The notes under the pieces were generated by a model. The model worked only from the letters and a program-made list of their open reading frames with translations. It searched no databases and had not been told where the DNA came from. From a bacterium (GTDB lineage: Bacteria; Sysuimicrobiota; Sysuimicrobiia; Sysuimicrobiales; Segetimicrobiaceae), in the NCBI GenBank assembly GCA_035307765.1, contig DATGHU010000044.1, positions 124,001 through 188,000 of the forward strand: a DNA stretch of 64,000 nt, read 5' to 3'. A program made the position numbers and the translations under genes. Of this stretch, positions 1-64,000 are shown in pieces; within the stretch, counting starts at the first letter, position 1, and each line of letters starts with the position of its first letter.

Positions 1-1739
1 GACGCGTACCCGGCGAGGGTGGTGAGAAGATCCAGATCCGCCTGGTTCAACGTCGGCTCTATCGCTTCCACATCGATCACGCCGATGACGTCGTCGTTGC
101 TCACGATGGGCGCGCAGGCTTCCTGTGTCACCCGGGGATCCGTCGCCACATAGTCGGGGTCGCCGGCGACGTCGGTGACCAGAACCGCCTTACCGGTGCG
201 GGCGACTCGTCCAATCACCCCCCGTGTGGTGGGCACGAGATCATCTGCGTTGGTGTAGCCCCGGTGGGCCATCAGCCGGAGGTGCCCGCCGTCCAACAGC
301 CGGACCGTCGCCAGCGCGTAGTTGAGCGTCGTATGCAGTTCTTCAACCAGCGTGTCGAGGAGCTCGGTGGGCCGCAGCGAGCTGGCCACCCGGGTCACCG
401 CTCGGTTCAGCAGCGCAAGCTGATGGGCTTTCCGCTCGGCTTCTTCCAGCAGCTGGACGTTCTGCGCCGTCAAGGCTTTGACGCGGGCCAGCGTTTGCTG
501 CGATTCCTGATAGAGGCGGGCGTTGTTGACCACCAGCGCGGCCTGCGCGGCCAGCAGGGCTACGGCGCGCTCCTGGTGTTCGGTAAAATAGTCGGGGATC
601 GGTTTGGTCGCGGCGAGGATCCCGACAGGTTCGGATCCCGCGAGAAGCGGCACGAAGATGGCGGAACGCACCCGCCCTGACCCGAAGATCTCCGCGCTGC
701 GCGGTGCCCGTCGCGGATCGCGCTCGTAGTTGGCGATTCGCACCGGCCGACGCTGCGCCAATACCCATCCCGTCGCGCCTCGGTCGAGCTCCCCCGGCTC
801 GGGCCTGAGCAGGGCGGGGTCGATCCCTGGGGTGCGGGCTAGGACGACGTCATCCCCGGACGGCCCTCGGAGGATGATCCACAGCATGTCGGGCTTGGTA
901 ATCCGCTCCACGTTGTCGGCCAGCCGATTGAGCAGCTCGTCGAGGTCGAGCGTCTGGAGCAGGGCGGTCACCGCGCGGTGCACACCGACGAGTTCGTGCG
1001 TGATCTGGGTGCGGGAGGCGTACAAGAGGAGGACGATCTCCGCGATGATCGCGGGGATGAGGACGTACCCGATCTCCGGCGCCCGCGCCCCCGCACCCAA
1101 AAACAGGAGGGTGATGACCAGGCCGGATGCTCCGAGCACCGCGGTGGCGCTCACGCGGATCAGCATGTTGCCGGTCAAAATCCGCCAGAACGGTTCCCGG
1201 CGATTGACGGCAAGCGAGGCGCTGACCTGGACGGACGTTGCCAGGACGTAGACCACAATGCTTCCGATGACTGCCGGGAGAATGGCCTCGCTGGCCCGCG
1301 AAAGATCCGGGAGGCGGAGGGAGGGGGCACCCGACTGGATCATGTTCCACGTCAACCCGGTCAGGAGCACGGTGAGCGTGCGCTGCCCCGCATTGAACGC
1401 GGTCTTCTCCAGCGATCGGCGCCGCAGGACGCCGTTGCCGACCGCCATCCCGATCCCCGCGATGAGTGCCGCCGGGCCCGGGCCGATGATCAGGATCGCC
1501 GGCAGCGTCACGACGGGGCCGAAGGTCTGATAGCCGGCCTGGGGCAGGGGGATGGACAGCCATTCCATCAGAATGGCCAGGAACGCGAAGATGACGAGGA
1601 TCCCGGGGGAGCCGAGCGGCGCCCCGCGCAGGGCCTCCAGCAGCGCCATCCCCCCGAAGACCGGCGAGCCCCAGATGATGATCACACGGCCGAGGGTACG
1701 TAGGCGGTCTGCCAATTCGGGTGGGCTCCCGGAATGCAC
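1..1739 (-). CDS. Membrane sensor with tandem GAF domains (partial, runs off left edge)
   Basis: This frame is open from the GTG at 1739 to the window edge, so the stop and any C-terminal output domain (kinase, GGDEF or HD) are missing. The first ~260 residues hold about seven hydrophobic segments, including VIIIWGSPVFGGMALLEAL and IGYVLIPAIIAEIVLLLY. Two GAF-like regions follow, each with the usual run of a loss-of-identity core then a second-messenger-like pocket (around ILRGPSGDDVVLARTPG and around VRLLDGGHLRLMAHRGY). A helical linker (YQESQQTLARVKALTAQNVQ) joins them. It is probably a membrane-anchored signal sensor. The ligand is unknown. The GTG start follows an in-frame stop at 1763 with no strong ribosome-binding site; later GTG or TTG codons are possible starts. 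Confidence 0.75.
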   Translation of the reverse strand, partial: MHSGSPPELADRLRTLGRVIIIWGSPVFGGMALLEALRGAPLGSPGILVIFAFLAILMEWLSIPLPQAGYQTFGPVVTLPAILIIGPGPAALIAGIGMAVGNGVLRRRSLEKTAFNAGQRTLTVLLTGLTWNMIQSGAPSLRLPDLSRASEAILPAVIGSIVVYVLATSVQVSASLAVNRREPFWRILTGNMLIRVSATAVLGASGLVITLLFLGAGARAPEIGYVLIPAIIAEIVLLLYASRTQITHELVGVHRAVTALLQTLDLDELLNRLADNVERITKPDMLWIILRGPSGDDVVLARTPGIDPALLRPEPGELDRGATGWVLAQRRPVRIANYERDPRRAPRSAEIFGSGRVRSAIFVPLLAGSEPVGILAATKPIPDYFTEHQERAVALLAAQAALVVNNARLYQESQQTLARVKALTAQNVQLLEEAERKAHQLALLNRAVTRVASSLRPTELLDTLVEELHTTLNYALATVRLLDGGHLRLMAHRGYTNADDLVPTTRGVIGRVARTGKAVLVTDVAGDPDYVATDPRVTQEACAPIVSNDDVIGVIDVEAIEPTLNQADLDLLTTLAGYA

Positions 1740-1821
1740 GCTGCTGTATTCTGACTCTGTTCAGGAATGTATGCCCCCGTTGAGCGAGGCCTAGACAGGC
1801 GGTTCCCGAGGCGGGAGCGGA

Positions 1822-1864
1822 GGGTGTGCGGCCCCGGACGCCTTGGCGGCTAAGGGGCACACCC
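1822..1864 (-). terminator. Possible hairpin between DUF951 gene and GAF sensor
   Basis: GGGTGTGC (1822-1829) and GCACACCC (1857-1864) form perfect 8-bp arms, with further GC pairing inside. It sits just past the DUF951 stop in the direction of transcription. There is no T-run after it, so it may stabilise the mRNA end or be a Rho-assisted stop rather than an intrinsic terminator. Confidence 0.3.
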
Positions 1865-1892
1865 GGTGGGAGGCCGGGGCCGGTGGGGCGGG

Positions 1893-2135
1893 TTAGATTT
1901 CGGGCCGGGGCGGGGGGGCTGGCTCCGCCGGGGGGATGTCGGCCTGGCCGCGGCGCACGAACTCCTTGATCCGCCGCTCCAACTTGGGCCGGGGCATCAG
2001 AACCCGCCGGCCGCAGCCGAGGCACCGGATGCCGATGTCCGCTCCCAGACGCACGATCTCCCACTGGTCGCTCCCGCAAGGGTGGGTCTTTCGCGTGCGG
2101 ACAACGTCGCCGAGGTACAGTTTCAGCACCGGCAC
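1893..2135 (-). CDS. DUF951 family small protein
   Basis: An 80-residue basic protein with the DUF951 pattern: an N-terminal strand ([20 protein letters not shown]), then [23 protein letters not shown] with a CLGCG pair of cysteines. The family is small, widespread in Gram-positive-type bacteria and of unknown biochemical function; the HPCGSD and CLGCG cysteines suggest a possible metal site. It lies 7 nt after the spermidine-synthase-like gene and is probably the last gene of the heat-shock transcription unit. The proline-rich C-terminal tail is not part of the usual family. Confidence 0.88.
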
Positions 2136-2142
2136 GGGGTCG

Positions 2143-3624
2143 TCACCGGATCGACGGGATCAGGGTGTCGGTGGGGGCATAGTCATCCGTCAGCAGGGGG
2201 ACGTCGCCGGTGTCGATCGGGGCGTCTAACAGGTCGGCCGCGTCTTGGACGATTCCCTCGATCCGGATCCGCCCCGTCCGCGCCGCCGTCTCGGCTTCCG
2301 CCAAGACCTCTCGGCGGTTGAGCGGGGGCGCTGCGGTCCCCACCAGGATGATGTTGCGAAGCGATTCCGGCGCGCCGCCGCCCACGGGAAAAACATAGAC
2401 GCTCGGGAACACCGAGCGAAACGTCTTGTAGATCGCCCGGAACAACCGGCTGTCCGGTCCGCGGACCGCCCCGATCACGTTGCTTGCCACCGCGCCGTGG
2501 GGGGTCAACCGGGCGGCGGCCTCCTGGTAGAACTCGCGCGTGGCGAGGTGGAAGGGGATGGTGTCGATGAGGTACGCGTCCAGGATGATGATGTCGTACC
2601 GCTCGGTCGCGCGCCGCAGCCAGAGACGACCGTCCATCACATGCACCCGGAGGCGCTCGTCGTCCGGGACGGCGAAGAACCGCCGCGACGTGGCGACGAC
2701 CGCGGGGTCGAGCTCCACGACCTCGATCATCGCGGTCGGGTAATCGCGGTGAAACCGGCTGGGGGCCGTGCCTCCTCCCATGCCCACAAAAAGCACCCGG
2801 TGGAAGCGGGGGGCGAACAGGACGGGAAGATGGAGATAATCGGTGTAGGGGAAGACTGTGCGCAGCGGGGCGTCCCGATCGCGCGCGCTCTGCCAGTAAT
2901 TGTCCAGCTTGAGGTAGCGGATGGCCCCCTCATCCGACACCGTGATGCGGTGGTACACCGTGTCCTGGGTGAAGACCGTGCCGCTTGCGCTCGGCGGTAC
3001 GCCCCCCGCGACCGTCAGCAGGCCCGCCGCGACGACCGCGGCGCCTCCGGCGGCGAGTCCCCCGCGGGCCCAAATTACCCCCAGGACGGCCAGCCCCATC
3101 TCGGTCATCCCCAGGATTTGGACGATCGTGCGGACCCCGAAGACGGAGATCAGCACGAACGCGGCCAGCAGCGTTCCGGCGATGCTCCCCAGCGTGCTCA
3201 GCGCGTAGAGCATCCCCGCGACGTTTCCCACCCCTTCAACCGACTGGGCCTTGAGCCGGACCGCGTACGGCGAGACCGTGGCCATCAGCGCGGCGGGGAT
3301 GAAGAAGAGCGCCGCGCTGCCGAGCAGGGGGTTGCCGCGGGGCCCGTAGTCGTGGGCCGCGATCTGGCCGAGGACCGCGCCCGCGAAGTGTGGGATCGGG
3401 AATGTCGCCGCCCCCGCGGCGAAGACGAGCGCCAGGAACGGGCCCCGATGCGGCCACCGTGTGCTGATCCGGCCGCCGAGAAAGTACCCGAGGCTGAGCG
3501 CGGCGAGGAAGACCCCGATCAGGCTGCCCCAGACGTACACCGAGTTCCCGAAGTAGGGGGCGATGATCCGACTCGCGACGATCTCAAGGGCGAGGAGGAT
3601 CCCCCCGCTGATGAAGACGATCAG
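2143..3624 (-). CDS. Membrane-fused spermidine-synthase-like protein, probable CTG start
   Basis: An N-terminal block of about seven membrane segments is joined to a C-terminal Rossmann aminopropyltransferase or methyltransferase fold: [15 protein letters not shown] (nucleotide pocket), [19 protein letters not shown]. The only ordinary start in frame is GTG 3540, which would cut off the first conserved helix. Coding clearly continues upstream ([19 protein letters not shown], then YFGNS). No ATG, GTG or TTG is available there, but CTG at 3624 overlaps the clpB stop as CTGA, so I infer a translationally coupled CTG start. Substrate is unknown: such membrane-fused members are annotated as spermidine synthases, but few have been tested. 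GTG 3540 is the alternative. Confidence 0.8.
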
Positions 3625-6263
3625 CTCAAGGATGATCCGGCCCCTCTCCCCCGCCGCACCGGGGCCGCGGCGGCGCCGCGCACCACGATCTCGCCGGCCT
3701 TCGCCTCGACGACGACCGTCTCCCCCTCTCGGATCTCGCCGGCCAGGAGGGCGCGGCTGATCGCGTTCTCCACGGTGCGCTGGATGAGCCGTCGCAGCGG
3801 GCGCGCGCCGAAGTCGGGACTGTAGCCCTCGCGGGCCAGGTAGGCTTTCGCCTCCTTTGTGACTTCAAGCTGCACTCGGCGCTCGGCGAGGCGCGCCGCC
3901 AAGGCGCCCAACTGCAGGTCCACGATCCGCACGAGATCCTCGCGGCTCAGCGGACGGAAGACGATGATCTCATCGATCCGGTTCAGAAACTCGGGTCGAA
4001 GCGTCCGCCGGAGTTCCTCCTGGATCTGCACCCGCACCAGCTCGAACGCCGGCTGGTCCGCCGGGTCCAGATTGCGGAGGTACTGGCTGCCGAGGTTGCT
4101 GGTCATGATGATGATCGTATGGCGGAAGTCGACGGTGCGCCCTTGTCCGTCGGTCAGCCGTCCGTCCTCGAGGATCTGCAGCAGCACGTTGAAGACGTCG
4201 GCGTGGGCCTTCTCGATTTCGTCAAAGAGGACCACGCGGTAGGGGCGGCGGCGCACCGCTTCGGTGAGCTGGCCGCCCTCATCGTACCCGATGTAGCCAG
4301 GCGGGGCGCCGATGAGCCGGCTGGTGGTATGCTTCTCCATGTACTCGGACATGTCGAGGCGTACCATCGCCTCCTCGTCGTCGAAGAGCAGGGCGGCGAG
4401 CGCCCGGGCCAGCTCGGTCTTGCCGACCCCGGTCGGGCCGAGGAAGAGGAACGACCCCACGGGGCGCTTCGGATCGGCCAGGCCCGCCCGGGACCGGCGG
4501 ATCGCGTCCGCCACGGCCCGGACCGCGTCGTCCTGCCCGACCAACCGCTCGTGCAGCCGGTCCTCGAGGTGGAGGAGCTTCTGCATCTCGCCCTCCATGA
4601 GGCGCGTCACGGGGATTCCGGTCCAGCGGCTGACGACGTCGGCGACATCCTCCGAGTCGACCTCCTCTTTGAGGAGCCGGCCCTCGCCCAGGGACTCCAG
4701 GCGGGTCTGCGCGGCGTTGAGCTGCTGCTCCAGGTCGCGGAGCGTCCCGTAGCGAAGCCGGGCGACGCGCTCGAGGTCGGCCGCCCGCTCCGCCTTCTCG
4801 ATTTCCCCGCGGGTCTCATCGATCTTCGTCCGGGTGGCCCTGAGCTCGGCGATCACCGCTTTCTCCCGGTCCCACCGCGTCCGCAGGGCCTGGCTCTGCT
4901 CCTTCAGGTTTGCGATCTCGCGCTCGATCCGGTCCAGCCGCTCACGGGAGGCCGGATCGGTCTCCTTGCGCAGCGCTTCCCGCTCGATCTCGAGCTGCAT
5001 GATCCGACGGTCCGCCTCATCAAGCGGGGCGGGCTTGCTGTCGATCTCCATCCGCAGTCGACTCGCCGCCTCGTCGATCAGATCGATGGCCTTGTCGGGC
5101 AGAAAGCGATCGCTGATGTACCGGTCCGAGAGGGTGGCCGCCGCGATCACCGCGTTGTCGGTGATCCGAACGCCGTGGTGGACCTCGTACTTTTCCTTGA
5201 GGCCCCGCAGGATCGAGATCGTCTCCTCGACGCTGGGCTCCCCCACCATGACGGGCTGAAACCGGCGTTCGAGCGCCGGGTCCTTCTCGATGTGCTTGCG
5301 GTACTCGTCGAGCGTCGTCGCGCCGATCGCGTGCAGCTCACCCCGCGCGAGCATGGGCTTGAGCATGTTGCTGGCGTCCATCGCCCCTTCCGCTGCGCCG
5401 GCGCCCACGACCGTGTGCAGTTCGTCGATGAACAGAATGACCTCCCCCGCCGACTCGGCGATCTCGCGCAATACCGCCTTGAGGCGGTCCTCGAACTCTC
5501 CGCGGAACTTCGTTCCTGCGATGAGCGCGCCAAGATCAAGCGCCACCACCCGCTTGCGGCGGAGTCCCTCGGGGACGTCGCCGCGCACGATCCGTTGAGC
5601 CAGCCCTTCCACGATCGCGGTCTTGCCGACCCCGGGGTCCCCGATGAGCACGGGGTTGTTCTTGGTCCGGCGGGCGAGTACCTGAACGACGCGGCGGACT
5701 TCCTCGTCGCGGCCGATGACCGGGTCGAGCTTGCCCTCCCGGGCCATCTGGGTGAGGTCCCGCCCGTACCGCTCCAGCGCCTGATACTTGGATTCCGGTG
5801 ACGCGTCGGTGACCCGCTGGCCGCCGCGGATCGTCTGCAGCGCGGCGTAGAGCTTTTCCCGATCGACGCCGGAGGCGGCGAGGAGACGGCCCGCGGCCGT
5901 GCCGCGGTCGCTGGCGACGGCGAGCAGGAGATGTTCGGTGCTGACGTACTCATCTTTGAGGCGCTGGGCTTCTGCCTGAGCGGTCTCCAGCGCCCGCCGG
6001 AAGCCCGGGCCGGCCGCCGGCTCCTCGGGTCCGTAGACTTTGGGCTGCCGCGCGAGCGCCTGCTCGAGCTGGTTCCGCAGCGCCTCGACGCCCACGCCGA
6101 TCCGGCCGAGCACGGAGACGGGGATCCCGTCGGGCTGGCTGAGGAGCGCGAGGAGGAGATCCTCCGCTTCCAGCTGGCCGTGGTGCTGTTCTTTGGCCAG
6201 CGTTTGAGCCTGGACGATCGCCTCTTGTGCCTTCTCCGTGAACCGGTCAAACCGCATCGCCAT
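3621..6263 (-). CDS. clpB: ATP-dependent disaggregase ClpB
   Basis: Full-length Hsp104/ClpB at 880 residues. The N domain ([18 protein letters not shown]) is followed by the first AAA+ module with Walker [14 protein letters not shown] near residue 205 and Walker [11 protein letters not shown]. The middle coiled coil (about 410-520, rich in E, R and L) comes next, then the second AAA+ module with [14 protein letters not shown] near 608, [11 protein letters not shown], and the C-terminal D2 small domain. It acts in the cytoplasm with DnaK, DnaJ and GrpE to pull apart aggregated proteins. It sits 17 nt after dnaJ in the chaperone operon and its stop overlaps the start of the next gene. The short Arg- and Gly-rich tail is not conserved. 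Confidence 0.97.
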
Positions 6264-6280
6264 CGGCGTACCCTCGTCGT

Positions 6281-7270
6281 CTATGAATTGGCACGGACCT
6301 CGTGCAGCCGCCGCATCTCCTCCAGCAGTTCGCGATCGCGCGGGGAGAGTGGCTCGGGTAGCGAGAGGCGGACCTTGACCAGTTCGTCACCCGCCCCCGT
6401 TCCCCGCAGGTGAGGCAGCCCCCGCTCCCGGAGCCGGAACGTTCGAGCATCCCGGGTCCCCGGAGGGATCGTCACCGTCACGGGCCCGCCAAGTGTCGGC
6501 GCTTCGATGGTTCCACCGAGCGCCGCCGTCCATACCGGGACGGCCACCTCGCACAGCACGTCGTCGTCTTGGCGCGTGAAGGTCGGATGCTGGGCGATCT
6601 GCACCAAGAGATACAGATCACCGCCCTGCCCCTGACCTGCCACACGGATGCGCTGGCCGCTTCGCACGCCCTTGGGGATCGTGACCTCGATGCTGCGGTG
6701 CTCTCGCCCGCCGCCCGCGGGGATCGTGACGGTGCGCGCCGTGCCGCGGTAGGCGTCCTCCAAGGTGATCTCGACCGTGCCCTCCACGTCCTGGCCGCCG
6801 GTCTGCGGACCGGCCCCTCCCCCGCGGCGGCGGGCGAATTCCTCACCCCGGACCCCGCCCCGCCTCGAGCGCCCCTGGCCGCCGCGGCCAAGGTGCTCCG
6901 CGAGCCCCCCGCCCCCAAACTCCCCAAAGAGTTGCCGGAAAAAGTCGCTGAAGGACCCGAGGTCCTCAGGGGAGCCGTACACGGTATAGGTCCCGTCGCC
7001 CGACGATCCCCTTCCGCGGTGCAGCAGGTCTTCCCATCCGCCCCCCCGCTGCCGGAGGTCGAGGAGTTGATCGTACTTCGCCCGGCGCTCGGGATCATTC
7101 AGGACTTGATAGGCTTCGTTCACTTCTTTGAAGCGCGCCTCCGCCTGTTTGTCCCCCGGATTGACGTCCGGGTGGAGCCGGCGCGCCAGCTTTCGAAAGG
7201 CCTGACTGATCGCCTTTTGGTCGGCGGTGCGTTCGACCTCGAGGATGTTGTAGTAGTCCTTGAACTCCAT
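6281..7270 (-). CDS. DnaJ-type co-chaperone without zinc finger (CbpA-like)
   Basis: 329 residues from the ATG at 7270, where the family N-terminus [12 protein letters not shown] begins; the longer open frame upstream is grpE sequence read in another frame. The J domain has the HPD motif near residue 34 ([11 protein letters not shown]). A long Gly/Phe-rich and Arg-rich linker follows (~75-155), then the two beta-barrel C-terminal domains ([36 protein letters not shown]). No CxxCxGxG repeats are present, so it is type II/CbpA-like. It should stimulate DnaK ATP hydrolysis and deliver substrates. As the only J protein in the operon it probably serves as the main DnaJ here, though others may exist elsewhere. 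Confidence 0.94.
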
Positions 7271-7304
7271 CGCGTTCGTCTGCTCCGCCCGTCGTTCTCG
7301 GCCG

Positions 7305-7916
7305 CTACGGCGCGGGGCGCTCACTCCCGCCGACCACGGTGACCTTCGCCGGCCTGAGGATGTCGTCGTTGAGCAGGTAGCCTTTGAGGACCTCATTCGC
7401 CACCGTCCCGCTGGAGGGGCCGGAGGCCTGCGGCGGGACGACCCCCACCGCCTCGTGGAACTTCGGGTCGAACGGCCTGCCCACCGCCTCCATGGGGCGG
7501 ACGCCCACGGCCTCGAGCTGGCTCAGGATCTGACGATGGGTCATCCGCAGGCCATCGACCAGCGCCTTGCCGGATCCCCCCCCTACGTCGCCGAATGCCA
7601 GCGCCCGCTCGAGGTTGTCGAGCACCCCCAGCACCAAGCTGAGCATCTGCCGACGAGTCCGCTCCACCGCGTCCTGCCGGTCCCTCGCGGCCTGCTTCTT
7701 ATAGTTTTCCAGATCGGCGGCGGAGTGGAGGAAGTGCTGCCAGTTCCTCTGGGTATCCTCCCGCGCCTGCCGGAGCTTTGCCCTGAGTTCGTCGATCGTG
7801 AGGTCCTCCGGGCCGTCCGCGCTGAGCGCGCCGGAGTCCGCCGGTTGGCGGTGTTCCCCCGCCTCGCCCGCCGCTTCGTCCCCCTCTGGACGCTCGCCTC
7901 CGTGTTCCGTGCTCAT
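7305..7916 (-). CDS. grpE: Nucleotide exchange factor GrpE
   Basis: 203 residues. An acidic disordered N-terminus leads into the long dimerising helix (DELRAKLRQAREDTQRNW, AADLENYKKQ) and the C-terminal beta domain with the family motif GRPFDPKFHEAVGVV. It opens the DnaK nucleotide site to release ADP. ATG 7916 is preferred over GTG 7922 because GAGGT sits six bases before the ATG and would abut the GTG. It lies between dnaK and dnaJ with gaps of 47 and 34 nt. Confidence 0.96.
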   Translation of the reverse strand: MSTEHGGERPEGDEAAGEAGEHRQPADSGALSADGPEDLTIDELRAKLRQAREDTQRNWQHFLHSAADLENYKKQAARDRQDAVERTRRQMLSLVLGVLDNLERALAFGDVGGGSGKALVDGLRMTHRQILSQLEAVGVRPMEAVGRPFDPKFHEAVGVVPPQASGPSSGTVANEVLKGYLLNDDILRPAKVTVVGGSERPAP

Positions 7917-7963
7917 CTTCACACCTCGGTCTGCTCGCGCCTTGCTGTGTCCGTGGCGGACCG

Positions 7964-9877
7964 CTAGGCTTTGTCGGACGGTTTGAACTCGGCGTCGATG
8001 ACGTCCTCGCTCCCCTTGCTGCCGTCGGCGGACTCCGCCTTCGCCTCACCGGCGCCCGCCCCCGCGGTGGTGCGCTTATACATCTCCTCGCCGAGCTTGT
8101 AGCTGGCCTGTTGGAGGCCCTCGGTAGAGCGCTTGATCCGCTCGCCGTCGCCGGACTTCAGCGCTTCCTTGAGCTCGGCGAGCGAAGCTTCGACCTTTGC
8201 CCGATCCTCCGCGGAAACTTTGTCGCCGACCTCTTTGAGCATTCGCTCGGTCTGGTAGGCCAGGCTGTCCCCGCGGTTCTTGATCTCTGCGGCGTCGCGC
8301 TGCTTCTGATCTTCGGTCGCGTGCGCTTCCGCCTCCTTGACCAGTCGATCCACTTCCCCTTTGTCCAGCGTGCCCGTCCCGGTGATCTTGATCGACTGCT
8401 CGCGACTGGTGGCCTTGTCCTTGGCCGCGACGCTGAGGATCCCATTCGCGTCGATGTCGAACGTGACCTCGATCTGCGGCACGCCGCGGGGGGCGGGTGG
8501 GATGCCGTCGAGCAGAAACTTGCCCAGCGTGCGGTTGTCGCGAGCCATCGGCCGCTCCCCCTGCAGGACGTGGACGTCGACCGCCGTCTGTCCATCCTCC
8601 GCCGTGCTGAACGACTCCGCCTTGCGCGTGGGGATCGTCGTGTTCCGCGGAATGAGGATCGTGTTCACCCCACCAAGCGTCTCGATGCCCAGCGAGAGCG
8701 GCGTGACGTCGAGGAGCACGACCTCCCGCACCTCGCCGGCGAGGACGCCGGCCTGGATCGCCGCCCCCATGGCGACGACCTCGTCCGGGTGAACCTCCTT
8801 GTTGGGCTCCGTGCCGGTCAACCGGCGGACCAGTTCCTGGACACTCGGCATCCGCGTCGCGCCGCCGACCAGGATCACCTCGTTGAGGTCCCGCTCGGTC
8901 AGTTTCGCGTCGCCCAGCGCCTGCTTGAAGGGGCCGATGCAGCGCTCCACCAGGTCGGCCGTCAACTCATCGAACTTCGCCCGGCTCAGCACCATATCCA
9001 GGTGCTTGGGGCCGGTGGCGTCCGCCGTAATGAACGGGAGGTTGATCGAGGTTTGAACGACCGTGCTGAGCTCGATCTTCGCCCGCTCCGCTGCTTCACG
9101 CAACCGTTGGAGGGCCTGGCGGTCCGCTCGGAGATCGATCCCCTGCTGCTTCTTGAACTCGTCGGCCAGCCAGTTGACGATCCGCTCGTCGAAATCGTCC
9201 CCGCCGAGATGGGTGTCGCCGTTCGTGGCTTTGACCTCGTAGACGCCGTCCCCGATCTCGAGGATCGAGACGTCGAAGGTTCCGCCGCCGAGATCAAACA
9301 CGAGGATCGTTTTGGCGTGTTTCTGCTCCAGCGCGCGCCCGTAGGCGAGGGATGACGCCGTCGGCTCGTTGATGATCCGCAAAACCTTGAGGCCGGCGAT
9401 CTCCCCGGCGTTGCGGGTGGCGGTGCGCTGTGCATCGTTAAAGTAGGCAGGAACGGTGATCACCGCCTGCTCGACCTTTTCGCCGAGGTAGGCTTCCGCG
9501 TCGGTCTTGAGCTTTTGCAGGATCATCGCGGAGATCTCTTCGGGCGTGAACGTCTTTCCCGCCGCCGGGATGTGAACGACGGCCGTCCCGGTTTTCCCTT
9601 CCTCGACCTTGTACGGCACGATCTTCCGCTCGCTCTCCACCTCGCTGAAACGCCGTCCCATGAACCGCTTGATGGAGTAGACGGTGTTCTCCGGGTTGAG
9701 GATCGCCTGCCGGCGGGCCATCTGACCGACCAGTCGCTCCCCGGCTTTGGTGAAGCCAACCACAGACGGCGTGAGGCGGCTCCCTTCGGAGTTGGGGATC
9801 ACGGTCGGCTCGCCGCCGATCATCACCGCGATGACAGAGTTGGTCGTCCCTAGATCGATTCCCACAACCTTCGGCAT
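7964..9877 (-). CDS. dnaK: Hsp70 chaperone DnaK
   Basis: 637 residues, the normal length. The ATPase domain opens with [13 protein letters not shown], has [14 protein letters not shown] and [13 protein letters not shown], and ends at [14 protein letters not shown]. The substrate-binding domain follows ([17 protein letters not shown]), then a helical lid and a charged C-terminal tail ([13 protein letters not shown]) that resembles the conserved end of bacterial DnaK. It is the central ATP-driven foldase of the operon. The 85-nt gap to hsp20 contains a strong hairpin and no clear promoter, so transcription probably comes from the hspR promoter. Confidence 0.98.
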
Positions 9878-9922
9878 ACCCGTTCCTCCCGGCGGCGGCC
9901 TGGCGCCGCGTCACGGTGTCGG

Positions 9923-9952
9923 CCGGCGCCCGGGGATGAGCCCGAGCGCCGG
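9923..9952 (-). other. Strong stem-loop between hsp20 and dnaK
   Basis: Twelve-nt arms (9923-9934 and 9941-9952) pair at 11 of 12 positions around a 6-nt loop. No T-run follows on the minus strand, so it is unlikely to be an intrinsic terminator. A processing or mRNA-stability element separating hsp20 from dnaK is a reasonable inference. Confidence 0.5.
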
Positions 9953-9962
9953 CGCGCGGTTC

Positions 9963-10373
9963 CTAGCCGACCTGCACCTTCACCGACGTCGGTTTCACCC
10001 GCTCCGACTTGGGGATCTTCACCTCGAGCACTCCATCCCGGTAAGTCGCCTTGGCGTCGCCGCTGTTCACCTCGGTCAGGAGCGGCAGCGTGCGCATAAA
10101 CGTCCCGGTCCGTAGTTCGCGCCGAACGTAGTTGCGCCCCTTGTGCTCTTCCTCGGTCTTGGTTTGTCCTCTCAGCGTAACGGCGTCGTTCGTGACCGTG
10201 ATGTCGACCTGGGTGGGGTCGATGTTGGGGAGTTCCGCCCGGACGACGATCTCACCGTCGGTTTCAAACATTTCGACCGCCGGCTCCCACGCGGGCGTGC
10301 CGTCCCGGGGCAGTCCCCCACCGAAGGCATCGTCGAGCAAGCGATCCACCGATCGACTCAGGGGTCCACACAT
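9963..10373 (-). CDS. Small heat-shock protein Hsp20, N-terminus displaced by a frameshift
   Basis: An alpha-crystallin domain fills most of the 136 residues: WEPAVEMFETDGEIVVRAEL, VTNDAVTLRG and the C-terminal YRDGVLEVKIPKSE, close to the usual GVLTLTLPK-type ending. It is an ATP-independent holdase. The ATG at 10373 has no good ribosome-binding site and starts inside the normal N-terminal arm. The expected first residues (MNIVRWDPFQ) lie 31 nt upstream in another frame, after a strong site and overlapping the hspR stop. One extra base near 10374 separates the two. Either the gene is frameshifted or the assembly has an error. Confidence 0.9.
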   Translation of the reverse strand: MCGPLSRSVDRLLDDAFGGGLPRDGTPAWEPAVEMFETDGEIVVRAELPNIDPTQVDITVTNDAVTLRGQTKTEEEHKGRNYVRRELRTGTFMRTLPLLTEVNSGDAKATYRDGVLEVKIPKSERVKPTSVKVQVG

Positions 10374-10404
10374 CCTGGAAAGGATCCCACCGCACGATAT
10401 TCAT
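10374..10404 (-). other. Displaced 5' end of hsp20 (MNIVRWDPFQ, out of frame)
   Basis: ATG at 10404 overlaps the hspR stop as ATGA and is preceded by GGAGG eight bases upstream. It encodes MNIVRWDPFQ, the typical start of bacterial Hsp20 proteins. The frame then runs out of the family sequence, which continues in the frame shifted by one base. The distance to the downstream ATG is 31 nt; 30 would restore one continuous gene. Confidence 0.7.
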
Positions 10405-10766
10405 CGCCTCTTCCCTCCTTCTTGCTCTCCTCGATTAGTCTTGCCCGGCTTGCTCTCGTGTTCGCTCTCAGGCCACTCAAACAACTCCCCGTCGCTGTAG
10501 ACCCAGGTAAACTCCTCGTGATAATGCTCCTGGATCTCCAGGATCATCCGGACCCCGGCGAGGTTCAGTCCCTTCTCCTCGGTGAGGAAGCGGATCATCC
10601 GCACCCGGTGAATGTCCCGCGCCGAGTACAGGCGGATCCGCCGCCGCCGCGTCGGCGACAGCAGCCCCCGCTCCTCATAGATCCGCAGCGTTCGCGGGTG
10701 GCATCCGATTAACTCGGCCGCCACGCTGATCACGTAGACCGGGGTGTCCGGCTCGAGCTTCTTCAC
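10401..10766 (-). CDS. hspR: MerR-family heat-shock repressor, HspR-like
   Basis: 121 residues. The N-terminal winged helix of MerR type (YVISVAAELIGCHPRTLRIYEERGLLSP) is followed by a second helix pair with RRIRLYSARDIHRVRMIRFL and a dimerisation helix (GLNLAGVRMILEIQ). HspR represses chaperone operons and is thought to be co-repressed by DnaK. Here it is the first gene of the operon it would control, unlike the actinobacterial order where hspR is last. The charged C-terminal tail is unconserved. The stop overlaps the hsp20 start signal. Confidence 0.88.
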   Translation of the reverse strand: MKKLEPDTPVYVISVAAELIGCHPRTLRIYEERGLLSPTRRRRIRLYSARDIHRVRMIRFLTEEKGLNLAGVRMILEIQEHYHEEFTWVYSDGELFEWPESEHESKPGKTNRGEQEGGKRR

Positions 10767-10794
10767 GGCTTACCTCTCCGCTGCGACTAAAGCG

Positions 10795-10824
10795 AGTATA
10801 ACAAACCGGCTCATGGCATGTCAA
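10795..10824 (-). promoter_or_regulatory. Sigma-70-type promoter of the hspR-hsp20-dnaK operon
   Basis: On the minus strand, TTGACA (10819-10824) and TATACT (10795-10800) are separated by 18 nt, close to consensus. Transcription would begin about 25 nt before hspR. Confidence 0.75.
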
Positions 10825-10849
10825 GATAGTTGACAACATCATTGTCAAC
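10819..10849. promoter_or_regulatory. Palindromic operator array, probable HspR (HAIR-like) site
   Basis: GTTGACAA (10829-10836) and TTGTCAAC (10842-10849) are perfect inverted arms 5 nt apart. A third half-site, TGTCAA (10819-10824), is inverted to the first arm and is the -35 box itself. The placement would block RNA polymerase. The sequence resembles but does not match the actinobacterial HAIR site (CTTGAGT-N7-ACTCAAG), and it is not CIRCE. Confidence 0.65.
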
Positions 10850-10922
10850 TCTAATGTCGTATGTGATGCTATTCTGTGCACCGGGGGCTGGGGGTCGTTC
10901 CCTGGCGGGGTCGGAAATGGAC

Positions 10923-10953
10923 CACCCCGGGCACATCTTCACGGCCCGGGGTG
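10923..10953 (-). terminator. Hairpin after the small gene at 10984-11235
   Basis: CACCCCGGGC (10923-10932) and GCCCGGGGTG (10944-10953) form a perfect 10-bp stem with an 11-nt loop, just past the small gene's stop. The following minus-strand bases are only mildly T-rich (ATTTCC), so termination may be partial. It insulates the hsp promoter from the trxA side. Confidence 0.5.
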
Positions 10954-10983
10954 ATTTGGGTCCAACACTGGAGGGGTGAGGAG

Positions 10984-11235
10984 TTACGCCGCCGAGCTTC
11001 TCCTTGGGCTGGGAGTCGCCCTCCGAGCTCGACCGCGGGGCGCCGGATGCGGTCTTGCGAGCGCGATCCGGTGTTGCTCCCACAGCGCTTCGAGTTGGGC
11101 CGTAAGCTTACTGATCTCAGCCCGGTCGGTCGCCGTCAGCCCAGGAAGCTTGCCCCAGAGTGCCTGGCGGCGTTCCGCGACCCTCCGGATCTTCGCCAAG
11201 ATCGGCGATTCGACCGTGGCTCGCTTGGCTTTCAT
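10984..11235 (-). CDS. Small charged helical protein, weakly DUF2630-like
   Basis: 83 residues from ATG 11235; a longer TTG start at 11256 adds seven residues. The core (IRRVAERRQALWGKLPGLTA, then ISKLTAQLEALWEQHRIAL) looks like two amphipathic helices with the spaced Leu-Trp pattern of DUF2630 proteins, which have no known function. The C-terminal third is basic and low-complexity. It follows trxA by 39 nt in the same direction. The ribosome-binding site is weak, so the gene could be spurious. Confidence 0.45.
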   Translation of the reverse strand: MKAKRATVESPILAKIRRVAERRQALWGKLPGLTATDRAEISKLTAQLEALWEQHRIALARPHPAPRGRARRATPSPRRSSAA

Positions 11236-11274
11236 CGTCGGCAGCAGGCGTCTCAAGGCGTGACCGGATGGGAT

Positions 11275-11613
11275 CTACACCCGAGAAGTCAGCGCGGCAT
11301 CAATGCGCCTCTTGAGCTGTTCCTTGGGCATATAGCCGACGATGCGCTCGACCAATTCCCCCTTGTTGAAGATGCCAAGGGTCGGAATGCTCATCACGTT
11401 GTATTTGGCGGCCACCCCACCGTTCTCATCCACGTCGAGCTTGAGGACCTTGAGTTTCCCGACGTATTCCCCGGCGAGATCCTCTACGATCGGAGCGATC
11501 ATCTTGCACGGTCCGCACCAGGCAGCCCAAAAATCGACCAGCACCGGGGTCGTGGACTTGAGCACCTCATTTTCGAACGTCTGTTCGGTAACCGCCTGAG
11601 TTCCACCAGCCAT
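11275..11613 (-). CDS. trxA: Thioredoxin
   Basis: 112 residues with the active site [13 protein letters not shown], the cis-proline segment SIPTLGIF and a complete thioredoxin fold ([18 protein letters not shown]). It is a cytoplasmic disulfide reductase, normally recycled by a thioredoxin reductase not seen in this window. A good AGGAGG site stands before the ATG. It lies upstream of a small gene and downstream of a TPR gene, all on the same strand, but the 123-nt gap suggests its own promoter. Confidence 0.97.
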
Positions 11614-11736
11614 GGATGATGCCTCCTACTCGTTTGCTTACCGCCTCTGGTGAACCGCCCCTCACCTTGTTTTATTCCCCCCTTAGCCGCCTCTCATGCG
11701 TTGGGCGATTTTCCGGGTCCGGGCCTCGTGCGGGGG

Positions 11737-12300
11737 TTATGACAGCCTGAACGCCGCGGCGGCGGCGAGGATCGCGAGGATGACCATCCCTCCGGAACCC
11801 AGACAGCCGGTCCGGCGGCCCATGGCCGTTCGGCCTGCTCCCCCCGTGCCGGCGGCGGGGGCCCGCAGCGACAGGCGGGTCGCGATCTTGAACTCGCGCA
11901 CGGCCTCCCCGACGCGTCCCTGCTGCTTGTAGACGACCCCCAGGTTTTGATGGGCGATCCAGTAATCCGGATCCATGGAGATCGCCTTTTGGTACTGTGC
12001 GATCGCCTCGTCGAGCTGCCGGCGCTCGCGGTAGACGTTGCCGAGGTTGCTGTGCGCGGGTGCGTAGGTGGGATCGAGTTGGATGGCGCGCGTGAATTCG
12101 CCGGCGGCGGCGTCCCACTGCTTCTTGTGGACATACACGATTCCAACCTTGCTGTGAGCCAGCGCGGACGTTGGGGCGGCCGCCGCGGCGCGGAGAAATG
12201 CCTGGAGCGCGCCGTCCAAGTCGCCGGCGGTCAGCTTCGCCTCACCTTCGGCAATGATCGAACCGGGATCCTCAGGATTCATCACGTGTGAATGTCCCAC
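11737..12300 (-). CDS. TPR-repeat protein with C-terminal membrane anchor
   Basis: 187 residues. Three to four tetratricopeptide repeats (ALAHSKVGIVYVHKKQWDAA; YAPAHSNLGNVYRERRQLDEA; YWIAHQNLGVVYKQQGRVGEA) precede a low-complexity linker and a single hydrophobic helix (GGMVILAILAAAAAF) at the very end, so it is probably tail-anchored with the TPR domain in the cytoplasm. TPR domains bind other proteins; the partner is unknown. Start may be GTG 12300 or ATG 12282. Confidence 0.8.
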   Translation of the reverse strand: MGHSHVMNPEDPGSIIAEGEAKLTAGDLDGALQAFLRAAAAAPTSALAHSKVGIVYVHKKQWDAAAGEFTRAIQLDPTYAPAHSNLGNVYRERRQLDEAIAQYQKAISMDPDYWIAHQNLGVVYKQQGRVGEAVREFKIATRLSLRAPAAGTGGAGRTAMGRRTGCLGSGGMVILAILAAAAAFRLS

Positions 12301-12407
12301 TCCGCACGCTCCACGACGCCGGAGCGAGGGATCTCAGCGGCGGGGCGGCGGATCGAGCCTAATGGGTTTCGGAGGGGGGTTGCGAGGTTCCTTTCTGCCC
12401 GCGCCGT

Positions 12408-12890
12408 TCAGGCGGTTGACCGCTCCTCCATCACCCCTGACCACAGCGGCAGGTCCTCAACCGTTTCATCGACGTCGCGGTCCAGCGCGGCGTCCGCGAG
12501 CGCCTGCGCGGCCTGCGGCCAGAATAGATCCTCGGCTCCGCGCGCGCTGAGCTCGATTCGCGCGACGCGATACGCGTGCAGGAGCGCCCGCACCTCGAGA
12601 TACGGGCCCACGCACTCCTCGTCGACGTCATGGTAGCCGTTGATCTGCGACACGACGTCTGGATCGGCGCAGTGGATCACCACGCGGCGCGATCCCAACC
12701 GGCGTGAGTGCCAGAGCGCGTAGATGATGCCACGAAACGCGGCCAGGCTGCGCCGGCTGACCCCCGGGAGTGCCCGGCCGATCTTGCGCAGTGCCCGGCC
12801 GTGCGGATCGACAAACACCACGCCCATGCCGGTTCGACCACCCAGGGGCTCCGCGGCGGCGACGTACGCGTGCAGTGTTGTGGGGCCCAT
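12408..12890 (-). CDS. Ribonuclease H-like (RVT_3) domain protein
   Basis: 160 residues with an RNase HI-like fold: an N-terminal strand (LHAYVAAAEP), a glycine turn then VVFVDPHGRALRKIG, helix SRRSLAAFRGIIYALWHS, strand VVIHCADPDVVSQING and a C-terminal region with DAALD. This is the plan of the reverse-transcriptase-like RNase H family, but the canonical first Asp is not obvious (the strand ends AYVAAAEP), so catalysis is uncertain. It lies in a run of same-strand genes below lexA, so a link to DNA damage is possible but unproven. Confidence 0.65.
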   Translation of the reverse strand: MGPTTLHAYVAAAEPLGGRTGMGVVFVDPHGRALRKIGRALPGVSRRSLAAFRGIIYALWHSRRLGSRRVVIHCADPDVVSQINGYHDVDEECVGPYLEVRALLHAYRVARIELSARGAEDLFWPQAAQALADAALDRDVDETVEDLPLWSGVMEERSTA

Positions 12891-12894
12891 CCGC

Positions 12895-13086
12895 TTACGC
12901 CACGAGCTCCAGGGCCGCGGTCATGATGAGGAGGGTGGCGAGGAGCGCGATCTTCACCCCCACCAACTCGCGGTCGTCCTGAAGCTTCTCCCAAAGCGTC
13001 TTCGGGCCGCTGGGCGCAACGCACGGCGTGAGGGATTTTCCGCAAAACAGCCACGGTTCGATGCTTGGTCGGTCCCCGCCGGTCAC
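12895..13086 (-). CDS. Small membrane protein, unknown function
   Basis: 63 residues from GTG 13086, which has GGAGG eight bases upstream; the longer frame to 13191 has an unlikely Arg-rich N-terminus that overlaps lexA. The C-terminus is a transmembrane helix (ELVGVKIALLATLLIMTAA) after a charged segment (KTLWEKLQDDR). Two cysteines lie before it. It sits 4 nt from the RNase H-like gene and 95 nt from lexA, so it could share the SOS-controlled transcript. I do not recognise a family. Confidence 0.5.
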   Translation of the reverse strand: MTGGDRPSIEPWLFCGKSLTPCVAPSGPKTLWEKLQDDRELVGVKIALLATLLIMTAALELVA

Positions 13087-13181
13087 GATCCGCGCCTCCG
13101 CCGCGCGTCGAGTCGGTCGGGCCCGTACATGAGTGATCCGGCGGCGGGGCCGACCCCGAGTCCCCGGTAGGCTGGCGGCTG

Positions 13182-13814
13182 TTACGCCCATGCGTGCACC
13201 TCCTGGTAGGCGCGAAGAACCCCGACCACGCGCCCAATGACTTGGAACTCGCGACGGATTGGTCGATAGGCCGGATTCTCAGGCATGAGGACCGGCGCTT
13301 GCTGGTCCATCGCCAGACGCTTCACGGTGGCCTCATCCCCCAGAAGCGCGACCACGATGTCCCCGGTCGTCGCACGGGGTTGGGGACGGACGACGACCAA
13401 GTCGCCCTGAAGAATGCCCGCTCCGATCATGCTATCCCCCCGGACGCGCAGCATGAAACATCCCCGCACGTCTCCGAACAGTTCGGGAGGAACATCTACA
13501 CGCTCGTCTGTCTGTTCCTCCGCCAGGGATGGCTGCCCGGCCGAAACCCGGCCGACGAGGGGGAGCGTGATGCTGTTCCCGGTCTGGACGAGGGATTTGT
13601 CCATGATCTCAAGCGCCCTCATGCGATCCCCGTTGCGCCTGATACAGCCTTTGTGCTCCAAGGCGGCCAGATGCTGGTGAACGGTGGATGGCGATCGCAG
13701 GCCGAGCGCGGAGCCGATCTCCCGGACCGACGGGGCGTAGCCTTTGTCCCTCACCTGATGAACGAGGTACTCGAGGATTTGCTGTTGCCGCGCCGTCAGC
13801 CTACGCTGCGCCAC
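13182..13814 (-). CDS. lexA: SOS repressor LexA
   Basis: 210 residues. The N-terminal winged helix (QQQILEYLVHQVRDKGYAPS, then REIGSALGLRSPSTVHQHL) binds DNA. The C-terminal S24 peptidase half has the self-cleavage Ala-Gly in VSAGQPS, the nucleophile Ser in RGDSMIGAGI and the general-base Lys in EATVKRLAM. RecA filaments trigger its cleavage. The GTG start follows a GGAGGGGGTG site. Two LexA boxes upstream overlap its own promoter, so it is autoregulated. Confidence 0.97.
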   Translation of the reverse strand: MAQRRLTARQQQILEYLVHQVRDKGYAPSVREIGSALGLRSPSTVHQHLAALEHKGCIRRNGDRMRALEIMDKSLVQTGNSITLPLVGRVSAGQPSLAEEQTDERVDVPPELFGDVRGCFMLRVRGDSMIGAGILQGDLVVVRPQPRATTGDIVVALLGDEATVKRLAMDQQAPVLMPENPAYRPIRREFQVIGRVVGVLRAYQEVHAWA

Positions 13815-13873
13815 CTGCGGTCACCCCCTCCGGACCTCGACCTGGATTAATGCCCTGACCCTTCGCTGCTTCC

Positions 13874-13901
13874 ATTATATCGAACATCTGTACGCATTCA
13901 A
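13874..13901 (-). promoter_or_regulatory. lexA promoter
   Basis: On the minus strand, TATAAT (13874-13879) lies 16 nt from TTGAAT (13896-13901). The first LexA box falls exactly in the spacer. Confidence 0.7.
13881..13894. promoter_or_regulatory. LexA box 1 (SOS operator)
   Basis: CGAACATCTGTACG matches the Gram-positive SOS consensus CGAAC-N4-GTTCG except for one base. It lies between the -35 and -10 of lexA. Confidence 0.85.
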
Positions 13902-13914
13902 TGACCGATATACA

Positions 13915-13928
13915 CGAACAAATGTACG
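13915..13928. promoter_or_regulatory. LexA box 2 (SOS operator)
   Basis: CGAACAAATGTACG is a second match to the same consensus, centred 34 nt upstream of box 1. It lies in the divergent region and could also affect the lactonase gene on the other strand. Confidence 0.8.
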
Positions 13929-14095
13929 ATAGCATGAGAATTCGTGGGATTAGCAAGCCTCCTCGCTCCCACGCGCAATTGCGGGCTCAAGCTCGTCCGC
14001 AAGCGGCCGAGCGCTGAGAATTTACCCTCCAGAGAGGAGCCGCCGGCGCGGGCATGAAGTTTCCCCTGGCGGCAGCGCAGGGGGGGCGGGGAGAG

Positions 14096-14986
14096 ATGTC
14101 GGTCGAGGTTCGCGATCCTCGAATTGTGTCGGTGGTTGGGGCGGCTTCGGCTTCCGAGGTTGAGCGTATCGGGACGGGCTTTCAGTTCACGGAAGGGCCT
14201 GTCTGGCATCCCCTGGAGCGGTTTCTTCTCTTCACCGACATTTCGGGGGACTGCATCTGGCGGTGGAGCGAGGAAGGCGGCGCGCAGGCCTTCCGGACGC
14301 CGAGCCACATGGCCAACGGGCTGACCTACGACCGACAGGGCCGGCTCATCGCGTGCGAGCACGCGACCAGCCGGGTGACCCGAACCGAACGCGACGGAGC
14401 GATCACGGTCCTGGCGAGCCGCTACGAAGGGAAGGAGCTCAACAGCCCGAACGACGTCGTGGTGCAAAGCGACGGGGCGATCTATTTCACCGATCCCCCG
14501 TATGGACGAATGGCGCCGCATGGAGTCCCGCGTCCGCAGCAGCTGAGCTTTCAGGGCGTGTATCGGATCGCGCCGGGGGACGGTGCCCTGCGGCTCCTCT
14601 GCGCCGACTTCGACCGGCCGAACGGCTTGTGCCTCTCCCTTGATGAGCGCCGTTTGTTCGTGAACGACAGCGGGCGCAACCACATCCGGGTTTTCGGTCT
14701 TGATGCGGGGACCCTGACGGGGGGTCGGGTGTGGGCGGAGACCGTCGGCGAGGGCGGGGGAGTGCCCGACGGGATGAAGATCGACAGCGAAGGCTATCTC
14801 TACTCCTGCGGGCCCGGAGGCCTCCACGTGTTTGATCCGGACGGCACTTGCCTGGGGGTGATCGGGGTGCCGGAAACGCCGGCGAACTTCACCTGGGGCG
14901 GCGCCGATCTGCGCTCTCTGTTCATCGCCGCGTGCACCTCCGTGTATCGCATCCGGGTTCGCGTGCCGGGACGGTCCGTCTTCTGA
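14096..14986 (+). CDS. SMP-30/gluconolactonase family protein
   Basis: A six-bladed beta-propeller of the SMP-30/LRE family: FTEGPVWHPLERFLLFTDI (metal-binding Glu), SPNDVVVQSDGAIYFTDPPYG (metal-binding Asn), RPNGLCLSLDERRLFVNDS and PDGMKIDSEGYLYSCGPGG (catalytic Asp). It would hydrolyse a sugar lactone. ATG 14096 is preferred, as it follows a purine-rich GGGGAGAG stretch; ATG 14054 in the same frame is the alternative. It precedes the sugar ABC importer by 427 nt on the same strand, so it may act on an oxidised form of the imported sugar. Confidence 0.9.
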   Translation: MSVEVRDPRIVSVVGAASASEVERIGTGFQFTEGPVWHPLERFLLFTDISGDCIWRWSEEGGAQAFRTPSHMANGLTYDRQGRLIACEHATSRVTRTERDGAITVLASRYEGKELNSPNDVVVQSDGAIYFTDPPYGRMAPHGVPRPQQLSFQGVYRIAPGDGALRLLCADFDRPNGLCLSLDERRLFVNDSGRNHIRVFGLDAGTLTGGRVWAETVGEGGGVPDGMKIDSEGYLYSCGPGGLHVFDPDGTCLGVIGVPETPANFTWGGADLRSLFIAACTSVYRIRVRVPGRSVF

Positions 14987-15413
14987 TCCGAGGCCCGATC
15001 GGCCGGGACGAGGAAGGGAGAGGAGGGCGGCGCGCGCGGATCAACGCGGCCAGTTCGGCCCGACGCGCTGCTCGGGATGCCCGGGACCGCCCGGGTGATC
15101 GATCCCTCCATAGCCTCGAAGAGCCGATGCCCGTGTGGCCCGGACGGTCTCACATCGTCAGCGCTCTGAGCGGCCGGGCCGGGCCAGGAACTCAGTGGTT
15201 GACTGACCTCCTTCCTCACGAGCTCACCGCCACTCTCGGCGCGCCCCGCGCTGGTCCCGGAGCGCGCGGGCGAGGCCTCTCCCGTGCGCGCGCTTGGGGT
15301 GGGAGGGGTGCCCCCGGCCCGGAGAGAAAGCCCTTGCGGGAGTCAGGGATGCGCGCGAACGACCCTGGCAGGACTCTCGATACCGGGAACCTGTGCAGTG
15401 GAGGTGGCGAGGG
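14987..15413. other. 427-nt intergenic region without a recognisable gene
   Basis: No convincing coding frame, RNA gene or strong promoter was found. A CCCGGG-ACCG-CCCGGG hairpin (15080-15095) has no T-run. The promoter of the ABC importer operon probably lies here but cannot be picked out. Confidence 0.5.
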
Positions 15414-16511
15414 ATGAGAGCAAAGGTGCGGTCTGGCGTTGCGTTCCTTCTCGCGATCACTGTGGTGGGGAGCATCCTCATTGGGGGTGTGGTCGCCCCG
15501 GGCATCGCCGCCGGGCCGCCGACCATCAAGCCTAAGAACCCGCCGTACCGGATTGATCTGGCGAACTCTTTCATCGGCAACACGTGGCGCATCGAGATGG
15601 AGAACCTGTTCAAGGCGGGGGTGCAGATGCCCCCGTACAAGGGTCTGGTGAAGGCCGAGGTGTTTAACTCGGGGAACAACGTCCCCGCCCAGATCCAGCA
15701 GATGGACAATCTGATCACGTCAAAGGTGGACGCGATCGTCATCAACGCGGCGTCTCCCACGGGCCTCAACGGCGTGATCGGCCAGGCCTGCGCGGCGGGG
15801 ATCCTGGTGGTTTCGTACGACAACGTCGTCACCGCACCGTGCGCGGTGAAAGTCAACACCGATCAGTTCAAGTTTGGCGAGCAACTGGCCGAGTTCATCG
15901 TCAAGGAGCTGAACGGGAAGGGGAACGTGGTGATGGACACGGGGGTGCCCGGCACCCACGTCGATGAACAGCGGAACGCCGGCGCCGACAGTGTCTGGAA
16001 GAAGAACCCGGGGATCAAGGTGCTCACCCGCTTCAGCGGGATGTGGGACTCGGCGACATCCGAGCAGAAGATTGCCCCGCTGCTCTCCACCTTCCCGAAG
16101 ATCGACGGCGTCTGGGCGCAGGGTGGGACGGATGGGGTGATCAACGCGTTCATCAAGGCCCACCGCAAGCTGCCGGTGATCGCCGGCGAGGCGGAGAACG
16201 GGTTTCGGGTGGCGATGGTGAAATACAAGAGCCAAGGCTTCCGCGGTCTCTCCATCGGCCAGCCGCCCTTTCTCGTGCTGATCTCCCTTGCGCTGGCGGT
16301 GGAGGTGTTGCAGGGGAAGCGAAAGGCGGAGGACATCACGATTCCGTTCCCGGTCGTCACCTCGGACGACGTCAAAGAGGGGGCGACGGCGTTCCCGAAG
16401 CTGCCGAGCAGTTTCTTCGATGATTTTACCGGCGCCGACGCGCCCATCTGCGTCGAGGCCGCGCAGACCGGCAAGCCCTGTTCGGGGGAGTTGAAGATCC
16501 GGCTCCCGTAG
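15414..16511 (+). CDS. Sugar ABC transporter substrate-binding protein (CUT2, ribose type)
   Basis: 365 residues from ATG 15414, which follows GGAGGTGG. A signal peptide covers about the first 33 residues (AFLLAITVVGSILIGGVVA). The body is a periplasmic-binding-protein type 1 fold: IDLANSFIGNTWRIEMENL, IQQMDNLITSKVDAIVINAA, GNVVMDTGVPGTHVDEQRNA and IDGVWAQGGTDG. It would capture a sugar outside the membrane and deliver it to the permease pair. The substrate cannot be named from sequence. No lipobox cysteine is evident, so anchoring is unclear. Confidence 0.93.
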   Translation: MRAKVRSGVAFLLAITVVGSILIGGVVAPGIAAGPPTIKPKNPPYRIDLANSFIGNTWRIEMENLFKAGVQMPPYKGLVKAEVFNSGNNVPAQIQQMDNLITSKVDAIVINAASPTGLNGVIGQACAAGILVVSYDNVVTAPCAVKVNTDQFKFGEQLAEFIVKELNGKGNVVMDTGVPGTHVDEQRNAGADSVWKKNPGIKVLTRFSGMWDSATSEQKIAPLLSTFPKIDGVWAQGGTDGVINAFIKAHRKLPVIAGEAENGFRVAMVKYKSQGFRGLSIGQPPFLVLISLALAVEVLQGKRKAEDITIPFPVVTSDDVKEGATAFPKLPSSFFDDFTGADAPICVEAAQTGKPCSGELKIRLP

Positions 16512-16595
16512 ACTCCCACAGGGTGGGTGATCGCGACCGGCCCGCACGGCCCTCCGGCCGTGCGGGTCGGTCGCGCTATCGCCATCGAGGTCCCG

Positions 16596-18104
16596 ATGCC
16601 GTACCTTGAAGCCGTCGCCATCTCTAAGTCCTTCGGGGGCGTTCACGCCCTGCAGGAGGCGTCGTTTGACGCCGACCGCGGCGAGGTGCACGCGCTCGTC
16701 GGTGAGAACGGCGCCGGCAAGAGTACGCTGATCAAGATCCTGAGCGGGCTGCTGCGGCTCGACCGGGGCCGGATCCGGCTGGATGGTCGGGACGTCCGGA
16801 TCGACCGGCCGGCGGCGGCGCAACGTCTCGGCATCGGCACGGTGTTTCAGGAGCTGACGCTGCTCCCCCACATGACCGTCGCCGAGAATCTGATGCTCCG
16901 CCGCGAGCCGCGGGGGCGCCTGGGGCTGATCCGCCCCCGCGCGCTGGTGCGCGACGCGGCGCGCCTGCTGATGGACCTGGGACTTCCGCAGATCAGTGTG
17001 GATGCCACCGTCGGCAGCCTTCCGCTCGCCCAGCGTCAGCTGGTCGAGATCGCCAAAGTCGTCTCCCGCTCGCCCGGGATCCTCCTCTTCGACGAGCCGA
17101 CTTCGGCGTTGACCGAACGTGAGGTGGCGTGGCTGTTCGACCTGATCCGGCGTCTCAGAGGCGAGGGGCGGATGATCGTATTCACCTCCCACCGCTGGAA
17201 CGAGGTCCGGGACCTCTCCGATCGCATCACGATCTTTCGAAACGGCCAGCGCGTCGGCACCTTTGCCGCGGCGGCCATCGATGAGGACCGCGCGGTGGAG
17301 CTGATGACGGGCCGGCACCTCAGCGCCATGTTCCCTCCGCTGCCGGCCGTGGGGACCTCCGAGCCCGTCCTCGCCGCCCGGGGGCTGGCGGCGGGCCGGG
17401 TGCGCGACGTCGGGTTCACCGTCCTGGGCGGGGAGATCCTCGGCATCGGCGGCCTTCAGGGTCAGGGCCAGCGGGATCTCTTCTTGGCGCTGTTCGGCGC
17501 GCAGCGTCTTCGCGCCGGAACGATCGCCGTCCGGGGGCGGACGGTGACGATCCGCCACCCCCGCGACGCCATCGGCGCCGGGATCGGAATCGCCCTCGTG
17601 CCGGAGGACCGAAAGGCGGAAGGGCTGCTCCTGCCGATGTCGGTGCGGCAAAACATGACCCTGCCCGTGCTCACCGACCTCAGCCGGGTCGGTTATCTGG
17701 ATCTGGCGGCCGAGACGAAGGTCGTCGATGGAATGATCCGGCAGCTCGATATCCGCACCCCGGGGCCCGATCAGGCCGTGGAAACCCTATCCGGCGGAAA
17801 TCAGCAAAAAGTGCTGATCGGCCGCTGGCTGCTCACAAAAGCGGTGGCGCTGCTCCTCTACGATGTGACACGCGGCGTGGACGTGGCCACGAAGCACGAT
17901 ATCTACGAACTCGTGGCGTCGCTCAGCGCCGATGGGCGGGCGATCCTGTACTACTCGAGCGACACCGCGGAGATGGCACACCTCTGCCACCGCGTTCTCG
18001 TGATGCGCGAAGGGCGGGTCGCCGCCGAGCTCCGCCGGCCGGACATCACCGCCGACGCGTTGGTGCGCGCCTCGCTCCAGGTGGGGGCGGAGGCCCCGGC
18101 GTGA
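16596..18104 (+). CDS. Sugar ABC transporter ATP-binding protein (RbsA/MglA type)
   Basis: 502 residues with two ABC domains, as in CUT2 importers. The first has Walker A GENGAGKSTLIKIL, signature-like SLPLAQRQLVEIAK and Walker B GILLFDEPTSAL. The second has a degenerate Walker A (GLQGQGQRDLF), signature LSGGNQQKVLIGRWL and a changed Walker B (LLLYDVTRGVDVATK). ATG 16596 follows GAGGT and begins the family N-terminus (PYLEAVAISKSFGGVHAL). The stop overlaps the permease start as GTGA. The Glu-to-Thr change in the second Walker B (usually DEPTRG) suggests one weakened ATPase site. Confidence 0.95.
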   Translation: MPYLEAVAISKSFGGVHALQEASFDADRGEVHALVGENGAGKSTLIKILSGLLRLDRGRIRLDGRDVRIDRPAAAQRLGIGTVFQELTLLPHMTVAENLMLRREPRGRLGLIRPRALVRDAARLLMDLGLPQISVDATVGSLPLAQRQLVEIAKVVSRSPGILLFDEPTSALTEREVAWLFDLIRRLRGEGRMIVFTSHRWNEVRDLSDRITIFRNGQRVGTFAAAAIDEDRAVELMTGRHLSAMFPPLPAVGTSEPVLAARGLAAGRVRDVGFTVLGGEILGIGGLQGQGQRDLFLALFGAQRLRAGTIAVRGRTVTIRHPRDAIGAGIGIALVPEDRKAEGLLLPMSVRQNMTLPVLTDLSRVGYLDLAAETKVVDGMIRQLDIRTPGPDQAVETLSGGNQQKVLIGRWLLTKAVALLLYDVTRGVDVATKHDIYELVASLSADGRAILYYSSDTAEMAHLCHRVLVMREGRVAAELRRPDITADALVRASLQVGAEAPA

Positions 18105-19102
18105 GCGCCGCCGAGCTCCGGGGCAGCGCGGCGGGGGGGAGTTGCCTCAGGCGCTACGCGGCCCGCAACGCCTCGCTCGTCCTCAGTTACCTTGTGCTGG
18201 CGGTGATGGGCCTGTACTACGTCAGCTATGCTCTGGGCCACGGCCAGCTGTCGGTGTTTTCAGTTACCTCGGTGTTCAATAACACGATGCCGTTGTTGAT
18301 TGCGGCGATCGGCCAAACCTTCGTTGTGCTCACCGGGGGTATCGACCTGTCGGTCGGCTCGATCATCAGCCTCACCAACAGCCTCGCCGCGGTGTACATG
18401 AAGGACACGCTGAGCAGCAGCCTGGGGTGGTCGGGGCTCATCCTGCTGGTCGGGTCCGCGGCGGGGGCGGTGAACGGCCTACTCGTCGCGGTCGGACGAA
18501 TCCAGCCGATCCTGGTGACGCTGGCCAGCCTCTCCATCTGGGCCGGCGCCGCCCTGTTCGTGCTGCCGCAGCCGGGGGGCGCCATCCCGCCGGGGTTCAC
18601 CGCGGTGCTCGCCGGGAACGCCTGGAACGTCGTGCCGGCGTCGGCGGTGACGCTGCTCGTGCTCATCGGGTTCTGGATGCTTTTCCGGCGGACCGGCCTG
18701 GCCGTCGCCTTGTACGCCGTTGGCGACGACGAGCGCAGCGCACGCGCGAACGGGGTGCCCGTGGTGGCGGCGAAGATCGCCGCCTACGCGTTGTCCGGGC
18801 TGTTTGCCGCGCTGGCGGGATTGTATCTCTCCGCGGTGACGACCTCCGGAGACGCCACGACCGGAGCCGTCTACACGCTCACCTCGATCGCCGCGGTCGT
18901 CCTGGGGGGGGTGAGCCTCTTCGGCGGGCGGGGCAGCGCCGCGGGGAGCATGGCGGGGGCATTCGTCCTGACGCTGATCGTGAACATCCTGTTCTTCGCC
19001 AACATCAACCCCCTGCTGCAGGAGTTCTTCCAGGGACTGGTGTTGATCCTGGCGATGGCGGCGAGCGTGCTGGTGAATCTCCTCCTGGGGCGCGCGGGGT
19101 AG
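18101..19102 (+). CDS. Sugar ABC transporter permease 1 (RbsC type)
   Basis: 333 residues with 8-10 membrane helices. The family motifs TGGIDLSVGSIISLTN and VVLGGVSLFGGRGSAAGSMAGAF are present. It overlaps the ATPase gene by 4 nt and is followed by a second, related permease, so the channel is probably a heterodimer rather than the RbsC homodimer. Confidence 0.94.
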   Translation: MSAAELRGSAAGGSCLRRYAARNASLVLSYLVLAVMGLYYVSYALGHGQLSVFSVTSVFNNTMPLLIAAIGQTFVVLTGGIDLSVGSIISLTNSLAAVYMKDTLSSSLGWSGLILLVGSAAGAVNGLLVAVGRIQPILVTLASLSIWAGAALFVLPQPGGAIPPGFTAVLAGNAWNVVPASAVTLLVLIGFWMLFRRTGLAVALYAVGDDERSARANGVPVVAAKIAAYALSGLFAALAGLYLSAVTTSGDATTGAVYTLTSIAAVVLGGVSLFGGRGSAAGSMAGAFVLTLIVNILFFANINPLLQEFFQGLVLILAMAASVLVNLLLGRAG

Positions 19103-19110
19103 GAGCGGCG

Positions 19111-20103
19111 ATGGCCGGACGGCCCAACGCGACCGCCGAGCGCCCCCTCCGGTTCGCCGACCCGGTCCGGCGGAGCATCGTGCTGACCTTTGGGGCGGCG
19201 GTGCTCCTCTTCCTCATCGGCGGGGTGATTCAGCCGGGGTTCCTCCGGCTGGCCAATGTGTTCTCGGTATTGGTGGTGGCCTCGTTCACCGGGTTTGTCG
19301 CCGCGGGACAGTCGCTGGTCATCCTGACGGGGGGGATCGATCTCTCCGTGGCCTGGGTCATCAACGCGGGCGGCGTGATGCTGACGTCGCTGGCGGCCGG
19401 CAGCGACCTCAACGCGGCGTGGGTGGTGCCGGCCACCTTGTGCATGGGCCTGGCGGTCGGAGCCGTGAACGGGTTGGGGATCATTTTGCTGGAAGTTCCT
19501 CCGGTGGTGATGACCTTGGGCATGAACGGGGTGATGCAGGGCCTGGTGCTCGGGCTCACCAACGGGTTCACCAGCAGCGGGGCGAAGGCGTACGCTCCCC
19601 GCGCGGTCAGCCAGGTGGTGAACGGGGTGCTTCCCGGCGGTGTGCCGGTCCAGCTGCTGCTGTGGGTGGCGCTCGCCGCGGCGCTCTGGGTCGTGCTCAG
19701 TCGGCTGACCTTCGGGCGCTGGGTCTACGCCTTGGGGAACAATCCCGTCGCGGCGTACCTGGCGGGCGGCAGCACGCGCCGGATCACGGTCACCGTCTAC
19801 GCGCTGGGGGGCGGGTTCAGCGCGCTCACCGGCATCATCCTCGCCGGCTACGCCGGCCAGGCGACGCTGGGGGCCGGGGATCCCTATCTCTTCGCCAGCA
19901 TCGCCGCCGTGGTCATCGGCGGGACGTCGATCCTGGGGGGAACGGGGCACTACTTCGGCACGATCGCCGGCGCGATGATCCTCACCGTGCTCACCGATGT
20001 TTTGACGCTGCTGAGCATCCCCGAGGCCGGCCGCAGCGTCCTGTACGGCTTCGCGATCCTCGCAGCCCTGCTGCTCTACGGGCGGCAGCCAGAGGAAGCC
20101 TAG
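19111..20103 (+). CDS. Sugar ABC transporter permease 2 (RbsC type)
   Basis: 330 residues. ATG 19111 is chosen because AGGAG stands six bases upstream and the preceding frame is only the shadow of permease 1. The same motifs as permease 1 recur (LTGGIDLSVAWVINAGG; VIGGTSILGGTGHYFGTIAG), with about eight to ten helices. Duplicated permeases of this family often accompany importers for unusual sugars or polyols. Confidence 0.94.
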   Translation: MAGRPNATAERPLRFADPVRRSIVLTFGAAVLLFLIGGVIQPGFLRLANVFSVLVVASFTGFVAAGQSLVILTGGIDLSVAWVINAGGVMLTSLAAGSDLNAAWVVPATLCMGLAVGAVNGLGIILLEVPPVVMTLGMNGVMQGLVLGLTNGFTSSGAKAYAPRAVSQVVNGVLPGGVPVQLLLWVALAAALWVVLSRLTFGRWVYALGNNPVAAYLAGGSTRRITVTVYALGGGFSALTGIILAGYAGQATLGAGDPYLFASIAAVVIGGTSILGGTGHYFGTIAGAMILTVLTDVLTLLSIPEAGRSVLYGFAILAALLLYGRQPEEA

Positions 20104-20147
20104 GAGGCGGGGCGCCCGTCCGACGCCCCGAGAGGAGCCAGCGGGAG

Positions 20148-20990
20148 ATGGATCAACGAGAGGCCGCGGGTGGAGCGGGTTCCATCGCAGACGTCCTGGC
20201 GGAGTATCCGGTCATCGACTTAACCGTGACCAACGGGGAGCGCTGGCCGTGTTGGTGGCCGATGCAGATGCCGTTTCAGCAGAAGGTGTGGAACTGGTTC
20301 GCGGAGTCGGGCGCGCCGGCGCCCGTCCACGCGTACATGGGCCCCGTCCAGGTCCGCTGGATCACCCTCGACGACCACTGCGGCATCCACGTCGACGCGC
20401 CCAGCCACTTCGTTCCCCCCGCCGACTCCGGGCTTCCCCACGCCGGGCTGCTCGGGCGGCAGACCGGCGTGCAAATCTCGCTCACCGACTTGATGGGGCC
20501 GGCCGCGGTAGTGGACGTGACCGAGTTGATCGGCGCGGGGGGCCCCGGGGTGAGCCCGTGGATCACCCCGGACCATCTGCGGGCGTGGGAGGCGCGGCAG
20601 GGTCCTCTCCGCAGCGGGGAGATCGTGCTCCTGCACACCGGGTGGGACCGGTACTACCAACCCTGGCCGGCGGGGCGGGCGTACGCGTTCGATCCCGTCG
20701 TCACCCGAGCCGGCCCGGGATGGCCGGCCCCGCGCGCGGCGGCGATCGACTACATGCGCGGGCGCGGGATCACGACTCTCGGCATCGATGCGCCGAGCAT
20801 CGGCGCGGCGCACGATGCGCTCTCCCCGCACTACACCGGACTCGAACACGGCATGCGTTACGTGGAGAATCTCTCCGGCCTCGACCAGCTTGCCCCCCGG
20901 GGCGCCTACTTTATCTTTCTCCCACTGAAGGTCGAGGGCGCCTCCGGATGTCCGGGGCGGGCGATTGGGATGCGCCGGCGTCGGGCATGA
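20148..20990 (+). CDS. Cyclase-family metal hydrolase (kynurenine formamidase-like)
   Basis: 280 residues from ATG 20148. The family metal motif appears as HCGIHVDAPSHF, close to the usual HxGTHxDxPxH, and the second conserved block is LGIDAPSIGAAHD. These zinc- or manganese-dependent enzymes hydrolyse amide or lactone-like bonds. Position right after the sugar permeases suggests a role in breaking down the imported compound, perhaps by ring opening, but that is inference. The C-terminus (KVEGASGCPGRAIG) matches the family end, so it is intact. Confidence 0.88.
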   Translation: MDQREAAGGAGSIADVLAEYPVIDLTVTNGERWPCWWPMQMPFQQKVWNWFAESGAPAPVHAYMGPVQVRWITLDDHCGIHVDAPSHFVPPADSGLPHAGLLGRQTGVQISLTDLMGPAAVVDVTELIGAGGPGVSPWITPDHLRAWEARQGPLRSGEIVLLHTGWDRYYQPWPAGRAYAFDPVVTRAGPGWPAPRAAAIDYMRGRGITTLGIDAPSIGAAHDALSPHYTGLEHGMRYVENLSGLDQLAPRGAYFIFLPLKVEGASGCPGRAIGMRRRRA

Positions 20991-21020
20991 CGGCGGCGAC
21001 GGCGCGTGAGGAGGATCGGC

Positions 21021-21205
21021 GTGAAGATCACGTACCTCGGCCACGCCGCGGTCTGCTGCGGAGCGGCCCCACCGCGATCCTGGTCGATCCCTATAACGAG
21101 AAGGTCGGATACCCCGTGCCGCGGGTCGACGCATCGGTGGTGCTCGATGATGAGCTGGCGCTGACCGGCCGCGAGGATGGAGCGGTCGCCGCCAAAAGAG
21201 GGGCG
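21021..21205 (+). pseudogene. Broken metallo-beta-lactamase-fold hydrolase fragment (UlaG-like)
   Basis: GTG 21021 with GAGGAGG seven bases upstream begins VKITYLGHAAV, the start of the UlaG-like family. At about 21053 the coding signal jumps one base into another frame (LLRSGPTAILVDPYNEKVGY, then PVPRVDASVVL), consistent with a single-base deletion. After VVL, where the HxHxDH zinc motif should follow within a few residues, the family sequence stops, so most of the gene has been deleted. Only ~50 codons of family sequence remain between two intact genes. Confidence 0.8.
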
Positions 21206-21212
21206 CGTCGGC

Positions 21213-22229
21213 GTGAAGCTTGATTGCGCGCTCGCCATGGACGCCTTGGAGGACGTGCCGGACATCGCCCGCGCCGCCGAGGCGGTGGGCTTTCAGGGGT
21301 TGTGGGCCAACGACACCAAACACAATCCCTTCGTCACGCTCGCCGTGGCGGCGCAGCACACGACGCGCCTGGAGCTGGCCACCGGCGTGGCCGCCGCGTT
21401 CGCGCGGAGCCCCATGGTGGTCGCGCAGACGGCGTGGGATCTCTCGCGGCTCTCCGGGGGGCGGTTCCTGCTGGGGCTCGGGACCCAGGTGCGGGCGCAC
21501 ATCGAGCGTCGGTTCGGCATGCCCTGGGATCCGCCGGCGCCCAAGCTGCGCGAGTACGTCCAGGTGCTCCGGGCGGTCTGGCGGACGTGGCAGGAAGGCA
21601 CGCCGCTGCGGGTCGAGGGGACGTACTATCGGATCAACCTGATGGGCCCCTTCTTCGATCCGGGCCGGAACCCGCACCCGCGGATCCCCATCTTTATCGC
21701 CGGCGTGAACCGCCTGCTCTGCCGGTTGGCGGGAGAGGTGGGGGACGGATTCGTCGTGCACCCGCTGCATTCCGTCACCTACCTGCGAGAGTTCGTCCTC
21801 CCGCATCTGGCCGAGGGACTCGCCCGCTCGGGGCGGTCCCGCGGCGACGTGCAGCTCTACGCCCCGGTGTTCATCGCGCCCGGGAACACTTCCGCCGAGG
21901 TGGACGCGGCGGTCGCGCGGGCGCGGGCGCGGATGGCGTTCTACGGCTCGACCCCGACGTACCGGCCTCTGCTGGACGTTTTGGGGTACGGGGACGTCGC
22001 GGATCGGCTCCACCGACTGGTGCGGGAACGGCGGCCGGAGGAGCTCGCCGCGCAGCTGCCGGACGCGGTGGTCGACGCCGTCGTCCTCCGCGGGGGCTAC
22101 GAGGAAGTCGGGCGGGCGCTCCGCGCCCGATACGCGGGGCTGGTCGATCGGGTCGCGTCCTACTGGCCGTTCACGCCCGCAGACCGAGTGGGGTGGACAC
22201 GGATGGTGGAGGCGTTCCACCGGACCTAA
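21213..22229 (+). CDS. LLM-class flavin/F420-dependent oxidoreductase (TIGR03617-like)
   Basis: 338 residues of the luciferase-like (beta/alpha)8 barrel: KLDCALAMDALEDVPDIARA, then EAVGFQGLWANDTKHNPF, TTRLELATGVAAAFARSPM and LSGGRFLLGLGTQVRAHIE. GTG 21213 is chosen because VKLDCALA begins the family; an ATG at 21177 in frame adds twelve unlike residues. The pattern resembles the F420-dependent branch known in actinobacteria and Chloroflexota. A deazaflavin-type nitroreductase follows 31 nt later, supporting F420 use. Substrate unknown. Confidence 0.88.
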   Translation: MKLDCALAMDALEDVPDIARAAEAVGFQGLWANDTKHNPFVTLAVAAQHTTRLELATGVAAAFARSPMVVAQTAWDLSRLSGGRFLLGLGTQVRAHIERRFGMPWDPPAPKLREYVQVLRAVWRTWQEGTPLRVEGTYYRINLMGPFFDPGRNPHPRIPIFIAGVNRLLCRLAGEVGDGFVVHPLHSVTYLREFVLPHLAEGLARSGRSRGDVQLYAPVFIAPGNTSAEVDAAVARARARMAFYGSTPTYRPLLDVLGYGDVADRLHRLVRERRPEELAAQLPDAVVDAVVLRGGYEEVGRALRARYAGLVDRVASYWPFTPADRVGWTRMVEAFHRT

Positions 22230-22260
22230 TCGGCACGGGGGAGCGGGGGCGCGCGCGGGC

Positions 22261-22596
22261 ATGGGCGTCGATCGGCCTCAATATCTCTACCTGACGACGA
22301 CGGGGCGGAAAACCGGCCTGCCGCGCGAGATCGAGATCTGGTTCGTCGAGGCGGGGGGCGTGCTGTACGTGCTCGCCGAGGGGTTTCACGACGCGCAGTG
22401 GGTGAAGAACATCGTGCGCCACCCCCACGTGCGGGTTCGGCTCGGCGATCGAGAGTTCGGCGCCGCGGCCCGCCCGCTCGATCCGACGCGGGACGGTGAA
22501 GAGTGGGAGGCGGCGCGGCGCCTCGCCCGGGAGAAGTACGGGTGGGGCGAGGGGTTGCCCGTGCGGATCACGCCCGACCGGGACGAAGTCGCCTAG
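22261..22596 (+). CDS. Nitroreductase-family deazaflavin (F420)-dependent oxidoreductase
   Basis: 111 residues with the DUF385/Ddn plan: YLYLTTTGRKTGLPREIEIW, VLYVLAEGFHDAQWVKNIV and HPHVRVRLGDREFGAAARPL. The family reduces quinones or nitro compounds with F420H2 in actinobacteria. It is short but has the whole split-barrel core. It is probably co-transcribed with the LLM oxidoreductase before it. Confidence 0.85.
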   Translation: MGVDRPQYLYLTTTGRKTGLPREIEIWFVEAGGVLYVLAEGFHDAQWVKNIVRHPHVRVRLGDREFGAAARPLDPTRDGEEWEAARRLAREKYGWGEGLPVRITPDRDEVA

Positions 22597-23179
22597 GGCG
22601 GCGTGGCCTCGCGCCAGTTCGCCTTCACCACGGCCAGCGGCTGCGATCCCGGAGTGATCAAGCACTCGTTGGTGGTCGGGAAGTACGGCGGGGCGAACCC
22701 GCGGCTCATCCGCGTCTCGAAGGTGAACGCGCGTCCGTACCCCCCGCCATCAGCACGGCCTGGATGACGAGGTTGTTGGGCGCCGAGGGGCCGATCACGA
22801 TGTCTCCTCCCGAGGAGTAGACTGCCAAGAGGTTCGTCGGGTTCGATGTGGGATCGGAGGGATTCGGCGGCGTCTGATCTTGGATATTCCCGGTGATCGT
22901 GACGGTGTCCGACGCCGCGATCGTCGTCTGTTCGTTCTGTCCCAGCGTTCCGCTCAGCGAGTTGATGGCGCCGTTGATGTAGACGATGGTCGCGTTCGCC
23001 TCCCCCGGCCCCTGGTAGCCCTTCGGCACGCCGTTTGCGAAAGACACGCGGGGACCGATGGAGGGGCCCCCCAGGAGTGTGCGGGATCTGGTGACGATGG
23101 AGCGGGCTGCGATGACTGCGCTTCGGGGTTGCATCCGGGCGGGGCCCCTCTCCCCACCGATGTTCATGCCCCCTTTCAC
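22593..23179 (-). pseudogene. Decayed DUF4900/pilus-assembly-like surface protein
   Basis: Two fragments of one family sit in different frames. The upstream part (about 23075-22745) reads IGPRVSFANGVPKGYQGPG, YINGAINSLSGTLGQNEQT, NLLAVYSSGGDIVIG and NNLVIQAVLMA. The downstream part (22744-22593) reads GYGRAFTFETRMSRGFAPPY, FPTTNECLITPGSQPLAVVK and ends at a stop. The stretch expected between them (a Gly-rich beta repeat leading to the GYGRxF motif) is missing, so an internal deletion with frame change occurred. The N-terminal signal and pilin-like helix are also absent. Intact members are secreted, beta-rich and poorly understood. Confidence 0.75.
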
Positions 23180-23354
23180 CGGGAGACAGACCTCGCGATC
23201 GGATCCGGCGGCGGGCTATCCCGCGTGCGAGGGAGTTGGCTCCCGGGTTGCGGCGAGGTGCCGCCGAAGGTACGGCGATCCGCCCGGGTCTCTTCCGAGC
23301 ACAGGCGGCGGTCCGGAAGCCCGGGTGGAGCGGTGAACGGGTGGGGGCGATGCG

Positions 23355-24857
23355 CTAGGGGCGCCACCGGAGGACCGGCTTTCGCGCCGCGGCGACGTCG
23401 TCCAGCCGCGTCACCGGCGTTTCGTGCGGGGCCTGCCGGACGATCTCCGGATCGGTTTCGGCCTCCCGGGCGATCGCGATCATCGCCTCGATGAACGCGT
23501 CGAGGGTCTGCACGCTTTCGGTTTCGGTCGGCTCGATCATGATCGCCTCTTCGACGATCAACGGGAAGTAGATCGTCGGCGAGTGGAACCCGTAGTCGAG
23601 GAGGCGCTTCGCCATGTCCTTTGTGGTGACGTGGTGCCGGTCGCGTTGCCGCCGGCCGGAGAGCACAAATTCGTGCTTGCAGATGCGATCGTAGGGGAGA
23701 TCGAAGTGGTCGCGGAGCCGGCTGAGCATGTAGTTGGCGTTGAGGACCGCGGTCTCGGAGGCCTCGCGAAGCCCCACGGCGCCCATCGTCCGGATGTACG
23801 TGTACGCGCGCACCAGATTGCCGAAGTTGCCGTAGAAGGCGCGGATCTTGCCGATGGTCTTCGGGCGATCGTCGTCGAACGTAAACCGCTGCCCCTCGCG
23901 CTCGATGGTGGGGACCGGCAGGTAGGGAACGAGGTGGGCGCGCACCCCCACCGCCCCCGCGCCGGGCCCGCCGCCTCCGTGCGGGGTGGTGAAGGTTTTG
24001 TGCAGGTTGAAGTGCATGACGTCAAAGCCTTGGTCGCCCGGCCGGGTGATCCCGAGGATCGCGTTGAAGTTCGCCCCGTCCAGATACAATTGCGCTCCGA
24101 CGTTGTGGACCGCGCGCGCCACCTCGAGGATCTGCTCCTCGAACAGCCCGAGGGTGTTCGGGTTGGTCAGCATCAGGGCGGCGACCTGCGGGGTGAGCGC
24201 GGCCTTGAGCATCTCCAGGTCGATGTTGCCGCGGCGATCGCTTTTCACCTCGACCACCTGGTAGCCGGCGATCGCGGCCGAGGCCGGGTTCGTGCCGTGC
24301 GCCGAGTCCGGGACCACGACGGTCGTCCGGCGCTCCCCGCGCTCCTCGAAGTACTTGCCGAGCATGAGCAGGGCCGTCATCTCCCCGTGCGCCCCGGCCG
24401 CCGGCTGGAACGTCACCCGATCCATGCCGCTGATCTCGGCAAGATCGTGCTCCAGTTCCCACAGCAGCTGAAGCGCCCCCTGCACGAGCTCCTCCGGCTG
24501 ATACGGGTGGAGCCGGGCGAACCCGGGTTGCCGCGCCGCGTCCTCGTTGATCTTGGGATTGTACTTCATCGTGCACGATCCGAGCGGGTAAAACCCTTCG
24601 TCGATGGAGTAGTTTCGCCGACTGAGCGCCGTATAGTGCCGCACGACGTCCAGCTCGCTGACCTCGGGCAGGGCCGCCGGGCGAGCGCGGCGGTGGGCGG
24701 CCGGGATGATCGCGTCGAGGGGAACCGCCGGGACGTCGCTGGGGGGGAGGCTGTAGCCCACCCGGCCGGAGGCGCCCCGTTCGAAGATGATCGGCACGGG
24801 CCGCTTCGAGAGCGGGGTCGCCGCCGCCGGCCCGGACGTCCGCGCCGGAGCGCTCAT
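23355..24857 (-). CDS. gcvPB: Glycine dehydrogenase (decarboxylating) subunit 2
   Basis: 500 residues. The catalytic half of the split P protein: the PLP-lysine motif [18 protein letters not shown] is present, with the glycine-rich loop after it, and the family start [20 protein letters not shown]. With subunit 1 it decarboxylates glycine and passes aminomethyl to the lipoyl arm of GcvH. Its start overlaps the gcvPA stop as ATGA. It ends the operon. Confidence 0.97.
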
Positions 24858-26197
24858 TGCATGGCCTCCAGGTACCCGACCAGCTGGTCGATCTCCTCCC
24901 GCGTCCGCGACTCGGTCACGCAGAGGAGCCAGCAGTCGCGCAGTTCAGGATAGAACCGTCCCAGCGGGAGGCCGCCGAGGATCCGGTGGGCGAGCAGCCG
25001 GCGGTTGATCTCCTCCGGGTCCACCGGGCAGCGGACGACGAACTCATGGAACGTCGGCGCGGGGAACGCGATCCGGTATCCGGGGAGCGCGGCGATGCGC
25101 TGGCGGGCGTAATGGGCCTTCCGGGCGTTCAACTCGGCGACGTCCTGGATGCCCTGGCGGCCGAGCGTGGAGAGGTACACCGCCGCGATCAGCGCGTTGA
25201 GCGACTCGTTCGTGCAGATGTTGCTCGTCGCCCGCGCGCGACGAATGTGCTGCTCGCGGGTCTGCAGCGTGAGCACGTACCCCGGTCGTCCCTCGGTGTC
25301 CACCGTCCGACCCACCAGGCGTCCGGGGAGCCGGCGGATGAAGGCCTCCCGGGTCGCGATCATGCCGAGATAGGGCCCCCCGAAATTCAGCGCGTTTCCC
25401 AGCGGCTGGCCCTCCCCGGTGACGATGTCGGCGCCGGCCTCGCCCGGCGGCTGGATCAGGCCGAGGCAGATGGGATCGGCGATCACGACGACCAGCAGCG
25501 CGCCGCGGGCGTGGGCGAGCGCCGCCAACGCCTCCCCCTCCTCCAAGCACCCGAAAAAGTTGGGCGATTGGATGATGAGCGCAGCGGTGTCGTCGGTGAG
25601 GGCCTCCCGCACGGCTTGGGGGGTCGTCACCCCGTCCCGGGTGGGGAGATCTTCCACCGAGACTCGGAGGTGGCTCGTGAAGGTCCGCAGCACCCGGCGG
25701 TACTCCGGGTGGACGGCGGTGCTGACGAGAACCTGTGCCCGCTTGGTGAGATCGGCGGCCATGCTGGCCGCCTCGCCCGTCGCGCTCGCCCCGTCGTACA
25801 TGGAGGCGTTGGCCACGTCCATCGCGGTCAGCTCGCACATCAGGGTCTGGTACTCGAAGATCGCCTGGAGCTCCCCCTGCATCAGCTCCGCCTGGTAGGG
25901 GGTGTACGCGGTCAGGAATTCGGGTTTGAGCGCGAGGTGGGGGACCGTGCTGGGGACGAAATGGTCGTAGGCGCCCGCGCCCAGAAAGCAGGTCAGCCGG
26001 TCGCAGTCGGCGTTGCGGTCGGCCAGCTTTCGCAGGTGGGCGAGCAGGTCGGGGTCCGGCATCGCCGCCGGAAGGTCGAGGGGTCCGCGGAGCCGGACCT
26101 CCGCCGGGATGTCGCGAAACAGATCGTCGACGCTCCCGACGCCGATCGACCGCAGCATCCGCTCGCGCTCGGCGGGCGTGACCGGGATGTACTTCAC
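24854..26197 (-). CDS. gcvPA: Glycine dehydrogenase (decarboxylating) subunit 1
   Basis: 447 residues from GTG 26197, which overlaps the gcvH stop as GTGA and begins [20 protein letters not shown]; the longer frame upstream is a shadow of gcvH. The subunit resembles the PLP fold but lacks the PLP lysine, as expected for GcvPA. Motifs include [40 protein letters not shown] and [11 protein letters not shown]. Confidence 0.96.
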
Positions 26198-26580
26198 GAC
26201 CGCTGCTCCCCGATCAGAGCCATGTACGCGTCCGCGTCCATGAGCTGCCGGAGCTCTCCTGGGTCTTTGGGGTCCACGACGAGCATCCACGCCGCCCCGT
26301 GGGGATCGGTGTTGATGATCTCGGGTTTCTCAACGACCGCCGCATTGATCTCGACGACCTTACCGGAGACCGGGGCGTAGAGATCGCTCACCGCCTTCAC
26401 CGACTCCACGACCCCGAAGGTCTGCATGAACGTCACCTCGCTGCCGACCGTCGGCAGCTCGACGTACACCACATCCGAGAGGCGGTCGGCGGCGAACTTC
26501 GTGATGCCGATGCGGACGCGCGTGCCCTCCACCTTCGCCCACTCGTGCTCCTTCGAATAACGCAGTTCCTTCGGATACAC
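26194..26580 (-). CDS. gcvH: Glycine cleavage system H protein
   Basis: 128 residues. The lipoylated lysine lies in VESVKAVSDLYAPVSG and the family start is YPKELRYSKEHEWAKVEG. It shuttles the aminomethyl group between the P, T and L proteins. The L protein (dihydrolipoyl dehydrogenase) and lipoylation genes are not in this window. Confidence 0.97.
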   Translation of the reverse strand: MYPKELRYSKEHEWAKVEGTRVRIGITKFAADRLSDVVYVELPTVGSEVTFMQTFGVVESVKAVSDLYAPVSGKVVEINAAVVEKPEIINTDPHGAAWMLVVDPKDPGELRQLMDADAYMALIGEQRS

Positions 26581-26652
26581 GTGGCCCTCCCTGGATTGGA
26601 ACGTTCAGCCGCCCCGCGCCGCCGCACGCGGGCGCGATATCGCTTCGCCCCG

Positions 26653-27753
26653 CTACGTCCCACCTCCCGCCTGGCGCTTGTAGAAGGGCAGCTTCGTGAC
26701 CGTCGCCCCCACCCCCCGGCTCCGGATGTCCACGAGGAGGTGCTGCCCCGGTTCGCCGAACGCGGGGGGCACGAATCCCAGACCGATGCTGCGGCCCACC
26801 GTCGGGCCGAAGCTCCCGCTGGTCACACGTCCGATTGCCGTCCCGTCCTGCCGCAGCGGGAATCCGTGGCGGGCGATGGTCCGCTCGGCGAGCGCGAAAC
26901 CGACGAGCTTCCGCGTCACGCCCTCGCTCTTCTGCCGCCGGAGCGCGGGGGCGCCGATGAATTCGCCCTTGGCGAGCTTGACCGTCCACCCCAGGCCGCA
27001 CTCGAGCGGGGTTGTGGTCTTGTCCATATCGTTGCCGTGGAGGAGGTACCCGCTCTCGAGCCGGAGCGTGTCGCGCGCTCCCAGGCCCGCGGGCCGGGCT
27101 CCCGCCTCGAGGATGGCTTCCCACACCGCGACCGCATGGTGGGCTTCGGTGTAGACTTCGAACCCGTCCTCACCCGTGTAGCCGGTCCGGGAGACGAGGG
27201 CGGGCCGGCCGGCGACCTCGACGTGGTCGCGGAATGCGTAGTAGGGGATCGGCGCCAGGGGGACGGGGGTCAGCCGCTGCAGGATCTCCTGGGCCCGCGG
27301 CCCTTGGAGCGCCAGCAGGGCGATCTCGGCGGTGCGGTCGGTGATCCGCACCTCGCCCACCGTGTGGTCGCGGATCCAGGCGAGGTCCTCCGCCGTGTTC
27401 GCCGCGTTGACGACGAGCATCAGGTGGTCGTCCCGCAGCCGGTAGACCAAGAGGTCGTCGATGATCCCCGCGTCGGGCGTGCACATCGGCGTGTACAGAG
27501 CCTGGCCGGTCGCCAGCCGCTGCACATCGTTCGTCACCAACTGCTGTACGAGCGGCAGCGCCCCCGCGCCCACCAGGTCGACCTCGCCCATGTGGGAGAC
27601 GTCGAACAGCCCGGCACGGGTGCGGACCGCTTGATGTTCTTCGATGATCCCCGTGTACTGCACGGGCATCTCCCACCCGCCGAACGGAACCAGGCGCGCG
27701 CCCGCGGCGACGTGGGTGGCGTAGAGGGGGGTGCGCTTCAGCGGCTCGTCCAT
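26653..27753 (-). CDS. gcvT: Aminomethyltransferase (glycine cleavage T protein)
   Basis: 366 residues from ATG 27753, after GGGAGGAG; the longer frame reads into the previous gene. The folate-binding core has FGGWEMPVQYTGIIEEHQAV, RAGLFDVSHMGE and RTGYTGEDGFEVY, and the C-terminal barrel has TSGSFGPTVGRSIGLGFV. It releases ammonia and forms methylene-tetrahydrofolate. The gene order T-H-PA-PB is the compact Gram-positive type. Confidence 0.97.
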   Translation of the reverse strand: MDEPLKRTPLYATHVAAGARLVPFGGWEMPVQYTGIIEEHQAVRTRAGLFDVSHMGEVDLVGAGALPLVQQLVTNDVQRLATGQALYTPMCTPDAGIIDDLLVYRLRDDHLMLVVNAANTAEDLAWIRDHTVGEVRITDRTAEIALLALQGPRAQEILQRLTPVPLAPIPYYAFRDHVEVAGRPALVSRTGYTGEDGFEVYTEAHHAVAVWEAILEAGARPAGLGARDTLRLESGYLLHGNDMDKTTTPLECGLGWTVKLAKGEFIGAPALRRQKSEGVTRKLVGFALAERTIARHGFPLRQDGTAIGRVTSGSFGPTVGRSIGLGFVPPAFGEPGQHLLVDIRSRGVGATVTKLPFYKRQAGGGT

Positions 27754-27754
27754 A

Positions 27755-28417
27755 TCATCGCTCCTCCCCCGGCGCTTCGGCTCGTCCCCAGGCGCGCCCG
27801 AGACAGGACTGCACCTCACCGTCCTCGATCTGATGGAAGTCCTCGTACGCCTCGCCGACGGCGACGAGCTCGGCCGGCCGCAGGAGGCAGATCACCCGGT
27901 CCGCCTCCCCTTCCAACCGGCGGACGGCCTCGGGCGGTCCGACGGGGATGGCCACGGCCACCTCGCGCGCCAGCGCGTGGCGCAGCATCCGGACCGCGGC
28001 GATCGCGGTTGCCCCGGTGGCCAGGCCATCGTCAACGAGTACGGCCGACCGATTCCGGAGATCGGGCTCGGGGCGCGACCCCCGGTAGGCGAGGCGCCGG
28101 CGGGCGATCTCGGCGATCTGCGCCGTGATTTCCTCGCGGAGGTACTCGTCCGCGATGCGCAGCGTTCGGGTCAGCCGGCGGTCCAGGTAAATCACCCCCT
28201 CGCCGGTGACGGCCCCGAAGGCCAGTTCGGGGTTGTTCGGAGCCCGGAGCTTCCGGGGGATGACGACGTCAAGCGGCCAACCGAGGTTCCGGACGATCGC
28301 ATCCGCCACGACGACGCCTCCTCGGGGGATAGCGAGGACCGTGGACGGCCCAAGCCCCAGCGCGCGCAACTGCCGGGCGAGCTGTTCCCCCGCGTCCCGA
28401 CGGTCTCGGAACCGCAT
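27755..28417 (-). CDS. Phosphoribosyltransferase family protein
   Basis: 220 residues with the PRPP-binding loop SAVLVDDGLATGATAIAA and the N-terminal pattern RFRDRRDAGEQLARQLRA, then VLAIPRGGVVVADAI. This branch (often called dienelactone-hydrolase-linked or ComF-unlike PRTs) has no settled substrate. The stop is 1 nt before the gcvT ATG, so it leads the gcv operon, an unusual partner. A role in nucleotide salvage linked to one-carbon supply is only a guess. Confidence 0.85.
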   Translation of the reverse strand: MRFRDRRDAGEQLARQLRALGLGPSTVLAIPRGGVVVADAIVRNLGWPLDVVIPRKLRAPNNPELAFGAVTGEGVIYLDRRLTRTLRIADEYLREEITAQIAEIARRRLAYRGSRPEPDLRNRSAVLVDDGLATGATAIAAVRMLRHALAREVAVAIPVGPPEAVRRLEGEADRVICLLRPAELVAVGEAYEDFHQIEDGEVQSCLGRAWGRAEAPGEER

Positions 28418-28473
28418 CGCCGCTCCTTACACGACTTCACCCAAAGGCCGGAGGCCGTGCCGGTGGGTCCGGG

Positions 28474-28944
28474 TTAGGCGCGGGTCCCCCCGCGGGCGAG
28501 CGCCAACGCCTGCCGTTCTTCCTCGGAGAGCGGATAGCTCGAGGCTCCCGCCTCCACCGCCTTGCCGTAGACCCGCGAGCCGTCGCGGCCGGTCAGCACG
28601 CTCACGACCACGCCGTTGGCGCGTCCGTCGAGCAGAGCGAGGCTGAAGCTCATATTGCTCCCCATCTCGGCGAAGGGATTGTAGCGGACGATCCCCACCC
28701 CCTGCACCGTGCGGGGGAGGGCATCGGCGACCCGCCCGATGCTCTCCTCGAGGATGGTCAGCCGCGCGTTGATCGCGGACACTTCCCGGCGGAGCGATTC
28801 CTCCGCCGTCAGCGGTCCGCCCGGCTGCGTGCCCCGGGAGCGGAGGGCCCGGACGAGGGTCACGAGCGCCACCAGGACGCCAAGCGCGGCGAGCGCGATG
28901 ATCACGATCAGCCACGCTTGAACATCGTTGAGCGCAGTGAACAC
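28474..28944 (-). CDS. DUF4446 family membrane-anchored protein
   Basis: 156 residues from GTG 28944 (GGAGGA eight bases upstream). One N-terminal transmembrane helix (AWLIVIIALAALGVLVALV) is followed by a short coiled coil and the DUF4446 core: VGIVRYNPFAEMGSNMSFSL, ALLDGRANGVVVSVLTGRDG and YGKAVEAGASSYPLSEEE. The family is widespread in Gram-positive-type bacteria and of unknown function. It may be the first gene of the gcv transcript, 56 nt before the phosphoribosyltransferase. Confidence 0.9.
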   Translation of the reverse strand: MFTALNDVQAWLIVIIALAALGVLVALVTLVRALRSRGTQPGGPLTAEESLRREVSAINARLTILEESIGRVADALPRTVQGVGIVRYNPFAEMGSNMSFSLALLDGRANGVVVSVLTGRDGSRVYGKAVEAGASSYPLSEEERQALALARGGTRA

Positions 28945-29026
28945 CGGGACGTCCTCCGAAGTTGTCGGACCCTGATTCTTTGCGGGGGCGAGCGTTCCCT
29001 CCGCCGGAGGAAGGCGCCGGGGCGCA

Positions 29027-29920
29027 TCACCCGGTTGCCGCGAGAAACTCCTCCAGGGCGTTCAGGACCTGCTCGGGCGCGTCTTCCTGCAGGAAATGGC
29101 TGGCCTCCTCGATCTCACGCGTGACGGCGTGGGGGAGGCGGGCCTGCCACGAGCGCAGGACCTGGGGCGGGAGTACCGGATCCCGCATCCCCCATACCAG
29201 GAGGGTGGGGGTGGACGCGAACAGCGTCAGGCGCTCCTCGATCCGTTTCATCTCGGGATACGAAGGGTCGGCGTCGGAGACGGGGATGTCGCGCGACCAG
29301 CAGAGCAGCGCGCGGCGGGACGCGGGGGTGGGGAACGGGGCGCGGTAGGCCTGCATCACGGTCGGCGTGAAGCGCTCCGGATGAGCGGTCGTGCCGAGGA
29401 GCGCCGGATCCAGGTAGCCGTTCCGCTCGAGCACGAACCGCTCGCCGCGCGCGGAGCGGATGAGCTCGATCAGCCGGGGGAACGGCGCACCGGGCCACGG
29501 CGCGGACGCCCAGGTGTTCATCAGGACGAGCCGTTTGATGCGGTCGGGATGGCGGACCGCGACGCCCAAGCCGACCGGCCCCCCCCAATCGTGGACGACC
29601 AAGGTGGCGGCGCGCACGTCCAGCGCCAGCACCAGCGCTTCGAGGTTGGCGATGTGGTGGCCCAGCCGGTACGGGTCGGGATGCGCGGGCGCCTCGGATT
29701 TGCCCATCCCCATGTGATCCGGCACGATGCACCGCCGGCGGCGCGCCAAGGCCGGAACGAAGGTCCGGTACAGATACCCCCAGGTGGGATCCCCGTGCAG
29801 CAGGACGACCGGCTCGCCGGCGCCCTCATCCAGGAAGTGCAGGCGGACGCCGTCGACCGTCAAGTAGCGCGGCGCGAACGGGAACGTTCCCCCAAACGTC
29901 TCGTTGCGGATCTCGAGCAT
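29027..29920 (-). CDS. Haloalkane-dehalogenase-like alpha/beta hydrolase
   Basis: 297 residues. The oxyanion motif VLLHGDPTWGYLYRT, nucleophile Asp in LVVHDWGGPVGLG, and catalytic His in EEASHFLQEDAPEQ match the haloalkane dehalogenase branch; the Trp after the nucleophile and the W in HGDPTWG are typical halide-binding positions. An Asp nucleophile excludes ordinary esterases but not epoxide hydrolases. It stands alone between a terminator and the DUF4446 gene. Confidence 0.85.
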   Translation of the reverse strand: MLEIRNETFGGTFPFAPRYLTVDGVRLHFLDEGAGEPVVLLHGDPTWGYLYRTFVPALARRRRCIVPDHMGMGKSEAPAHPDPYRLGHHIANLEALVLALDVRAATLVVHDWGGPVGLGVAVRHPDRIKRLVLMNTWASAPWPGAPFPRLIELIRSARGERFVLERNGYLDPALLGTTAHPERFTPTVMQAYRAPFPTPASRRALLCWSRDIPVSDADPSYPEMKRIEERLTLFASTPTLLVWGMRDPVLPPQVLRSWQARLPHAVTREIEEASHFLQEDAPEQVLNALEEFLAATG

Positions 29921-29935
29921 GCCCGTTCCAACGGG

Positions 29936-29969
29936 AAAGGCCCGGGGACCGCCGTGCCGTCCCCGGGCC
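29936..29969 (-). terminator. Intrinsic terminator after the secreted protein gene
   Basis: Eleven-bp perfect arms (29939-29949 and 29959-29969) with a 9-nt loop, followed on the minus strand by TTTCCCGTT. It lies 15 nt after the stop of the gene at 29985 and isolates it from the dehalogenase. Confidence 0.75.
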
Positions 29970-29984
29970 CGTCCTCTGGCGGTG

Positions 29985-30407
29985 CTAGAACATGTGGAAG
30001 TTGGCGTCGGGGAGCGCCTTGCTCAATCCCTGGGCCAGACGCTGGGCCCACTGGTGCGCCAGCTCCAGCGTGGTGACGCCCGTCCCCGCCGCGTCATCGG
30101 GGACCACGGTGATGACGAGCCGGTCGCCGACGAGGATCTCCGCGGCGTTGCCCAGCGGATGGACGGCGACGACCGCGCCGCCCGTGCGGAACTTCGGCGT
30201 GCTCAGCACCTCGGTGATCCGCTTCGTGACCTCCACCACCCGATCCCCCGCGGAGTACCCCGCGGCATCGTGCGTGATCTTGAAGGCCCACACCCCTCCG
30301 ACGGAGATATCGTTCACCTCGGCCATCGCCGGCCGGAGACCGGCGGCGACGGGGCCGACGGCGAGGACGCATGCAAGGACAACACTAAACATGCGATCGG
30401 CGCGCAT
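29985..30407 (-). CDS. Secreted protein of unknown function
   Basis: 140 residues from ATG 30407, which follows GGGGGAGG. A signal peptide (MFSVVLACVLAVGPVAAG, cleavage near PAMA-EVND) is followed by a mature domain with alternating strands: VGGVWAFKITHDAAGYSAGD, VEVTKRITEVL, ILVGDRLVITVV and an ending helix with LAHQWAQRLAQGLSKALP. The mature part resembles protease-inhibitor or heme-binding small secreted folds only in general shape; I do not recognise it. It is monocistronic. Confidence 0.8.
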   Translation of the reverse strand: MRADRMFSVVLACVLAVGPVAAGLRPAMAEVNDISVGGVWAFKITHDAAGYSAGDRVVEVTKRITEVLSTPKFRTGGAVVAVHPLGNAAEILVGDRLVITVVPDDAAGTGVTTLELAHQWAQRLAQGLSKALPDANFHMF

Positions 30408-30499
30408 CAAACCTCCCCCTTTCCTGCCTGCAGTGGGCATCGTTCTCTCTCCCTGCCTACTATTCCCTCCTGCCACCCCGCTCAATCACGGCGAGATCC

Positions 30500-32485
30500 T
30501 TACGAGACGCGCACCCCGCTCGGCACGTCCGAATCGGGCGCGAGTAGGACCGCCCGCGTCCCGTCGTTGGCGGCGAGCAGCATCCCCTGCGACTCGACGC
30601 CGCGGAGGCGGCGCGGCTGGAGGTTCGCGACCACGACGATCTTCCGGCCGATTAGGGACTCGGGTGCGTATTGCTGGGCGATCCCCGCGACGAGCGTGCG
30701 GGTCGACTCCCCGATCTTGATGCGAAGCTCCAGGAGCTTGTCCGCGCCGGCCACCCGCTTCGCCTCGAGCACCTCGGCCACCCGGAGATCGACCTTGTTG
30801 AAGTCGTCGATCGTAATCTCGCTCATCGCACCGCCTCCTTTGTCGCTGGAACTCGGGCCGGCCCCATCCGCCGCACGGGCCGACGGCGTTCGCCCGGCAC
30901 CGGCGCGTCGAGGGGGCGGCGCCGGGCGGGTCTCGATCCTCGGGAAGAGCGGGGCGCCGAGCCGGATGCCCGCCCCCGCGGGAAGCCCGCCCCACACGCG
31001 GGCGTCGGCGAACCGCTGCGCGGACAGCGGAGCCGCGATCCCGAGTTGCCCCCACACCCGTTGTGCCGCCGTGGGGAACACCGGGGTGAGCAGGATCGTC
31101 GCGATCCGGAGCGCTTCGAGGGTGTTGTACACGATCGCCCCGGCGCGGGCGGAGTTCCCCTCCTTGAGCGCCGTCCACGGGGCCGCTTCGTCGATGTACT
31201 TGTTGGCGACCCCCAGGAACCGCCAGATCTCCGCCAACCCCCGCGTGAAATCGAACGTGCCGATCCGCGCATCCGCCGCGTCCGGCACCGCCGCTGCCGC
31301 CGCGTGGAGCGCTCCGTCCGGTCCCTGCGGCGCCCCGGGGGCGGGAATCCGCCCGCCGAAGTGGCGGTCGACCAGCGGCAGCGTCCGGTTGAGCAGATTC
31401 CCGAAGTCGTTCGCCAGGTCGGCGTTGAACCGGTGGACGAGCGCGGCGTGCGAGTAGTCCCCGTCCTGTCCGAAGGGGACTTCGCGCAGCAGGGTATACC
31501 GGAAGGCGTCCGCCGCCACCTCCCACTCCGCCCCGCTCGTGGCGGCGAGGCTTGTGATCTCCGCGATCGGATCGATGAAGTTGCCGCGCGTCTTGCTCAT
31601 CTTCTCGCCCCCCACCGTCCAGAAGCCGTGCACCCACACCTGCTTGGGGGACGGCAACCCCACCGCCTCGAGGAAGCACGGCCAGATGACCGAGTGAAAC
31701 CGGTTGATGTCCCGACCGATCAGGTGGTGCGCCTGGGGCCAGAACCGCTGGTACCGCTCCGGGTGGTCCAGGTAGCCGATCGCGGTCACGTAGTTGATGA
31801 GGGCCTCGACCCACACGTAGATCGTCTGCGCCGGATCAAACGGCACCGGGATCCCCCACTTGACCGAGAGGCGGCTGACCGCGAGGTCGCGGAGGCCGCC
31901 GCGCACGAAGCTCAGCATCTCATTCCGCTGGGTCTCGGGTTGGATGAACTGCGGGTCGCCCTCGATCTTGCGGAGGATCCAGTCCTGGTACTGGCTCAGC
32001 CGGAACACGTAATTTTCCTCGGCGGCCCACTCCACGCCGCGCTTGTGAATGGGACACGTCTTTCCCTCGAGCAGTTCGCCTTCGGCGTAATAGGCCTCGC
32101 ACGACGGGCAGTACCATCCCTCGTAGGTCCCCTTGTAGATCGCCCCCCGCTCGTAGGCGCGCTGAAATAGATGCTGGGCCACGCGGACGTGGCGGGGCTC
32201 GGTCGTCCGGATGAAATCGTCGTTCGAGATCCCGAGGCGTTTCCACAGCGCCTGCCACTTTGGGGCGATCAGATCACACCACGCCTGCGCGGACATGCCG
32301 GCCTCGCGCGCCCGGCGCTCGATGTTGACCCCGTGCTCATCGGTGCCGGTGAGGAAGAAGACCTCCGCCCCGCATAGGCGCTTCCAGCGGGCGATCGTGT
32401 CCGCCGCCATCGTGGTGTAGGTGTGCCCGATGTGCGGCACATCGTTGACGTAGTAGATGGGCGTCGTGACGTAGAAGGGCTCCAT
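30500..32485 (-). CDS. metG: Methionyl-tRNA synthetase with C-terminal tRNA-binding domain
   Basis: 661 residues from ATG 32485. HIGH motif as PHIGHTYTT, KMSKS as GEKMSKTRGN, and a zinc knuckle CPSCEAYY...CPIH. The C-terminal domain (ITIDDFNKVDLRVAEVLEAK, LVAGIAQQYAP) is the EMAP-like tRNA-binding fold that forms the dimer in many MetRS. A methionine T-box lies in its leader, so uncharged tRNA-Met would switch it on. A low-complexity Ala/Pro/Arg linker joins the two parts. Confidence 0.98.
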   Translation of the reverse strand: MEPFYVTTPIYYVNDVPHIGHTYTTMAADTIARWKRLCGAEVFFLTGTDEHGVNIERRAREAGMSAQAWCDLIAPKWQALWKRLGISNDDFIRTTEPRHVRVAQHLFQRAYERGAIYKGTYEGWYCPSCEAYYAEGELLEGKTCPIHKRGVEWAAEENYVFRLSQYQDWILRKIEGDPQFIQPETQRNEMLSFVRGGLRDLAVSRLSVKWGIPVPFDPAQTIYVWVEALINYVTAIGYLDHPERYQRFWPQAHHLIGRDINRFHSVIWPCFLEAVGLPSPKQVWVHGFWTVGGEKMSKTRGNFIDPIAEITSLAATSGAEWEVAADAFRYTLLREVPFGQDGDYSHAALVHRFNADLANDFGNLLNRTLPLVDRHFGGRIPAPGAPQGPDGALHAAAAAVPDAADARIGTFDFTRGLAEIWRFLGVANKYIDEAAPWTALKEGNSARAGAIVYNTLEALRIATILLTPVFPTAAQRVWGQLGIAAPLSAQRFADARVWGGLPAGAGIRLGAPLFPRIETRPAPPPRRAGAGRTPSARAADGAGPSSSDKGGGAMSEITIDDFNKVDLRVAEVLEAKRVAGADKLLELRIKIGESTRTLVAGIAQQYAPESLIGRKIVVVANLQPRRLRGVESQGMLLAANDGTRAVLLAPDSDVPSGVRVS

Positions 32486-32496
32486 CGCCGTCTCCT

Positions 32497-32532
32497 CAAA
32501 CAAAACCGCCCCCCGTCCTAGGGACGGGAGGC
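32497..32532 (-). terminator. T-box terminator hairpin
   Basis: An 11-bp stem (minus strand GCCTCCCGTCC / GGACGGGGGGC, 32508-32532, loop CTA, one U-G pair) is followed by GGTTTTGTTT. The 5' arm overlaps the region expected to pair with the T-box in the antiterminator. Confidence 0.88.
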
Positions 32533-32808
32533 AGCCGCCTCCGTGGTACCACCCACGTGCGCCCACACACGATGCGGGCCTCACCGGTCCTGGGCCATCA
32601 GGCTTGCCGCCCGGGACCTCGGCCTGTCACGCCGGCCGCGCGTCGCCGCCTACTCCGCCGGCCGCACCACGGTCGACGATTCGGCGCGCCGCTCCGGAGC
32701 CATGTTCCGCTCGTCGCCTCCGCCGGCTTGCACCCTCCCGGCTCGCTCCCCCACGTTGCGCGGGGTCCGGTCGGCGGTCGAGCTTACTCCCGCTCCATCA
32801 TCGCATTT
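32497..32808 (-). promoter_or_regulatory. T-box riboswitch, methionine-specific, upstream of metG
   Basis: The T-box core GGGTGGTACCACGG is at 32541-32554 on the minus strand; its UGGU pairs with the ACCA end of uncharged tRNA. In Stem I, the AGUA half of the S-turn (32785-32788) and GAAC just before the codon flank the specifier AUG at 32701-32703, which fits methionine. GGAGC near the start of Stem I can pair with GCUCC right after the specifier. An intrinsic terminator follows the T-box. Charged tRNA would favour termination, uncharged tRNA readthrough into metG. Confidence 0.92.
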
Positions 32809-32814
32809 CTCATC

Positions 32815-32843
32815 ATGCTACGGTGCGCGCGGGGGAATGTCAA
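32815..32843 (-). promoter_or_regulatory. metG promoter
   Basis: Minus-strand TTGACA (32838-32843) and TAGCAT (32815-32820) are 17 nt apart, placing the transcript start near 32808, just ahead of T-box Stem I. Confidence 0.8.
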
Positions 32844-32924
32844 GGTCGCTGGTCCAATACCCGCCCTGGGCAAAGGTCGTCGGCGGCGCGTTGTCGTCGC
32901 ACCCGGGCGGGAGGGGACTGATCG

Positions 32925-33842
32925 ATGGGACTGCCACGGATCGGATTCATCGGCGTGGGCAAGATGGGGGGACCGATGGTGCGCCGCCTGCTCGCCGCGG
33001 GATTCGCGGTCACCGTTCACGACCTCCGCCGCGACGCGGTGGCGGAGGTATGCCGGTCGGGGGCCGCGGCGTCGGACAGCCCCGCCACGGCCGCCGCCGG
33101 GGCCGATGTGGTGATCACGATGCTGCCGGACGGCCGCGCCGTGGAGGGCGTCGCGTATGGAGCGCGGGGGCTTCTCGCGGGCCTGCGGTCCGGGCAGACG
33201 CTCATCGAGATGACCTCGTCGAGCCCAGGCGTCACTCGCCGTCTCGCGGCCGTCCTCGACCCCCAGGGGATCCGACTGCTCGATGCGCCGGTGTCGGGGG
33301 GCGTCCGCGGCGCCGTCGAGGGGACGCTCTGCATCATGGTCGGCGGGCCGGCGGACCTGCTGGAAGCCTGCCGCCCCATCCTGGAGTGTCTCGGCCGCGA
33401 CCTCGTGCACGTCGGCGACGCCCCGGGGGACGGGGACACGGCGAAGACGATCAACAACTTCCTCTCCGCGACGACCGTGTGGAGCGTCGCGGAGGGCGCG
33501 GCGCTGGCGGCGAAGGCCGGCCTCTCGCTGGACCGGGTCATGGCCGCGGTGAACCGATCGACGGGGCGCAGCTACACGACCGAGACGAAGGTGCTGCGCT
33601 ACATGCTGCCGCGCCAGTTCACCTCCGGGTTCACCGTGGCGCAGTACCTGAAGGATCTCACGATCTGTCTTGAGCTCGCCGGCGAGCTGGGCGTGCCGAT
33701 GCTGCTGGGGTCGATGCTGCGGCAGGCCTGGCTGCTCGCCGCGCAAGAGGGGATGGCGGAGCAGGACCATACCGCCCTGGTGTGCCTGCTGGAGCGGTGG
33801 AGCGGGGTGGGCACGGACCGGCCGCGAGACGGGGCAGGGTGA
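32925..33842 (+). CDS. NAD(P)-dependent beta-hydroxyacid dehydrogenase (3-hydroxyisobutyrate type)
   Basis: 305 residues. The Rossmann motif IGFIGVGKMGGPM, the substrate loop LLDAPVSGGVRGAVEGTL and the catalytic lysine in GDTAKTINNFLSA define the family (3-hydroxyisobutyrate, tartronate semialdehyde and related dehydrogenases). The substrate cannot be fixed; with glycolate and glycine genes in the same window, tartronate semialdehyde or glyoxylate reduction is possible. It is transcribed away from metG and converges on the secreted protein at 33903. Confidence 0.9.
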   Translation: MGLPRIGFIGVGKMGGPMVRRLLAAGFAVTVHDLRRDAVAEVCRSGAAASDSPATAAAGADVVITMLPDGRAVEGVAYGARGLLAGLRSGQTLIEMTSSSPGVTRRLAAVLDPQGIRLLDAPVSGGVRGAVEGTLCIMVGGPADLLEACRPILECLGRDLVHVGDAPGDGDTAKTINNFLSATTVWSVAEGAALAAKAGLSLDRVMAAVNRSTGRSYTTETKVLRYMLPRQFTSGFTVAQYLKDLTICLELAGELGVPMLLGSMLRQAWLLAAQEGMAEQDHTALVCLLERWSGVGTDRPRDGAG

Positions 33843-33902
33843 GTCTCCCCCCGGCGCCGCTCCCTCGGGTCCTCGCGATAGGGCCCGTCAGCCCGGAGGC
33901 GG

Positions 33903-34709
33903 TTAGAATCCGAACGGCAGCGCCAGATACCAGCGCCCGTCGTACTTCTCGAACGCCACGCTCTCCGGATTGAAGCCCGCCTGGGCCCCGTCGCCCGGCT
34001 CACCCGCGTCGCTTTCCACGACCGGCGTCCCGTCCGGCTTCGTGACCACAACCACCTGGCCGGCGATGGAGAAGAGCAGGCCGGTCCGCTGGAAGGGCTT
34101 CATGTGGAACTGTGGGGCGGCGAGCATCCGCTGCGAGTCACCGAGCACCCACTGGAAGACGCCGATCCCCTCGGGGTAGATCGGCGCATCCTCTTCCATC
34201 GCCTTCGCGTAGAGCTTGCCCAGCCCGGCCCCGTCCCGGCGGACCAGCGTGGCGTAGTAGGATTGCAGCACCGCCAGGATCGCCTCGCGGTCCGCGTCGG
34301 TCAGGTGCAGGGGCGGTTGGGGGTGGACGTGGACCGTGAAGGCCAGGGTTTTCACGACGCTGGCACCCCGCGATTCTCCCGGCGGGCTGTGGAACCTGGC
34401 GACCTCCACCCTTCGAGGTTCTTTGGCGCGGGTTTCGACCGCCACCGTCAAGCCGACCCGGGAATCGCTGGTATACTCCACCTCAAGCTCGTTGTGACCG
34501 TCGACGAGGTACTTGCTGATGTACAGGGGGAGGCTGATCGAAATCGCGGCCCCGCTGGCGACCGTGGCGCCGTTGAGGGCGACGCGGTGGAGGTATGCCC
34601 CGTCGCTCCAGAGGAACTGGTATTCAGTGGGGTCGGTGCCCGCGGCCGCCGGGAGCGTCAGCAGCAGGACCAGGATGCAGAGCAGGCTCTTCGCGCACGT
34701 CGCCGCCAT
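33903..34709 (-). CDS. Secreted protein of unknown function
   Basis: 268 residues from ATG 34709, which has AGGGGGG upstream. A signal peptide (SLLCILVLLLTLPAAAG) is followed by a beta-rich domain (QFLWSDGAYLHRVALNGATV; VDGHNELEVEYTSDSRVGL) and a C-terminal helix-plus-strand domain (REAILAVLQSYYATLVRRDG ... WYLALPFGF) that recalls the NTF2-like fold. No catalytic motif was seen. It may be the last gene of the threonine operon, 117 nt after lysC, or separate. Confidence 0.78.
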   Translation of the reverse strand: MAATCAKSLLCILVLLLTLPAAAGTDPTEYQFLWSDGAYLHRVALNGATVASGAAISISLPLYISKYLVDGHNELEVEYTSDSRVGLTVAVETRAKEPRRVEVARFHSPPGESRGASVVKTLAFTVHVHPQPPLHLTDADREAILAVLQSYYATLVRRDGAGLGKLYAKAMEEDAPIYPEGIGVFQWVLGDSQRMLAAPQFHMKPFQRTGLLFSIAGQVVVVTKPDGTPVVESDAGEPGDGAQAGFNPESVAFEKYDGRWYLALPFGF

Positions 34710-34826
34710 TCTACCCCCCTGTATGCCCTCCCAGAGGGGAGAAGCGGACCTCACCCGGCTCGCGCGAAGCGTTCGTCGGGCCGGGCGGGGGACCCCGCCG
34801 GCGGGGGCGGCGGCCTTGCCGGACGG

Positions 34827-36041
34827 CTATTCGCGGTCCAGTTCGAACTCCGTGTGCAGCGCGCGCACGGCGGCAGCCACCTGTCCCGCGGGGATCACAC
34901 AGGAGACTTTGATCTCCGAGGTGGCGATCAACTCGATGTTGATCCCGCCCCGCGCGAGCGCCGCGAACATCCGTGCCGCGACGCCGGGGTTGCTGATCAT
35001 TCCCGCCCCGACGATGCTGATCATCGCCACGCGGTCATCCGACAGGATCTCCTCCGCGCCGATCTCCCCGGCGACGGCGCGGGCGGCTTCGACCGCCGCC
35101 GTCATGTCGGGCTTCGCCACGGTGAAGGAGATGTCCGCGCGCTCCCGACGCGGCACGCTCTGGATGATCATGTTCACGTTCACGTGGCGCTCGGCGACGG
35201 CGCGGAAGAGAATGTGGGCCGTCCCCGGCCGGTCGCCCACCCCGGTGGCCGTGATCTTGGCGACGTTGGCGTCGTGGGTCACCCCCGTCACGACTCTCCG
35301 CCGCTCGAACGCGCGATCCGTCACCATCGTCCCCCCCCGGTCCACGAAGCTGCTGCGCACCTCGAGGGGCACCTGCATCTGCTTGGCGAGTTCCGCCGCG
35401 CGCGTCTGGACGACCAGCGCCCCCGAGCTCGCCATCTCCAGCAATTCGTCGTAGGAGATCTCGGGAAGCTTGTGGGCCTCGGGGACGAGGCGGGGATCCG
35501 CGGTGAATACCCCCTCCACGTCCGTGCAGATCTGGCACAGGTCCGCGCCGAGCGCCGACGCCAGCGCCACCGCCGTGGTATCCGAGCCCCCCCGGCCGAG
35601 CGTGGTGATCTCCTCTTCGTCGGTGATCCCCTGGAACCCGGCGACGATGACGATCCGGCCGGCGGCGAGTTCGCGATCGATCCGCGTGCGGTCGACGCCG
35701 AGGATCCGGGCGCGGGTGTGGACGCGCTCCGTCCGGATCTGGGCCTGTCCGCCGGTGAGCGAGATGGCATCCGCGCCCTGGGCGTGGATCGCCATCGCCA
35801 GAAGGGCGATCGAGATCTGTTCGCCGGTTGCCAGCAGCATGTCGAGCTCCCGGGCCGGCGGGTGGTCGGTGACCTGTCTGGCCATCCCCAGCAGATCGTC
35901 CGTGGTGTCGCCGGGCGCGGAGACCACGACGACGACGCGATGGCCGGCTCGGTGGGTGGCCACGATCCGCCCGGCGACGCGCGTGATGCGTTCGGGCCCC
36001 GCGACCGAGCTGCCGCCGAACTTCTGAACGATCAGGCTCAC
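34827..36041 (-). CDS. lysC: Aspartate kinase
   Basis: 404 residues from GTG 36041, which overlaps the thrB stop as GTGA. The kinase domain starts VSLIVQKFGGSSVAGPERI and has AGFQGITDEEEITTLGRGGS, then DTTAVALA. Two ACT domains follow (DRPGTAHILFRAVAERHVNV; IVGAGMISNPGVAARMFAAL) and should bind Lys and/or Thr for feedback control. It catalyses the first step of the aspartate family. Length and layout fit the single-gene alpha/beta type; an internal start for a separate regulatory subunit is possible. Confidence 0.97.
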   Translation of the reverse strand: MSLIVQKFGGSSVAGPERITRVAGRIVATHRAGHRVVVVVSAPGDTTDDLLGMARQVTDHPPARELDMLLATGEQISIALLAMAIHAQGADAISLTGGQAQIRTERVHTRARILGVDRTRIDRELAAGRIVIVAGFQGITDEEEITTLGRGGSDTTAVALASALGADLCQICTDVEGVFTADPRLVPEAHKLPEISYDELLEMASSGALVVQTRAAELAKQMQVPLEVRSSFVDRGGTMVTDRAFERRRVVTGVTHDANVAKITATGVGDRPGTAHILFRAVAERHVNVNMIIQSVPRRERADISFTVAKPDMTAAVEAARAVAGEIGAEEILSDDRVAMISIVGAGMISNPGVAARMFAALARGGINIELIATSEIKVSCVIPAGQVAAAVRALHTEFELDRE

Positions 36042-36940
36042 GGGCCGCCCTCCGCCACCGCGCCCTCGCCGTCGAACTCCGCGTGCAGGATGCGGCACGC
36101 CGCGCCCGCGGCCTCGAACGCCTGCGCCATGGCCGGGCCGATCGCGGGGGCGTCCCCGAACGCGAGCACGGCAGGGCCGGAGCCGCTGAGCGCCACCCCG
36201 TGGGCGCCGGCGCGCCGCGCGGCCGCAAACACCTCGGTCAGCCCGGGCACGAGCTGTTCCCGGTACGGCTGGTGCAGCCGGTCCTGGGTCGCTTCATCGA
36301 GCAGATCCGGACGCCCCCCAATCAGCGCCGCGACCAGCAACGCGGCCCGGGTGACGTTGAAGACGGCATCGGGGAAGGGGACGCGGGCGGGAAGCCGGCG
36401 CCGCGCTTCGTCCGTCGACACGTGGTAGTCCGGCACCGCCAGCACGACCCGCAGGGTGGGGGGCGCCAGACGCATCCAACGGACCCCGGTGGGGGTCCGG
36501 GCGCAGACGACGAGCCCGCCGAGCAGGGCGGGGGCGACATTGTCGGGGTGCCCTTCGATCTCCGTGGCCAAGTCGATCAGGGCCCGCTGGTCGAGCGGGC
36601 CGCCCAAGAACGTGTTGGCCGCGACCGCCCCGCCGATGATCGCCGCGGCGCTGCTTCCCAGGCCGCGCGAGAGCGGGATGCGGTTGTGCTGGTGGAGCCG
36701 GAAGGCCCGAGAGGCGGCCGCGTCCTCGCCCTCCACCCGCGCCACGACCGCCATCACCGCTCGGTAGGCGAGGTGCGTCGGATCGCGCGGCAGCGATCTG
36801 GCTCCTTCGCCGTCGATGTCGATCTCCGGCCTCTCCGCCGGCTGAAGCGTGAGGTCGTTGTGCAGGCGCAGGGCCAGCCCTAGGGCATCGAACCCCGGTC
36901 CCAGGTTGGCGGACGTGGCGGGGACCCGAACCGTGATCAT
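36038..36940 (-). CDS. thrB: Homoserine kinase
   Basis: 300 residues from ATG 36940, overlapping the thrC stop as ATGA; the longer open frame is thrC shadow. GHMP-kinase motifs: VRVPATSANLGPGFDALGLA, PLSRGLGSSAAAIIGG (ATP loop) and GVALSGSGPAVLAF. It phosphorylates homoserine for ThrC. Confidence 0.97.
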   Translation of the reverse strand: MITVRVPATSANLGPGFDALGLALRLHNDLTLQPAERPEIDIDGEGARSLPRDPTHLAYRAVMAVVARVEGEDAAASRAFRLHQHNRIPLSRGLGSSAAAIIGGAVAANTFLGGPLDQRALIDLATEIEGHPDNVAPALLGGLVVCARTPTGVRWMRLAPPTLRVVLAVPDYHVSTDEARRRLPARVPFPDAVFNVTRAALLVAALIGGRPDLLDEATQDRLHQPYREQLVPGLTEVFAAARRAGAHGVALSGSGPAVLAFGDAPAIGPAMAQAFEAAGAACRILHAEFDGEGAVAEGGP

Positions 36941-38031
36941 CGGACCGCCATCATCTCGTCCACGATCCGCTCGAGCGCCTCCGGCGTCGCCGGGACGGCC
37001 TCGGGCCGCCGTTCGGTGCGGAGCACCGACTCCGGGTCCTTGAGCCCGTGGCCGGTCACCACGCAGGCGATGAGCAGGCCCGGCGGCAGCCGCCCCTCGC
37101 GCGCCCGTTTGAGGAGCCCGGCGACGGGCGCGGCGGAGGAGGGCTCGATGAAGACCCCCTCCTCGACGGCCAGCAGCCGCCGCGCGGCGAGCAGCTCCTC
37201 GTCGGTGACCGCCTCGAACCCCCCGCCCGACTCTCGCGCCGCCGTCACCGCGCCCTCCCAGGAGGCCGGCCGGCCGATCCGGATCGCCGAGGCGATCGTC
37301 TCGGGGCGCTCCACCGGGTGGCCGAGGACGAAGGGCGCGGCCCCCGCAGCCTGGAAGCCCCACATCTTCGGGAGGGCGGCGATCCGGCCGTCGCGGTGGT
37401 ATTGGACAAACCCGCGCCAGTAGGCGGTGATGTTGCCCGCGTTGCCGACGGGGATGGCGAGCACGTCCGGCGAGCGCCCCAACGCGTCGCAGATCTCGAA
37501 CGCACCGGTCTTCTGTCCCTCGATCCGGTACGGGTTCACGGAATTCACCAGCGTCAGGCGAAACCGCGGGGCCGTCTCGCGGACGATTCGGAGCGCTTCG
37601 TCGAACGAGCCTTCCACCGGGACGACGCGCGCCCCGTGGGCCATCGCCTGCACGAGCTTGCCCACCGCGACCCCGCCCGCCGGGACCACCACAAAGCAGG
37701 GAAGGCCGGCCCGGGACGCGTAGGCCGCGGCCGCGGCCGCCGTGTTCCCCGTGCTGGCGCAGACGACCGCCCGGCTTCCGTCCTCCAGCGCCTTCGACAT
37801 CGCGAGGGTCATGCCCCGATCCTTGAACGAACCGGTCGGATTCTGCCCCTCGTATTTGATGTACACCTCGATCCCGGGCAGGTGGCGCATGAGACGCGAG
37901 GCGCGCAGCAGCGGGGTGGCGCCTTCCAGCAGCGTCACGAGCGGTGTGCTCGGGGTGACCGGCAGGTAGGGGCGGTACTCCTCGATCACCCCGCGCCAGG
38001 TGCGCAGCGCGCCCCCGGCGTCACTCCTCAC
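36937..38031 (-). CDS. thrC: Threonine synthase
   Basis: 364 residues. The PLP lysine is in NPTGSFKDRGMTLA, phosphate-binding loop PVGNAGNITAYWRG and serine/glycine-rich end EPSSAAPVAGLLK. This is the short class II type. The GTG start overlaps the end of hom by 11 nt. It converts O-phosphohomoserine to threonine. Confidence 0.97.
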   Translation of the reverse strand: MRSDAGGALRTWRGVIEEYRPYLPVTPSTPLVTLLEGATPLLRASRLMRHLPGIEVYIKYEGQNPTGSFKDRGMTLAMSKALEDGSRAVVCASTGNTAAAAAAYASRAGLPCFVVVPAGGVAVGKLVQAMAHGARVVPVEGSFDEALRIVRETAPRFRLTLVNSVNPYRIEGQKTGAFEICDALGRSPDVLAIPVGNAGNITAYWRGFVQYHRDGRIAALPKMWGFQAAGAAPFVLGHPVERPETIASAIRIGRPASWEGAVTAARESGGGFEAVTDEELLAARRLLAVEEGVFIEPSSAAPVAGLLKRAREGRLPPGLLIACVVTGHGLKDPESVLRTERRPEAVPATPEALERIVDEMMAVR

Positions 38032-39325
38032 CGTCGACCACCCGGATGACGTTGCGCACCGTTCCCACGACGTCGAGGCTTTCCACCCGGCTCAGCACGC
38101 GCCGCATCTGCTGTTCGCGCGTCGTGTGCGTGACCAGCACGATGTCCGCGGTCTCCCCCCGGCTCTTTTGCACGACGGAGTCGAGGCTGACCCCCTCCTC
38201 GCCGAACACCGCCGCGATCCGGGCGAAGACGCCCGGGCGGTCGGTGACCTGCATCAGCAGGTAGTACGGCGAGGTCGTCTCCTCCATCGGCCGGAGCGGG
38301 CGGGGGGACATCGGTCGGAACCCGACCCGCCCGTGGGCCGCCGCGCGGCGGTTCCGCGCGATGTCGATCAGGTCGGCGACGACCGCGCTCGCCGTCGGCG
38401 CACCCCCCGCCCCGCGCCCCACGAACATGACCTCGCCGACCGCGTCCCCGCGGACGAAGACGGCGTTGAGCTCGTTGCCGATCGCCGCGAGCGGATGGGC
38501 GAGGGGAAGGAACGCCGGGTGCACGTGCGCTTCGATCCGCCCCTCCTCCTCGCGCGTAATCGCCAAGAGCTTGACGGTGAACCCCAACTCCTCGGCGAAC
38601 TGGATGTCCTGCGGGGAGATCCGCGCGATGCCTTCGCGATAGACGTCATCGGCCCTGACCGGCGTCCCGAAGGCGATCGTCGCCAGGATAGCGAGCTTGG
38701 CCGCGGCGTCGTGCCCTTCGATGTCCGCGGTGGGGTCGGCCTCCGCGAAGCCCAGGCGCTGAGCTTCCGCGAGCGCGCGCGCAAACTCCCACCGTTCCTG
38801 CGCCATCTTCGTCAGGATGTAGTTGGTCGTACCGTTCAGAATCCCGACGACCTCGCGGAACCGGTTGGCGGCGAGCGACTCCCGGAGCGGTTGAATCAAC
38901 GGCAGGCCTCCGCCGACGCTGGCTTCGAACCGGAGGTCCACCCCCGCCCGCTCCGCCTCCACGAACAGCTCCGGCCCGTGCTGGGCCATCAGCTGCTTGT
39001 TGGCGGTGACCACGCTCTTGCCCCGTCCGAGCGCGTCGAGCAGCAGCGCGCGGGCCGGCTCGATGCCGCCGATCACCTCCACGATCACGTCCACGCCGGC
39101 GTCGGCGATCACCGCGCCGGCGTCGGCGGCCAGCACCCCCGGATCGAAGCGGATCTCCCGCGGCCGCCCCGGATGGGCGGTGGCGACGCGGACCAGGCGG
39201 AGGCCGACGCCGGTGCGCCGGCGGATCTCCTCCCCATTCGTCTGGAGGAGGCGCACCACCGCGCTGCCGACGGTCCCGCACCCGAGCAGACCGATCCGGA
39301 GTTCGTCGACCACCTTGTGCGGCAT
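38021..39325 (-). CDS. hom: Homoserine dehydrogenase
   Basis: 434 residues from ATG 39325 (PHKVVDELRIGLLGCGTVGS); no strong ribosome-binding site distinguishes it from longer starts. NAD-binding Rossmann motif GLLGCGTVGSAVV, catalytic region LNGTTNYILTKMAQE and DVEGHDAAAKLAILA-like DIEGHDAAAKLAIL. A C-terminal ACT domain (YYLLMQVTDRPGVFARIAAV) gives threonine feedback. Confidence 0.97.
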   Translation of the reverse strand: MPHKVVDELRIGLLGCGTVGSAVVRLLQTNGEEIRRRTGVGLRLVRVATAHPGRPREIRFDPGVLAADAGAVIADAGVDVIVEVIGGIEPARALLLDALGRGKSVVTANKQLMAQHGPELFVEAERAGVDLRFEASVGGGLPLIQPLRESLAANRFREVVGILNGTTNYILTKMAQERWEFARALAEAQRLGFAEADPTADIEGHDAAAKLAILATIAFGTPVRADDVYREGIARISPQDIQFAEELGFTVKLLAITREEEGRIEAHVHPAFLPLAHPLAAIGNELNAVFVRGDAVGEVMFVGRGAGGAPTASAVVADLIDIARNRRAAAHGRVGFRPMSPRPLRPMEETTSPYYLLMQVTDRPGVFARIAAVFGEEGVSLDSVVQKSRGETADIVLVTHTTREQQMRRVLSRVESLDVVGTVRNVIRVVDGEE

Positions 39326-39473
39326 CCCGGGCGCTTCCAGAGCGGGCACGCTGCTTACGGTGCCCCGATCAGCGTTTGTCGGGCACCGGCCCAAACCCGC
39401 CGATCCGTCCGCTCGAGGGCCGGCGGGAGGGAGGGAGCAGGCCCCGACCGGCGGGCCGGCCGTCGGCGAGGCG

Positions 39474-40382
39474 TCACGCCGTCACCCCGATGGCGGCGAG
39501 GTCGCTGCGCATTGCCCGACGTTCTTCGTCGGTGAACGCGAGGGCCGGTGGGCGGACCGTGGCGTGCCGGCTGAGGCCCACGGCGGCCATCGCCTCTTTC
39601 ACCACCACAAACGGCGGCGCGTCCGCGGTGTACAGTCGGCGCACCGGCGCCGAGGCGCGGTGGCGCTCGGCCGCGGCCTCGAGGCGGCCGGCCCGCACGT
39701 CCGCATAGATCTGCACAAACGGATCCGGCCAGTAATTGGCGGATCCCGGGACGCATCCGTCCCCGCCGGAGAGCAGCGTGTTGAGCAGGTGGTAGTCCAT
39801 CCCGGCGAGCACGGAAAACTCCGGCCGGGTGCGCTTGACCAGTGCGATCGTCTCCACGATGTGGGCGGCACTGTCGATCGTGTCCTTGAGCCCCGCGATG
39901 TTGCGGTGCTCGGCGGCGAGCCTGGCGACGAGAGCGGGGGTGATGCTCCGTCCCGTCAGCGCCGGGAAGTTGTAGATGTACACCGGCAGCGCGGTGCCCA
40001 TCGCCAGGAGGCGGTAGTGCTCGTGGATCGACCGCTCGGAGGGGAGCCAATAGTACGGCAGTACCGAGACCACGCCGTCGGCGCCGGCCTCCTCGGCCTG
40101 ACGCGCGTAGGCGATCGCTTCGTCGGTCCACGGGCTGCCGATCCCGACGAGCACGGGCACCCGTCCCCGGGCGGCGCGCACGGCCAGCCCGGCGAACGCG
40201 TGGCGTTCCTCCCGCGAGAGCGAGGTGAATTCTCCGGTCGTCCCGAGCGCGAAGATCCCGTGCACGCCCCGTCCGATCAGCCAGTCGATGTGCCGGGCGT
40301 TCGCCTCCTCGTCCACGCGCCCCCGCTCGTCGAAGAGCGTCGGGATCGGAACGACGATGCCGGCGAGGGGCGGGGCGGTCAT
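39474..40382 (-). CDS. Dihydrodipicolinate synthase family aldolase
   Basis: 302 residues from ATG 40382, overlapping the DUF2007 stop as ATGA. The Schiff-base lysine lies in IAGLKDTID, with the tyrosine of the proton relay in VYIYNFPALTG and the pyruvate loop GIFALGTTGEFTSLSREE. Position next to hom and lysC favours DapA for lysine, but the GTTGEF loop occurs in several pyruvate aldolases (KDG, N-acetylneuraminate types) and the distinguishing residues are mixed, so the exact substrate is open. The spacing to hom is 148 nt. Confidence 0.82.
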   Translation of the reverse strand: MTAPPLAGIVVPIPTLFDERGRVDEEANARHIDWLIGRGVHGIFALGTTGEFTSLSREERHAFAGLAVRAARGRVPVLVGIGSPWTDEAIAYARQAEEAGADGVVSVLPYYWLPSERSIHEHYRLLAMGTALPVYIYNFPALTGRSITPALVARLAAEHRNIAGLKDTIDSAAHIVETIALVKRTRPEFSVLAGMDYHLLNTLLSGGDGCVPGSANYWPDPFVQIYADVRAGRLEAAAERHRASAPVRRLYTADAPPFVVVKEAMAAVGLSRHATVRPPALAFTDEERRAMRSDLAAIGVTA

Positions 40383-40609
40383 TGGGGACTCTCCTCCTTC
40401 ACGGACTTCAGGTATCCGGCGACGAGGTCCGCGGCTTCCGCGGCGCGGTCGTCCGGGACGAAGAGGTCGCCATCCCACGCGCCGCCCACGGGGCGGTTGT
40501 AGCCGGGGATGAGGTTCGACCGCAGCAGGACGGGGATCCCCGCGTCCTCGAGCATGCCTTGGAGCATCACCGCCTCGACTTCCGTCGTCGCCGTGTGCAC
40601 CTTTTTCAT
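40379..40609 (-). CDS. DUF2007 putative signal-transducing protein
   Basis: 76 residues with the family plan: KKVHTATTEVEAVMLQGMLE (first strand and helix), then DAGIPVLLRS and the final LFVPDDRAAEAADLVAGYL. Small ferredoxin-like fold, ligand unknown. It links rsmI (4 nt away) to the dapA-like gene by overlap. Confidence 0.87.
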   Translation of the reverse strand: MKKVHTATTEVEAVMLQGMLEDAGIPVLLRSNLIPGYNRPVGGAWDGDLFVPDDRAAEAADLVAGYLKSVKEESPQ

Positions 40610-40613
40610 CCCG

Positions 40614-41495
40614 TCACCGCGCCGCTTCCTGCTTCAGCGACAGCCATAGCCGGTACACCCGATTCCGACGCAGCCCCGTCGCCTGGGCCGCTCGTCGCAC
40701 CGCCTCAAATGGTGCGATCCCATCCTTCAACGCGTCGCGCAGGATCGATCGCGCCGACTCCTCCGCCTCGGGAGCGGCGGCATCGGCGATGACGCGGTCG
40801 ACCGGCGTGAGATCCGCCCCGGCGAGCACGAGGGTGAACTCTCCTTGGGGCCGGTGCTCGGTGAAATGCCGAATCGCGTCGCCGATCGTGCCGCGAAAGA
40901 GCTCTTCGTGGATCTTGGTCAACTCGCGGGCCACCGCGATTTTCCGGTCACCCCACGCCGCGGCGAGCGCCTGCAGCGTCTTCATCAAGCGGTGGGGAGC
41001 TTCGTAGATCACCAGGGTGTGCGCCACCGAGCGGAAGGCGTCGAGCACTCGCTGGCGCTCGGACGCGGCCGGCGGAAGGAAGCCGAGAAACGTCACCGGC
41101 TCGGTGGGAAGCCCCGAGGCGACCAGTGCCGTGACGAAGGCGCTGGGGCCCGGCAGCACGATGACGGGCACCCCGTCCTCGACGGCGTGCTGCACCAGGT
41201 CGACGCCGGGGTCGCTCAGCCCGGGGGTCCCGGCGTCGGAGACGAGGGCGATCGACTCGCCCGCGAGCAGCCGGGCGATCAGCTCCGGCGCGCGCGCGCG
41301 CTCGTTGTGCTCGTGGACGCTCACCACTCGGGCGGGGATCCCGTGATGCGTCAGGAGCTTGCGGGTCCGCCGGGTGTCCTCGGCGGCGATCAGGGCCACT
41401 TCCCGGAGGATGCGCAGCGCGCGCAGTGTGATGTCCTCCAGGTTGCCGATCGGGGTGGCCACGAGGTAGAGCGTTCCGACTTTGGTCGCTGTCAC
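40614..41495 (-). CDS. rsmI: 16S rRNA (cytidine(1402)-2'-O)-methyltransferase
   Basis: 293 residues of the tetrapyrrole-methylase fold: LYLVATPIGNLEDITLRALR, VALIAAEDTRRTRKLLTHHG, LVSDAGTPGLSDPG and YEAPHRLMKTLQAL. It modifies C1402 in the ribosomal decoding centre. It begins the aspartate-family gene run, divergent from the trehalose riboswitch. Confidence 0.95.
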   Translation of the reverse strand: MTATKVGTLYLVATPIGNLEDITLRALRILREVALIAAEDTRRTRKLLTHHGIPARVVSVHEHNERARAPELIARLLAGESIALVSDAGTPGLSDPGVDLVQHAVEDGVPVIVLPGPSAFVTALVASGLPTEPVTFLGFLPPAASERQRVLDAFRSVAHTLVIYEAPHRLMKTLQALAAAWGDRKIAVARELTKIHEELFRGTIGDAIRHFTEHRPQGEFTLVLAGADLTPVDRVIADAAAPEAEESARSILRDALKDGIAPFEAVRRAAQATGLRRNRVYRLWLSLKQEAAR

Positions 41496-41598
41496 ACCCC
41501 CACTATACCAGAGTGCCCCGCGGCGCGGGGCGCTCCGCCGGGTCCGCGGCGCGACGACGTCTCGAGACGTTTGAAGTGGACTTCCCCGGGGGAACCAC

Positions 41599-41604
41599 TA
41601 TAAT
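41599..41604 (+). promoter_or_regulatory. Probable -10 box for the trehalose cluster
   Basis: TATAAT at 41599-41604 lies about 35 nt upstream of the riboswitch. The -35 is weak (TGGACT, 16 nt upstream). The rest of the rsmI-otsA gap is accounted for by the riboswitch and its terminator. Confidence 0.55.
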
Positions 41605-41636
41605 GGAAACCGGACGACCATCAAACAGGCCTGTGT

Positions 41637-41770
41637 GGTTGTGCCGAGTCCCTGCCGCGGGCAGGGAGCGGGGGATCCGGATGGTGGGGCGCAGCTCGCG
41701 CGCGGCGCGAGTAGGGGAGTCTCTCTCGACCCGAGCCCGACAGCTAACCCCGTAGGCGGCGAGGGAGGGT
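41637..41770 (+). promoter_or_regulatory. c-di-AMP riboswitch (ydaO/yuaA type)
   Basis: All conserved blocks of the ydaO aptamer are present in order: GCCGAGTCC (41643-41651), GGGGGATCC (41670-41678), TGGGGCGCAGC (41685-41695), a GC-rich variable stem, GTAGGGGAG (41711-41719), then CCCGAGCCCGACAGCTAACC (41730-41749) with CGTAGGC (41751-41757) and GGGAGGG. The order and wording match the B. subtilis ydaO aptamer closely (GCCGAAUCC, GAGGAACC, UGGGGUUAAUC, GUAGGG, CCCGACAGCUAAC, GGAGGC). Binding two c-di-AMP molecules would stabilise it. A terminator follows within 20 nt, so it is probably an OFF switch for the trehalose genes. Confidence 0.93.
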
Positions 41771-41787
41771 GGCCGGGACAACGAGCA

Positions 41788-41824
41788 CGCCCGGAGGCCC
41801 CGTCTCCGGGCGATTTGTATTTCT
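41788..41824 (+). terminator. Riboswitch expression-platform terminator
   Basis: CGCCCGGAG (41788-41796) and CTCCGGGCG (41804-41812) form a perfect 9-bp stem with loop GCCCCGT, followed by ATTTGTATTTCT. It stands between the aptamer and the otsAB start. Confidence 0.87.
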
Positions 41825-41869
41825 CCCTCGCGCGATCACTCAGGACGACTCCGGGGGGGGTGATGATCG

Positions 41870-44182
41870 GTGCATGGGCATGGTGGGCTTCCGAATCGCC
41901 TGCGCGGGGTCCTGGCCGACCGCCCGTTGATCGTCGTCAGCAACCGGGAGCCGTACACGCACCGCCGCAGCGGGGGCGCGGCGAAGGTCGAGCGCCCGGT
42001 GGGCGGGCTCACCGCGGCTCTCGATCCGGTGATGCAGGATCTCTCCGGGACTTGGATCGCCTGGGGGGATGGGGACGCGGACTTCGACGACGTCGCCGCG
42101 GGGGGGAGGGTTCCGGTTCCCCCCGAGGCCCCTCGCTACACGCTGAAGCGCATCGCCCTGCCGCATCCCGAGGTCGAGGGATACTACTACGGGTATGCGA
42201 ACCAAGCCCTGTGGCCGCTCTGCCACATGGCCATGAGCCAGGCTCGGTTTCGGGCCCGCTATTGGGCGGCGTATCAGAGCGTGAACGCCCGGTTCGCCGC
42301 GGCGGTTCGGGAGGAGGCCGGCCGGGAGGCCCTCGTGTGGATCCACGATTACCACCTGGCGCTCTGTCCCCGTGAGCTCCGCCGCACCCGCCCCGATCTG
42401 TTCCTCATGCATTTCTGGCACATCCCCTGGCCCGCCTGGGACGTTTTTCGGATCTGCCCACAGGGCGCCGAACTGCTCGACGGGCTGCTGGCCAACGACT
42501 TGATCGGCTTTCAGCATCCCCGCCATGTGGAGCACTTCCTGGAGTGCGCGGAGCGCGAGATCGGCGCTCGGGTCGAAGACGGCATCGTCGAGTACAAGGG
42601 CCGGGTGACCCACGTCGAGGCCTTCCCGATCAGCGTGGATGCCGCGGCCTTGGACCAGCTGGCGAGGTCCCGGTCGTGTGAGCGGTGGATGGCTCGGTTG
42701 CGCCGGCGGTTCGCGCTCGAGGGGCGGACCGTGGCGGTGAGCGTCGACCGCCTCGACTACACGAAGGGGATCCCCGAGCGGCTCAAGGCGATCGACCTGT
42801 TCTTCAAGCGGCGGCCGGAGTACCGGACCCGGGTGGTCTTCATTCAGAAGACGGCTCCCAGCCGGACCCGGATCAAGGCGTACCGGGACCTTGAGAGCCA
42901 AGTCGAGGAGGCGATCGCGCACCTGAACGCGGCGTATGCGGTGGAGGGGTGGCAGCCGGTGATCTCCCTGCCGCAGCCCCTGCCGCCCGCGGGGATGGCC
43001 GCCCTCTATCGGATGGCGGATCTCTGCGTCGTTAGTTCCCTGCAGGATGGGATGAATCTCGTCGCCAAGGAATTTGTCGCCTGCCAGGTCGACCGCCGCG
43101 GCGTGCTCGCGCTCAGCGAGCTGGCGGGCGCCCGCGACGAGCTGTCGTGGGCGATCCCCATCAACCCGTATGACGTGGAGGGCTGCGCGGACGCGCTGGC
43201 GCGGGCGATTGAGATGCCGGTCCTGGAGCGGCGGCGGCGGCTGGACCGCCTCCGGACCGACGTTGCCGAACACGACATCACCCACTGGGTGGACCAGCAC
43301 CTCGAGGCGGCCGCCCACCTGCTCGGGGCCCGATCCGCGACCCGGCAGCTGTTCGACGCCGCCGGCCGGATCGATCCCACCGTGGGGAGGGGGCGCCCGC
43401 TGGCCCTGCTCATGGACTTCGACGGTACCCTGACCGGGTTTGCCGATGATCCCGACTCCGTGCGGATCCCGCCGCGGATCCAGGCGGCGCTCGCCCGAAT
43501 TGCCCGTGCCCCGGACACGTTCGTCGCCATCATCAGCGGACGCGCGCTCGACGACATCCGGCTCCGCGCCGGCATCGACGGGATCGTCTACGGGGGGAAT
43601 CACGGGCTGGAGATCGCCGGGCCGGGATGGACCTGGACGGTGCCCAAGGCCGAGGAGGCACGCGGGGCAATCGGGCCGTGCTGTGTGCGCCTGCGCGCCC
43701 GCCTGCGCGGAGTGCCCGGTGTCTGGGTCGAAGACAAAGGCCTGACCGCCAGCGTTCATTACCGGCGAAGTCCCCACCGTCATGTGGAGCAGGTCCGGAT
43801 GGCCGTGCTCGAAGAGCTGGCCCAGCTTTCCCCGCGGACGCTCGGGGTTCGGCAGGGGAAGCACGTGCTCGAACTGCGGCCGGACATCTCCTGGGACAAG
43901 GGCGCCGCGGTGCGGTGGGTGCTCACCCGAGCGCTCGGGGACGACTGGGCGGCAACCGCGTCGGTGGTGTACCTCGGGGACGACCGGACCGACGAGGACG
44001 CCTTCGAAGCCCTGGCCGCCCCCGCCGTGACGGTGAAGGTCGGGCCGAACGCCCACCCGACCGCGGCGCGCTACGCCGTGCGGAACATCGACGAGGTGTA
44101 CCGGTTCATCGAGACGATCGACGCCAGGCGGGCCGCGTTGTCGGTCCCGGCCGGGGCGGCCGCGGGCGGCGCGGGTGGGTAA
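41870..44182 (+). CDS. Bifunctional trehalose-6-phosphate synthase/phosphatase (OtsA-OtsB fusion)
   Basis: 770 residues. The N-terminal ~470 are a GT20 synthase: RPLIVVSNREPYTHRRSGGA, VWIHDYHLALCP, FWHIPWPAWDVFRICPQG, SVDRLDYTKGIPERLKAIDL and SSLQDGMNLVAKEFVAC. The C-terminal ~270 are a HAD phosphatase with DFDGTLTGF, IISGRALDDI and GDDRTDEDAFEAL. It makes trehalose-6-phosphate from UDP/ADP-glucose and glucose-6-phosphate and dephosphorylates it. GTG 41870 is the only start upstream of the family sequence. Such fusions are common in plants and known in a few bacteria. Confidence 0.95.
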   Translation: MHGHGGLPNRLRGVLADRPLIVVSNREPYTHRRSGGAAKVERPVGGLTAALDPVMQDLSGTWIAWGDGDADFDDVAAGGRVPVPPEAPRYTLKRIALPHPEVEGYYYGYANQALWPLCHMAMSQARFRARYWAAYQSVNARFAAAVREEAGREALVWIHDYHLALCPRELRRTRPDLFLMHFWHIPWPAWDVFRICPQGAELLDGLLANDLIGFQHPRHVEHFLECAEREIGARVEDGIVEYKGRVTHVEAFPISVDAAALDQLARSRSCERWMARLRRRFALEGRTVAVSVDRLDYTKGIPERLKAIDLFFKRRPEYRTRVVFIQKTAPSRTRIKAYRDLESQVEEAIAHLNAAYAVEGWQPVISLPQPLPPAGMAALYRMADLCVVSSLQDGMNLVAKEFVACQVDRRGVLALSELAGARDELSWAIPINPYDVEGCADALARAIEMPVLERRRRLDRLRTDVAEHDITHWVDQHLEAAAHLLGARSATRQLFDAAGRIDPTVGRGRPLALLMDFDGTLTGFADDPDSVRIPPRIQAALARIARAPDTFVAIISGRALDDIRLRAGIDGIVYGGNHGLEIAGPGWTWTVPKAEEARGAIGPCCVRLRARLRGVPGVWVEDKGLTASVHYRRSPHRHVEQVRMAVLEELAQLSPRTLGVRQGKHVLELRPDISWDKGAAVRWVLTRALGDDWAATASVVYLGDDRTDEDAFEALAAPAVTVKVGPNAHPTAARYAVRNIDEVYRFIETIDARRAALSVPAGAAAGGAGG

Positions 44183-44855
44183 GCGCGCCGCGAACGCGGC
44201 CTTCCGATTTACGTCCTGCCACGGGCTCCAACAGATGCTCGGCCGGGTGGCGCGGGACGAACTGGAGCTCCTCCAACACCTGGACGAGGTCCCGATCGAG
44301 AGCATCCACCATCACACCCACGCGTACTTTCTGCGCCACCATTATCTGGCCGGGGCGTACCCCAACGACTTTGCGACGTGGGCGGCGATCCAGGTCCGCG
44401 ACCGCGTGCTGGGAGAGCGGCTCGCGATCGTGGACCCGTTCGACTTCCAGGATCTCGAGGCGCTTCGCTCCACGCTCATCACGATCGTCGACGACCACCT
44501 CACGCACACCCCGGTGGTGCCGCGGGTGGTGTACGGGGAGCCGTTCTACTTCATGATCACGACGCTCGCCGAATTCCCTACGGGGCTCGAGGCGCGTACG
44601 CTGCGGGAGTTCCGCGACGGCCTGGCTCGGGCCGAGGTGTCCGTCGTCTACTTCCATCTGTTTGAGGCCCCCCGCCGCCGCCTGCCGACGTTCGGGGCCT
44701 GGCTGGAGATGCAGGGAGAGGCGGGACTGGCGGAAGAGGTCCGGCGGCTCCATCCCTACACATCGGATCTCGAGGGATTGCGCGCCCGCCTGCTCACGCT
44801 CTGCGACGCTGCCCTGGCGGGCCGGCTCGAGGTGAAAGGTCCCCATGGCGACTGA
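44175..44855 (+). CDS. DUF5752-like protein of the trehalose cluster
   Basis: 226 residues, GTG 44175 overlapping the otsAB stop by 8 nt. The start (FRFTSCHGLQQMLGRVARDE) and the core HHHTHAYFLRHHYLAGAYPN with DFATWAAIQVRDRVLGERLA match an uncharacterised family, DUF5752, that I recall next to TreT-type trehalose synthases. Its His-rich segment could hold a metal. It lies between two trehalose enzymes with overlaps on both sides, which points to a role in the same pathway or its control. Confidence 0.7.
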   Translation: MGKRAANAAFRFTSCHGLQQMLGRVARDELELLQHLDEVPIESIHHHTHAYFLRHHYLAGAYPNDFATWAAIQVRDRVLGERLAIVDPFDFQDLEALRSTLITIVDDHLTHTPVVPRVVYGEPFYFMITTLAEFPTGLEARTLREFRDGLARAEVSVVYFHLFEAPRRRLPTFGAWLEMQGEAGLAEEVRRLHPYTSDLEGLRARLLTLCDAALAGRLEVKGPHGD

Positions 44856-46056
44856 CGGGAACTCCCTCGACCGGTACCGGGACGTCGCTCCCCCGGGCTC
44901 GGTCGACGCGCTGTACCGGTTCGGCGAGCGGGTGCGGGGCAAGCAATTCGTGCACGTCAATTCGACCCGATACGGCGGCGGGGTGGCCGAGATGCTCCAC
45001 CGCCTCCTCCCGCTCCTGAACCAGCTGGGGGTGGAGACCCGGTGGGAAGTCCTCCAGGGCGACGAGGAGTTCTTCCGCATCACGAAGAGCTTCCACAACG
45101 CCTTCCAGGGGGACGAGCAGGCGATCTCCGCGGAGATGCTCGAGCACTACCTGGAGGCGAACCGGCGAAACGCTGCGCGGCTTGACCTGGACGGCGATCT
45201 CATCCTGATCCACGATCCTCAGCCGGCGGCGCTGATCGAACGCCGGGGGCGGGGCGCGTGGGTGTGGCGGTGCCACATCGACGCCTCGCACCCGCAGCGG
45301 CGCGTCTGGGCCTTCTTTCGCCCCCTCATCTCCCGGTACGACGCCGCGGTGTTCTCGCTGCCCCGGTTCGCCCAGCGCCTAGGGATCCCGCAGTATCTGA
45401 TCTACCCGAGCATCGATCCGCTCAGCGACAAGAATCGAGACCTCCCCGCGGAAGAGGTCCAGGCCGTGCTGGCCCGGTTGGGGATCCCCCAGGACAAGCC
45501 GATCCTGCTCCAGGTGTCCCGGTTCGACCGGTTCAAAGACCCGGTGGGGGTCGTTCAGGCCTACCGGTTGGTGAAGAAGCACGACGACTGCCGACTGGTG
45601 TTGGCGGGCGGTGGTGCGGTCGACGATCCCGAAGGCCCCAAGGTTCTCGCGGAGGTCCAAGCGACGGCGGCCGGCGATCCGGATGTCCACGTCCTCGTCC
45701 TGCCGGATAACGCCAACGTCGAGATCAACGCGCTCCAGCGCGCCGCCACGATTGTGCTCCAAAAGTCCACTCGCGAGGGGTTCGGGCTGACCGTCGCGGA
45801 GGCGATGTGGAAGGGGAAGCCGGTGATCGGCGGATTTGCCGGGGGGATCACCGTGCAGATCGTCTTCGGGACGACGGGATACACGGTGAACTCTCCGGAG
45901 GGTGCCGCGTTCCGGGTGCGCTACCTGCTGAACAATCCGCAGGTGGCCATGCGGATGGGAGAGAACGCGCGCGAGTACGTCCGGCGAAACTTCCTGATCA
46001 CCCGCCACCTCGCCGATCTTCTGGCGCTCCTGGCGCTGCGCACCCGGGCGGCGTGA
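44845..46056 (+). CDS. treT: Trehalose synthase TreT (GT4 glycosyltransferase)
   Basis: 403 residues. The TreT signature is clear: KQFVHVNSTRYGGGVAEMLH at the start, LDLDGDLILIHDPQPAALIE, RCHIDASHPQRRVWAFFRPL, then PILLQVSRFDRFKDPVGVVQ and TREGFGLTVAEAMWKGKPVI at the nucleotide-sugar site. It makes trehalose in one step from ADP- or UDP-glucose and glucose. It overlaps the DUF5752-like gene by 11 nt. Confidence 0.95.
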   Translation: MATDGNSLDRYRDVAPPGSVDALYRFGERVRGKQFVHVNSTRYGGGVAEMLHRLLPLLNQLGVETRWEVLQGDEEFFRITKSFHNAFQGDEQAISAEMLEHYLEANRRNAARLDLDGDLILIHDPQPAALIERRGRGAWVWRCHIDASHPQRRVWAFFRPLISRYDAAVFSLPRFAQRLGIPQYLIYPSIDPLSDKNRDLPAEEVQAVLARLGIPQDKPILLQVSRFDRFKDPVGVVQAYRLVKKHDDCRLVLAGGGAVDDPEGPKVLAEVQATAAGDPDVHVLVLPDNANVEINALQRAATIVLQKSTREGFGLTVAEAMWKGKPVIGGFAGGITVQIVFGTTGYTVNSPEGAAFRVRYLLNNPQVAMRMGENAREYVRRNFLITRHLADLLALLALRTRAA

Positions 46057-46065
46057 GGCCCGCCG

Positions 46066-46902
46066 CTAGCGCCGCGGGCGATCCTGCCGCGCCGCGGGCT
46101 TGCGCGCCCGAATGAACGCGCTCATCACCCGGCCGTCGATGCGCGGTGCATGGGCTTCGACATCAACCCCGCAGCCGGAAAGGAATTCGCGCGCGTCGTC
46201 CACGCGGTAGACGCGGGTGGGCTCCACGCCAATCGCCTCAAACCCCGCCCGCCCCAGCTTTTCGGCGTACTCGCGCACCTCCAGCGCCCCCGCGACGCAG
46301 CCCACCCACAGTTCCATGCTGCGCCGGAGGTCGTCCGGCATCTCCCCCTGGATCACGACGTCCGACACGGCGAGGCGCCCGCCGGGCCTGAGGACGCGGA
46401 AAGCTTCGGCAAAGACCCGGTCCTTCTCGCCGGAGAGATTGATCACGCAGTTCGAGATGATGACATCGACCGAGTCATCGGGCAGGGGGATGCGCTCGAT
46501 CTCGCCCATCAGGAATTCGGCGTTGCGAACTCCCGCCCGGTGCTGATTGGCCCGCGCCAGGGCCAGCATTTCCTCGGTTATGTCAAGCCCGTAGGCCTTT
46601 CCGGTGGGCCCGACGCGTTTGGCGGAGAGGAGGACGTCAATCCCACCCCCCGATCCCAAATCGAGCACCGTTTCTCCCGGGTGCAGGTGGGCCAGCGCCG
46701 TGGGGTTCCCGCATCCCAGGGAGGCCCGAAGGGCTTCCGGCGGCACCTCGGCGACCTGTTCCTGATCATACAGGTTCGCCGTCACGGGATCGCCGGCGCC
46801 GGAGGGCCCGCAGCAGGCGCTCGCGCAGCACCCGCCCCCACCGCCGGCGACGCGGATCGCCGCCCGCGCGTATTTGTCCCGGATCGCGTCCTTGAGCTCC
46901 AT
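46066..46902 (-). CDS. arsM: Arsenite methyltransferase ArsM
   Basis: 278 residues. The SAM-binding fold has [19 protein letters not shown] and [20 protein letters not shown], a typical ArsM block. Cysteines for arsenite are at [11 protein letters not shown] near the start, SNCVINLS and GCVAGAL. The N-terminal [13 protein letters not shown] insertion is known in this family. It methylates As(III), making volatile or less harmful forms. It follows arsR by 30 nt on the same transcript. Confidence 0.94.
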
Positions 46903-46932
46903 CGATCTTGCCTCCCCCAGGGCCTAGTCCCG

Positions 46933-47319
46933 TCACACCGGCGTCCCCACCCACGCGACGGGGCGGGGATTGACGGCTTGGTTCCGGGTGCAACACTCCG
47001 CGTAGAGGAACCCCAACAGCTCACGTAGCGAGCCGGTGTGCGCGGCGTACCACAGGTAGGTGCCCTCGCGCCGGACGGTGACCAACTGCTCATGGCGGAG
47101 TTTCTCCAGGTGATGGGAGAGTGTGGAGTTCGGGATATCCAGCGCAGCCTGGATCTCCCCGACCACCAAGCCGCCGGGGTGGGCCGACAACAGCAGCCGC
47201 ATGATGCGCAGCCGCGCTTCCGTCCCCATCGCGGCGAACATGTCGGCATAGCGGATGAGATCCCCGGGGTCGGGTTGCCGCGGCATCGCCTGAGGGTCCC
47301 CGCGCGGTCGCCGGTCCAT
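46933..47319 (-). CDS. arsR: ArsR-family metalloregulator
   Basis: 128 residues from ATG 47319, with a shorter start at 47286. The winged helix reads EARLRIMRLLLSAHPGGLVV, then EIQAALDIPNSTLSHHLEKL and REGTYLWYAA. The usual helix-3 ELCVCDL site is absent (GEIQAALDI), and the only cysteine pair is YAECCTRN near the C-terminus, which may bind arsenite as in other ArsR types. It would repress itself and arsM until As(III) binds. Confidence 0.92.
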   Translation of the reverse strand: MDRRPRGDPQAMPRQPDPGDLIRYADMFAAMGTEARLRIMRLLLSAHPGGLVVGEIQAALDIPNSTLSHHLEKLRHEQLVTVRREGTYLWYAAHTGSLRELLGFLYAECCTRNQAVNPRPVAWVGTPV

Positions 47320-47349
47320 ATTTCCATAATAGCGGAAATAAGAAATATG
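47317..47349. promoter_or_regulatory. Palindromic arsR operator
   Basis: CATATTTC (47317-47324) and GAAATATG (47342-47349) are perfect inverted arms, with ATTTCC/GGAAAT (47320-47325, 47334-47339) nested inside. The palindrome covers the space between and including the -10, so repressor binding would block the promoter. Confidence 0.75.
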
Positions 47350-47353
47350 TCAA
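47326..47353 (-). promoter_or_regulatory. arsR promoter, apparently leaderless
   Basis: Minus-strand TTGACA (47348-47353) and TATTAT (47326-47331) are 16 nt apart. The arsR ATG (47319) begins 6 nt after the -10, where transcription itself should start. Confidence 0.75.
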
Positions 47354-47379
47354 GCCGCGCTCTGAGCGCGGCGCCGAAA

Positions 47380-47805
47380 TTATCGGGAGAGGGAATCGCG
47401 CCCGACGGAGAACCGCCCGCCGCCGGCGAGGGCGAGCGCGAGGGCGACGGTGAGCAGCGTGAGCTCGAGCGCGAATCCGCCGACAAACCCCAGCGGCCAG
47501 ACCACCTTGGCGATGGCGGTCGTCATCTCCACCACGAGCAGCACGCCGACCAGCCGGGTGCCCAGTCCCAGGAGGAGCAGGATGGCTCCCCCGGACTCGA
47601 GCGTGGCGACGGCGCGCCCGGTCACGCCGGGGAACGGCAGGTGCGCGGTCATCAGGATCGCCTCGAACCGGCCCATGCCGCCGGCCCATTTCGCGTATCC
47701 GTAGGCGCCAAAGACCGCGGCCAGGATCACCCGCAGCAGGAGCAGTGCGAGGTCGATCCTGGCCGCGCTTCCGGAGCTCAGACGCGCCGGGTGGGGCTCA
47801 GTCAC
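47380..47805 (-). CDS. DoxX family membrane protein
   Basis: 141 residues with four membrane helices and the DoxX pattern ALLLLRVILAAVFGAYGYAK, then GAILLLLGLGTRLVGVLLVV. The family is linked to redox and thiol homeostasis in some bacteria; here the role is unknown. It overlaps the end of the TPR gene by 8 nt. Confidence 0.85.
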   Translation of the reverse strand: MTEPHPARLSSGSAARIDLALLLLRVILAAVFGAYGYAKWAGGMGRFEAILMTAHLPFPGVTGRAVATLESGGAILLLLGLGTRLVGVLLVVEMTTAIAKVVWPLGFVGGFALELTLLTVALALALAGGGRFSVGRDSLSR

Positions 47806-48292
47806 TGTCCCCCAAATCGGGATCGTTCGCCTGGATCGCCTTGAGCAGATCCGCCGCCATCTTGGAATCCAGGCGCTTCACGATCTCATACTCGCGCATC
47901 GCGGCATCTTTGTTGCCCACCGCCAAGTAGGTCCGCGCCAGGTACTCGTGCGCGTTCGGGAAATCCGGCTTCAGGCCGACAGCCTGTTGGTAAGCGACGA
48001 GGGCTTTGCTGTACTGCGTGGTCTTGCGATAGGCGTGCGCCAGGTTGGTCCACGCCTCGACGTACTTCGGGTCGATGCCCACAGCCTGCTGGTAGGCGGC
48101 AATGGCCAGGTCCCACTTCTGCTCCTTCGAGTAGCCCTCCCCCTGATCGAAGAGGGCCTTCGCCTGGGGGTTGACCTGGGTGGCCTGGTTCGACGATGTG
48201 CCGGGGCCGCCGGCGTCGTGCGCCGATACCCCTCCCGCCGCCAGAGAGACGACGAGCAAACTGCCTGCGAGCGCGTGCATCGCTGCTCTCAC
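47798..48292 (-). CDS. Secreted TPR-repeat protein
   Basis: 164 residues with a signal peptide (ALAGSLLVVSLAAGGVSA) and three TPR units (WDLAIAAYQQAVGIDPKYVE; YSKALVAYQQAVGLKPDFPN; EYLARTYLAVGNKDAAMREY). It is exported, so it probably scaffolds other extracytoplasmic proteins. Starts at GTG 48292 or ATG 48280 are both possible. It resembles the TPR protein at 11737 in repeat type but is secreted rather than tail-anchored. Confidence 0.82.
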   Translation of the reverse strand: MRAAMHALAGSLLVVSLAAGGVSAHDAGGPGTSSNQATQVNPQAKALFDQGEGYSKEQKWDLAIAAYQQAVGIDPKYVEAWTNLAHAYRKTTQYSKALVAYQQAVGLKPDFPNAHEYLARTYLAVGNKDAAMREYEIVKRLDSKMAADLLKAIQANDPDLGDSD

Positions 48293-48391
48293 TATTGCAC
48301 CTCACGGGTGTTCGGGTTCGCCAGGCGGCGGTCGATCGCCGGTGACCCTCCCACTGTGCCCGAAGACTGTCACAAGCCGATCACGGGTCGA

Positions 48392-49699
48392 TCACAAGTG
48401 GCCCGCATCGGCGCACACCTCGGCCAGCGCCTCGGCGGCGGCCTCCACCGTCCGCGCGACGTGCGCGGTGGAATGGGCGGCGCAGAGGTACCATCGGCCC
48501 CCGGGGATGGGGCGCACCCCCCGGCGTACCATCGCCTCGGCGAAGCGGGCGTACTTCGAAGCCCCCTCGCTGCGCGCCGCACGCGGCTCGTCGATCGAGG
48601 GCCGGTCGCTCATCCACACGTGGAAGACGGACCCCATCCCCTGAACGAGGACCGGCACCCCGGCCGCCGCTCCCGCCTGCCGGAGCCCCGCCATCAACGC
48701 GTGCCCGGTTCCGGTGATCTGCTCGTACACGGCGCCCCCGTCGGCGGCGAGGACCTGGAGCGTGGCGCGCGCCGCGGCCATCGCCGGGAGGTTGCCGTTG
48801 TACGTCCCACCGTGCAGCACCGCGCCGGTGCCGACTTGTTCCATGAGATCTCGACGCCCGCCGACCACGCTCAGCGGGAACCCGTTCGCCACCGCCTTGC
48901 CGAGGACCGTGAGATCGGGCCGGACCCCGAGCAGTGACTGCGCCCCGCCGAGGGCGACCCGAAATCCGGTGATCACCTCGTCGAAGATCAGCACCGCGCC
49001 TTCGCGGTCGCACCACGCACGGATCGCCTCGACGTAGCCCGGCTTCGGCGGGATCACCCCCGTATTGCACAGGATCGGCTCGAGGATCACCGCGGCGATC
49101 TGCCCGCGGTACCGCTGGGCGGCCCCCGCGAGCGCCTCGGGGTCGTTCCAGGGGAGGACGGCGACGTCCGCGAGCGCGGAGGCGGGCTGCCCCCGGGTCC
49201 CCGGGACGGCCGGCGCCGCCGGCGGCTCGTGGGGCTGCTCTCCGATATAGATCGTGTCCAGCCAGCCGTGATAGTGCCCCTCGAACCGGGCGACCGTCCG
49301 CCGCCCGGTGGCGGCCCGGGCGATGCGCAGCGCGGCGTGAACCGCCTCGGAGCCCGAGGAGCAGAACCGCATGACCTCCACGGACGGGACGGCCGCGGCG
49401 ATGCGCTCCGCCACTTCGATCTCCAGCGGGTGCGACCCCCCAAAGACCAGCCCCTGATCGAGGACCGCGGTGATCGCCTGCGTGACCCGGGGGTCGGCGT
49501 GGCCGAGGATGATCGGTCCCATCCCGCAGACGTAGTCGATATACGACCGCCCGTCGACATCTTCCAGCGTCGCCCCCCGGCCGCGGATGAAAAAGAGCGG
49601 GGTGGGGCGCTCCGCGAGGCGGATGTTGCTGTTCACGCCTCCCGACAGCACCCGGCGGGCGCGCTGCAGGTACTCCGCGGATGTGCGGCTCTCCCCCAT
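48392..49699 (-). CDS. Glutamate-1-semialdehyde aminomutase-like class III aminotransferase
   Basis: 435 residues from ATG 49699, with GGAGCG upstream. The PLP lysine is in VLGKAVANGFPLSVVGG, the PLP-Asp in LIFDEVITGFR and the phosphate site in FCSSGSEAVHAALRIARA. It resembles HemL, but GSA-aminomutases usually have a tighter C-terminus; many such paralogues are amino-acid transaminases. With no other heme genes in the window, HemL is not assured. Confidence 0.85.
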   Translation of the reverse strand: MGESRTSAEYLQRARRVLSGGVNSNIRLAERPTPLFFIRGRGATLEDVDGRSYIDYVCGMGPIILGHADPRVTQAITAVLDQGLVFGGSHPLEIEVAERIAAAVPSVEVMRFCSSGSEAVHAALRIARAATGRRTVARFEGHYHGWLDTIYIGEQPHEPPAAPAVPGTRGQPASALADVAVLPWNDPEALAGAAQRYRGQIAAVILEPILCNTGVIPPKPGYVEAIRAWCDREGAVLIFDEVITGFRVALGGAQSLLGVRPDLTVLGKAVANGFPLSVVGGRRDLMEQVGTGAVLHGGTYNGNLPAMAAARATLQVLAADGGAVYEQITGTGHALMAGLRQAGAAAGVPVLVQGMGSVFHVWMSDRPSIDEPRAARSEGASKYARFAEAMVRRGVRPIPGGRWYLCAAHSTAHVARTVEAAAEALAEVCADAGHL

Positions 49700-49859
49700 C
49701 AGGACGCTCCGTGATGTGTCGTCATCGCCCCTATCATACCCGGGGGGCCTCAAGCCGTCACGCGCCTCGGGCCGGCCCGCGCGCCGAGTGTGATTTGCCA
49801 TCGCCAGAGAGTATGATTGGGTGTCAGGACGTCGATCACCCAGGCGGAGGGGGGACGGG

Positions 49860-50465
49860 ATGCGCGCGAGATGTCGCGGGCTGCTGGTCATCGCAGGAGT
49901 GGTCTTCCTCGCGGCGGGGACGGGCGCCGTTCCCGGCTTCGCCGCTCCCGCGCTCCAAGGCGACCCTCAGGCCGTCGCCGAGGTTCAGGCGGCGTTTCAG
50001 AAATTCGCCGCGGCGCCGAGCTGGCGGGCGCGCATCGCGTTGGCGGGAGGCCAGACGCAGACGATGGAATTTGTGGCCCCCGACCGATTCCATATGCTCT
50101 TGGCGGGGACCACATCCTCGGAGATGTTCATCGTCGGCCACAACTCATGGATGCGGATGCAAGGCAAATGCCAGAAGCTGCCGGGGTCGCCGCCCTTCGC
50201 CAATCCGCGCGAGATGATGGGCGGCGGGAGCGACGCCAGGATCGCCGTCACCAAGGGCGGGGTCGAGACGGTGGAAGGCACCCCCACGCAGACCTACTTG
50301 ATGACCATCGACACCAAAGGGCAGCAACTCCAGGAGAAGCTCTACGTCGCCACCGGGACCGGGTTGCCGCGCCGGATCGAAACCCGACCGGCCGGCGGAG
50401 GGGGCACCACGATCGACTACATGGATTACGGGGCGGCAATCACGATCGCCGATCCGCCCTGCTAG
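49860..50465 (+). CDS. Secreted protein, LolA/DUF-like beta sheet
   Basis: 201 residues from ATG 49860 after GGAGGGGGG; the longer frame is only a leader. Signal peptide LLVIAGVVFLAAGTGAVPG. The mature domain has long strands with an internal TQTMEFVAPDRFHMLLA and TQTYLMTIDTKGQQLQEKLY, then PRRIETRPAGGGGTTIDYMD, the pattern of LolA-like lipid carriers or related outer-layer proteins. One cysteine near CQKLPG and one at the end could form a disulfide. Function unknown. Confidence 0.8.
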   Translation: MRARCRGLLVIAGVVFLAAGTGAVPGFAAPALQGDPQAVAEVQAAFQKFAAAPSWRARIALAGGQTQTMEFVAPDRFHMLLAGTTSSEMFIVGHNSWMRMQGKCQKLPGSPPFANPREMMGGGSDARIAVTKGGVETVEGTPTQTYLMTIDTKGQQLQEKLYVATGTGLPRRIETRPAGGGGTTIDYMDYGAAITIADPPC

Positions 50466-50478
50466 CGGCCTGCGGGGC

Positions 50479-51198
50479 TCACGGGGCCGAGCGCGGTAGA
50501 TCCCACGCCGCCGCACCGGCGAGGACGACCACCGGCAGGACGACCGACCAAAACCCCCAGCGCTGCTGCGAAAACCCGCCGACCAGCGCCCCCGCGACGT
50601 AGGCCGCCCAGACCCCGGTGAGCAGCGGCAACGCCCTCGCGGTCGGGCGGGGGGCCTCCGGGGCGAGCCGAGACCGGCGTTCGCGCCGGGCCAGGATCTC
50701 CGAGACCGTGTCCACGGCCAGGCTGGTCAGCGTTCCGGTGACGTAGGTCGTAGAGATCCGCTGCTCACCCACCCGGCGTACCGCAGCGCTCTGCGCGCCC
50801 ATCGCCGCGCTGAGCAGCGCGATCAACGGAAGGGCGGTGGGGACGGGGATGACGCTCCCGGGATGGGGGTGCCGGAGGGGGACCCACACGGCCAGCCCCA
50901 GGAGCAGGCAGGCGCCCTCCACACCGAACACGCTCCCCAACCGCCGCCGCCCGTGCAGGAGCAGCGAACCCCCGGCCGCTCCGGCCACGAACGCGGCGAT
51001 GGCGAGCAGCGCGCGCGCCACCCCCAGCCAGTGACCCTGCCCGATGGCGATCCCGAGGAGGACGGTGTTGCCGGTCATGTTGGCGGTGAAGATGCCGAGG
51101 GCGAGATAGCTGATCGCGTCGAGGTAGCCGGCCGACCCGCCGAGGAGCAGCGCCAGACGGCGCCGGGGGACTGCGGGCGGGGTGCCGTCGATGCGCAC
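50479..51198 (-). CDS. DUF1275 (YoaK) family membrane protein
   Basis: 239 residues, six to seven membrane helices, with the family motifs GYLDAISYLALGIFTANMTG and GAQSAAVRRVGEQRISTTYV followed by TGTLTSLAVD. Function unsettled. It lies 21 nt after the glucanotransferase gene. Confidence 0.92.
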   Translation of the reverse strand: MRIDGTPPAVPRRRLALLLGGSAGYLDAISYLALGIFTANMTGNTVLLGIAIGQGHWLGVARALLAIAAFVAGAAGGSLLLHGRRRLGSVFGVEGACLLLGLAVWVPLRHPHPGSVIPVPTALPLIALLSAAMGAQSAAVRRVGEQRISTTYVTGTLTSLAVDTVSEILARRERRSRLAPEAPRPTARALPLLTGVWAAYVAGALVGGFSQQRWGFWSVVLPVVVLAGAAAWDLPRSAP

Positions 51199-51219
51199 GG
51201 CGATCCTCCGGGCGTGCGC

Positions 51220-53361
51220 CTACCGCGGCGCGACCGCGATCGTGCACCGGGTCGCGTGCGCCGTATCGCCGCCCGGCGGCAGCTCGACCGATCGACAGAT
51301 CAGCAGCACGGCGCCCTGAAAGTTCCGCTCGTACCCGCCCTCGGAGTTTGAGATCGTGAACAGCGGAAGCGTCCAGATCGCCGCGGGCCCGCCGAGGTCG
51401 AAGCCGAGCCTCAGCCCCGACCACGCCTCTTCCACCGTCACCCGCGCGGTCGGTGGGAGCGTGCCGAGGTCGTGCAGGGAGGACCGCACCCCGGCCGCCT
51501 CGACCCACACGTCGTCCGGCCCCCCGAACACCCCGATCCCCCATTCCTCAATCGCCACCGCGCGCAGGGGGGCCGGGCCCTCCCACCGCAGCCGCGTGGT
51601 GTGGAGCAGCCCGTGCAGGCCCGGCTGCGCCTCGACCGTGCGGTCCACCACGACCCGTCCCCCGGCCGTGCCCCCCTCCCGGTGCAGGCGGACGGAGGCG
51701 CGCGCGTCCGTGAGGTCGAGGTCCCAGGTGTAGGCCCCATCGGCGAGGTCTGCCAGGTCATCCTCCTCACCGCGCCAGCACTGCTCCGGCGTGGTCCCTT
51801 CCGGGACCAGGCGCATCCGCAGGCTCGGGCGGCGGGTGCGATCGTAGATCAGGAATCGTTCCAGGCCCGGCTCCTTGACCCGCACCGCCGCGGTGTGAAT
51901 CGTTTCGGGTTCCCCCGTCACCGCCTGCGCGGCGCCGGTTTCGACCGCGCGGAGGAGGTCCGCGTGGTAGCGCTCGCGGCGGCGGGTGAGTACGTTCCCA
52001 AGATGGCGGGGTGCGGGCCGGTAGTCCCACTCCACCACGCTCCCGCCGCGCCCCGGATCGACGGTCAGCACCAGCACGTCGGTCGCCAGCCGCACTTCGG
52101 TCCGGCCGTCCCCGTTCAGGTCGGCGGCATCGCCGATCGCATGCGCCCCGGGATGTCGGGCCGCCTCCGCCGCAGCTTCGGCGGCGACGAGATGACTGAA
52201 GGCGGCGCCGCGGATGTGCGGGAGGTAGACCCCCCCGAAGACCCCGTGCCAGTACGGGCAGTTGCACTCCCCCGCCCAGAGGTCCTCGAGCGCCCGGGCC
52301 CGGGCGTCGCCGGGCGGCATCGCGGCGACCTTTTCCCCGGCTCGGAGCGCGAGGTGGTGCAGCGTATTGACCTCCGCGTATTTCACGAGGAAGTGCCGCC
52401 AGAACCCCCCGCGGATGAACGGGAGCACCTCCGCCCACGGGCTGCCTTCGAGCTGGCGCTTGAGGTGCGACAGACGCTCGGCTCGATCCGCGGGCAGCGC
52501 CCACTCCGCCATCTCATCGTAGGTGGCGGCGGGAAGGTAGATCCGCCCCGCGGGCTCGCGCGACCGACGGTACTCGCCGGGAGGGACGACCTCGATCCAC
52601 GGCGTCGCCTCGAGCGCCGCGAAGAACCGGTCGATCCAGCCGTGCTCCCAACAGTGCGCGTAGGTCCCCGGCCAGAGGCCGAATTTCTCGCCGTCGTCCC
52701 CCATCACCGCGAGATCGAGCGCGGCCGAGCGGCCGTCGGTGCGGACATCACTGTCGGCAAGCGTTCGGAGGTAGGCGATGACGTCTTCGACCGGCGCCCA
52801 CGGGACGAGGTATCGAAGGCGCTTCAAGCTCGGGAAGATGGCGAGCGGGACGCCGGCCTCTTCGGTCATGTAGTACCCCAGCAACTGGGGCTCGTCGAGG
52901 CCGACGGCGTGAAAATGTGTGTCGTCCACGATCGTGTACCGGACCCCCGCCTCGCCGAGCGGCCGGGCCAGGTGCGGTTCCCACACCCGCTCGGCCAGCC
53001 AGAGGCCATCGGCCGCGGTCCCAAACTCCGCGGCGATCTCGCGCGTGAGCTTCTCAATTTGGCCGCGCTTGTCCGCGTCCGGAATGATGGCGAGGATCGG
53101 TTCGTAGTACCCGCCCGTCATGACCTCCACCTGCCCGCGCCCCGCCAGCCCGTGAATCCGGTCGAGGAGCTCTGGGCGGTGCGGCCGCAGCCAGTCGAGG
53201 AGGGGGCCGGAGTAGTGGAGGGCCAGGCGGATCGTGGGGTGACGTTCGAGCGCCGCGATCATCGGCGCGTACGCGCGGTCCGCGGCGTCGGCGAAGACGT
53301 AATCGAAGTTGCCGACCGGCTGGTGGTTGTGGATCGCGAGCGACAGAACGACCGGATGCAT
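51220..53361 (-). CDS. GH57 4-alpha-glucanotransferase/alpha-amylase
   Basis: 713 residues from ATG 53361. The GH57 start LSLAIHNHQPVGNFDYVFAD, nucleophile Glu in LWLAERVWEPHLARPLG and acid Asp in MGDDGEKFGLWPG are all present; the C-terminal half is the beta-rich DUF1925/1926 region of this enzyme group. It acts on maltodextrin or glycogen-like chains, usually in the cytoplasm (no signal peptide seen). It ends 21 nt before DUF1275 and starts 7 nt after the exporter. Confidence 0.93.
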   Translation of the reverse strand: MHPVVLSLAIHNHQPVGNFDYVFADAADRAYAPMIAALERHPTIRLALHYSGPLLDWLRPHRPELLDRIHGLAGRGQVEVMTGGYYEPILAIIPDADKRGQIEKLTREIAAEFGTAADGLWLAERVWEPHLARPLGEAGVRYTIVDDTHFHAVGLDEPQLLGYYMTEEAGVPLAIFPSLKRLRYLVPWAPVEDVIAYLRTLADSDVRTDGRSAALDLAVMGDDGEKFGLWPGTYAHCWEHGWIDRFFAALEATPWIEVVPPGEYRRSREPAGRIYLPAATYDEMAEWALPADRAERLSHLKRQLEGSPWAEVLPFIRGGFWRHFLVKYAEVNTLHHLALRAGEKVAAMPPGDARARALEDLWAGECNCPYWHGVFGGVYLPHIRGAAFSHLVAAEAAAEAARHPGAHAIGDAADLNGDGRTEVRLATDVLVLTVDPGRGGSVVEWDYRPAPRHLGNVLTRRRERYHADLLRAVETGAAQAVTGEPETIHTAAVRVKEPGLERFLIYDRTRRPSLRMRLVPEGTTPEQCWRGEEDDLADLADGAYTWDLDLTDARASVRLHREGGTAGGRVVVDRTVEAQPGLHGLLHTTRLRWEGPAPLRAVAIEEWGIGVFGGPDDVWVEAAGVRSSLHDLGTLPPTARVTVEEAWSGLRLGFDLGGPAAIWTLPLFTISNSEGGYERNFQGAVLLICRSVELPPGGDTAHATRCTIAVAPR

Positions 53362-53368
53362 GACGCGG

Positions 53369-54886
53369 TCAGTCCGCCTCTCCGCCTCCGCCTGCACCGG
53401 CGGGACTGAGTGCGAGCACGCTCCCCGCCGGCATGTACACGACCACCAGCAGGAGGCCGGCCGCGACCAGCCCCAGCCCGACGAGGAAGATGCTGTGGAT
53501 CCCCTGCGCCAGCGCCTGGCGGAACGACTCGTGGCCCCCGGCGGTGAGATGCGCCTGGACGCTGGCGTCGAGGGCCACCTGCGGGTCCGTGATCCGCGGG
53601 ATCCCCAGCCCCGCCGTGCCGGCGAGGGCCTCGGCGCGCCGCGTCAGCACGCCGATCAGAACCGCGCCTTGCGCGCTGATTCCGATCGCGCTCCCGATGT
53701 TGCGGGAGAAGATGCTGACCGAGGTGGCGATCCCGCGCAACTCGCGCGCCACCGCGTTCTGCATGGAGATCATGAACATCGTCGCCGTGAGCCCCATGCC
53801 GACGCCGAGGACGACCATCGGGACGAAGACCCGCTGGACCGAGGTCTCGGCGGTGAGGCGGGCGAGGAGCGTAAACCCGGTGACCATGAGGGTCATGCCG
53901 ATCACCATCACCGGCCGGTACCCCCACCGCAACGCCACCCGGCTTCCGGCGATGCTGCCGCAGGTCCAGCAGAGCATGAACGGGATCAGCACCGCGCCGG
54001 CGGTCGTGGCGCTTGTCTGGATCACGCCCTGAACGAACAGCGGGATGTACACCACCGCGCTGAACATACTCGCGCCGAGCAGAAATCCGCCGACCGACCC
54101 CACGGCGACGACGCGATCGTCGAACAGCGTTAGTGGAAGGAACGGATGCCGCGCCCGCCGTTCGATCCGGACGAAGAGCAGCGCGAGCGCCGCGCAGACC
54201 GCCGCCAGCCCCACCGCCGGGGGCGACCACCACGAAAAGGCCTGCCCCCCCCAGAGCAGGAGCAGCAGGAGCGCGACCGCGGCGCCGGTGAGGATGCCGA
54301 TGCCGGGGTAATCGATGCCGCCCTCCCGCCGCGTCACCGGGTCGACGAACGAGATCGTGATGATCATCGTGGCGACGAGGCCGGCGGGCACGTTGAGGAA
54401 GAAGATCCACCGCCAGCTGGCGTGGTCGGTCAGGAAGCCGCCGAGGAGCGGGCCGACGACCGCCGCGAACCCCCAGACGCCGCTGAAGATCCCCTGAATC
54501 CGGAGGCGCTGCTCCACCGGGAACAAGTCGGCGACGATCGTGAGCGCAATCGGCAGCACCGCCCCACCGCCGATTCCCTGGAGCAGCCGGAACACGACCA
54601 GTTGTCCCATGGTGTGGGACAGCCCGCAGAGGACCGACGCCCCGATGAACCACAGGATGCCGGTGAGGTAAATTCGCTTCCGGCCGTAGAGGTCGGCGAG
54701 CCGGCCGAAGATCGGGGTGGTGGTAACGAACGCCAGCTGGTACGCGGCGAAGACCCAGGAGTACAGCGCGAGGCCGCCGAGGGCTCGCGTGATGGTCGGC
54801 ATCGCCGTGCCCACCGCGGTCTGGTCGATGGCGGCGAGGAACATCCCCAGCATCGCCGCGACGGTGACGACGCTCCGCCGGTTCAC
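53369..54886 (-). CDS. MFS exporter, DHA2 (EmrB/QacA) family
   Basis: 505 residues from GTG 54886, overlapping the glcE stop as GTGA. Fourteen membrane helices with the DHA2 motifs LAAIDQTAVGTAMPTITRAL, GRLADLYGRKRIY and GGFLTDHASWRWIFFLNVPA. It expels drugs or metabolites by proton exchange. Translational coupling to glycolate oxidase suggests it may move a 2-hydroxyacid or its product, but that is only inferred. Confidence 0.93.
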   Translation of the reverse strand: MNRRSVVTVAAMLGMFLAAIDQTAVGTAMPTITRALGGLALYSWVFAAYQLAFVTTTPIFGRLADLYGRKRIYLTGILWFIGASVLCGLSHTMGQLVVFRLLQGIGGGAVLPIALTIVADLFPVEQRLRIQGIFSGVWGFAAVVGPLLGGFLTDHASWRWIFFLNVPAGLVATMIITISFVDPVTRREGGIDYPGIGILTGAAVALLLLLLWGGQAFSWWSPPAVGLAAVCAALALLFVRIERRARHPFLPLTLFDDRVVAVGSVGGFLLGASMFSAVVYIPLFVQGVIQTSATTAGAVLIPFMLCWTCGSIAGSRVALRWGYRPVMVIGMTLMVTGFTLLARLTAETSVQRVFVPMVVLGVGMGLTATMFMISMQNAVARELRGIATSVSIFSRNIGSAIGISAQGAVLIGVLTRRAEALAGTAGLGIPRITDPQVALDASVQAHLTAGGHESFRQALAQGIHSIFLVGLGLVAAGLLLVVVYMPAGSVLALSPAGAGGGGEAD

Positions 54887-56208
54887 GACAGCCCCCACCC
54901 CAACCGCCCCGGGATCATGATCCCGCGCGGGTCGTATTGTCCGCGCAGCTTCCGCATCAGCTCGATCCCGCCCGGCGGGGGACCCCACAGCGGCAGCCGC
55001 GGTTTGAGGGCCACGGGCGCCGCCTCCACGACGGCGTAGCCGCCGATCGTGCCGGAGACCGCCCCGAGCGATTCGACGAGGGCGGGGCCGTCCTGGGCGG
55101 CGCAGGCGGCGTAGAGGAGCCCGACGCCGGCGTGGGCGAGGACTTCCACGGGGCCCGCCGCGGGGATCCCCTCCAGTGCGGCCGCCACCTCGGCCCAGCG
55201 CGCGATCGGGCCGCCCACCCGCACGACGACCCCACCGGGGTGGACGTCGGGGGAGGGGAACTCCGCCACCGCCCCCCACAGCGCGTCGTGCGCCGTCCCG
55301 TCCACAACCTCCAGGTGGCTCTCCGCGCCGACCAGGGTCCGCATCTCGTTTACGTGCCGCGCGCGGCTCTCCGCCATCCCCTCGGCCAGCAGCAGCACCC
55401 CCCACGCGCCGTCGGGAGGGGCGGCGAGCCCGGCGGCCGGCGCGAGCCGGCGGAGCGCGGCGGGGCTCACCGCCTCGAGCGCGGACGGCAGCAGGTACGA
55501 TCGCATCACCGCCGTCGTCAGGTCGGACGCCGCCCGAAGGCCGGGCACGATGACGAAGACGGTCTGGCCATCCCGAGGGTGCGGCGAGATTTTGAACGTC
55601 GCCTCCGTGATCACCCCGGCCGCGCCAAACGAGCCGATGAACAATTTCACCAAGTCGTAGCCGGCGACGTTCTTGACGACCTTTCCCCCGGCCTTGATCA
55701 CCTCGCCGGTCGGCAGCGCGACCCGGATCCCGATCAGCATGTCGCGGATCGACCCGTAGAGGAGCCGCCGCGGCCCGTTGCGGTTGGCGGCGATGAGCCC
55801 GCCGACGGTGGCGGTCCGCTCCCCTGGGGGATCGAGCGGCAGCCACTGGGCGTGCGCGTCGAGCTCGGCCTGCAGATCCCTCAGGCGGGTTCCCGCCCGC
55901 ACGGTCACCACGTAGTCGGCCGGTACGTAGTCAGTGACCCCCGCCAGGCGGGTGGTGTCGATGATGAGATCGGCCCGGGTCGGCACGCCGCCGAGGTGCT
56001 GGTGCGCCCCCCCGCCGCGGGGGAGGACTCCCGCGCCGCGCTCGCCGGCGGCGGCAAGCATCGCTCCGGTTTCCTCCGGGGTCCCCGGTCGGGCGGCGGC
56101 GGCGGGGCGGACCCCATCCACCGCATAGGGGGCGAGGGCGGCGGGGTCGGTGACCAGGTGGTCCGGGCCCACGATCTCGCGCGCCCGGTCCGCGAGGGCC
56201 CCGCTCAT
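54883..56208 (-). CDS. glcE: Glycolate oxidase FAD-binding subunit GlcE
   Basis: 441 residues from ATG 56208, overlapping glcF as ATGA. The FAD-binding type-4 domain has VLPRGGGAHQHLGG, TATVGGLIAANRNGPRR and GEVIKAGGKVVKNVAGYDLV. The C-terminal half is shorter and less conserved than GlcD, as usual for GlcE. Part of GlcDEF, which oxidises glycolate to glyoxylate. Confidence 0.94.
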   Translation of the reverse strand: MSGALADRAREIVGPDHLVTDPAALAPYAVDGVRPAAAARPGTPEETGAMLAAAGERGAGVLPRGGGAHQHLGGVPTRADLIIDTTRLAGVTDYVPADYVVTVRAGTRLRDLQAELDAHAQWLPLDPPGERTATVGGLIAANRNGPRRLLYGSIRDMLIGIRVALPTGEVIKAGGKVVKNVAGYDLVKLFIGSFGAAGVITEATFKISPHPRDGQTVFVIVPGLRAASDLTTAVMRSYLLPSALEAVSPAALRRLAPAAGLAAPPDGAWGVLLLAEGMAESRARHVNEMRTLVGAESHLEVVDGTAHDALWGAVAEFPSPDVHPGGVVVRVGGPIARWAEVAAALEGIPAAGPVEVLAHAGVGLLYAACAAQDGPALVESLGAVSGTIGGYAVVEAAPVALKPRLPLWGPPPGGIELMRKLRGQYDPRGIMIPGRLGWGLS

Positions 56209-57536
56209 GCCCGGGAGGGTGCTCCCACCGGGACGCCTTCCGCGGCGGCGTACGAGCGGTCGAGCAGGTCGATGAGATGGTGGACGTGGATCGAGAGGCC
56301 GTGCGCGCGGGCTCCCGAGGCGAGTTGGAGCATGCACCCGGGGTTCGGCGCGACGACGACATCGGCGCCGGTCTGGCTCAGCGCGGCGATTTTCTCCTCC
56401 AGGATCTGGCGAGAGAACGTCGGCTGGGTGAGGTTGTAGATCCCCGCGCTCCCGCAGCAGCGGTCGGACCCCTCCATCTCCACGAGCTCCAGGCCCGGGA
56501 TGCGGCGGAGCAACTCTCGCGGCTGGCGGCGGATGTGCTGGCCGTGCACCAGATGGCAGGGGTCCTGGTAGGTGACCCGGGCGCGCACCTCACCGAGCGT
56601 GCCCACGAGGCCGAGCTCCGCCAGAAACTCGCTGATGTCCCGGCAGAGGCGGCTGTACCGCGCCGCCCGCTCGACGTACGTGGGGTCGTCGCGGAACAGC
56701 ACGTCGTACTCCTTGCTCGCGCTGCCGCAGCCGGCCGCGTTGATGATCACAGCATCGACGCCGGCGGCGAGGAAGGTTTCGATGTTTTGGCGCGCCATCG
56801 CCCGGGCCCGCTCCCGCTCGCCGCTGTGGAGGTTGAGGGCGGCGCAGCAGGTCTGCGCGCGGGGAACCACGACCTCGCACCCGTTCCGCTGCAGCACCCG
56901 CACCGTCGCCTCGTTCAGGTCGGCGAACATCACGCTCATCACGCAGCCGCTCAGCAGTCCGACACGCGCGCGCCGCGGGCCGATCGCCGGAAACACTTCC
57001 TGCGCGGGGTCGAAGAACCGGTCCGGGACCGGGGGAAGGAGGGTTTCCATCTCGGCCAGACGGCGAGGGACGAGGTGGAGCGCCCGGGCGAGGCCGCGGA
57101 GCCCGCTGCGCTGGTAGAACCGCAACAGGGCCGCCCCCCGGCGCAGCCGGGCAGGGTAGGGCATGAGATGGCGGAGGGCAAGGAGGGTCAGGCGCCGCGC
57201 CAACGGCGACCCGCTGGGTCCGATCTCCGCCCTGGCGGCTTCGATGATCGTGCCGAACCGCACCCCCGACGGGCACACCGTTTCGCATGCACGACAGCCC
57301 AGGCAGACGTACATGTGCTCTTCGAAGCGGCGGTCGATCGGGATGCGGCCTTGGGCGGCGGCCTCGACGAGGTGAATCCGTCCGCGCGGCGACTCGGTCT
57401 CGACGGAGAGGATTCGATACGTCGGGCAGTGTTGGAGGCAGAAGCCGCACTGAATGCACTTGTCCAACTCTGGAATCGCCAACCGAGGGATGGGCTGGGC
57501 GGCGAGCTTCTCCGCTGCGGCGGTGTGCATCGCCAT
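56205..57536 (-). CDS. glcF: Glycolate oxidase iron-sulfur subunit GlcF
   Basis: 443 residues. Two [4Fe-4S] motifs (KCIQCGFCLQHCPTYR; VCLGCRACETVCPSG) and two CCG domains (GCVMSVMFADLNEATV; CCAALNLHSGERERA and CCGSAGIYNLTQPTF) carry electrons away from the flavin subunits. It lies between glcD (41 nt) and glcE. Confidence 0.95.
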   Translation of the reverse strand: MAMHTAAAEKLAAQPIPRLAIPELDKCIQCGFCLQHCPTYRILSVETESPRGRIHLVEAAAQGRIPIDRRFEEHMYVCLGCRACETVCPSGVRFGTIIEAARAEIGPSGSPLARRLTLLALRHLMPYPARLRRGAALLRFYQRSGLRGLARALHLVPRRLAEMETLLPPVPDRFFDPAQEVFPAIGPRRARVGLLSGCVMSVMFADLNEATVRVLQRNGCEVVVPRAQTCCAALNLHSGERERARAMARQNIETFLAAGVDAVIINAAGCGSASKEYDVLFRDDPTYVERAARYSRLCRDISEFLAELGLVGTLGEVRARVTYQDPCHLVHGQHIRRQPRELLRRIPGLELVEMEGSDRCCGSAGIYNLTQPTFSRQILEEKIAALSQTGADVVVAPNPGCMLQLASGARAHGLSIHVHHLIDLLDRSYAAAEGVPVGAPSRA

Positions 57537-57577
57537 CGAACGCTCTCCTCTACCGCATCAGTCCTGCGCGCGTCCCG

Positions 57578-59053
57578 CTAGATCCACAGCCCGGAGGCCG
57601 CCAGGCGCGGCGGCTGGCGGATCATCAGTTCCGCGCACGAGACCGGCGTGGGAAACACTTTGAACGGGTTCATCAGCTCCTCCGGGTCGAACGAGCGCTT
57701 GAGGCGCCGCTGGGCGTCCAGGTCCGCGTCCGAGAAGATCCAGGGCATGTAGTTGTTTTTCTCGAACCCGATGCCGTGCTCGCCGCTGAGCGTACCGCCG
57801 GCGGCGACGCACGCGGCCAGGATCTCTTCGCTGGCCTTCATCACGCGCTCGATCTCCCCGTCCACCGACGCGTCGTAGGGGATCAAGGGGTGGAGGTTGC
57901 CGTCGCCGGCGTGAAAGACATTCGCGACGCGGATCCCGTGCCGCCGGGCGATTTCCATGACCTGGTGCATGATCGCCGGGAGCTGACTCCGCGGGACGAC
58001 CGCGTCGTGCAGGTAGTAGTTCGGCGCCAGCCTTCCCATCGCCCCGAACGCGCCCTTGCGGGCCGCCCAGTAGAGGTGACGCTCCTCCTCCGAGCGGGCG
58101 GTGCGGACCTCGCGGGCGCCGTTCTGCCGGCAGAGCGCCTCGACGATCCGGGCCGAGGGCGTGATGATTTCCCTGACCCCCTCCACCTCGATCAAGAGCA
58201 CCGCGCCGGCGTCGAGCGGGAGTCCGGCATGCACCGCCGGTTCGACCGCTTCCACGGTGAGCTGATCGATCATCTCAAGCGATGTGGGGCCGATCCCGGA
58301 CTCGATGATGTCCGCGACCGACTGGCTGGCCTCCTCGATCGTCGCGAAGATGCCGAGCATGGTGAGCAGCCCTTCCCGGCGCCGCATCAGCCGCACGGTC
58401 ACTTTGGTGACGACCCCCAGCGTGCCCTCGGACCCGACGACGAGCCCGGTGAGGTCCAGCCCGGGGTCGTCGGGACCGCGCCCGCCGAGCTGGACCACCG
58501 ATCCATCCACCAGGACCATCTCGAGGCCGAGCACGTGGTTGGTGGTGACGCCGAAGGCGAGCGTGTGCACGCCGCCGCTGTTGTTCGCGACGTTCCCCCC
58601 CAGGCTGCAGGCCGATTGGCTGCTGGGGTCGGGCGCGTAGAAGTAGCCGCGCGGCGCCACGGCGTTGGTGACGTCGACGTTGATCACGCCGGGTTCGACC
58701 ACCGCGTAGCGGTTGTCGAGGTCGACGTGCAGGATGCGCTTCATTTTGGCGAGCGAGACGATGAGGCCGCCGATCGGGGTGATCGCGCCGCCGGCCAGCC
58801 CCGTCCCGGATCCGCGGGCGACGATCGGCACGCGGTGGCGGCGCGCGGTCTTGACGATCCCGACCACCTGGTCCGCGGACGTCGGGCACACAACGAGATC
58901 GGGCAAAGCGGACATGAAACTGCAGCCGTCGTACTCGTAGGCGATCAGATCGGCGGGATGCGTGAACACCCACTCCGAGCCCACCACGTCCTGCAGGGAG
59001 CGCACCAGGGCGCGTCGATCGTCGATGCGGTGGCGGAGATCGGCGAGTTGCAC
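57578..59053 (-). CDS. glcD: Glycolate oxidase subunit GlcD
   Basis: 491 residues from GTG 59053. The FAD domain has PIVARGSGTGLAGGAITPIG, GGNVANNSGGVHTLAFGVTT and NVFHAGDGNLHPLI, with the C-terminal GTLSGEHGIGFEKNN and HGIGFEK cap. It is the catalytic flavin subunit. An extended -10 box and a palindrome stand just before the GTG, so the start may be nearly leaderless. Confidence 0.95.
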   Translation of the reverse strand: MQLADLRHRIDDRRALVRSLQDVVGSEWVFTHPADLIAYEYDGCSFMSALPDLVVCPTSADQVVGIVKTARRHRVPIVARGSGTGLAGGAITPIGGLIVSLAKMKRILHVDLDNRYAVVEPGVINVDVTNAVAPRGYFYAPDPSSQSACSLGGNVANNSGGVHTLAFGVTTNHVLGLEMVLVDGSVVQLGGRGPDDPGLDLTGLVVGSEGTLGVVTKVTVRLMRRREGLLTMLGIFATIEEASQSVADIIESGIGPTSLEMIDQLTVEAVEPAVHAGLPLDAGAVLLIEVEGVREIITPSARIVEALCRQNGAREVRTARSEEERHLYWAARKGAFGAMGRLAPNYYLHDAVVPRSQLPAIMHQVMEIARRHGIRVANVFHAGDGNLHPLIPYDASVDGEIERVMKASEEILAACVAAGGTLSGEHGIGFEKNNYMPWIFSDADLDAQRRLKRSFDPEELMNPFKVFPTPVSCAELMIRQPPRLAASGLWI

Positions 59054-59062
59054 GGCGGCTTC

Positions 59063-59096
59063 AGTATAGCACAGTTCTTCCTACGCTCGATCGAGC
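59063..59096 (-). promoter_or_regulatory. glcD promoter with palindromic operator
   Basis: On the minus strand, TGC-TATACT (extended -10, TATACT at 59063-59068) lies 9 nt before the glcD GTG. The perfect 12-bp palindrome GCTCGATCGAGC (59085-59096) covers the -35 position, whose own sequence is far from consensus. The arrangement suggests a regulator site; the regulator is not in this window. Confidence 0.6.
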
Positions 59097-59222
59097 ATGC
59101 CCGCCGACCCGGTTGATGCGAAGGTTTCATTCGAGCGGAGGAAGGGGCGGAGTCCGAGGGGACGGTAGCAAGGTCGTACGCGCCGGGTGTGACGGATCGC
59201 CCGTGAGCGAATGAGGAGGGCG

Positions 59223-59381
59223 ATGATCGATATGCGGTTCTCGTCACGTGCGGTGCGGGCATCCCTCGCCAAGCGGCTCATGCTCGGGCTGCTCATGGCC
59301 ATGATCGCCATCGTTTCGGGATGGTTTCTGTCCCCAAAGGTGGGCACCGACAAAGCGACCCAAGAGTGGTACTCGCAGTAG
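59223..59381 (+). CDS. Small single-pass membrane protein (52 aa)
   Basis: Reads MIDMRFSSRAVRASLAKRLM then LGLLMAMIAIVSGWF and LSPKVGTDKATQEWYSQ. A basic N-terminus, one hydrophobic helix and a short polar tail are typical of a small inserted peptide with its N-terminus inside. GAGGAGG just before the ATG supports translation; ATG 59232 is the alternative. It is in the gap between divergent glcD and the LUD gene, and no other frame competes. No family recognised. Confidence 0.6.
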   Translation: MIDMRFSSRAVRASLAKRLMLGLLMAMIAIVSGWFLSPKVGTDKATQEWYSQ

Positions 59382-59435
59382 CACCGCCCGGATCACCCGG
59401 GTAGCGCGCGCCGGACCGCCACCGCGATATTCGCC

Positions 59436-60206
59436 CTACGGGAGGACCCACGCCCGGAGGGCGTCGTCGTCGGTCCCCTCGGCCTTGGCCCGGTCCCAGA
59501 TCAGCACGTGAGCGACGCGGGGTCCGTGCATGCCACGCACCAGCGTAAATCCGATATCCGCCGTCTTGCTGGGACCCGAGATCAAGGAGAGATACCGAGG
59601 CACGGGGCGGTGGAGGTGGAGCGCGGCGTACCCGCGGGCGAGCACGGCGGCGTCGAGGAGCTGCTCGACCACGCTGTCCGCGGTCACCAGCGCGATGTGC
59701 GTGGGCGGCACGTTGCTGGCCGCGCGGCCAAAGCCGAGGTCCTCGGCCAGGACCAGGCTGCCGGTGTCCGCAACGATGGTCTGGGCACCGGTGATTCCAA
59801 ACTGCGCGGCCAGGAGCTGTTCCCGCCAAGCTCCGTGTGGCGTGGGCGGGCCGTCCCAGGGCAGCACGGTGACGGCACGCCCCTCGGCCCGAAGGACCTG
59901 ATCGAGCTGCAGTTCCCGGCCCACCACGCACGGCTGGTAGACGACGGCCGCGCCGCGGGGGACGATTTCGCGCACCCGGTTGACGACGTCGTCCCCGCTG
60001 GCGTATCGCCCGACCTCGAACCCGAGCCCGGTCATCGTCTCCACCGCTTCGTCGAGCAGGCCGCCGTGCGCGCGCGCCCGAGCCCGCATCTTGACCCGCC
60101 GGAGCGCGGCCAGGTGCTCGGGGGCCGAGGGCTCCCCCATCTGCTCGCCCCTCGCCTCCCCGGGCGCGGCGGTCGGGGGTCGGTCGTCCCGCGCTGGGGG
60201 GATCAT
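59436..60206 (-). CDS. LUD-domain protein LutC-like
   Basis: 256 residues from ATG 60206, overlapping the LutBA fusion stop as ATGA. LUD-fold motifs: GLGFEVGRYASGDDVVNRVR, ADTGSLVLAEDLGFGRAASN, IALVTADSVVEQLLDAAVLA and SLISGPSKTADIGFTLVRGM, then HGPR. LutC is the third member of the lactate utilisation complex. The N-terminal 30 residues are unconserved. Confidence 0.9.
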   Translation of the reverse strand: MIPPARDDRPPTAAPGEARGEQMGEPSAPEHLAALRRVKMRARARAHGGLLDEAVETMTGLGFEVGRYASGDDVVNRVREIVPRGAAVVYQPCVVGRELQLDQVLRAEGRAVTVLPWDGPPTPHGAWREQLLAAQFGITGAQTIVADTGSLVLAEDLGFGRAASNVPPTHIALVTADSVVEQLLDAAVLARGYAALHLHRPVPRYLSLISGPSKTADIGFTLVRGMHGPRVAHVLIWDRAKAEGTDDDALRAWVLP

Positions 60207-62365
60207 CGGGGGCTCGCCGTGGCCCGGTCGAGCAGCTCCATGAGATGGGCCGCACGAGGATGATCGCCGGCGCCGGCCCGCGCCAGCCCCCACCGCACCT
60301 GCAGCAGACACCCCGGATTGTTGGTAACGATCAGGTCGGGGTTCGTAGCGAGCAGATCTTCGACCAGGAGATCGGCCAGGCGGCCGCTGACCTCGGGATG
60401 GACCAAGGTGTAGATCCCGGCGCTGCCGCAGCAGGCCTCCCGCCGGGTCGCCTCGACCACCTCGAGCCCGGGGATGCGGCTGAGGAGCCACCGCGGCTCC
60501 TTGGTGATCCCCTGGGCGATGCCCAGATGGCAGGGGTCGAAGTACACGACCCGCTCGCGGATGCGGGCGGCGGAAGCGAATCCCCGCACGGCCAGAAACT
60601 CGCTCACGTCGCGGACCCTCGCGGCGAACCGGCGGGCTCGATCCGCATAGGCCGGGTCGGCGTGCAGCAGCTCCGCGTACTCCTTCATCGCCGCTCCGCA
60701 CCCGGCGGAGTTCGTGAGGATCGCCTCACAGTCGGCGAGTCCCTCGAACGCATCGATGACGCGGCGCGCCAATTGCCGCGCCTGCCCTCCCTCCCCCATG
60801 TGGTGGTGCAGCGCGCCGCAGCAGCCTTGGGGGCGCGGCACGCGGATCCGACACCCCGATCGCGCCAGCACCCGCAAGGTGGCCCAGTTGATCGGCGCGA
60901 GCCACGTGCTCATGACGCACCCGCTCAGGAATGCGACCGTCCGCGTGTGGGGACCGATCGGCTCGATCACTTCCGGTGGCGGCGCCATTTCCCGCGGGGC
61001 TGGCATTGGCGGCAGAAGCGGGGCGATCGCCCGCAGGCGGGGGGGCAGGACGCGCTCGGCCGCCCGCCGCAGTCCCCACCGCTCCGCCGCGTACAGGATC
61101 CTCCCGCTGGCGCGCATCAGCGCAACCCGGCCCGTGAGGGCCAGCACGGCCCGGGCCATCGCCGGGAGCCGCCGCGAGGCGGGAAGGTGCTCGCGCAGCC
61201 GGGCGTGCATGCCCGGGGTGTCGATTCGGACGGGGCAGGGGTCGACGCAGGCACGGCAGTTGAGGCAGAGGGAGAGGCCCTGGCCGGACGTGAGGGGGAG
61301 CCCGCCGGTGAAGCTGGCCTGCAGCATGCCGATGCCGCCGATGTGCGTGGTCACCCCGTACTTGTCCCCGATGACCGCGTACACCGGGCAGTGATCAAGG
61401 CAGCTGCCGCAGTTGATGCAGGCGAAGGCCTCGCCGAACCCCTGGGCGATGGCGTGCCGCCGGCCGTTGTCGACCAGGATGATGTGCACCTCCTTGGGGC
61501 CAAACCCGTCGGCGGGGGCGGGTCCGGAGATGCACGAGGCGTAGGTCCCGATCCGCTGGGCCACGCCGAAGACGCTGGCGCCCTGGATGATCGTCAGCGC
61601 ATCCTCGAGCGTGCGGACGATTTTCGTGATGGGCACGATCGCGATGTAGACCGCGGGGAGGGAGGAGAGCATCCGAATGTTCCCTTCGTTCTCCACCACG
61701 CACACCGTGCCGGTTTCGGCGGCCAGCGCGTTGCCGCCCGACATCCCGTAGCCGGCGGCCGCGAACGCGGAACGCAGATCCTCGCGCGCCACCTTGACGA
61801 TCTCCTCGGGGTCGTCGGGGAGGACCTCCCCCGCGAGATCGCTGAACAGCTGGCGGACCCGCTCTTTTGGGATCTGGACCGCTGGGGCGATGATGTGCCC
61901 ACCGTAGGTGCCGTTGAGCTGATTGATCCGGTCGCCGAGGTCGGTTTCGACCACCGCGACGCCGTGGGCCTCGAGCGCCTCGACGGCGTGGATCTCCTTC
62001 GCCGCGTTGCTCTTGGACTTGACGAGCGTCCCGCCCCCGACCACCTTGAGGATGTGTGCGCGCGCTTCGGCGGCGGTGCGCGCGACCACGACCGTGCAGC
62101 CGTTCCGCGTGAGCTGCTCGGTGGCGAGGCGGACGAGCTCGTCGAGGTGGTCGAGCGCTTCCATCTTAATGGCCCGAACACGATCCTGCAGGTCGGGATA
62201 GCGGCGTCGCGCGGCGGCGAGACGCGGGCGGAGCCCGTCGAACACCAGACGTCGCGCCCGGTCGGCCGAATCGTCCGCCAGGCCTGCGGCGATGCGCTGG
62301 CGGAGGGGGGGAAGTTTCACCGTCGCCCGGTGACGGTCGTCGCGATGGGGGTCACGGGAGGACAT
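60203..62365 (-). CDS. LutB-LutA fusion, L-lactate utilisation iron-sulfur protein
   Basis: 720 residues. The first ~460 are LutB-like: LUD fold with GGGTLVKSKSNAAKEI, GMSGGNALAAETGTVCVVEN, and two ferredoxin motifs CINCGSCLDHCPVY and CLNCRACVDPCPVRI. The last ~250 are LutA/CCG-like: FLSGCVMSTW, PQGCCGALHHHMGEGG, CHLGIAQGI, ACCGSAGIYTLVHPEV and NNPGCLLQ. Separate LutA and LutB genes are the usual state, so this is a fusion. It would pass electrons from lactate to the quinone pool. The start at 62365 has a weak site; GTG 62320 is possible. Confidence 0.88.
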   Translation of the reverse strand: MSSRDPHRDDRHRATVKLPPLRQRIAAGLADDSADRARRLVFDGLRPRLAAARRRYPDLQDRVRAIKMEALDHLDELVRLATEQLTRNGCTVVVARTAAEARAHILKVVGGGTLVKSKSNAAKEIHAVEALEAHGVAVVETDLGDRINQLNGTYGGHIIAPAVQIPKERVRQLFSDLAGEVLPDDPEEIVKVAREDLRSAFAAAGYGMSGGNALAAETGTVCVVENEGNIRMLSSLPAVYIAIVPITKIVRTLEDALTIIQGASVFGVAQRIGTYASCISGPAPADGFGPKEVHIILVDNGRRHAIAQGFGEAFACINCGSCLDHCPVYAVIGDKYGVTTHIGGIGMLQASFTGGLPLTSGQGLSLCLNCRACVDPCPVRIDTPGMHARLREHLPASRRLPAMARAVLALTGRVALMRASGRILYAAERWGLRRAAERVLPPRLRAIAPLLPPMPAPREMAPPPEVIEPIGPHTRTVAFLSGCVMSTWLAPINWATLRVLARSGCRIRVPRPQGCCGALHHHMGEGGQARQLARRVIDAFEGLADCEAILTNSAGCGAAMKEYAELLHADPAYADRARRFAARVRDVSEFLAVRGFASAARIRERVVYFDPCHLGIAQGITKEPRWLLSRIPGLEVVEATRREACCGSAGIYTLVHPEVSGRLADLLVEDLLATNPDLIVTNNPGCLLQVRWGLARAGAGDHPRAAHLMELLDRATASPR

Positions 62366-62397
62366 TCCTGCCGCGGCCGGTAAATCCCTCCGCAGCG

Positions 62398-63036
62398 ATG
62401 CAGCTGTACACGATCGGACATTCCACGCGCACCCTCGACGATCTCGTCGAAGCGCTGCGGAGTTTTGGGGTCCGGATGCTCGTCGATATCCGCACCGTGC
62501 CTCGGTCGCGCCACACCCCGCAGTTCAACCGGGAGGAGCTGGCCCGGCGCCTGCCGCGCCGCGGCATCCGCTACCGGCACCTCCCCGGGCTCGGCGGCCT
62601 CCGGAAGCCGCGTCCCGACTCCACGAACACCGCCTGGAGGAACGCCAGCTTCCGGGGATTCGCGGACTACATGCAGACCCCGGAGTACTCGACGGCGTTG
62701 CAGGAGCTCCGCACCCTGGCCGAGGAGGCCGGGGCGACCGCGGTGATGTGCGCCGAAGCGGTCCCGTGGCGGTGCCATCGGTCGCTGGTCGCCGATGCCC
62801 TCACCGCCGGGGGCGACACGGTCTTCCACATCATGGGCCCCGCGAAGGCACACCGGCACACCCTGACCCCCTGGGCGCGGGTCGAGGGGGGGCGGGTCGT
62901 CTATCCGGGCGATCCCCCTGAGCGGCATCCCGGATCCCTCCCGCGTCCGTCACGGGCCCGGCCGGCGCGCGGGGGATCCCGGGGGGTGGCGGCGCGGGCG
63001 CCGCTTCCTTCTATAAAAAGAACGGCACGCCCATGA
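62398..63036 (+). CDS. DUF488 family protein
   Basis: 212 residues with the family plan: YTIGHSTRTLDDLVEALRSF, VRMLVDIRTVPRSRHTPQFN, RYRHLPGLGGLRKPRPDSTN and VMCAEAVPWRCHRSLVADAL with a conserved C-x-EAxxxxCHR core. The fold and the two close cysteines suggest a nucleotide or metal-linked enzyme, but the role is not known. Its C-terminus becomes basic and unconserved. It is divergent from the LutBA fusion. Confidence 0.88.
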   Translation: MQLYTIGHSTRTLDDLVEALRSFGVRMLVDIRTVPRSRHTPQFNREELARRLPRRGIRYRHLPGLGGLRKPRPDSTNTAWRNASFRGFADYMQTPEYSTALQELRTLAEEAGATAVMCAEAVPWRCHRSLVADALTAGGDTVFHIMGPAKAHRHTLTPWARVEGGRVVYPGDPPERHPGSLPRPSRARPARGGSRGVAARAPLPSIKRTARP

Positions 63037-63500
63037 CGCTTGAGGTCCGCCGGCAGGTCTTGACGTACGTCGAGCGCCACACCACCATGACCTTGGCCAC
63101 GGAGGGACCCGATGGGCCGTGGGCCGCGGCGCTATTCTACGTCAGCGACGGCTTCGATCTCTACTGGCTCTCCGATCCGCAGACGAGGCACTCGCAGAAC
63201 CTTGAGCGCACCCCCCGCGCGGCCGTCACCATCCAGGAAGATTATCGGGACTGGCGGACCATCCAGGGAGTTCAGATGGAAGGGCGTGCGGCACCGGTTG
63301 GGCCGCTGGCGGCGGCCGTCCGCCCGATGGACCTGTACGTGGCCAAGTACCCTTTTCTCGGCGATTGGCGGACCCCGCCGCCGGCCCTGGCGGGGGCGCT
63401 GGCCGCCGCCCGCGTATATCGGTTCACGCCGAGCCGGGTATTGTTCATCGACAACGCCAAGGGGCTGGGCCACCGCCAAGAAGTCGCGCCCGACAAGTAG
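63033..63500 (+). CDS. Pyridoxamine 5'-phosphate oxidase-like split-barrel protein
   Basis: 155 residues, ATG 63033 overlapping the DUF488 stop as ATGA. The PNPOx-like flavin fold has MTLATEGPDGPWAAALFYVS, LYWLSDPQTRHSQNLERTPR and AAVTIQEDYRDWRTIQGVQM. Such proteins bind FMN or F420 and often handle small redox tasks; the substrate is unknown. Confidence 0.87.
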   Translation: MTLEVRRQVLTYVERHTTMTLATEGPDGPWAAALFYVSDGFDLYWLSDPQTRHSQNLERTPRAAVTIQEDYRDWRTIQGVQMEGRAAPVGPLAAAVRPMDLYVAKYPFLGDWRTPPPALAGALAAARVYRFTPSRVLFIDNAKGLGHRQEVAPDK

Positions 63501-63545
63501 ACCGGGGTCATTCGCGCCCGAGAGGCGCCGCTACGGGTTCCGTCC

Positions 63546-64000
63546 TCAGAGGAGCCCCTCGCGCCGCCCCTTGGCGACAAAGAATTCCCACGTCTTCTGC
63601 ATGATCCGGCGTTCCCAGAGGCTGGCGCCGACCCGCCGGGTCTCTTCCTCGGTGAACGCGCGGGGCGTTCCCAGGACCGACGCCCAGAGCTGTTTCTTGG
63701 CGTTCTCCTCCATCCAGATCGAGGTCGTGAAGCAGGTTTCGACGTCTTCGCCGACGACCACAGCGCCGTGCCCGCGCAGCAGGGCGGCGCGGCCCGACCC
63801 CAGCGTGCGCGCTAGCGCATCGGCCTGCTCGGGGGTGCGGATCAGGTCGGGGTCGTCGTACACCGGCAGGCCCTCTCGGGGGAAGACGGCACCGAGGATG
63901 AAGACGGGCACGAGCGGCCGTCCGGCGATGGAGAAGACCGTGGCCCATTGGGGGTGCAGGTGCGCGACCGCCCGGACGTCCGGGCGCGCGGCGTAGATGC
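63546..64000 (-). CDS. Class II aldolase/adducin family protein (partial, runs off right edge)
   Basis: The frame is open to the window end, so the start is missing. Visible are the zinc-binding block AVAHLHPQWATVFSIAGRPL, the conserved FILGAVFP, then LLRGHGAVVVGEDVETCFTT with the third metal histidine, and MEENAKKQLWASVLG. The family cleaves phosphorylated sugar aldols or acts as epimerases or dehydratases. The extra C-terminal segment (RRIMQKTWEFFVAKGRREG) has a long helix. It converges on the PNPOx-like gene. Confidence 0.87.
   Translation of the reverse strand, partial: IYAARPDVRAVAHLHPQWATVFSIAGRPLVPVFILGAVFPREGLPVYDDPDLIRTPEQADALARTLGSGRAALLRGHGAVVVGEDVETCFTTSIWMEENAKKQLWASVLGTPRAFTEEETRRVGASLWERRIMQKTWEFFVAKGRREGLL

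Follow-up and report, generated by a model that had tools for sequence, protein, structure and literature searches.

The c-di-AMP riboswitch and the trehalose genes in the window

The DNA analyzed here (the window) is a 64-kb stretch of a 3.8-Mb bacterial genome, in which a predicted c-di-AMP (ydaO) riboswitch with a downstream terminator is followed by genes for an OtsA-OtsB fusion protein (OtsAB), a DUF5752 protein and the trehalose glycosyltransferring synthase TreT. The features of the locus are as follows.

41577-41604, + strand: sigma-70-like promoter upstream of the aptamer, TGGACT-16 nt-TATAAT (consensus scan, 10/12 matches)
41632-41772, + strand: c-di-AMP riboswitch aptamer RF00379, P1 strands 41642-41645 and 41755-41758 (62.9 bits; alignment with 18 relatives)
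41756-41775, + strand: predicted antiterminator 5′ arm, composed of the P1 3′ strand and the GAGGGAGGG tail (duplex prediction in 19 relatives and the window; −23.6 kcal/mol in the window)
41788-41812, + strand: intrinsic terminator hairpin of 11 pairs, 9 of them G-C (−21.2 kcal/mol)
41796-41812, + strand: predicted antiterminator 3′ arm, composed of the terminator loop and 3′ arm
41813-41822, + strand: T-rich tract of the terminator, ATTTGTATTT (read directly)
41870-44182, + strand: otsAB, OtsA-OtsB fusion of GT20 and HAD phosphatase domains (PF00982, E 6e-127; PF02358, E 1e-40; solved OtsA structures, E 4e-92)
44175-44855, + strand: DUF5752 protein of 226 aa (PF19027, 183 bits, cut-off 23), a relative of Thermoproteus tenax OrfY
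44845-46056, + strand: treT, trehalose glycosyltransferring synthase of 403 aa (PF21269, E 6e-57; PF00534)

A search of Rfam returns the c-di-AMP/ydaO family RF00379 with 62.9 bits (gathering score 38, E 3e-12), and the match is full-length, covering model positions 1-134, which places the RNA in the family by its covariance model. It is the sole Rfam match within the window and the only RF00379 match in the whole genome. Aligned with 18 further aptamers from the phylum, the window aptamer departs from near-invariant columns only at positions 41648 and 41764, and it carries an extra inserted base at 41720. Judged by sequence and covariance, the window carries a genuine RF00379 member of the terminator type. 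The aptamer had been proposed in an earlier note made from the sequence alone, and its identity stands, while its start moves from 41637 to 41632.

Both catalytic domains are present in OtsAB, and the DxDGT, SGR and GDD motifs as well as the conserved GT20 residues are invariant in nine homologues. TreT is full-length, aligning over residues 6-401 with solved structures (PDB 6ZJ4, E 6e-134; TreT 2X6Q, E 2e-109). The DUF5752 protein is related to PDB 4CSO (phmmer E 2.4e-10; Foldseek E 7e-4 with a low-confidence AlphaFold model, mean pLDDT 61), and no function is assigned to it from this fold. The genes are all on the + strand and overlap by 8 nt (otsAB/DUF5752) and 11 nt (DUF5752/treT). A crude sigma-70 consensus scan finds no promoter-like site on the + strand from 41604 to 46300, and thus neither between the genes, which would make them a single operon as suggested earlier, nor between the riboswitch and otsAB, where a strong promoter had been named as evidence against riboswitch control. 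Past the end of treT, the region 46066-47319 (− strand) contains a gene for a methyltransferase (14 methyltransferase profiles), Cys-rich at its start, beside a small ArsR-like ORF (46933-47319); the two resemble an arsenite methyltransferase pair and have no bearing on the riboswitch.

Expression platform and direction of switching

A strong hairpin follows the aptamer at nearly all riboswitch loci of the phylum, usually with a T-rich tail. In the window this is an 11-bp hairpin starting 15 nt past the aptamer end, in agreement with the perfect terminator described earlier within 20 nt. The tail after P1 (GAGAGAAGG at most loci) is complementary to the hairpin loop and 3′ arm (CCTTCTC), and the best predicted duplex usually includes the P1 3′ strand (GGC with GCC). 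In the window, the resulting antiterminator and the terminator are near-equal in energy (about −21.6 versus −21.2 kcal/mol). A+T-rich TATAAT-like boxes are present at sites comparable to that of the window promoter in several relatives.

The two antiterminator arms co-vary, pairing as GAGAGC/GCTCTC in G017-G019, as GAGACGG/TCGTCTC in G029 and as CCAGGGAA/TTCTCTGG in G004. Across 18 loci, the mean pairing energy is −18.9 kcal/mol with their own arms and −16.9 kcal/mol with swapped arms (permutation p=0.0008), and the same permutation on a pruned subset of 14 less related loci gives p=0.007. In per-locus shuffles, most single loci show no antiterminator strength beyond that of the shuffled sequences, as the leaders are G+C-rich; the arm-swap permutation across loci was used in their place, and only this joint test is significant. 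A terminator and a predicted antiterminator, conserved in relatives, thus form the expression platform before otsAB. The G009 riboswitch (L038:6462-6700) has no terminator, and an ATG lies within a few bases of its GAGAGAGGGG tail, which suggests that this switch may act on translation, with the tail itself serving as ribosome-binding site.

Since the ligand closes P1 in the RF00379 class and the antiterminator needs the P1 3′ strand, the leader is predicted to be an OFF switch, and the shut-off logic assumed in the earlier note is supported. The weakest point of this mechanism is that the minimum-energy fold of the window leader does not contain the ligand-free antiterminator state: the terminator forms, and P1 is not part of the best fold. 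As the free fold favours the terminator even without ligand, the switch must be kinetic (co-transcriptional), or else the thermodynamic model is off, and energy folding alone is not counted as evidence for the switch.

Targets of the riboswitch within and outside the phylum

The distribution of the riboswitch was surveyed in 43 genomes of the window's phylum, with the surrounding DNA compared with the window proteins. This mostly uncultivated phylum, relatives of which are filed under Armatimonadetes/Armatimonadota, is probably Sysuimicrobiota, formerly CSP1-3, to judge from its single class, single order and few families (PMC11604079). RF00379 identifies 20 riboswitches in 17 of the 43 genomes, spanning four families (f1-f4). 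Sixteen of the 20 lead into an OtsAB operon, a count that is not fully independent owing to the near-identical pairs G026/G027 and G016/G019. The route to OtsAB is direct in 12 cases, through a BrkB/YihY-type membrane protein in two, and through a TreT-like gene and then BrkB in two; at a 17th riboswitch the contig breaks off within BrkB. Of the three left, one precedes an ABC sugar transporter and an MGH1/trehalase-like hydrolase, one a G8-domain protein (G004, L039:4-1866), and one no recognisable gene (G012, L023:8424-8562). Among OtsAB copies that are at least 50% identical and have upstream DNA, 16 have a riboswitch and about eight lack one (G003, G008, the second copy in G009, G010, G011, G013, G014 and G015). 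A model built from the phylum aptamers finds no weaker riboswitch upstream of the Rfam-negative OtsAB and TreT copies of the phylum, or of OtsAB in other phyla. The phylum-wide constant is the riboswitch-OtsAB arrangement.

Two of the neighboring gene types may also relate to solute handling. The BrkB/YihY-type protein (PF03631), whose gene separates the riboswitch from OtsAB in several relatives (L029:632-1447, L031:2837-3715, L036:6578-8182), may act as a partner in the export of trehalose or in osmotic export. The ABC transporter locus follows a second riboswitch in G005 (L033:1558-7104) and encodes a solute-binding protein, permease and ATPase together with the MGH1-like hydrolase, which has a weaker trehalase match; it may import a compatible solute, or turn it over, in response to the same messenger.

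Controls were drawn from 47 genomes found by way of the closest OtsAB homologues; 44 of these genomes lie outside the phylum. RF00379 is present in seven of these 44, in no case beside OtsAB. Together with samples from Actinomycetota (reached through Gordonibacter), the Halanaerobium phylum and Nitrospirota, they make up 97 control riboswitch loci, none of which has a relative of OtsAB, TreT, DUF5752 or TreY within ~1.5 kb. The contrast between 16 of 20 riboswitches in the phylum and 0 of 97 in the controls indicates that the link to trehalose is a trait of the window's lineage, and it bears out the trehalose target by much stronger comparative evidence than the earlier note could draw on.

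The control loci in Actinomycetota have target kinds that are already known, including TrkH, M23 peptidases, a lytic transglycosylase and lysine 2,3-aminomutase. The last, an osmolyte-synthesis gene linked earlier to the RF00379 class in Dehalobacter (PMC9337991), follows three of the Actinomycetota riboswitches (L188, L189, L192). In Nitrospirota, riboswitches were seen by eye before Kup-like K+ transporters (L247, L248, L254, L257, L265) and KimA-like permeases (L251, L253).

The DUF5752-TreT pair

Every DUF5752 gene of the phylum with visible neighboring DNA lies directly 5′ of a TreT gene of the ~70%-identical type. In families f2 and f4, this pair is often arranged tail-to-tail with OtsAB at a distance of 30-80 bp and lacks its own riboswitch, whereas the window pair runs in the same direction as OtsAB and overlaps with it. 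Among the 43 phylum genomes, only that of the window has the pair inside the riboswitch operon, and it is also the only member of family f1 with a TreT domain. The same otsAB-DUF5752-treT order, without riboswitch, is present in G037 (family f5). In two relatives, G002 and G018, the gene placed under the riboswitch encodes another TreT-like protein, with 43% identity. A shared switch for OtsAB and a TreT-type protein is therefore found in three genomes and two layouts. Our guess is that the window layout arose by inversion of the DUF5752-TreT pair. The proposal of two redundant trehalose routes under one switch accordingly holds for the window genome but does not extend to a general rule, as the DUF5752-TreT pair is elsewhere a separate unit.

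The middle protein, described earlier as DUF5752-like and uncharacterised, is assigned to PF19027 with 183 bits, and the second half of that description requires amendment, since the family is TreT-linked and has a relative of solved structure, OrfY (4CSO). The T. tenax OrfY entry is deposited as a 'transcription factor', and no paper was found under either the DUF5752 or the OrfY name. From its gene neighborhood and its relation to OrfY, the DUF5752 family is probably a partner or regulator of TreT.

A tentative alternative to two parallel routes, which we regard as possible though doubtful, is that OtsAB, DUF5752 and TreT form one assembly in which TreT or DUF5752 activates OtsAB, or a make-and-salvage pair in which TreT acts in reverse and recovers glucose from trehalose. 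TreT is reversible in some archaea, as salvage would need, and the constant position of DUF5752 5′ of TreT fits an assembly. A precedent for the latter is the T. tenax trehalose-phosphate synthase/phosphatase TPSP, an OtsA-OtsB fusion that acts as a synthase only in complex with a GT4-family glycosyltransferase encoded on the same transcript (PMC3634074). However, that partner is not TreT, which the same paper lists as a separate one-way synthetic route in T. tenax, and most riboswitch-bearing relatives have OtsAB but no TreT, so that TreT is not required in general.

c-di-AMP supply and a proposed mechanism

The genome encodes a DAC domain protein (PF02457, E 1e-42) in the gene order cdaA-cdaR-glmM (CdaA, a YbbR-type protein, then phosphoglucosamine mutase), and the organism should therefore make c-di-AMP. 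TreY and TreS are not found in this genome, which is 96% complete, leaving OtsAB and TreT as the only trehalose-synthesis enzymes recognised in it; a bypass of the switch by TreY/TreZ or TreS was considered and set aside on the same grounds.

The computation shows the aptamer, the terminator, an antiterminator that competes with it and has co-varying arms, the layout of the operon, a target conserved across the phylum and a c-di-AMP synthase in the genome; we infer ligand binding, the direction of the response, a single transcript, an osmotic role and the enzyme activities. In the proposed mechanism, c-di-AMP would be high when K+ is sufficient and hyperosmotic stress is absent, and the ligand would close P1 and thereby tie up its 3′ strand. 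With that strand occupied, the terminator at 41788-41812 would form, and transcription would stop before otsAB. Under osmotic stress c-di-AMP would fall, and the P1 3′ strand with its GAGAG-type tail would pair with the terminator loop and 3′ arm; the antiterminator so formed would allow RNA polymerase to read through, and trehalose would be made as a compatible solute. A c-di-AMP riboswitch tested before a lysine aminomutase gene likewise turns osmolyte synthesis off at high c-di-AMP, read as 'no osmotic distress' (PMC9337991), and the osmotic role suggested here for the otsAB riboswitch is consistent with this example.

We consider it very likely that a terminator-type RF00379 OFF switch controls a single otsAB-DUF5752-treT transcript. 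Control might instead be limited to otsAB, with DUF5752-treT expressed from a promoter inside otsAB or after processing and the two routes uncoordinated by c-di-AMP. The relatives in which the pair is a separate unit without riboswitch, usually convergent with OtsAB, indicate that a promoter of its own would be workable, but the same-strand overlaps of 8 and 11 nt and the lack of an intervening promoter-like site in the crude sigma-70 scan make such an arrangement unlikely in the window. That the aptamer is a relic which has lost c-di-AMP sensing is very improbable: its score of 62.9 bits is below that of most relatives (63-99 bits) and its tail is altered (GAGGGAGGG), but the core columns are conserved, the expression platform is intact and a c-di-AMP synthase is encoded in the genome. 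An ON switch, in which c-di-AMP raises read-through, can hardly be expected; the RF00379 class could in principle be wired either way, but nothing was found in favor of this wiring, the P1 3′ strand is within the antiterminator so that a ligand-stabilised P1 favors the terminator, and in the tested class members, which stand before osmolyte, rpfA and K+ genes, c-di-AMP brings about termination (PMC9337991, PMC10117811).

Beyond the OFF switch itself, we lean slightly towards a broader reading in which c-di-AMP is dedicated in this phylum to switching trehalose synthesis, which would be its chief output through RNA, with the window riboswitch governing every recognised trehalose-synthesis gene (OtsAB, and TreT with DUF5752).

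Relation to known systems

Neither the switch class nor its OFF logic is new, and the control of osmolytes by RF00379 members has precedent. Shared with the class are the aptamer sequence and fold, the downstream terminator, the use of the P1 3′ strand and GAGAG tail in the antiterminator, and the OFF logic. The target differs: RF00379 members are known to control transporters for K+ and amino acids, hydrolases of the cell wall and genes of the osmotic response (PMC7266159, PMC10117811), while in the window the target is trehalose synthesis. In the open-access literature searched, no paper was found linking the RF00379 class to trehalose genes; trehalose synthesis is thus a target not found reported for the class, and it is characteristic of the phylum. 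We regard the finding as solid and useful, not startling. It connects trehalose synthesis at the RNA level with c-di-AMP, a messenger that serves K+ and turgor balance, in a whole phylum that devotes its c-di-AMP riboswitches mainly to this purpose. It also offers a testable case of c-di-AMP governing a compatible solute by synthesis, beyond transport, and a G+C-rich terminator riboswitch with natural co-variation, of use in mechanism studies.

The tandem Na+/c-di-AMP riboswitch before lysine 2,3-aminomutase in Dehalobacter, an enzyme producing the precursor of N-ε-acetyl-β-lysine, similarly shuts off compatible-solute synthesis through transcription termination (PMC9337991). The window differs in its osmolyte and enzyme, and has a single aptamer with no Na+ riboswitch. 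The T. tenax msc-gt-tpsp operon (PMC3634074) shares the OtsA-OtsB fusion co-transcribed with a GT4-family glycosyltransferase (in the window, in a predicted operon) and a membrane protein, which may be likened to the BrkB beside OtsAB in several phylum relatives; it is archaeal and without riboswitch, and its glycosyltransferase differs from TreT. The T. tenax relative of DUF5752 is a separate protein, OrfY (4CSO), and the tie of DUF5752 to TreT provides a lead on an unstudied family.
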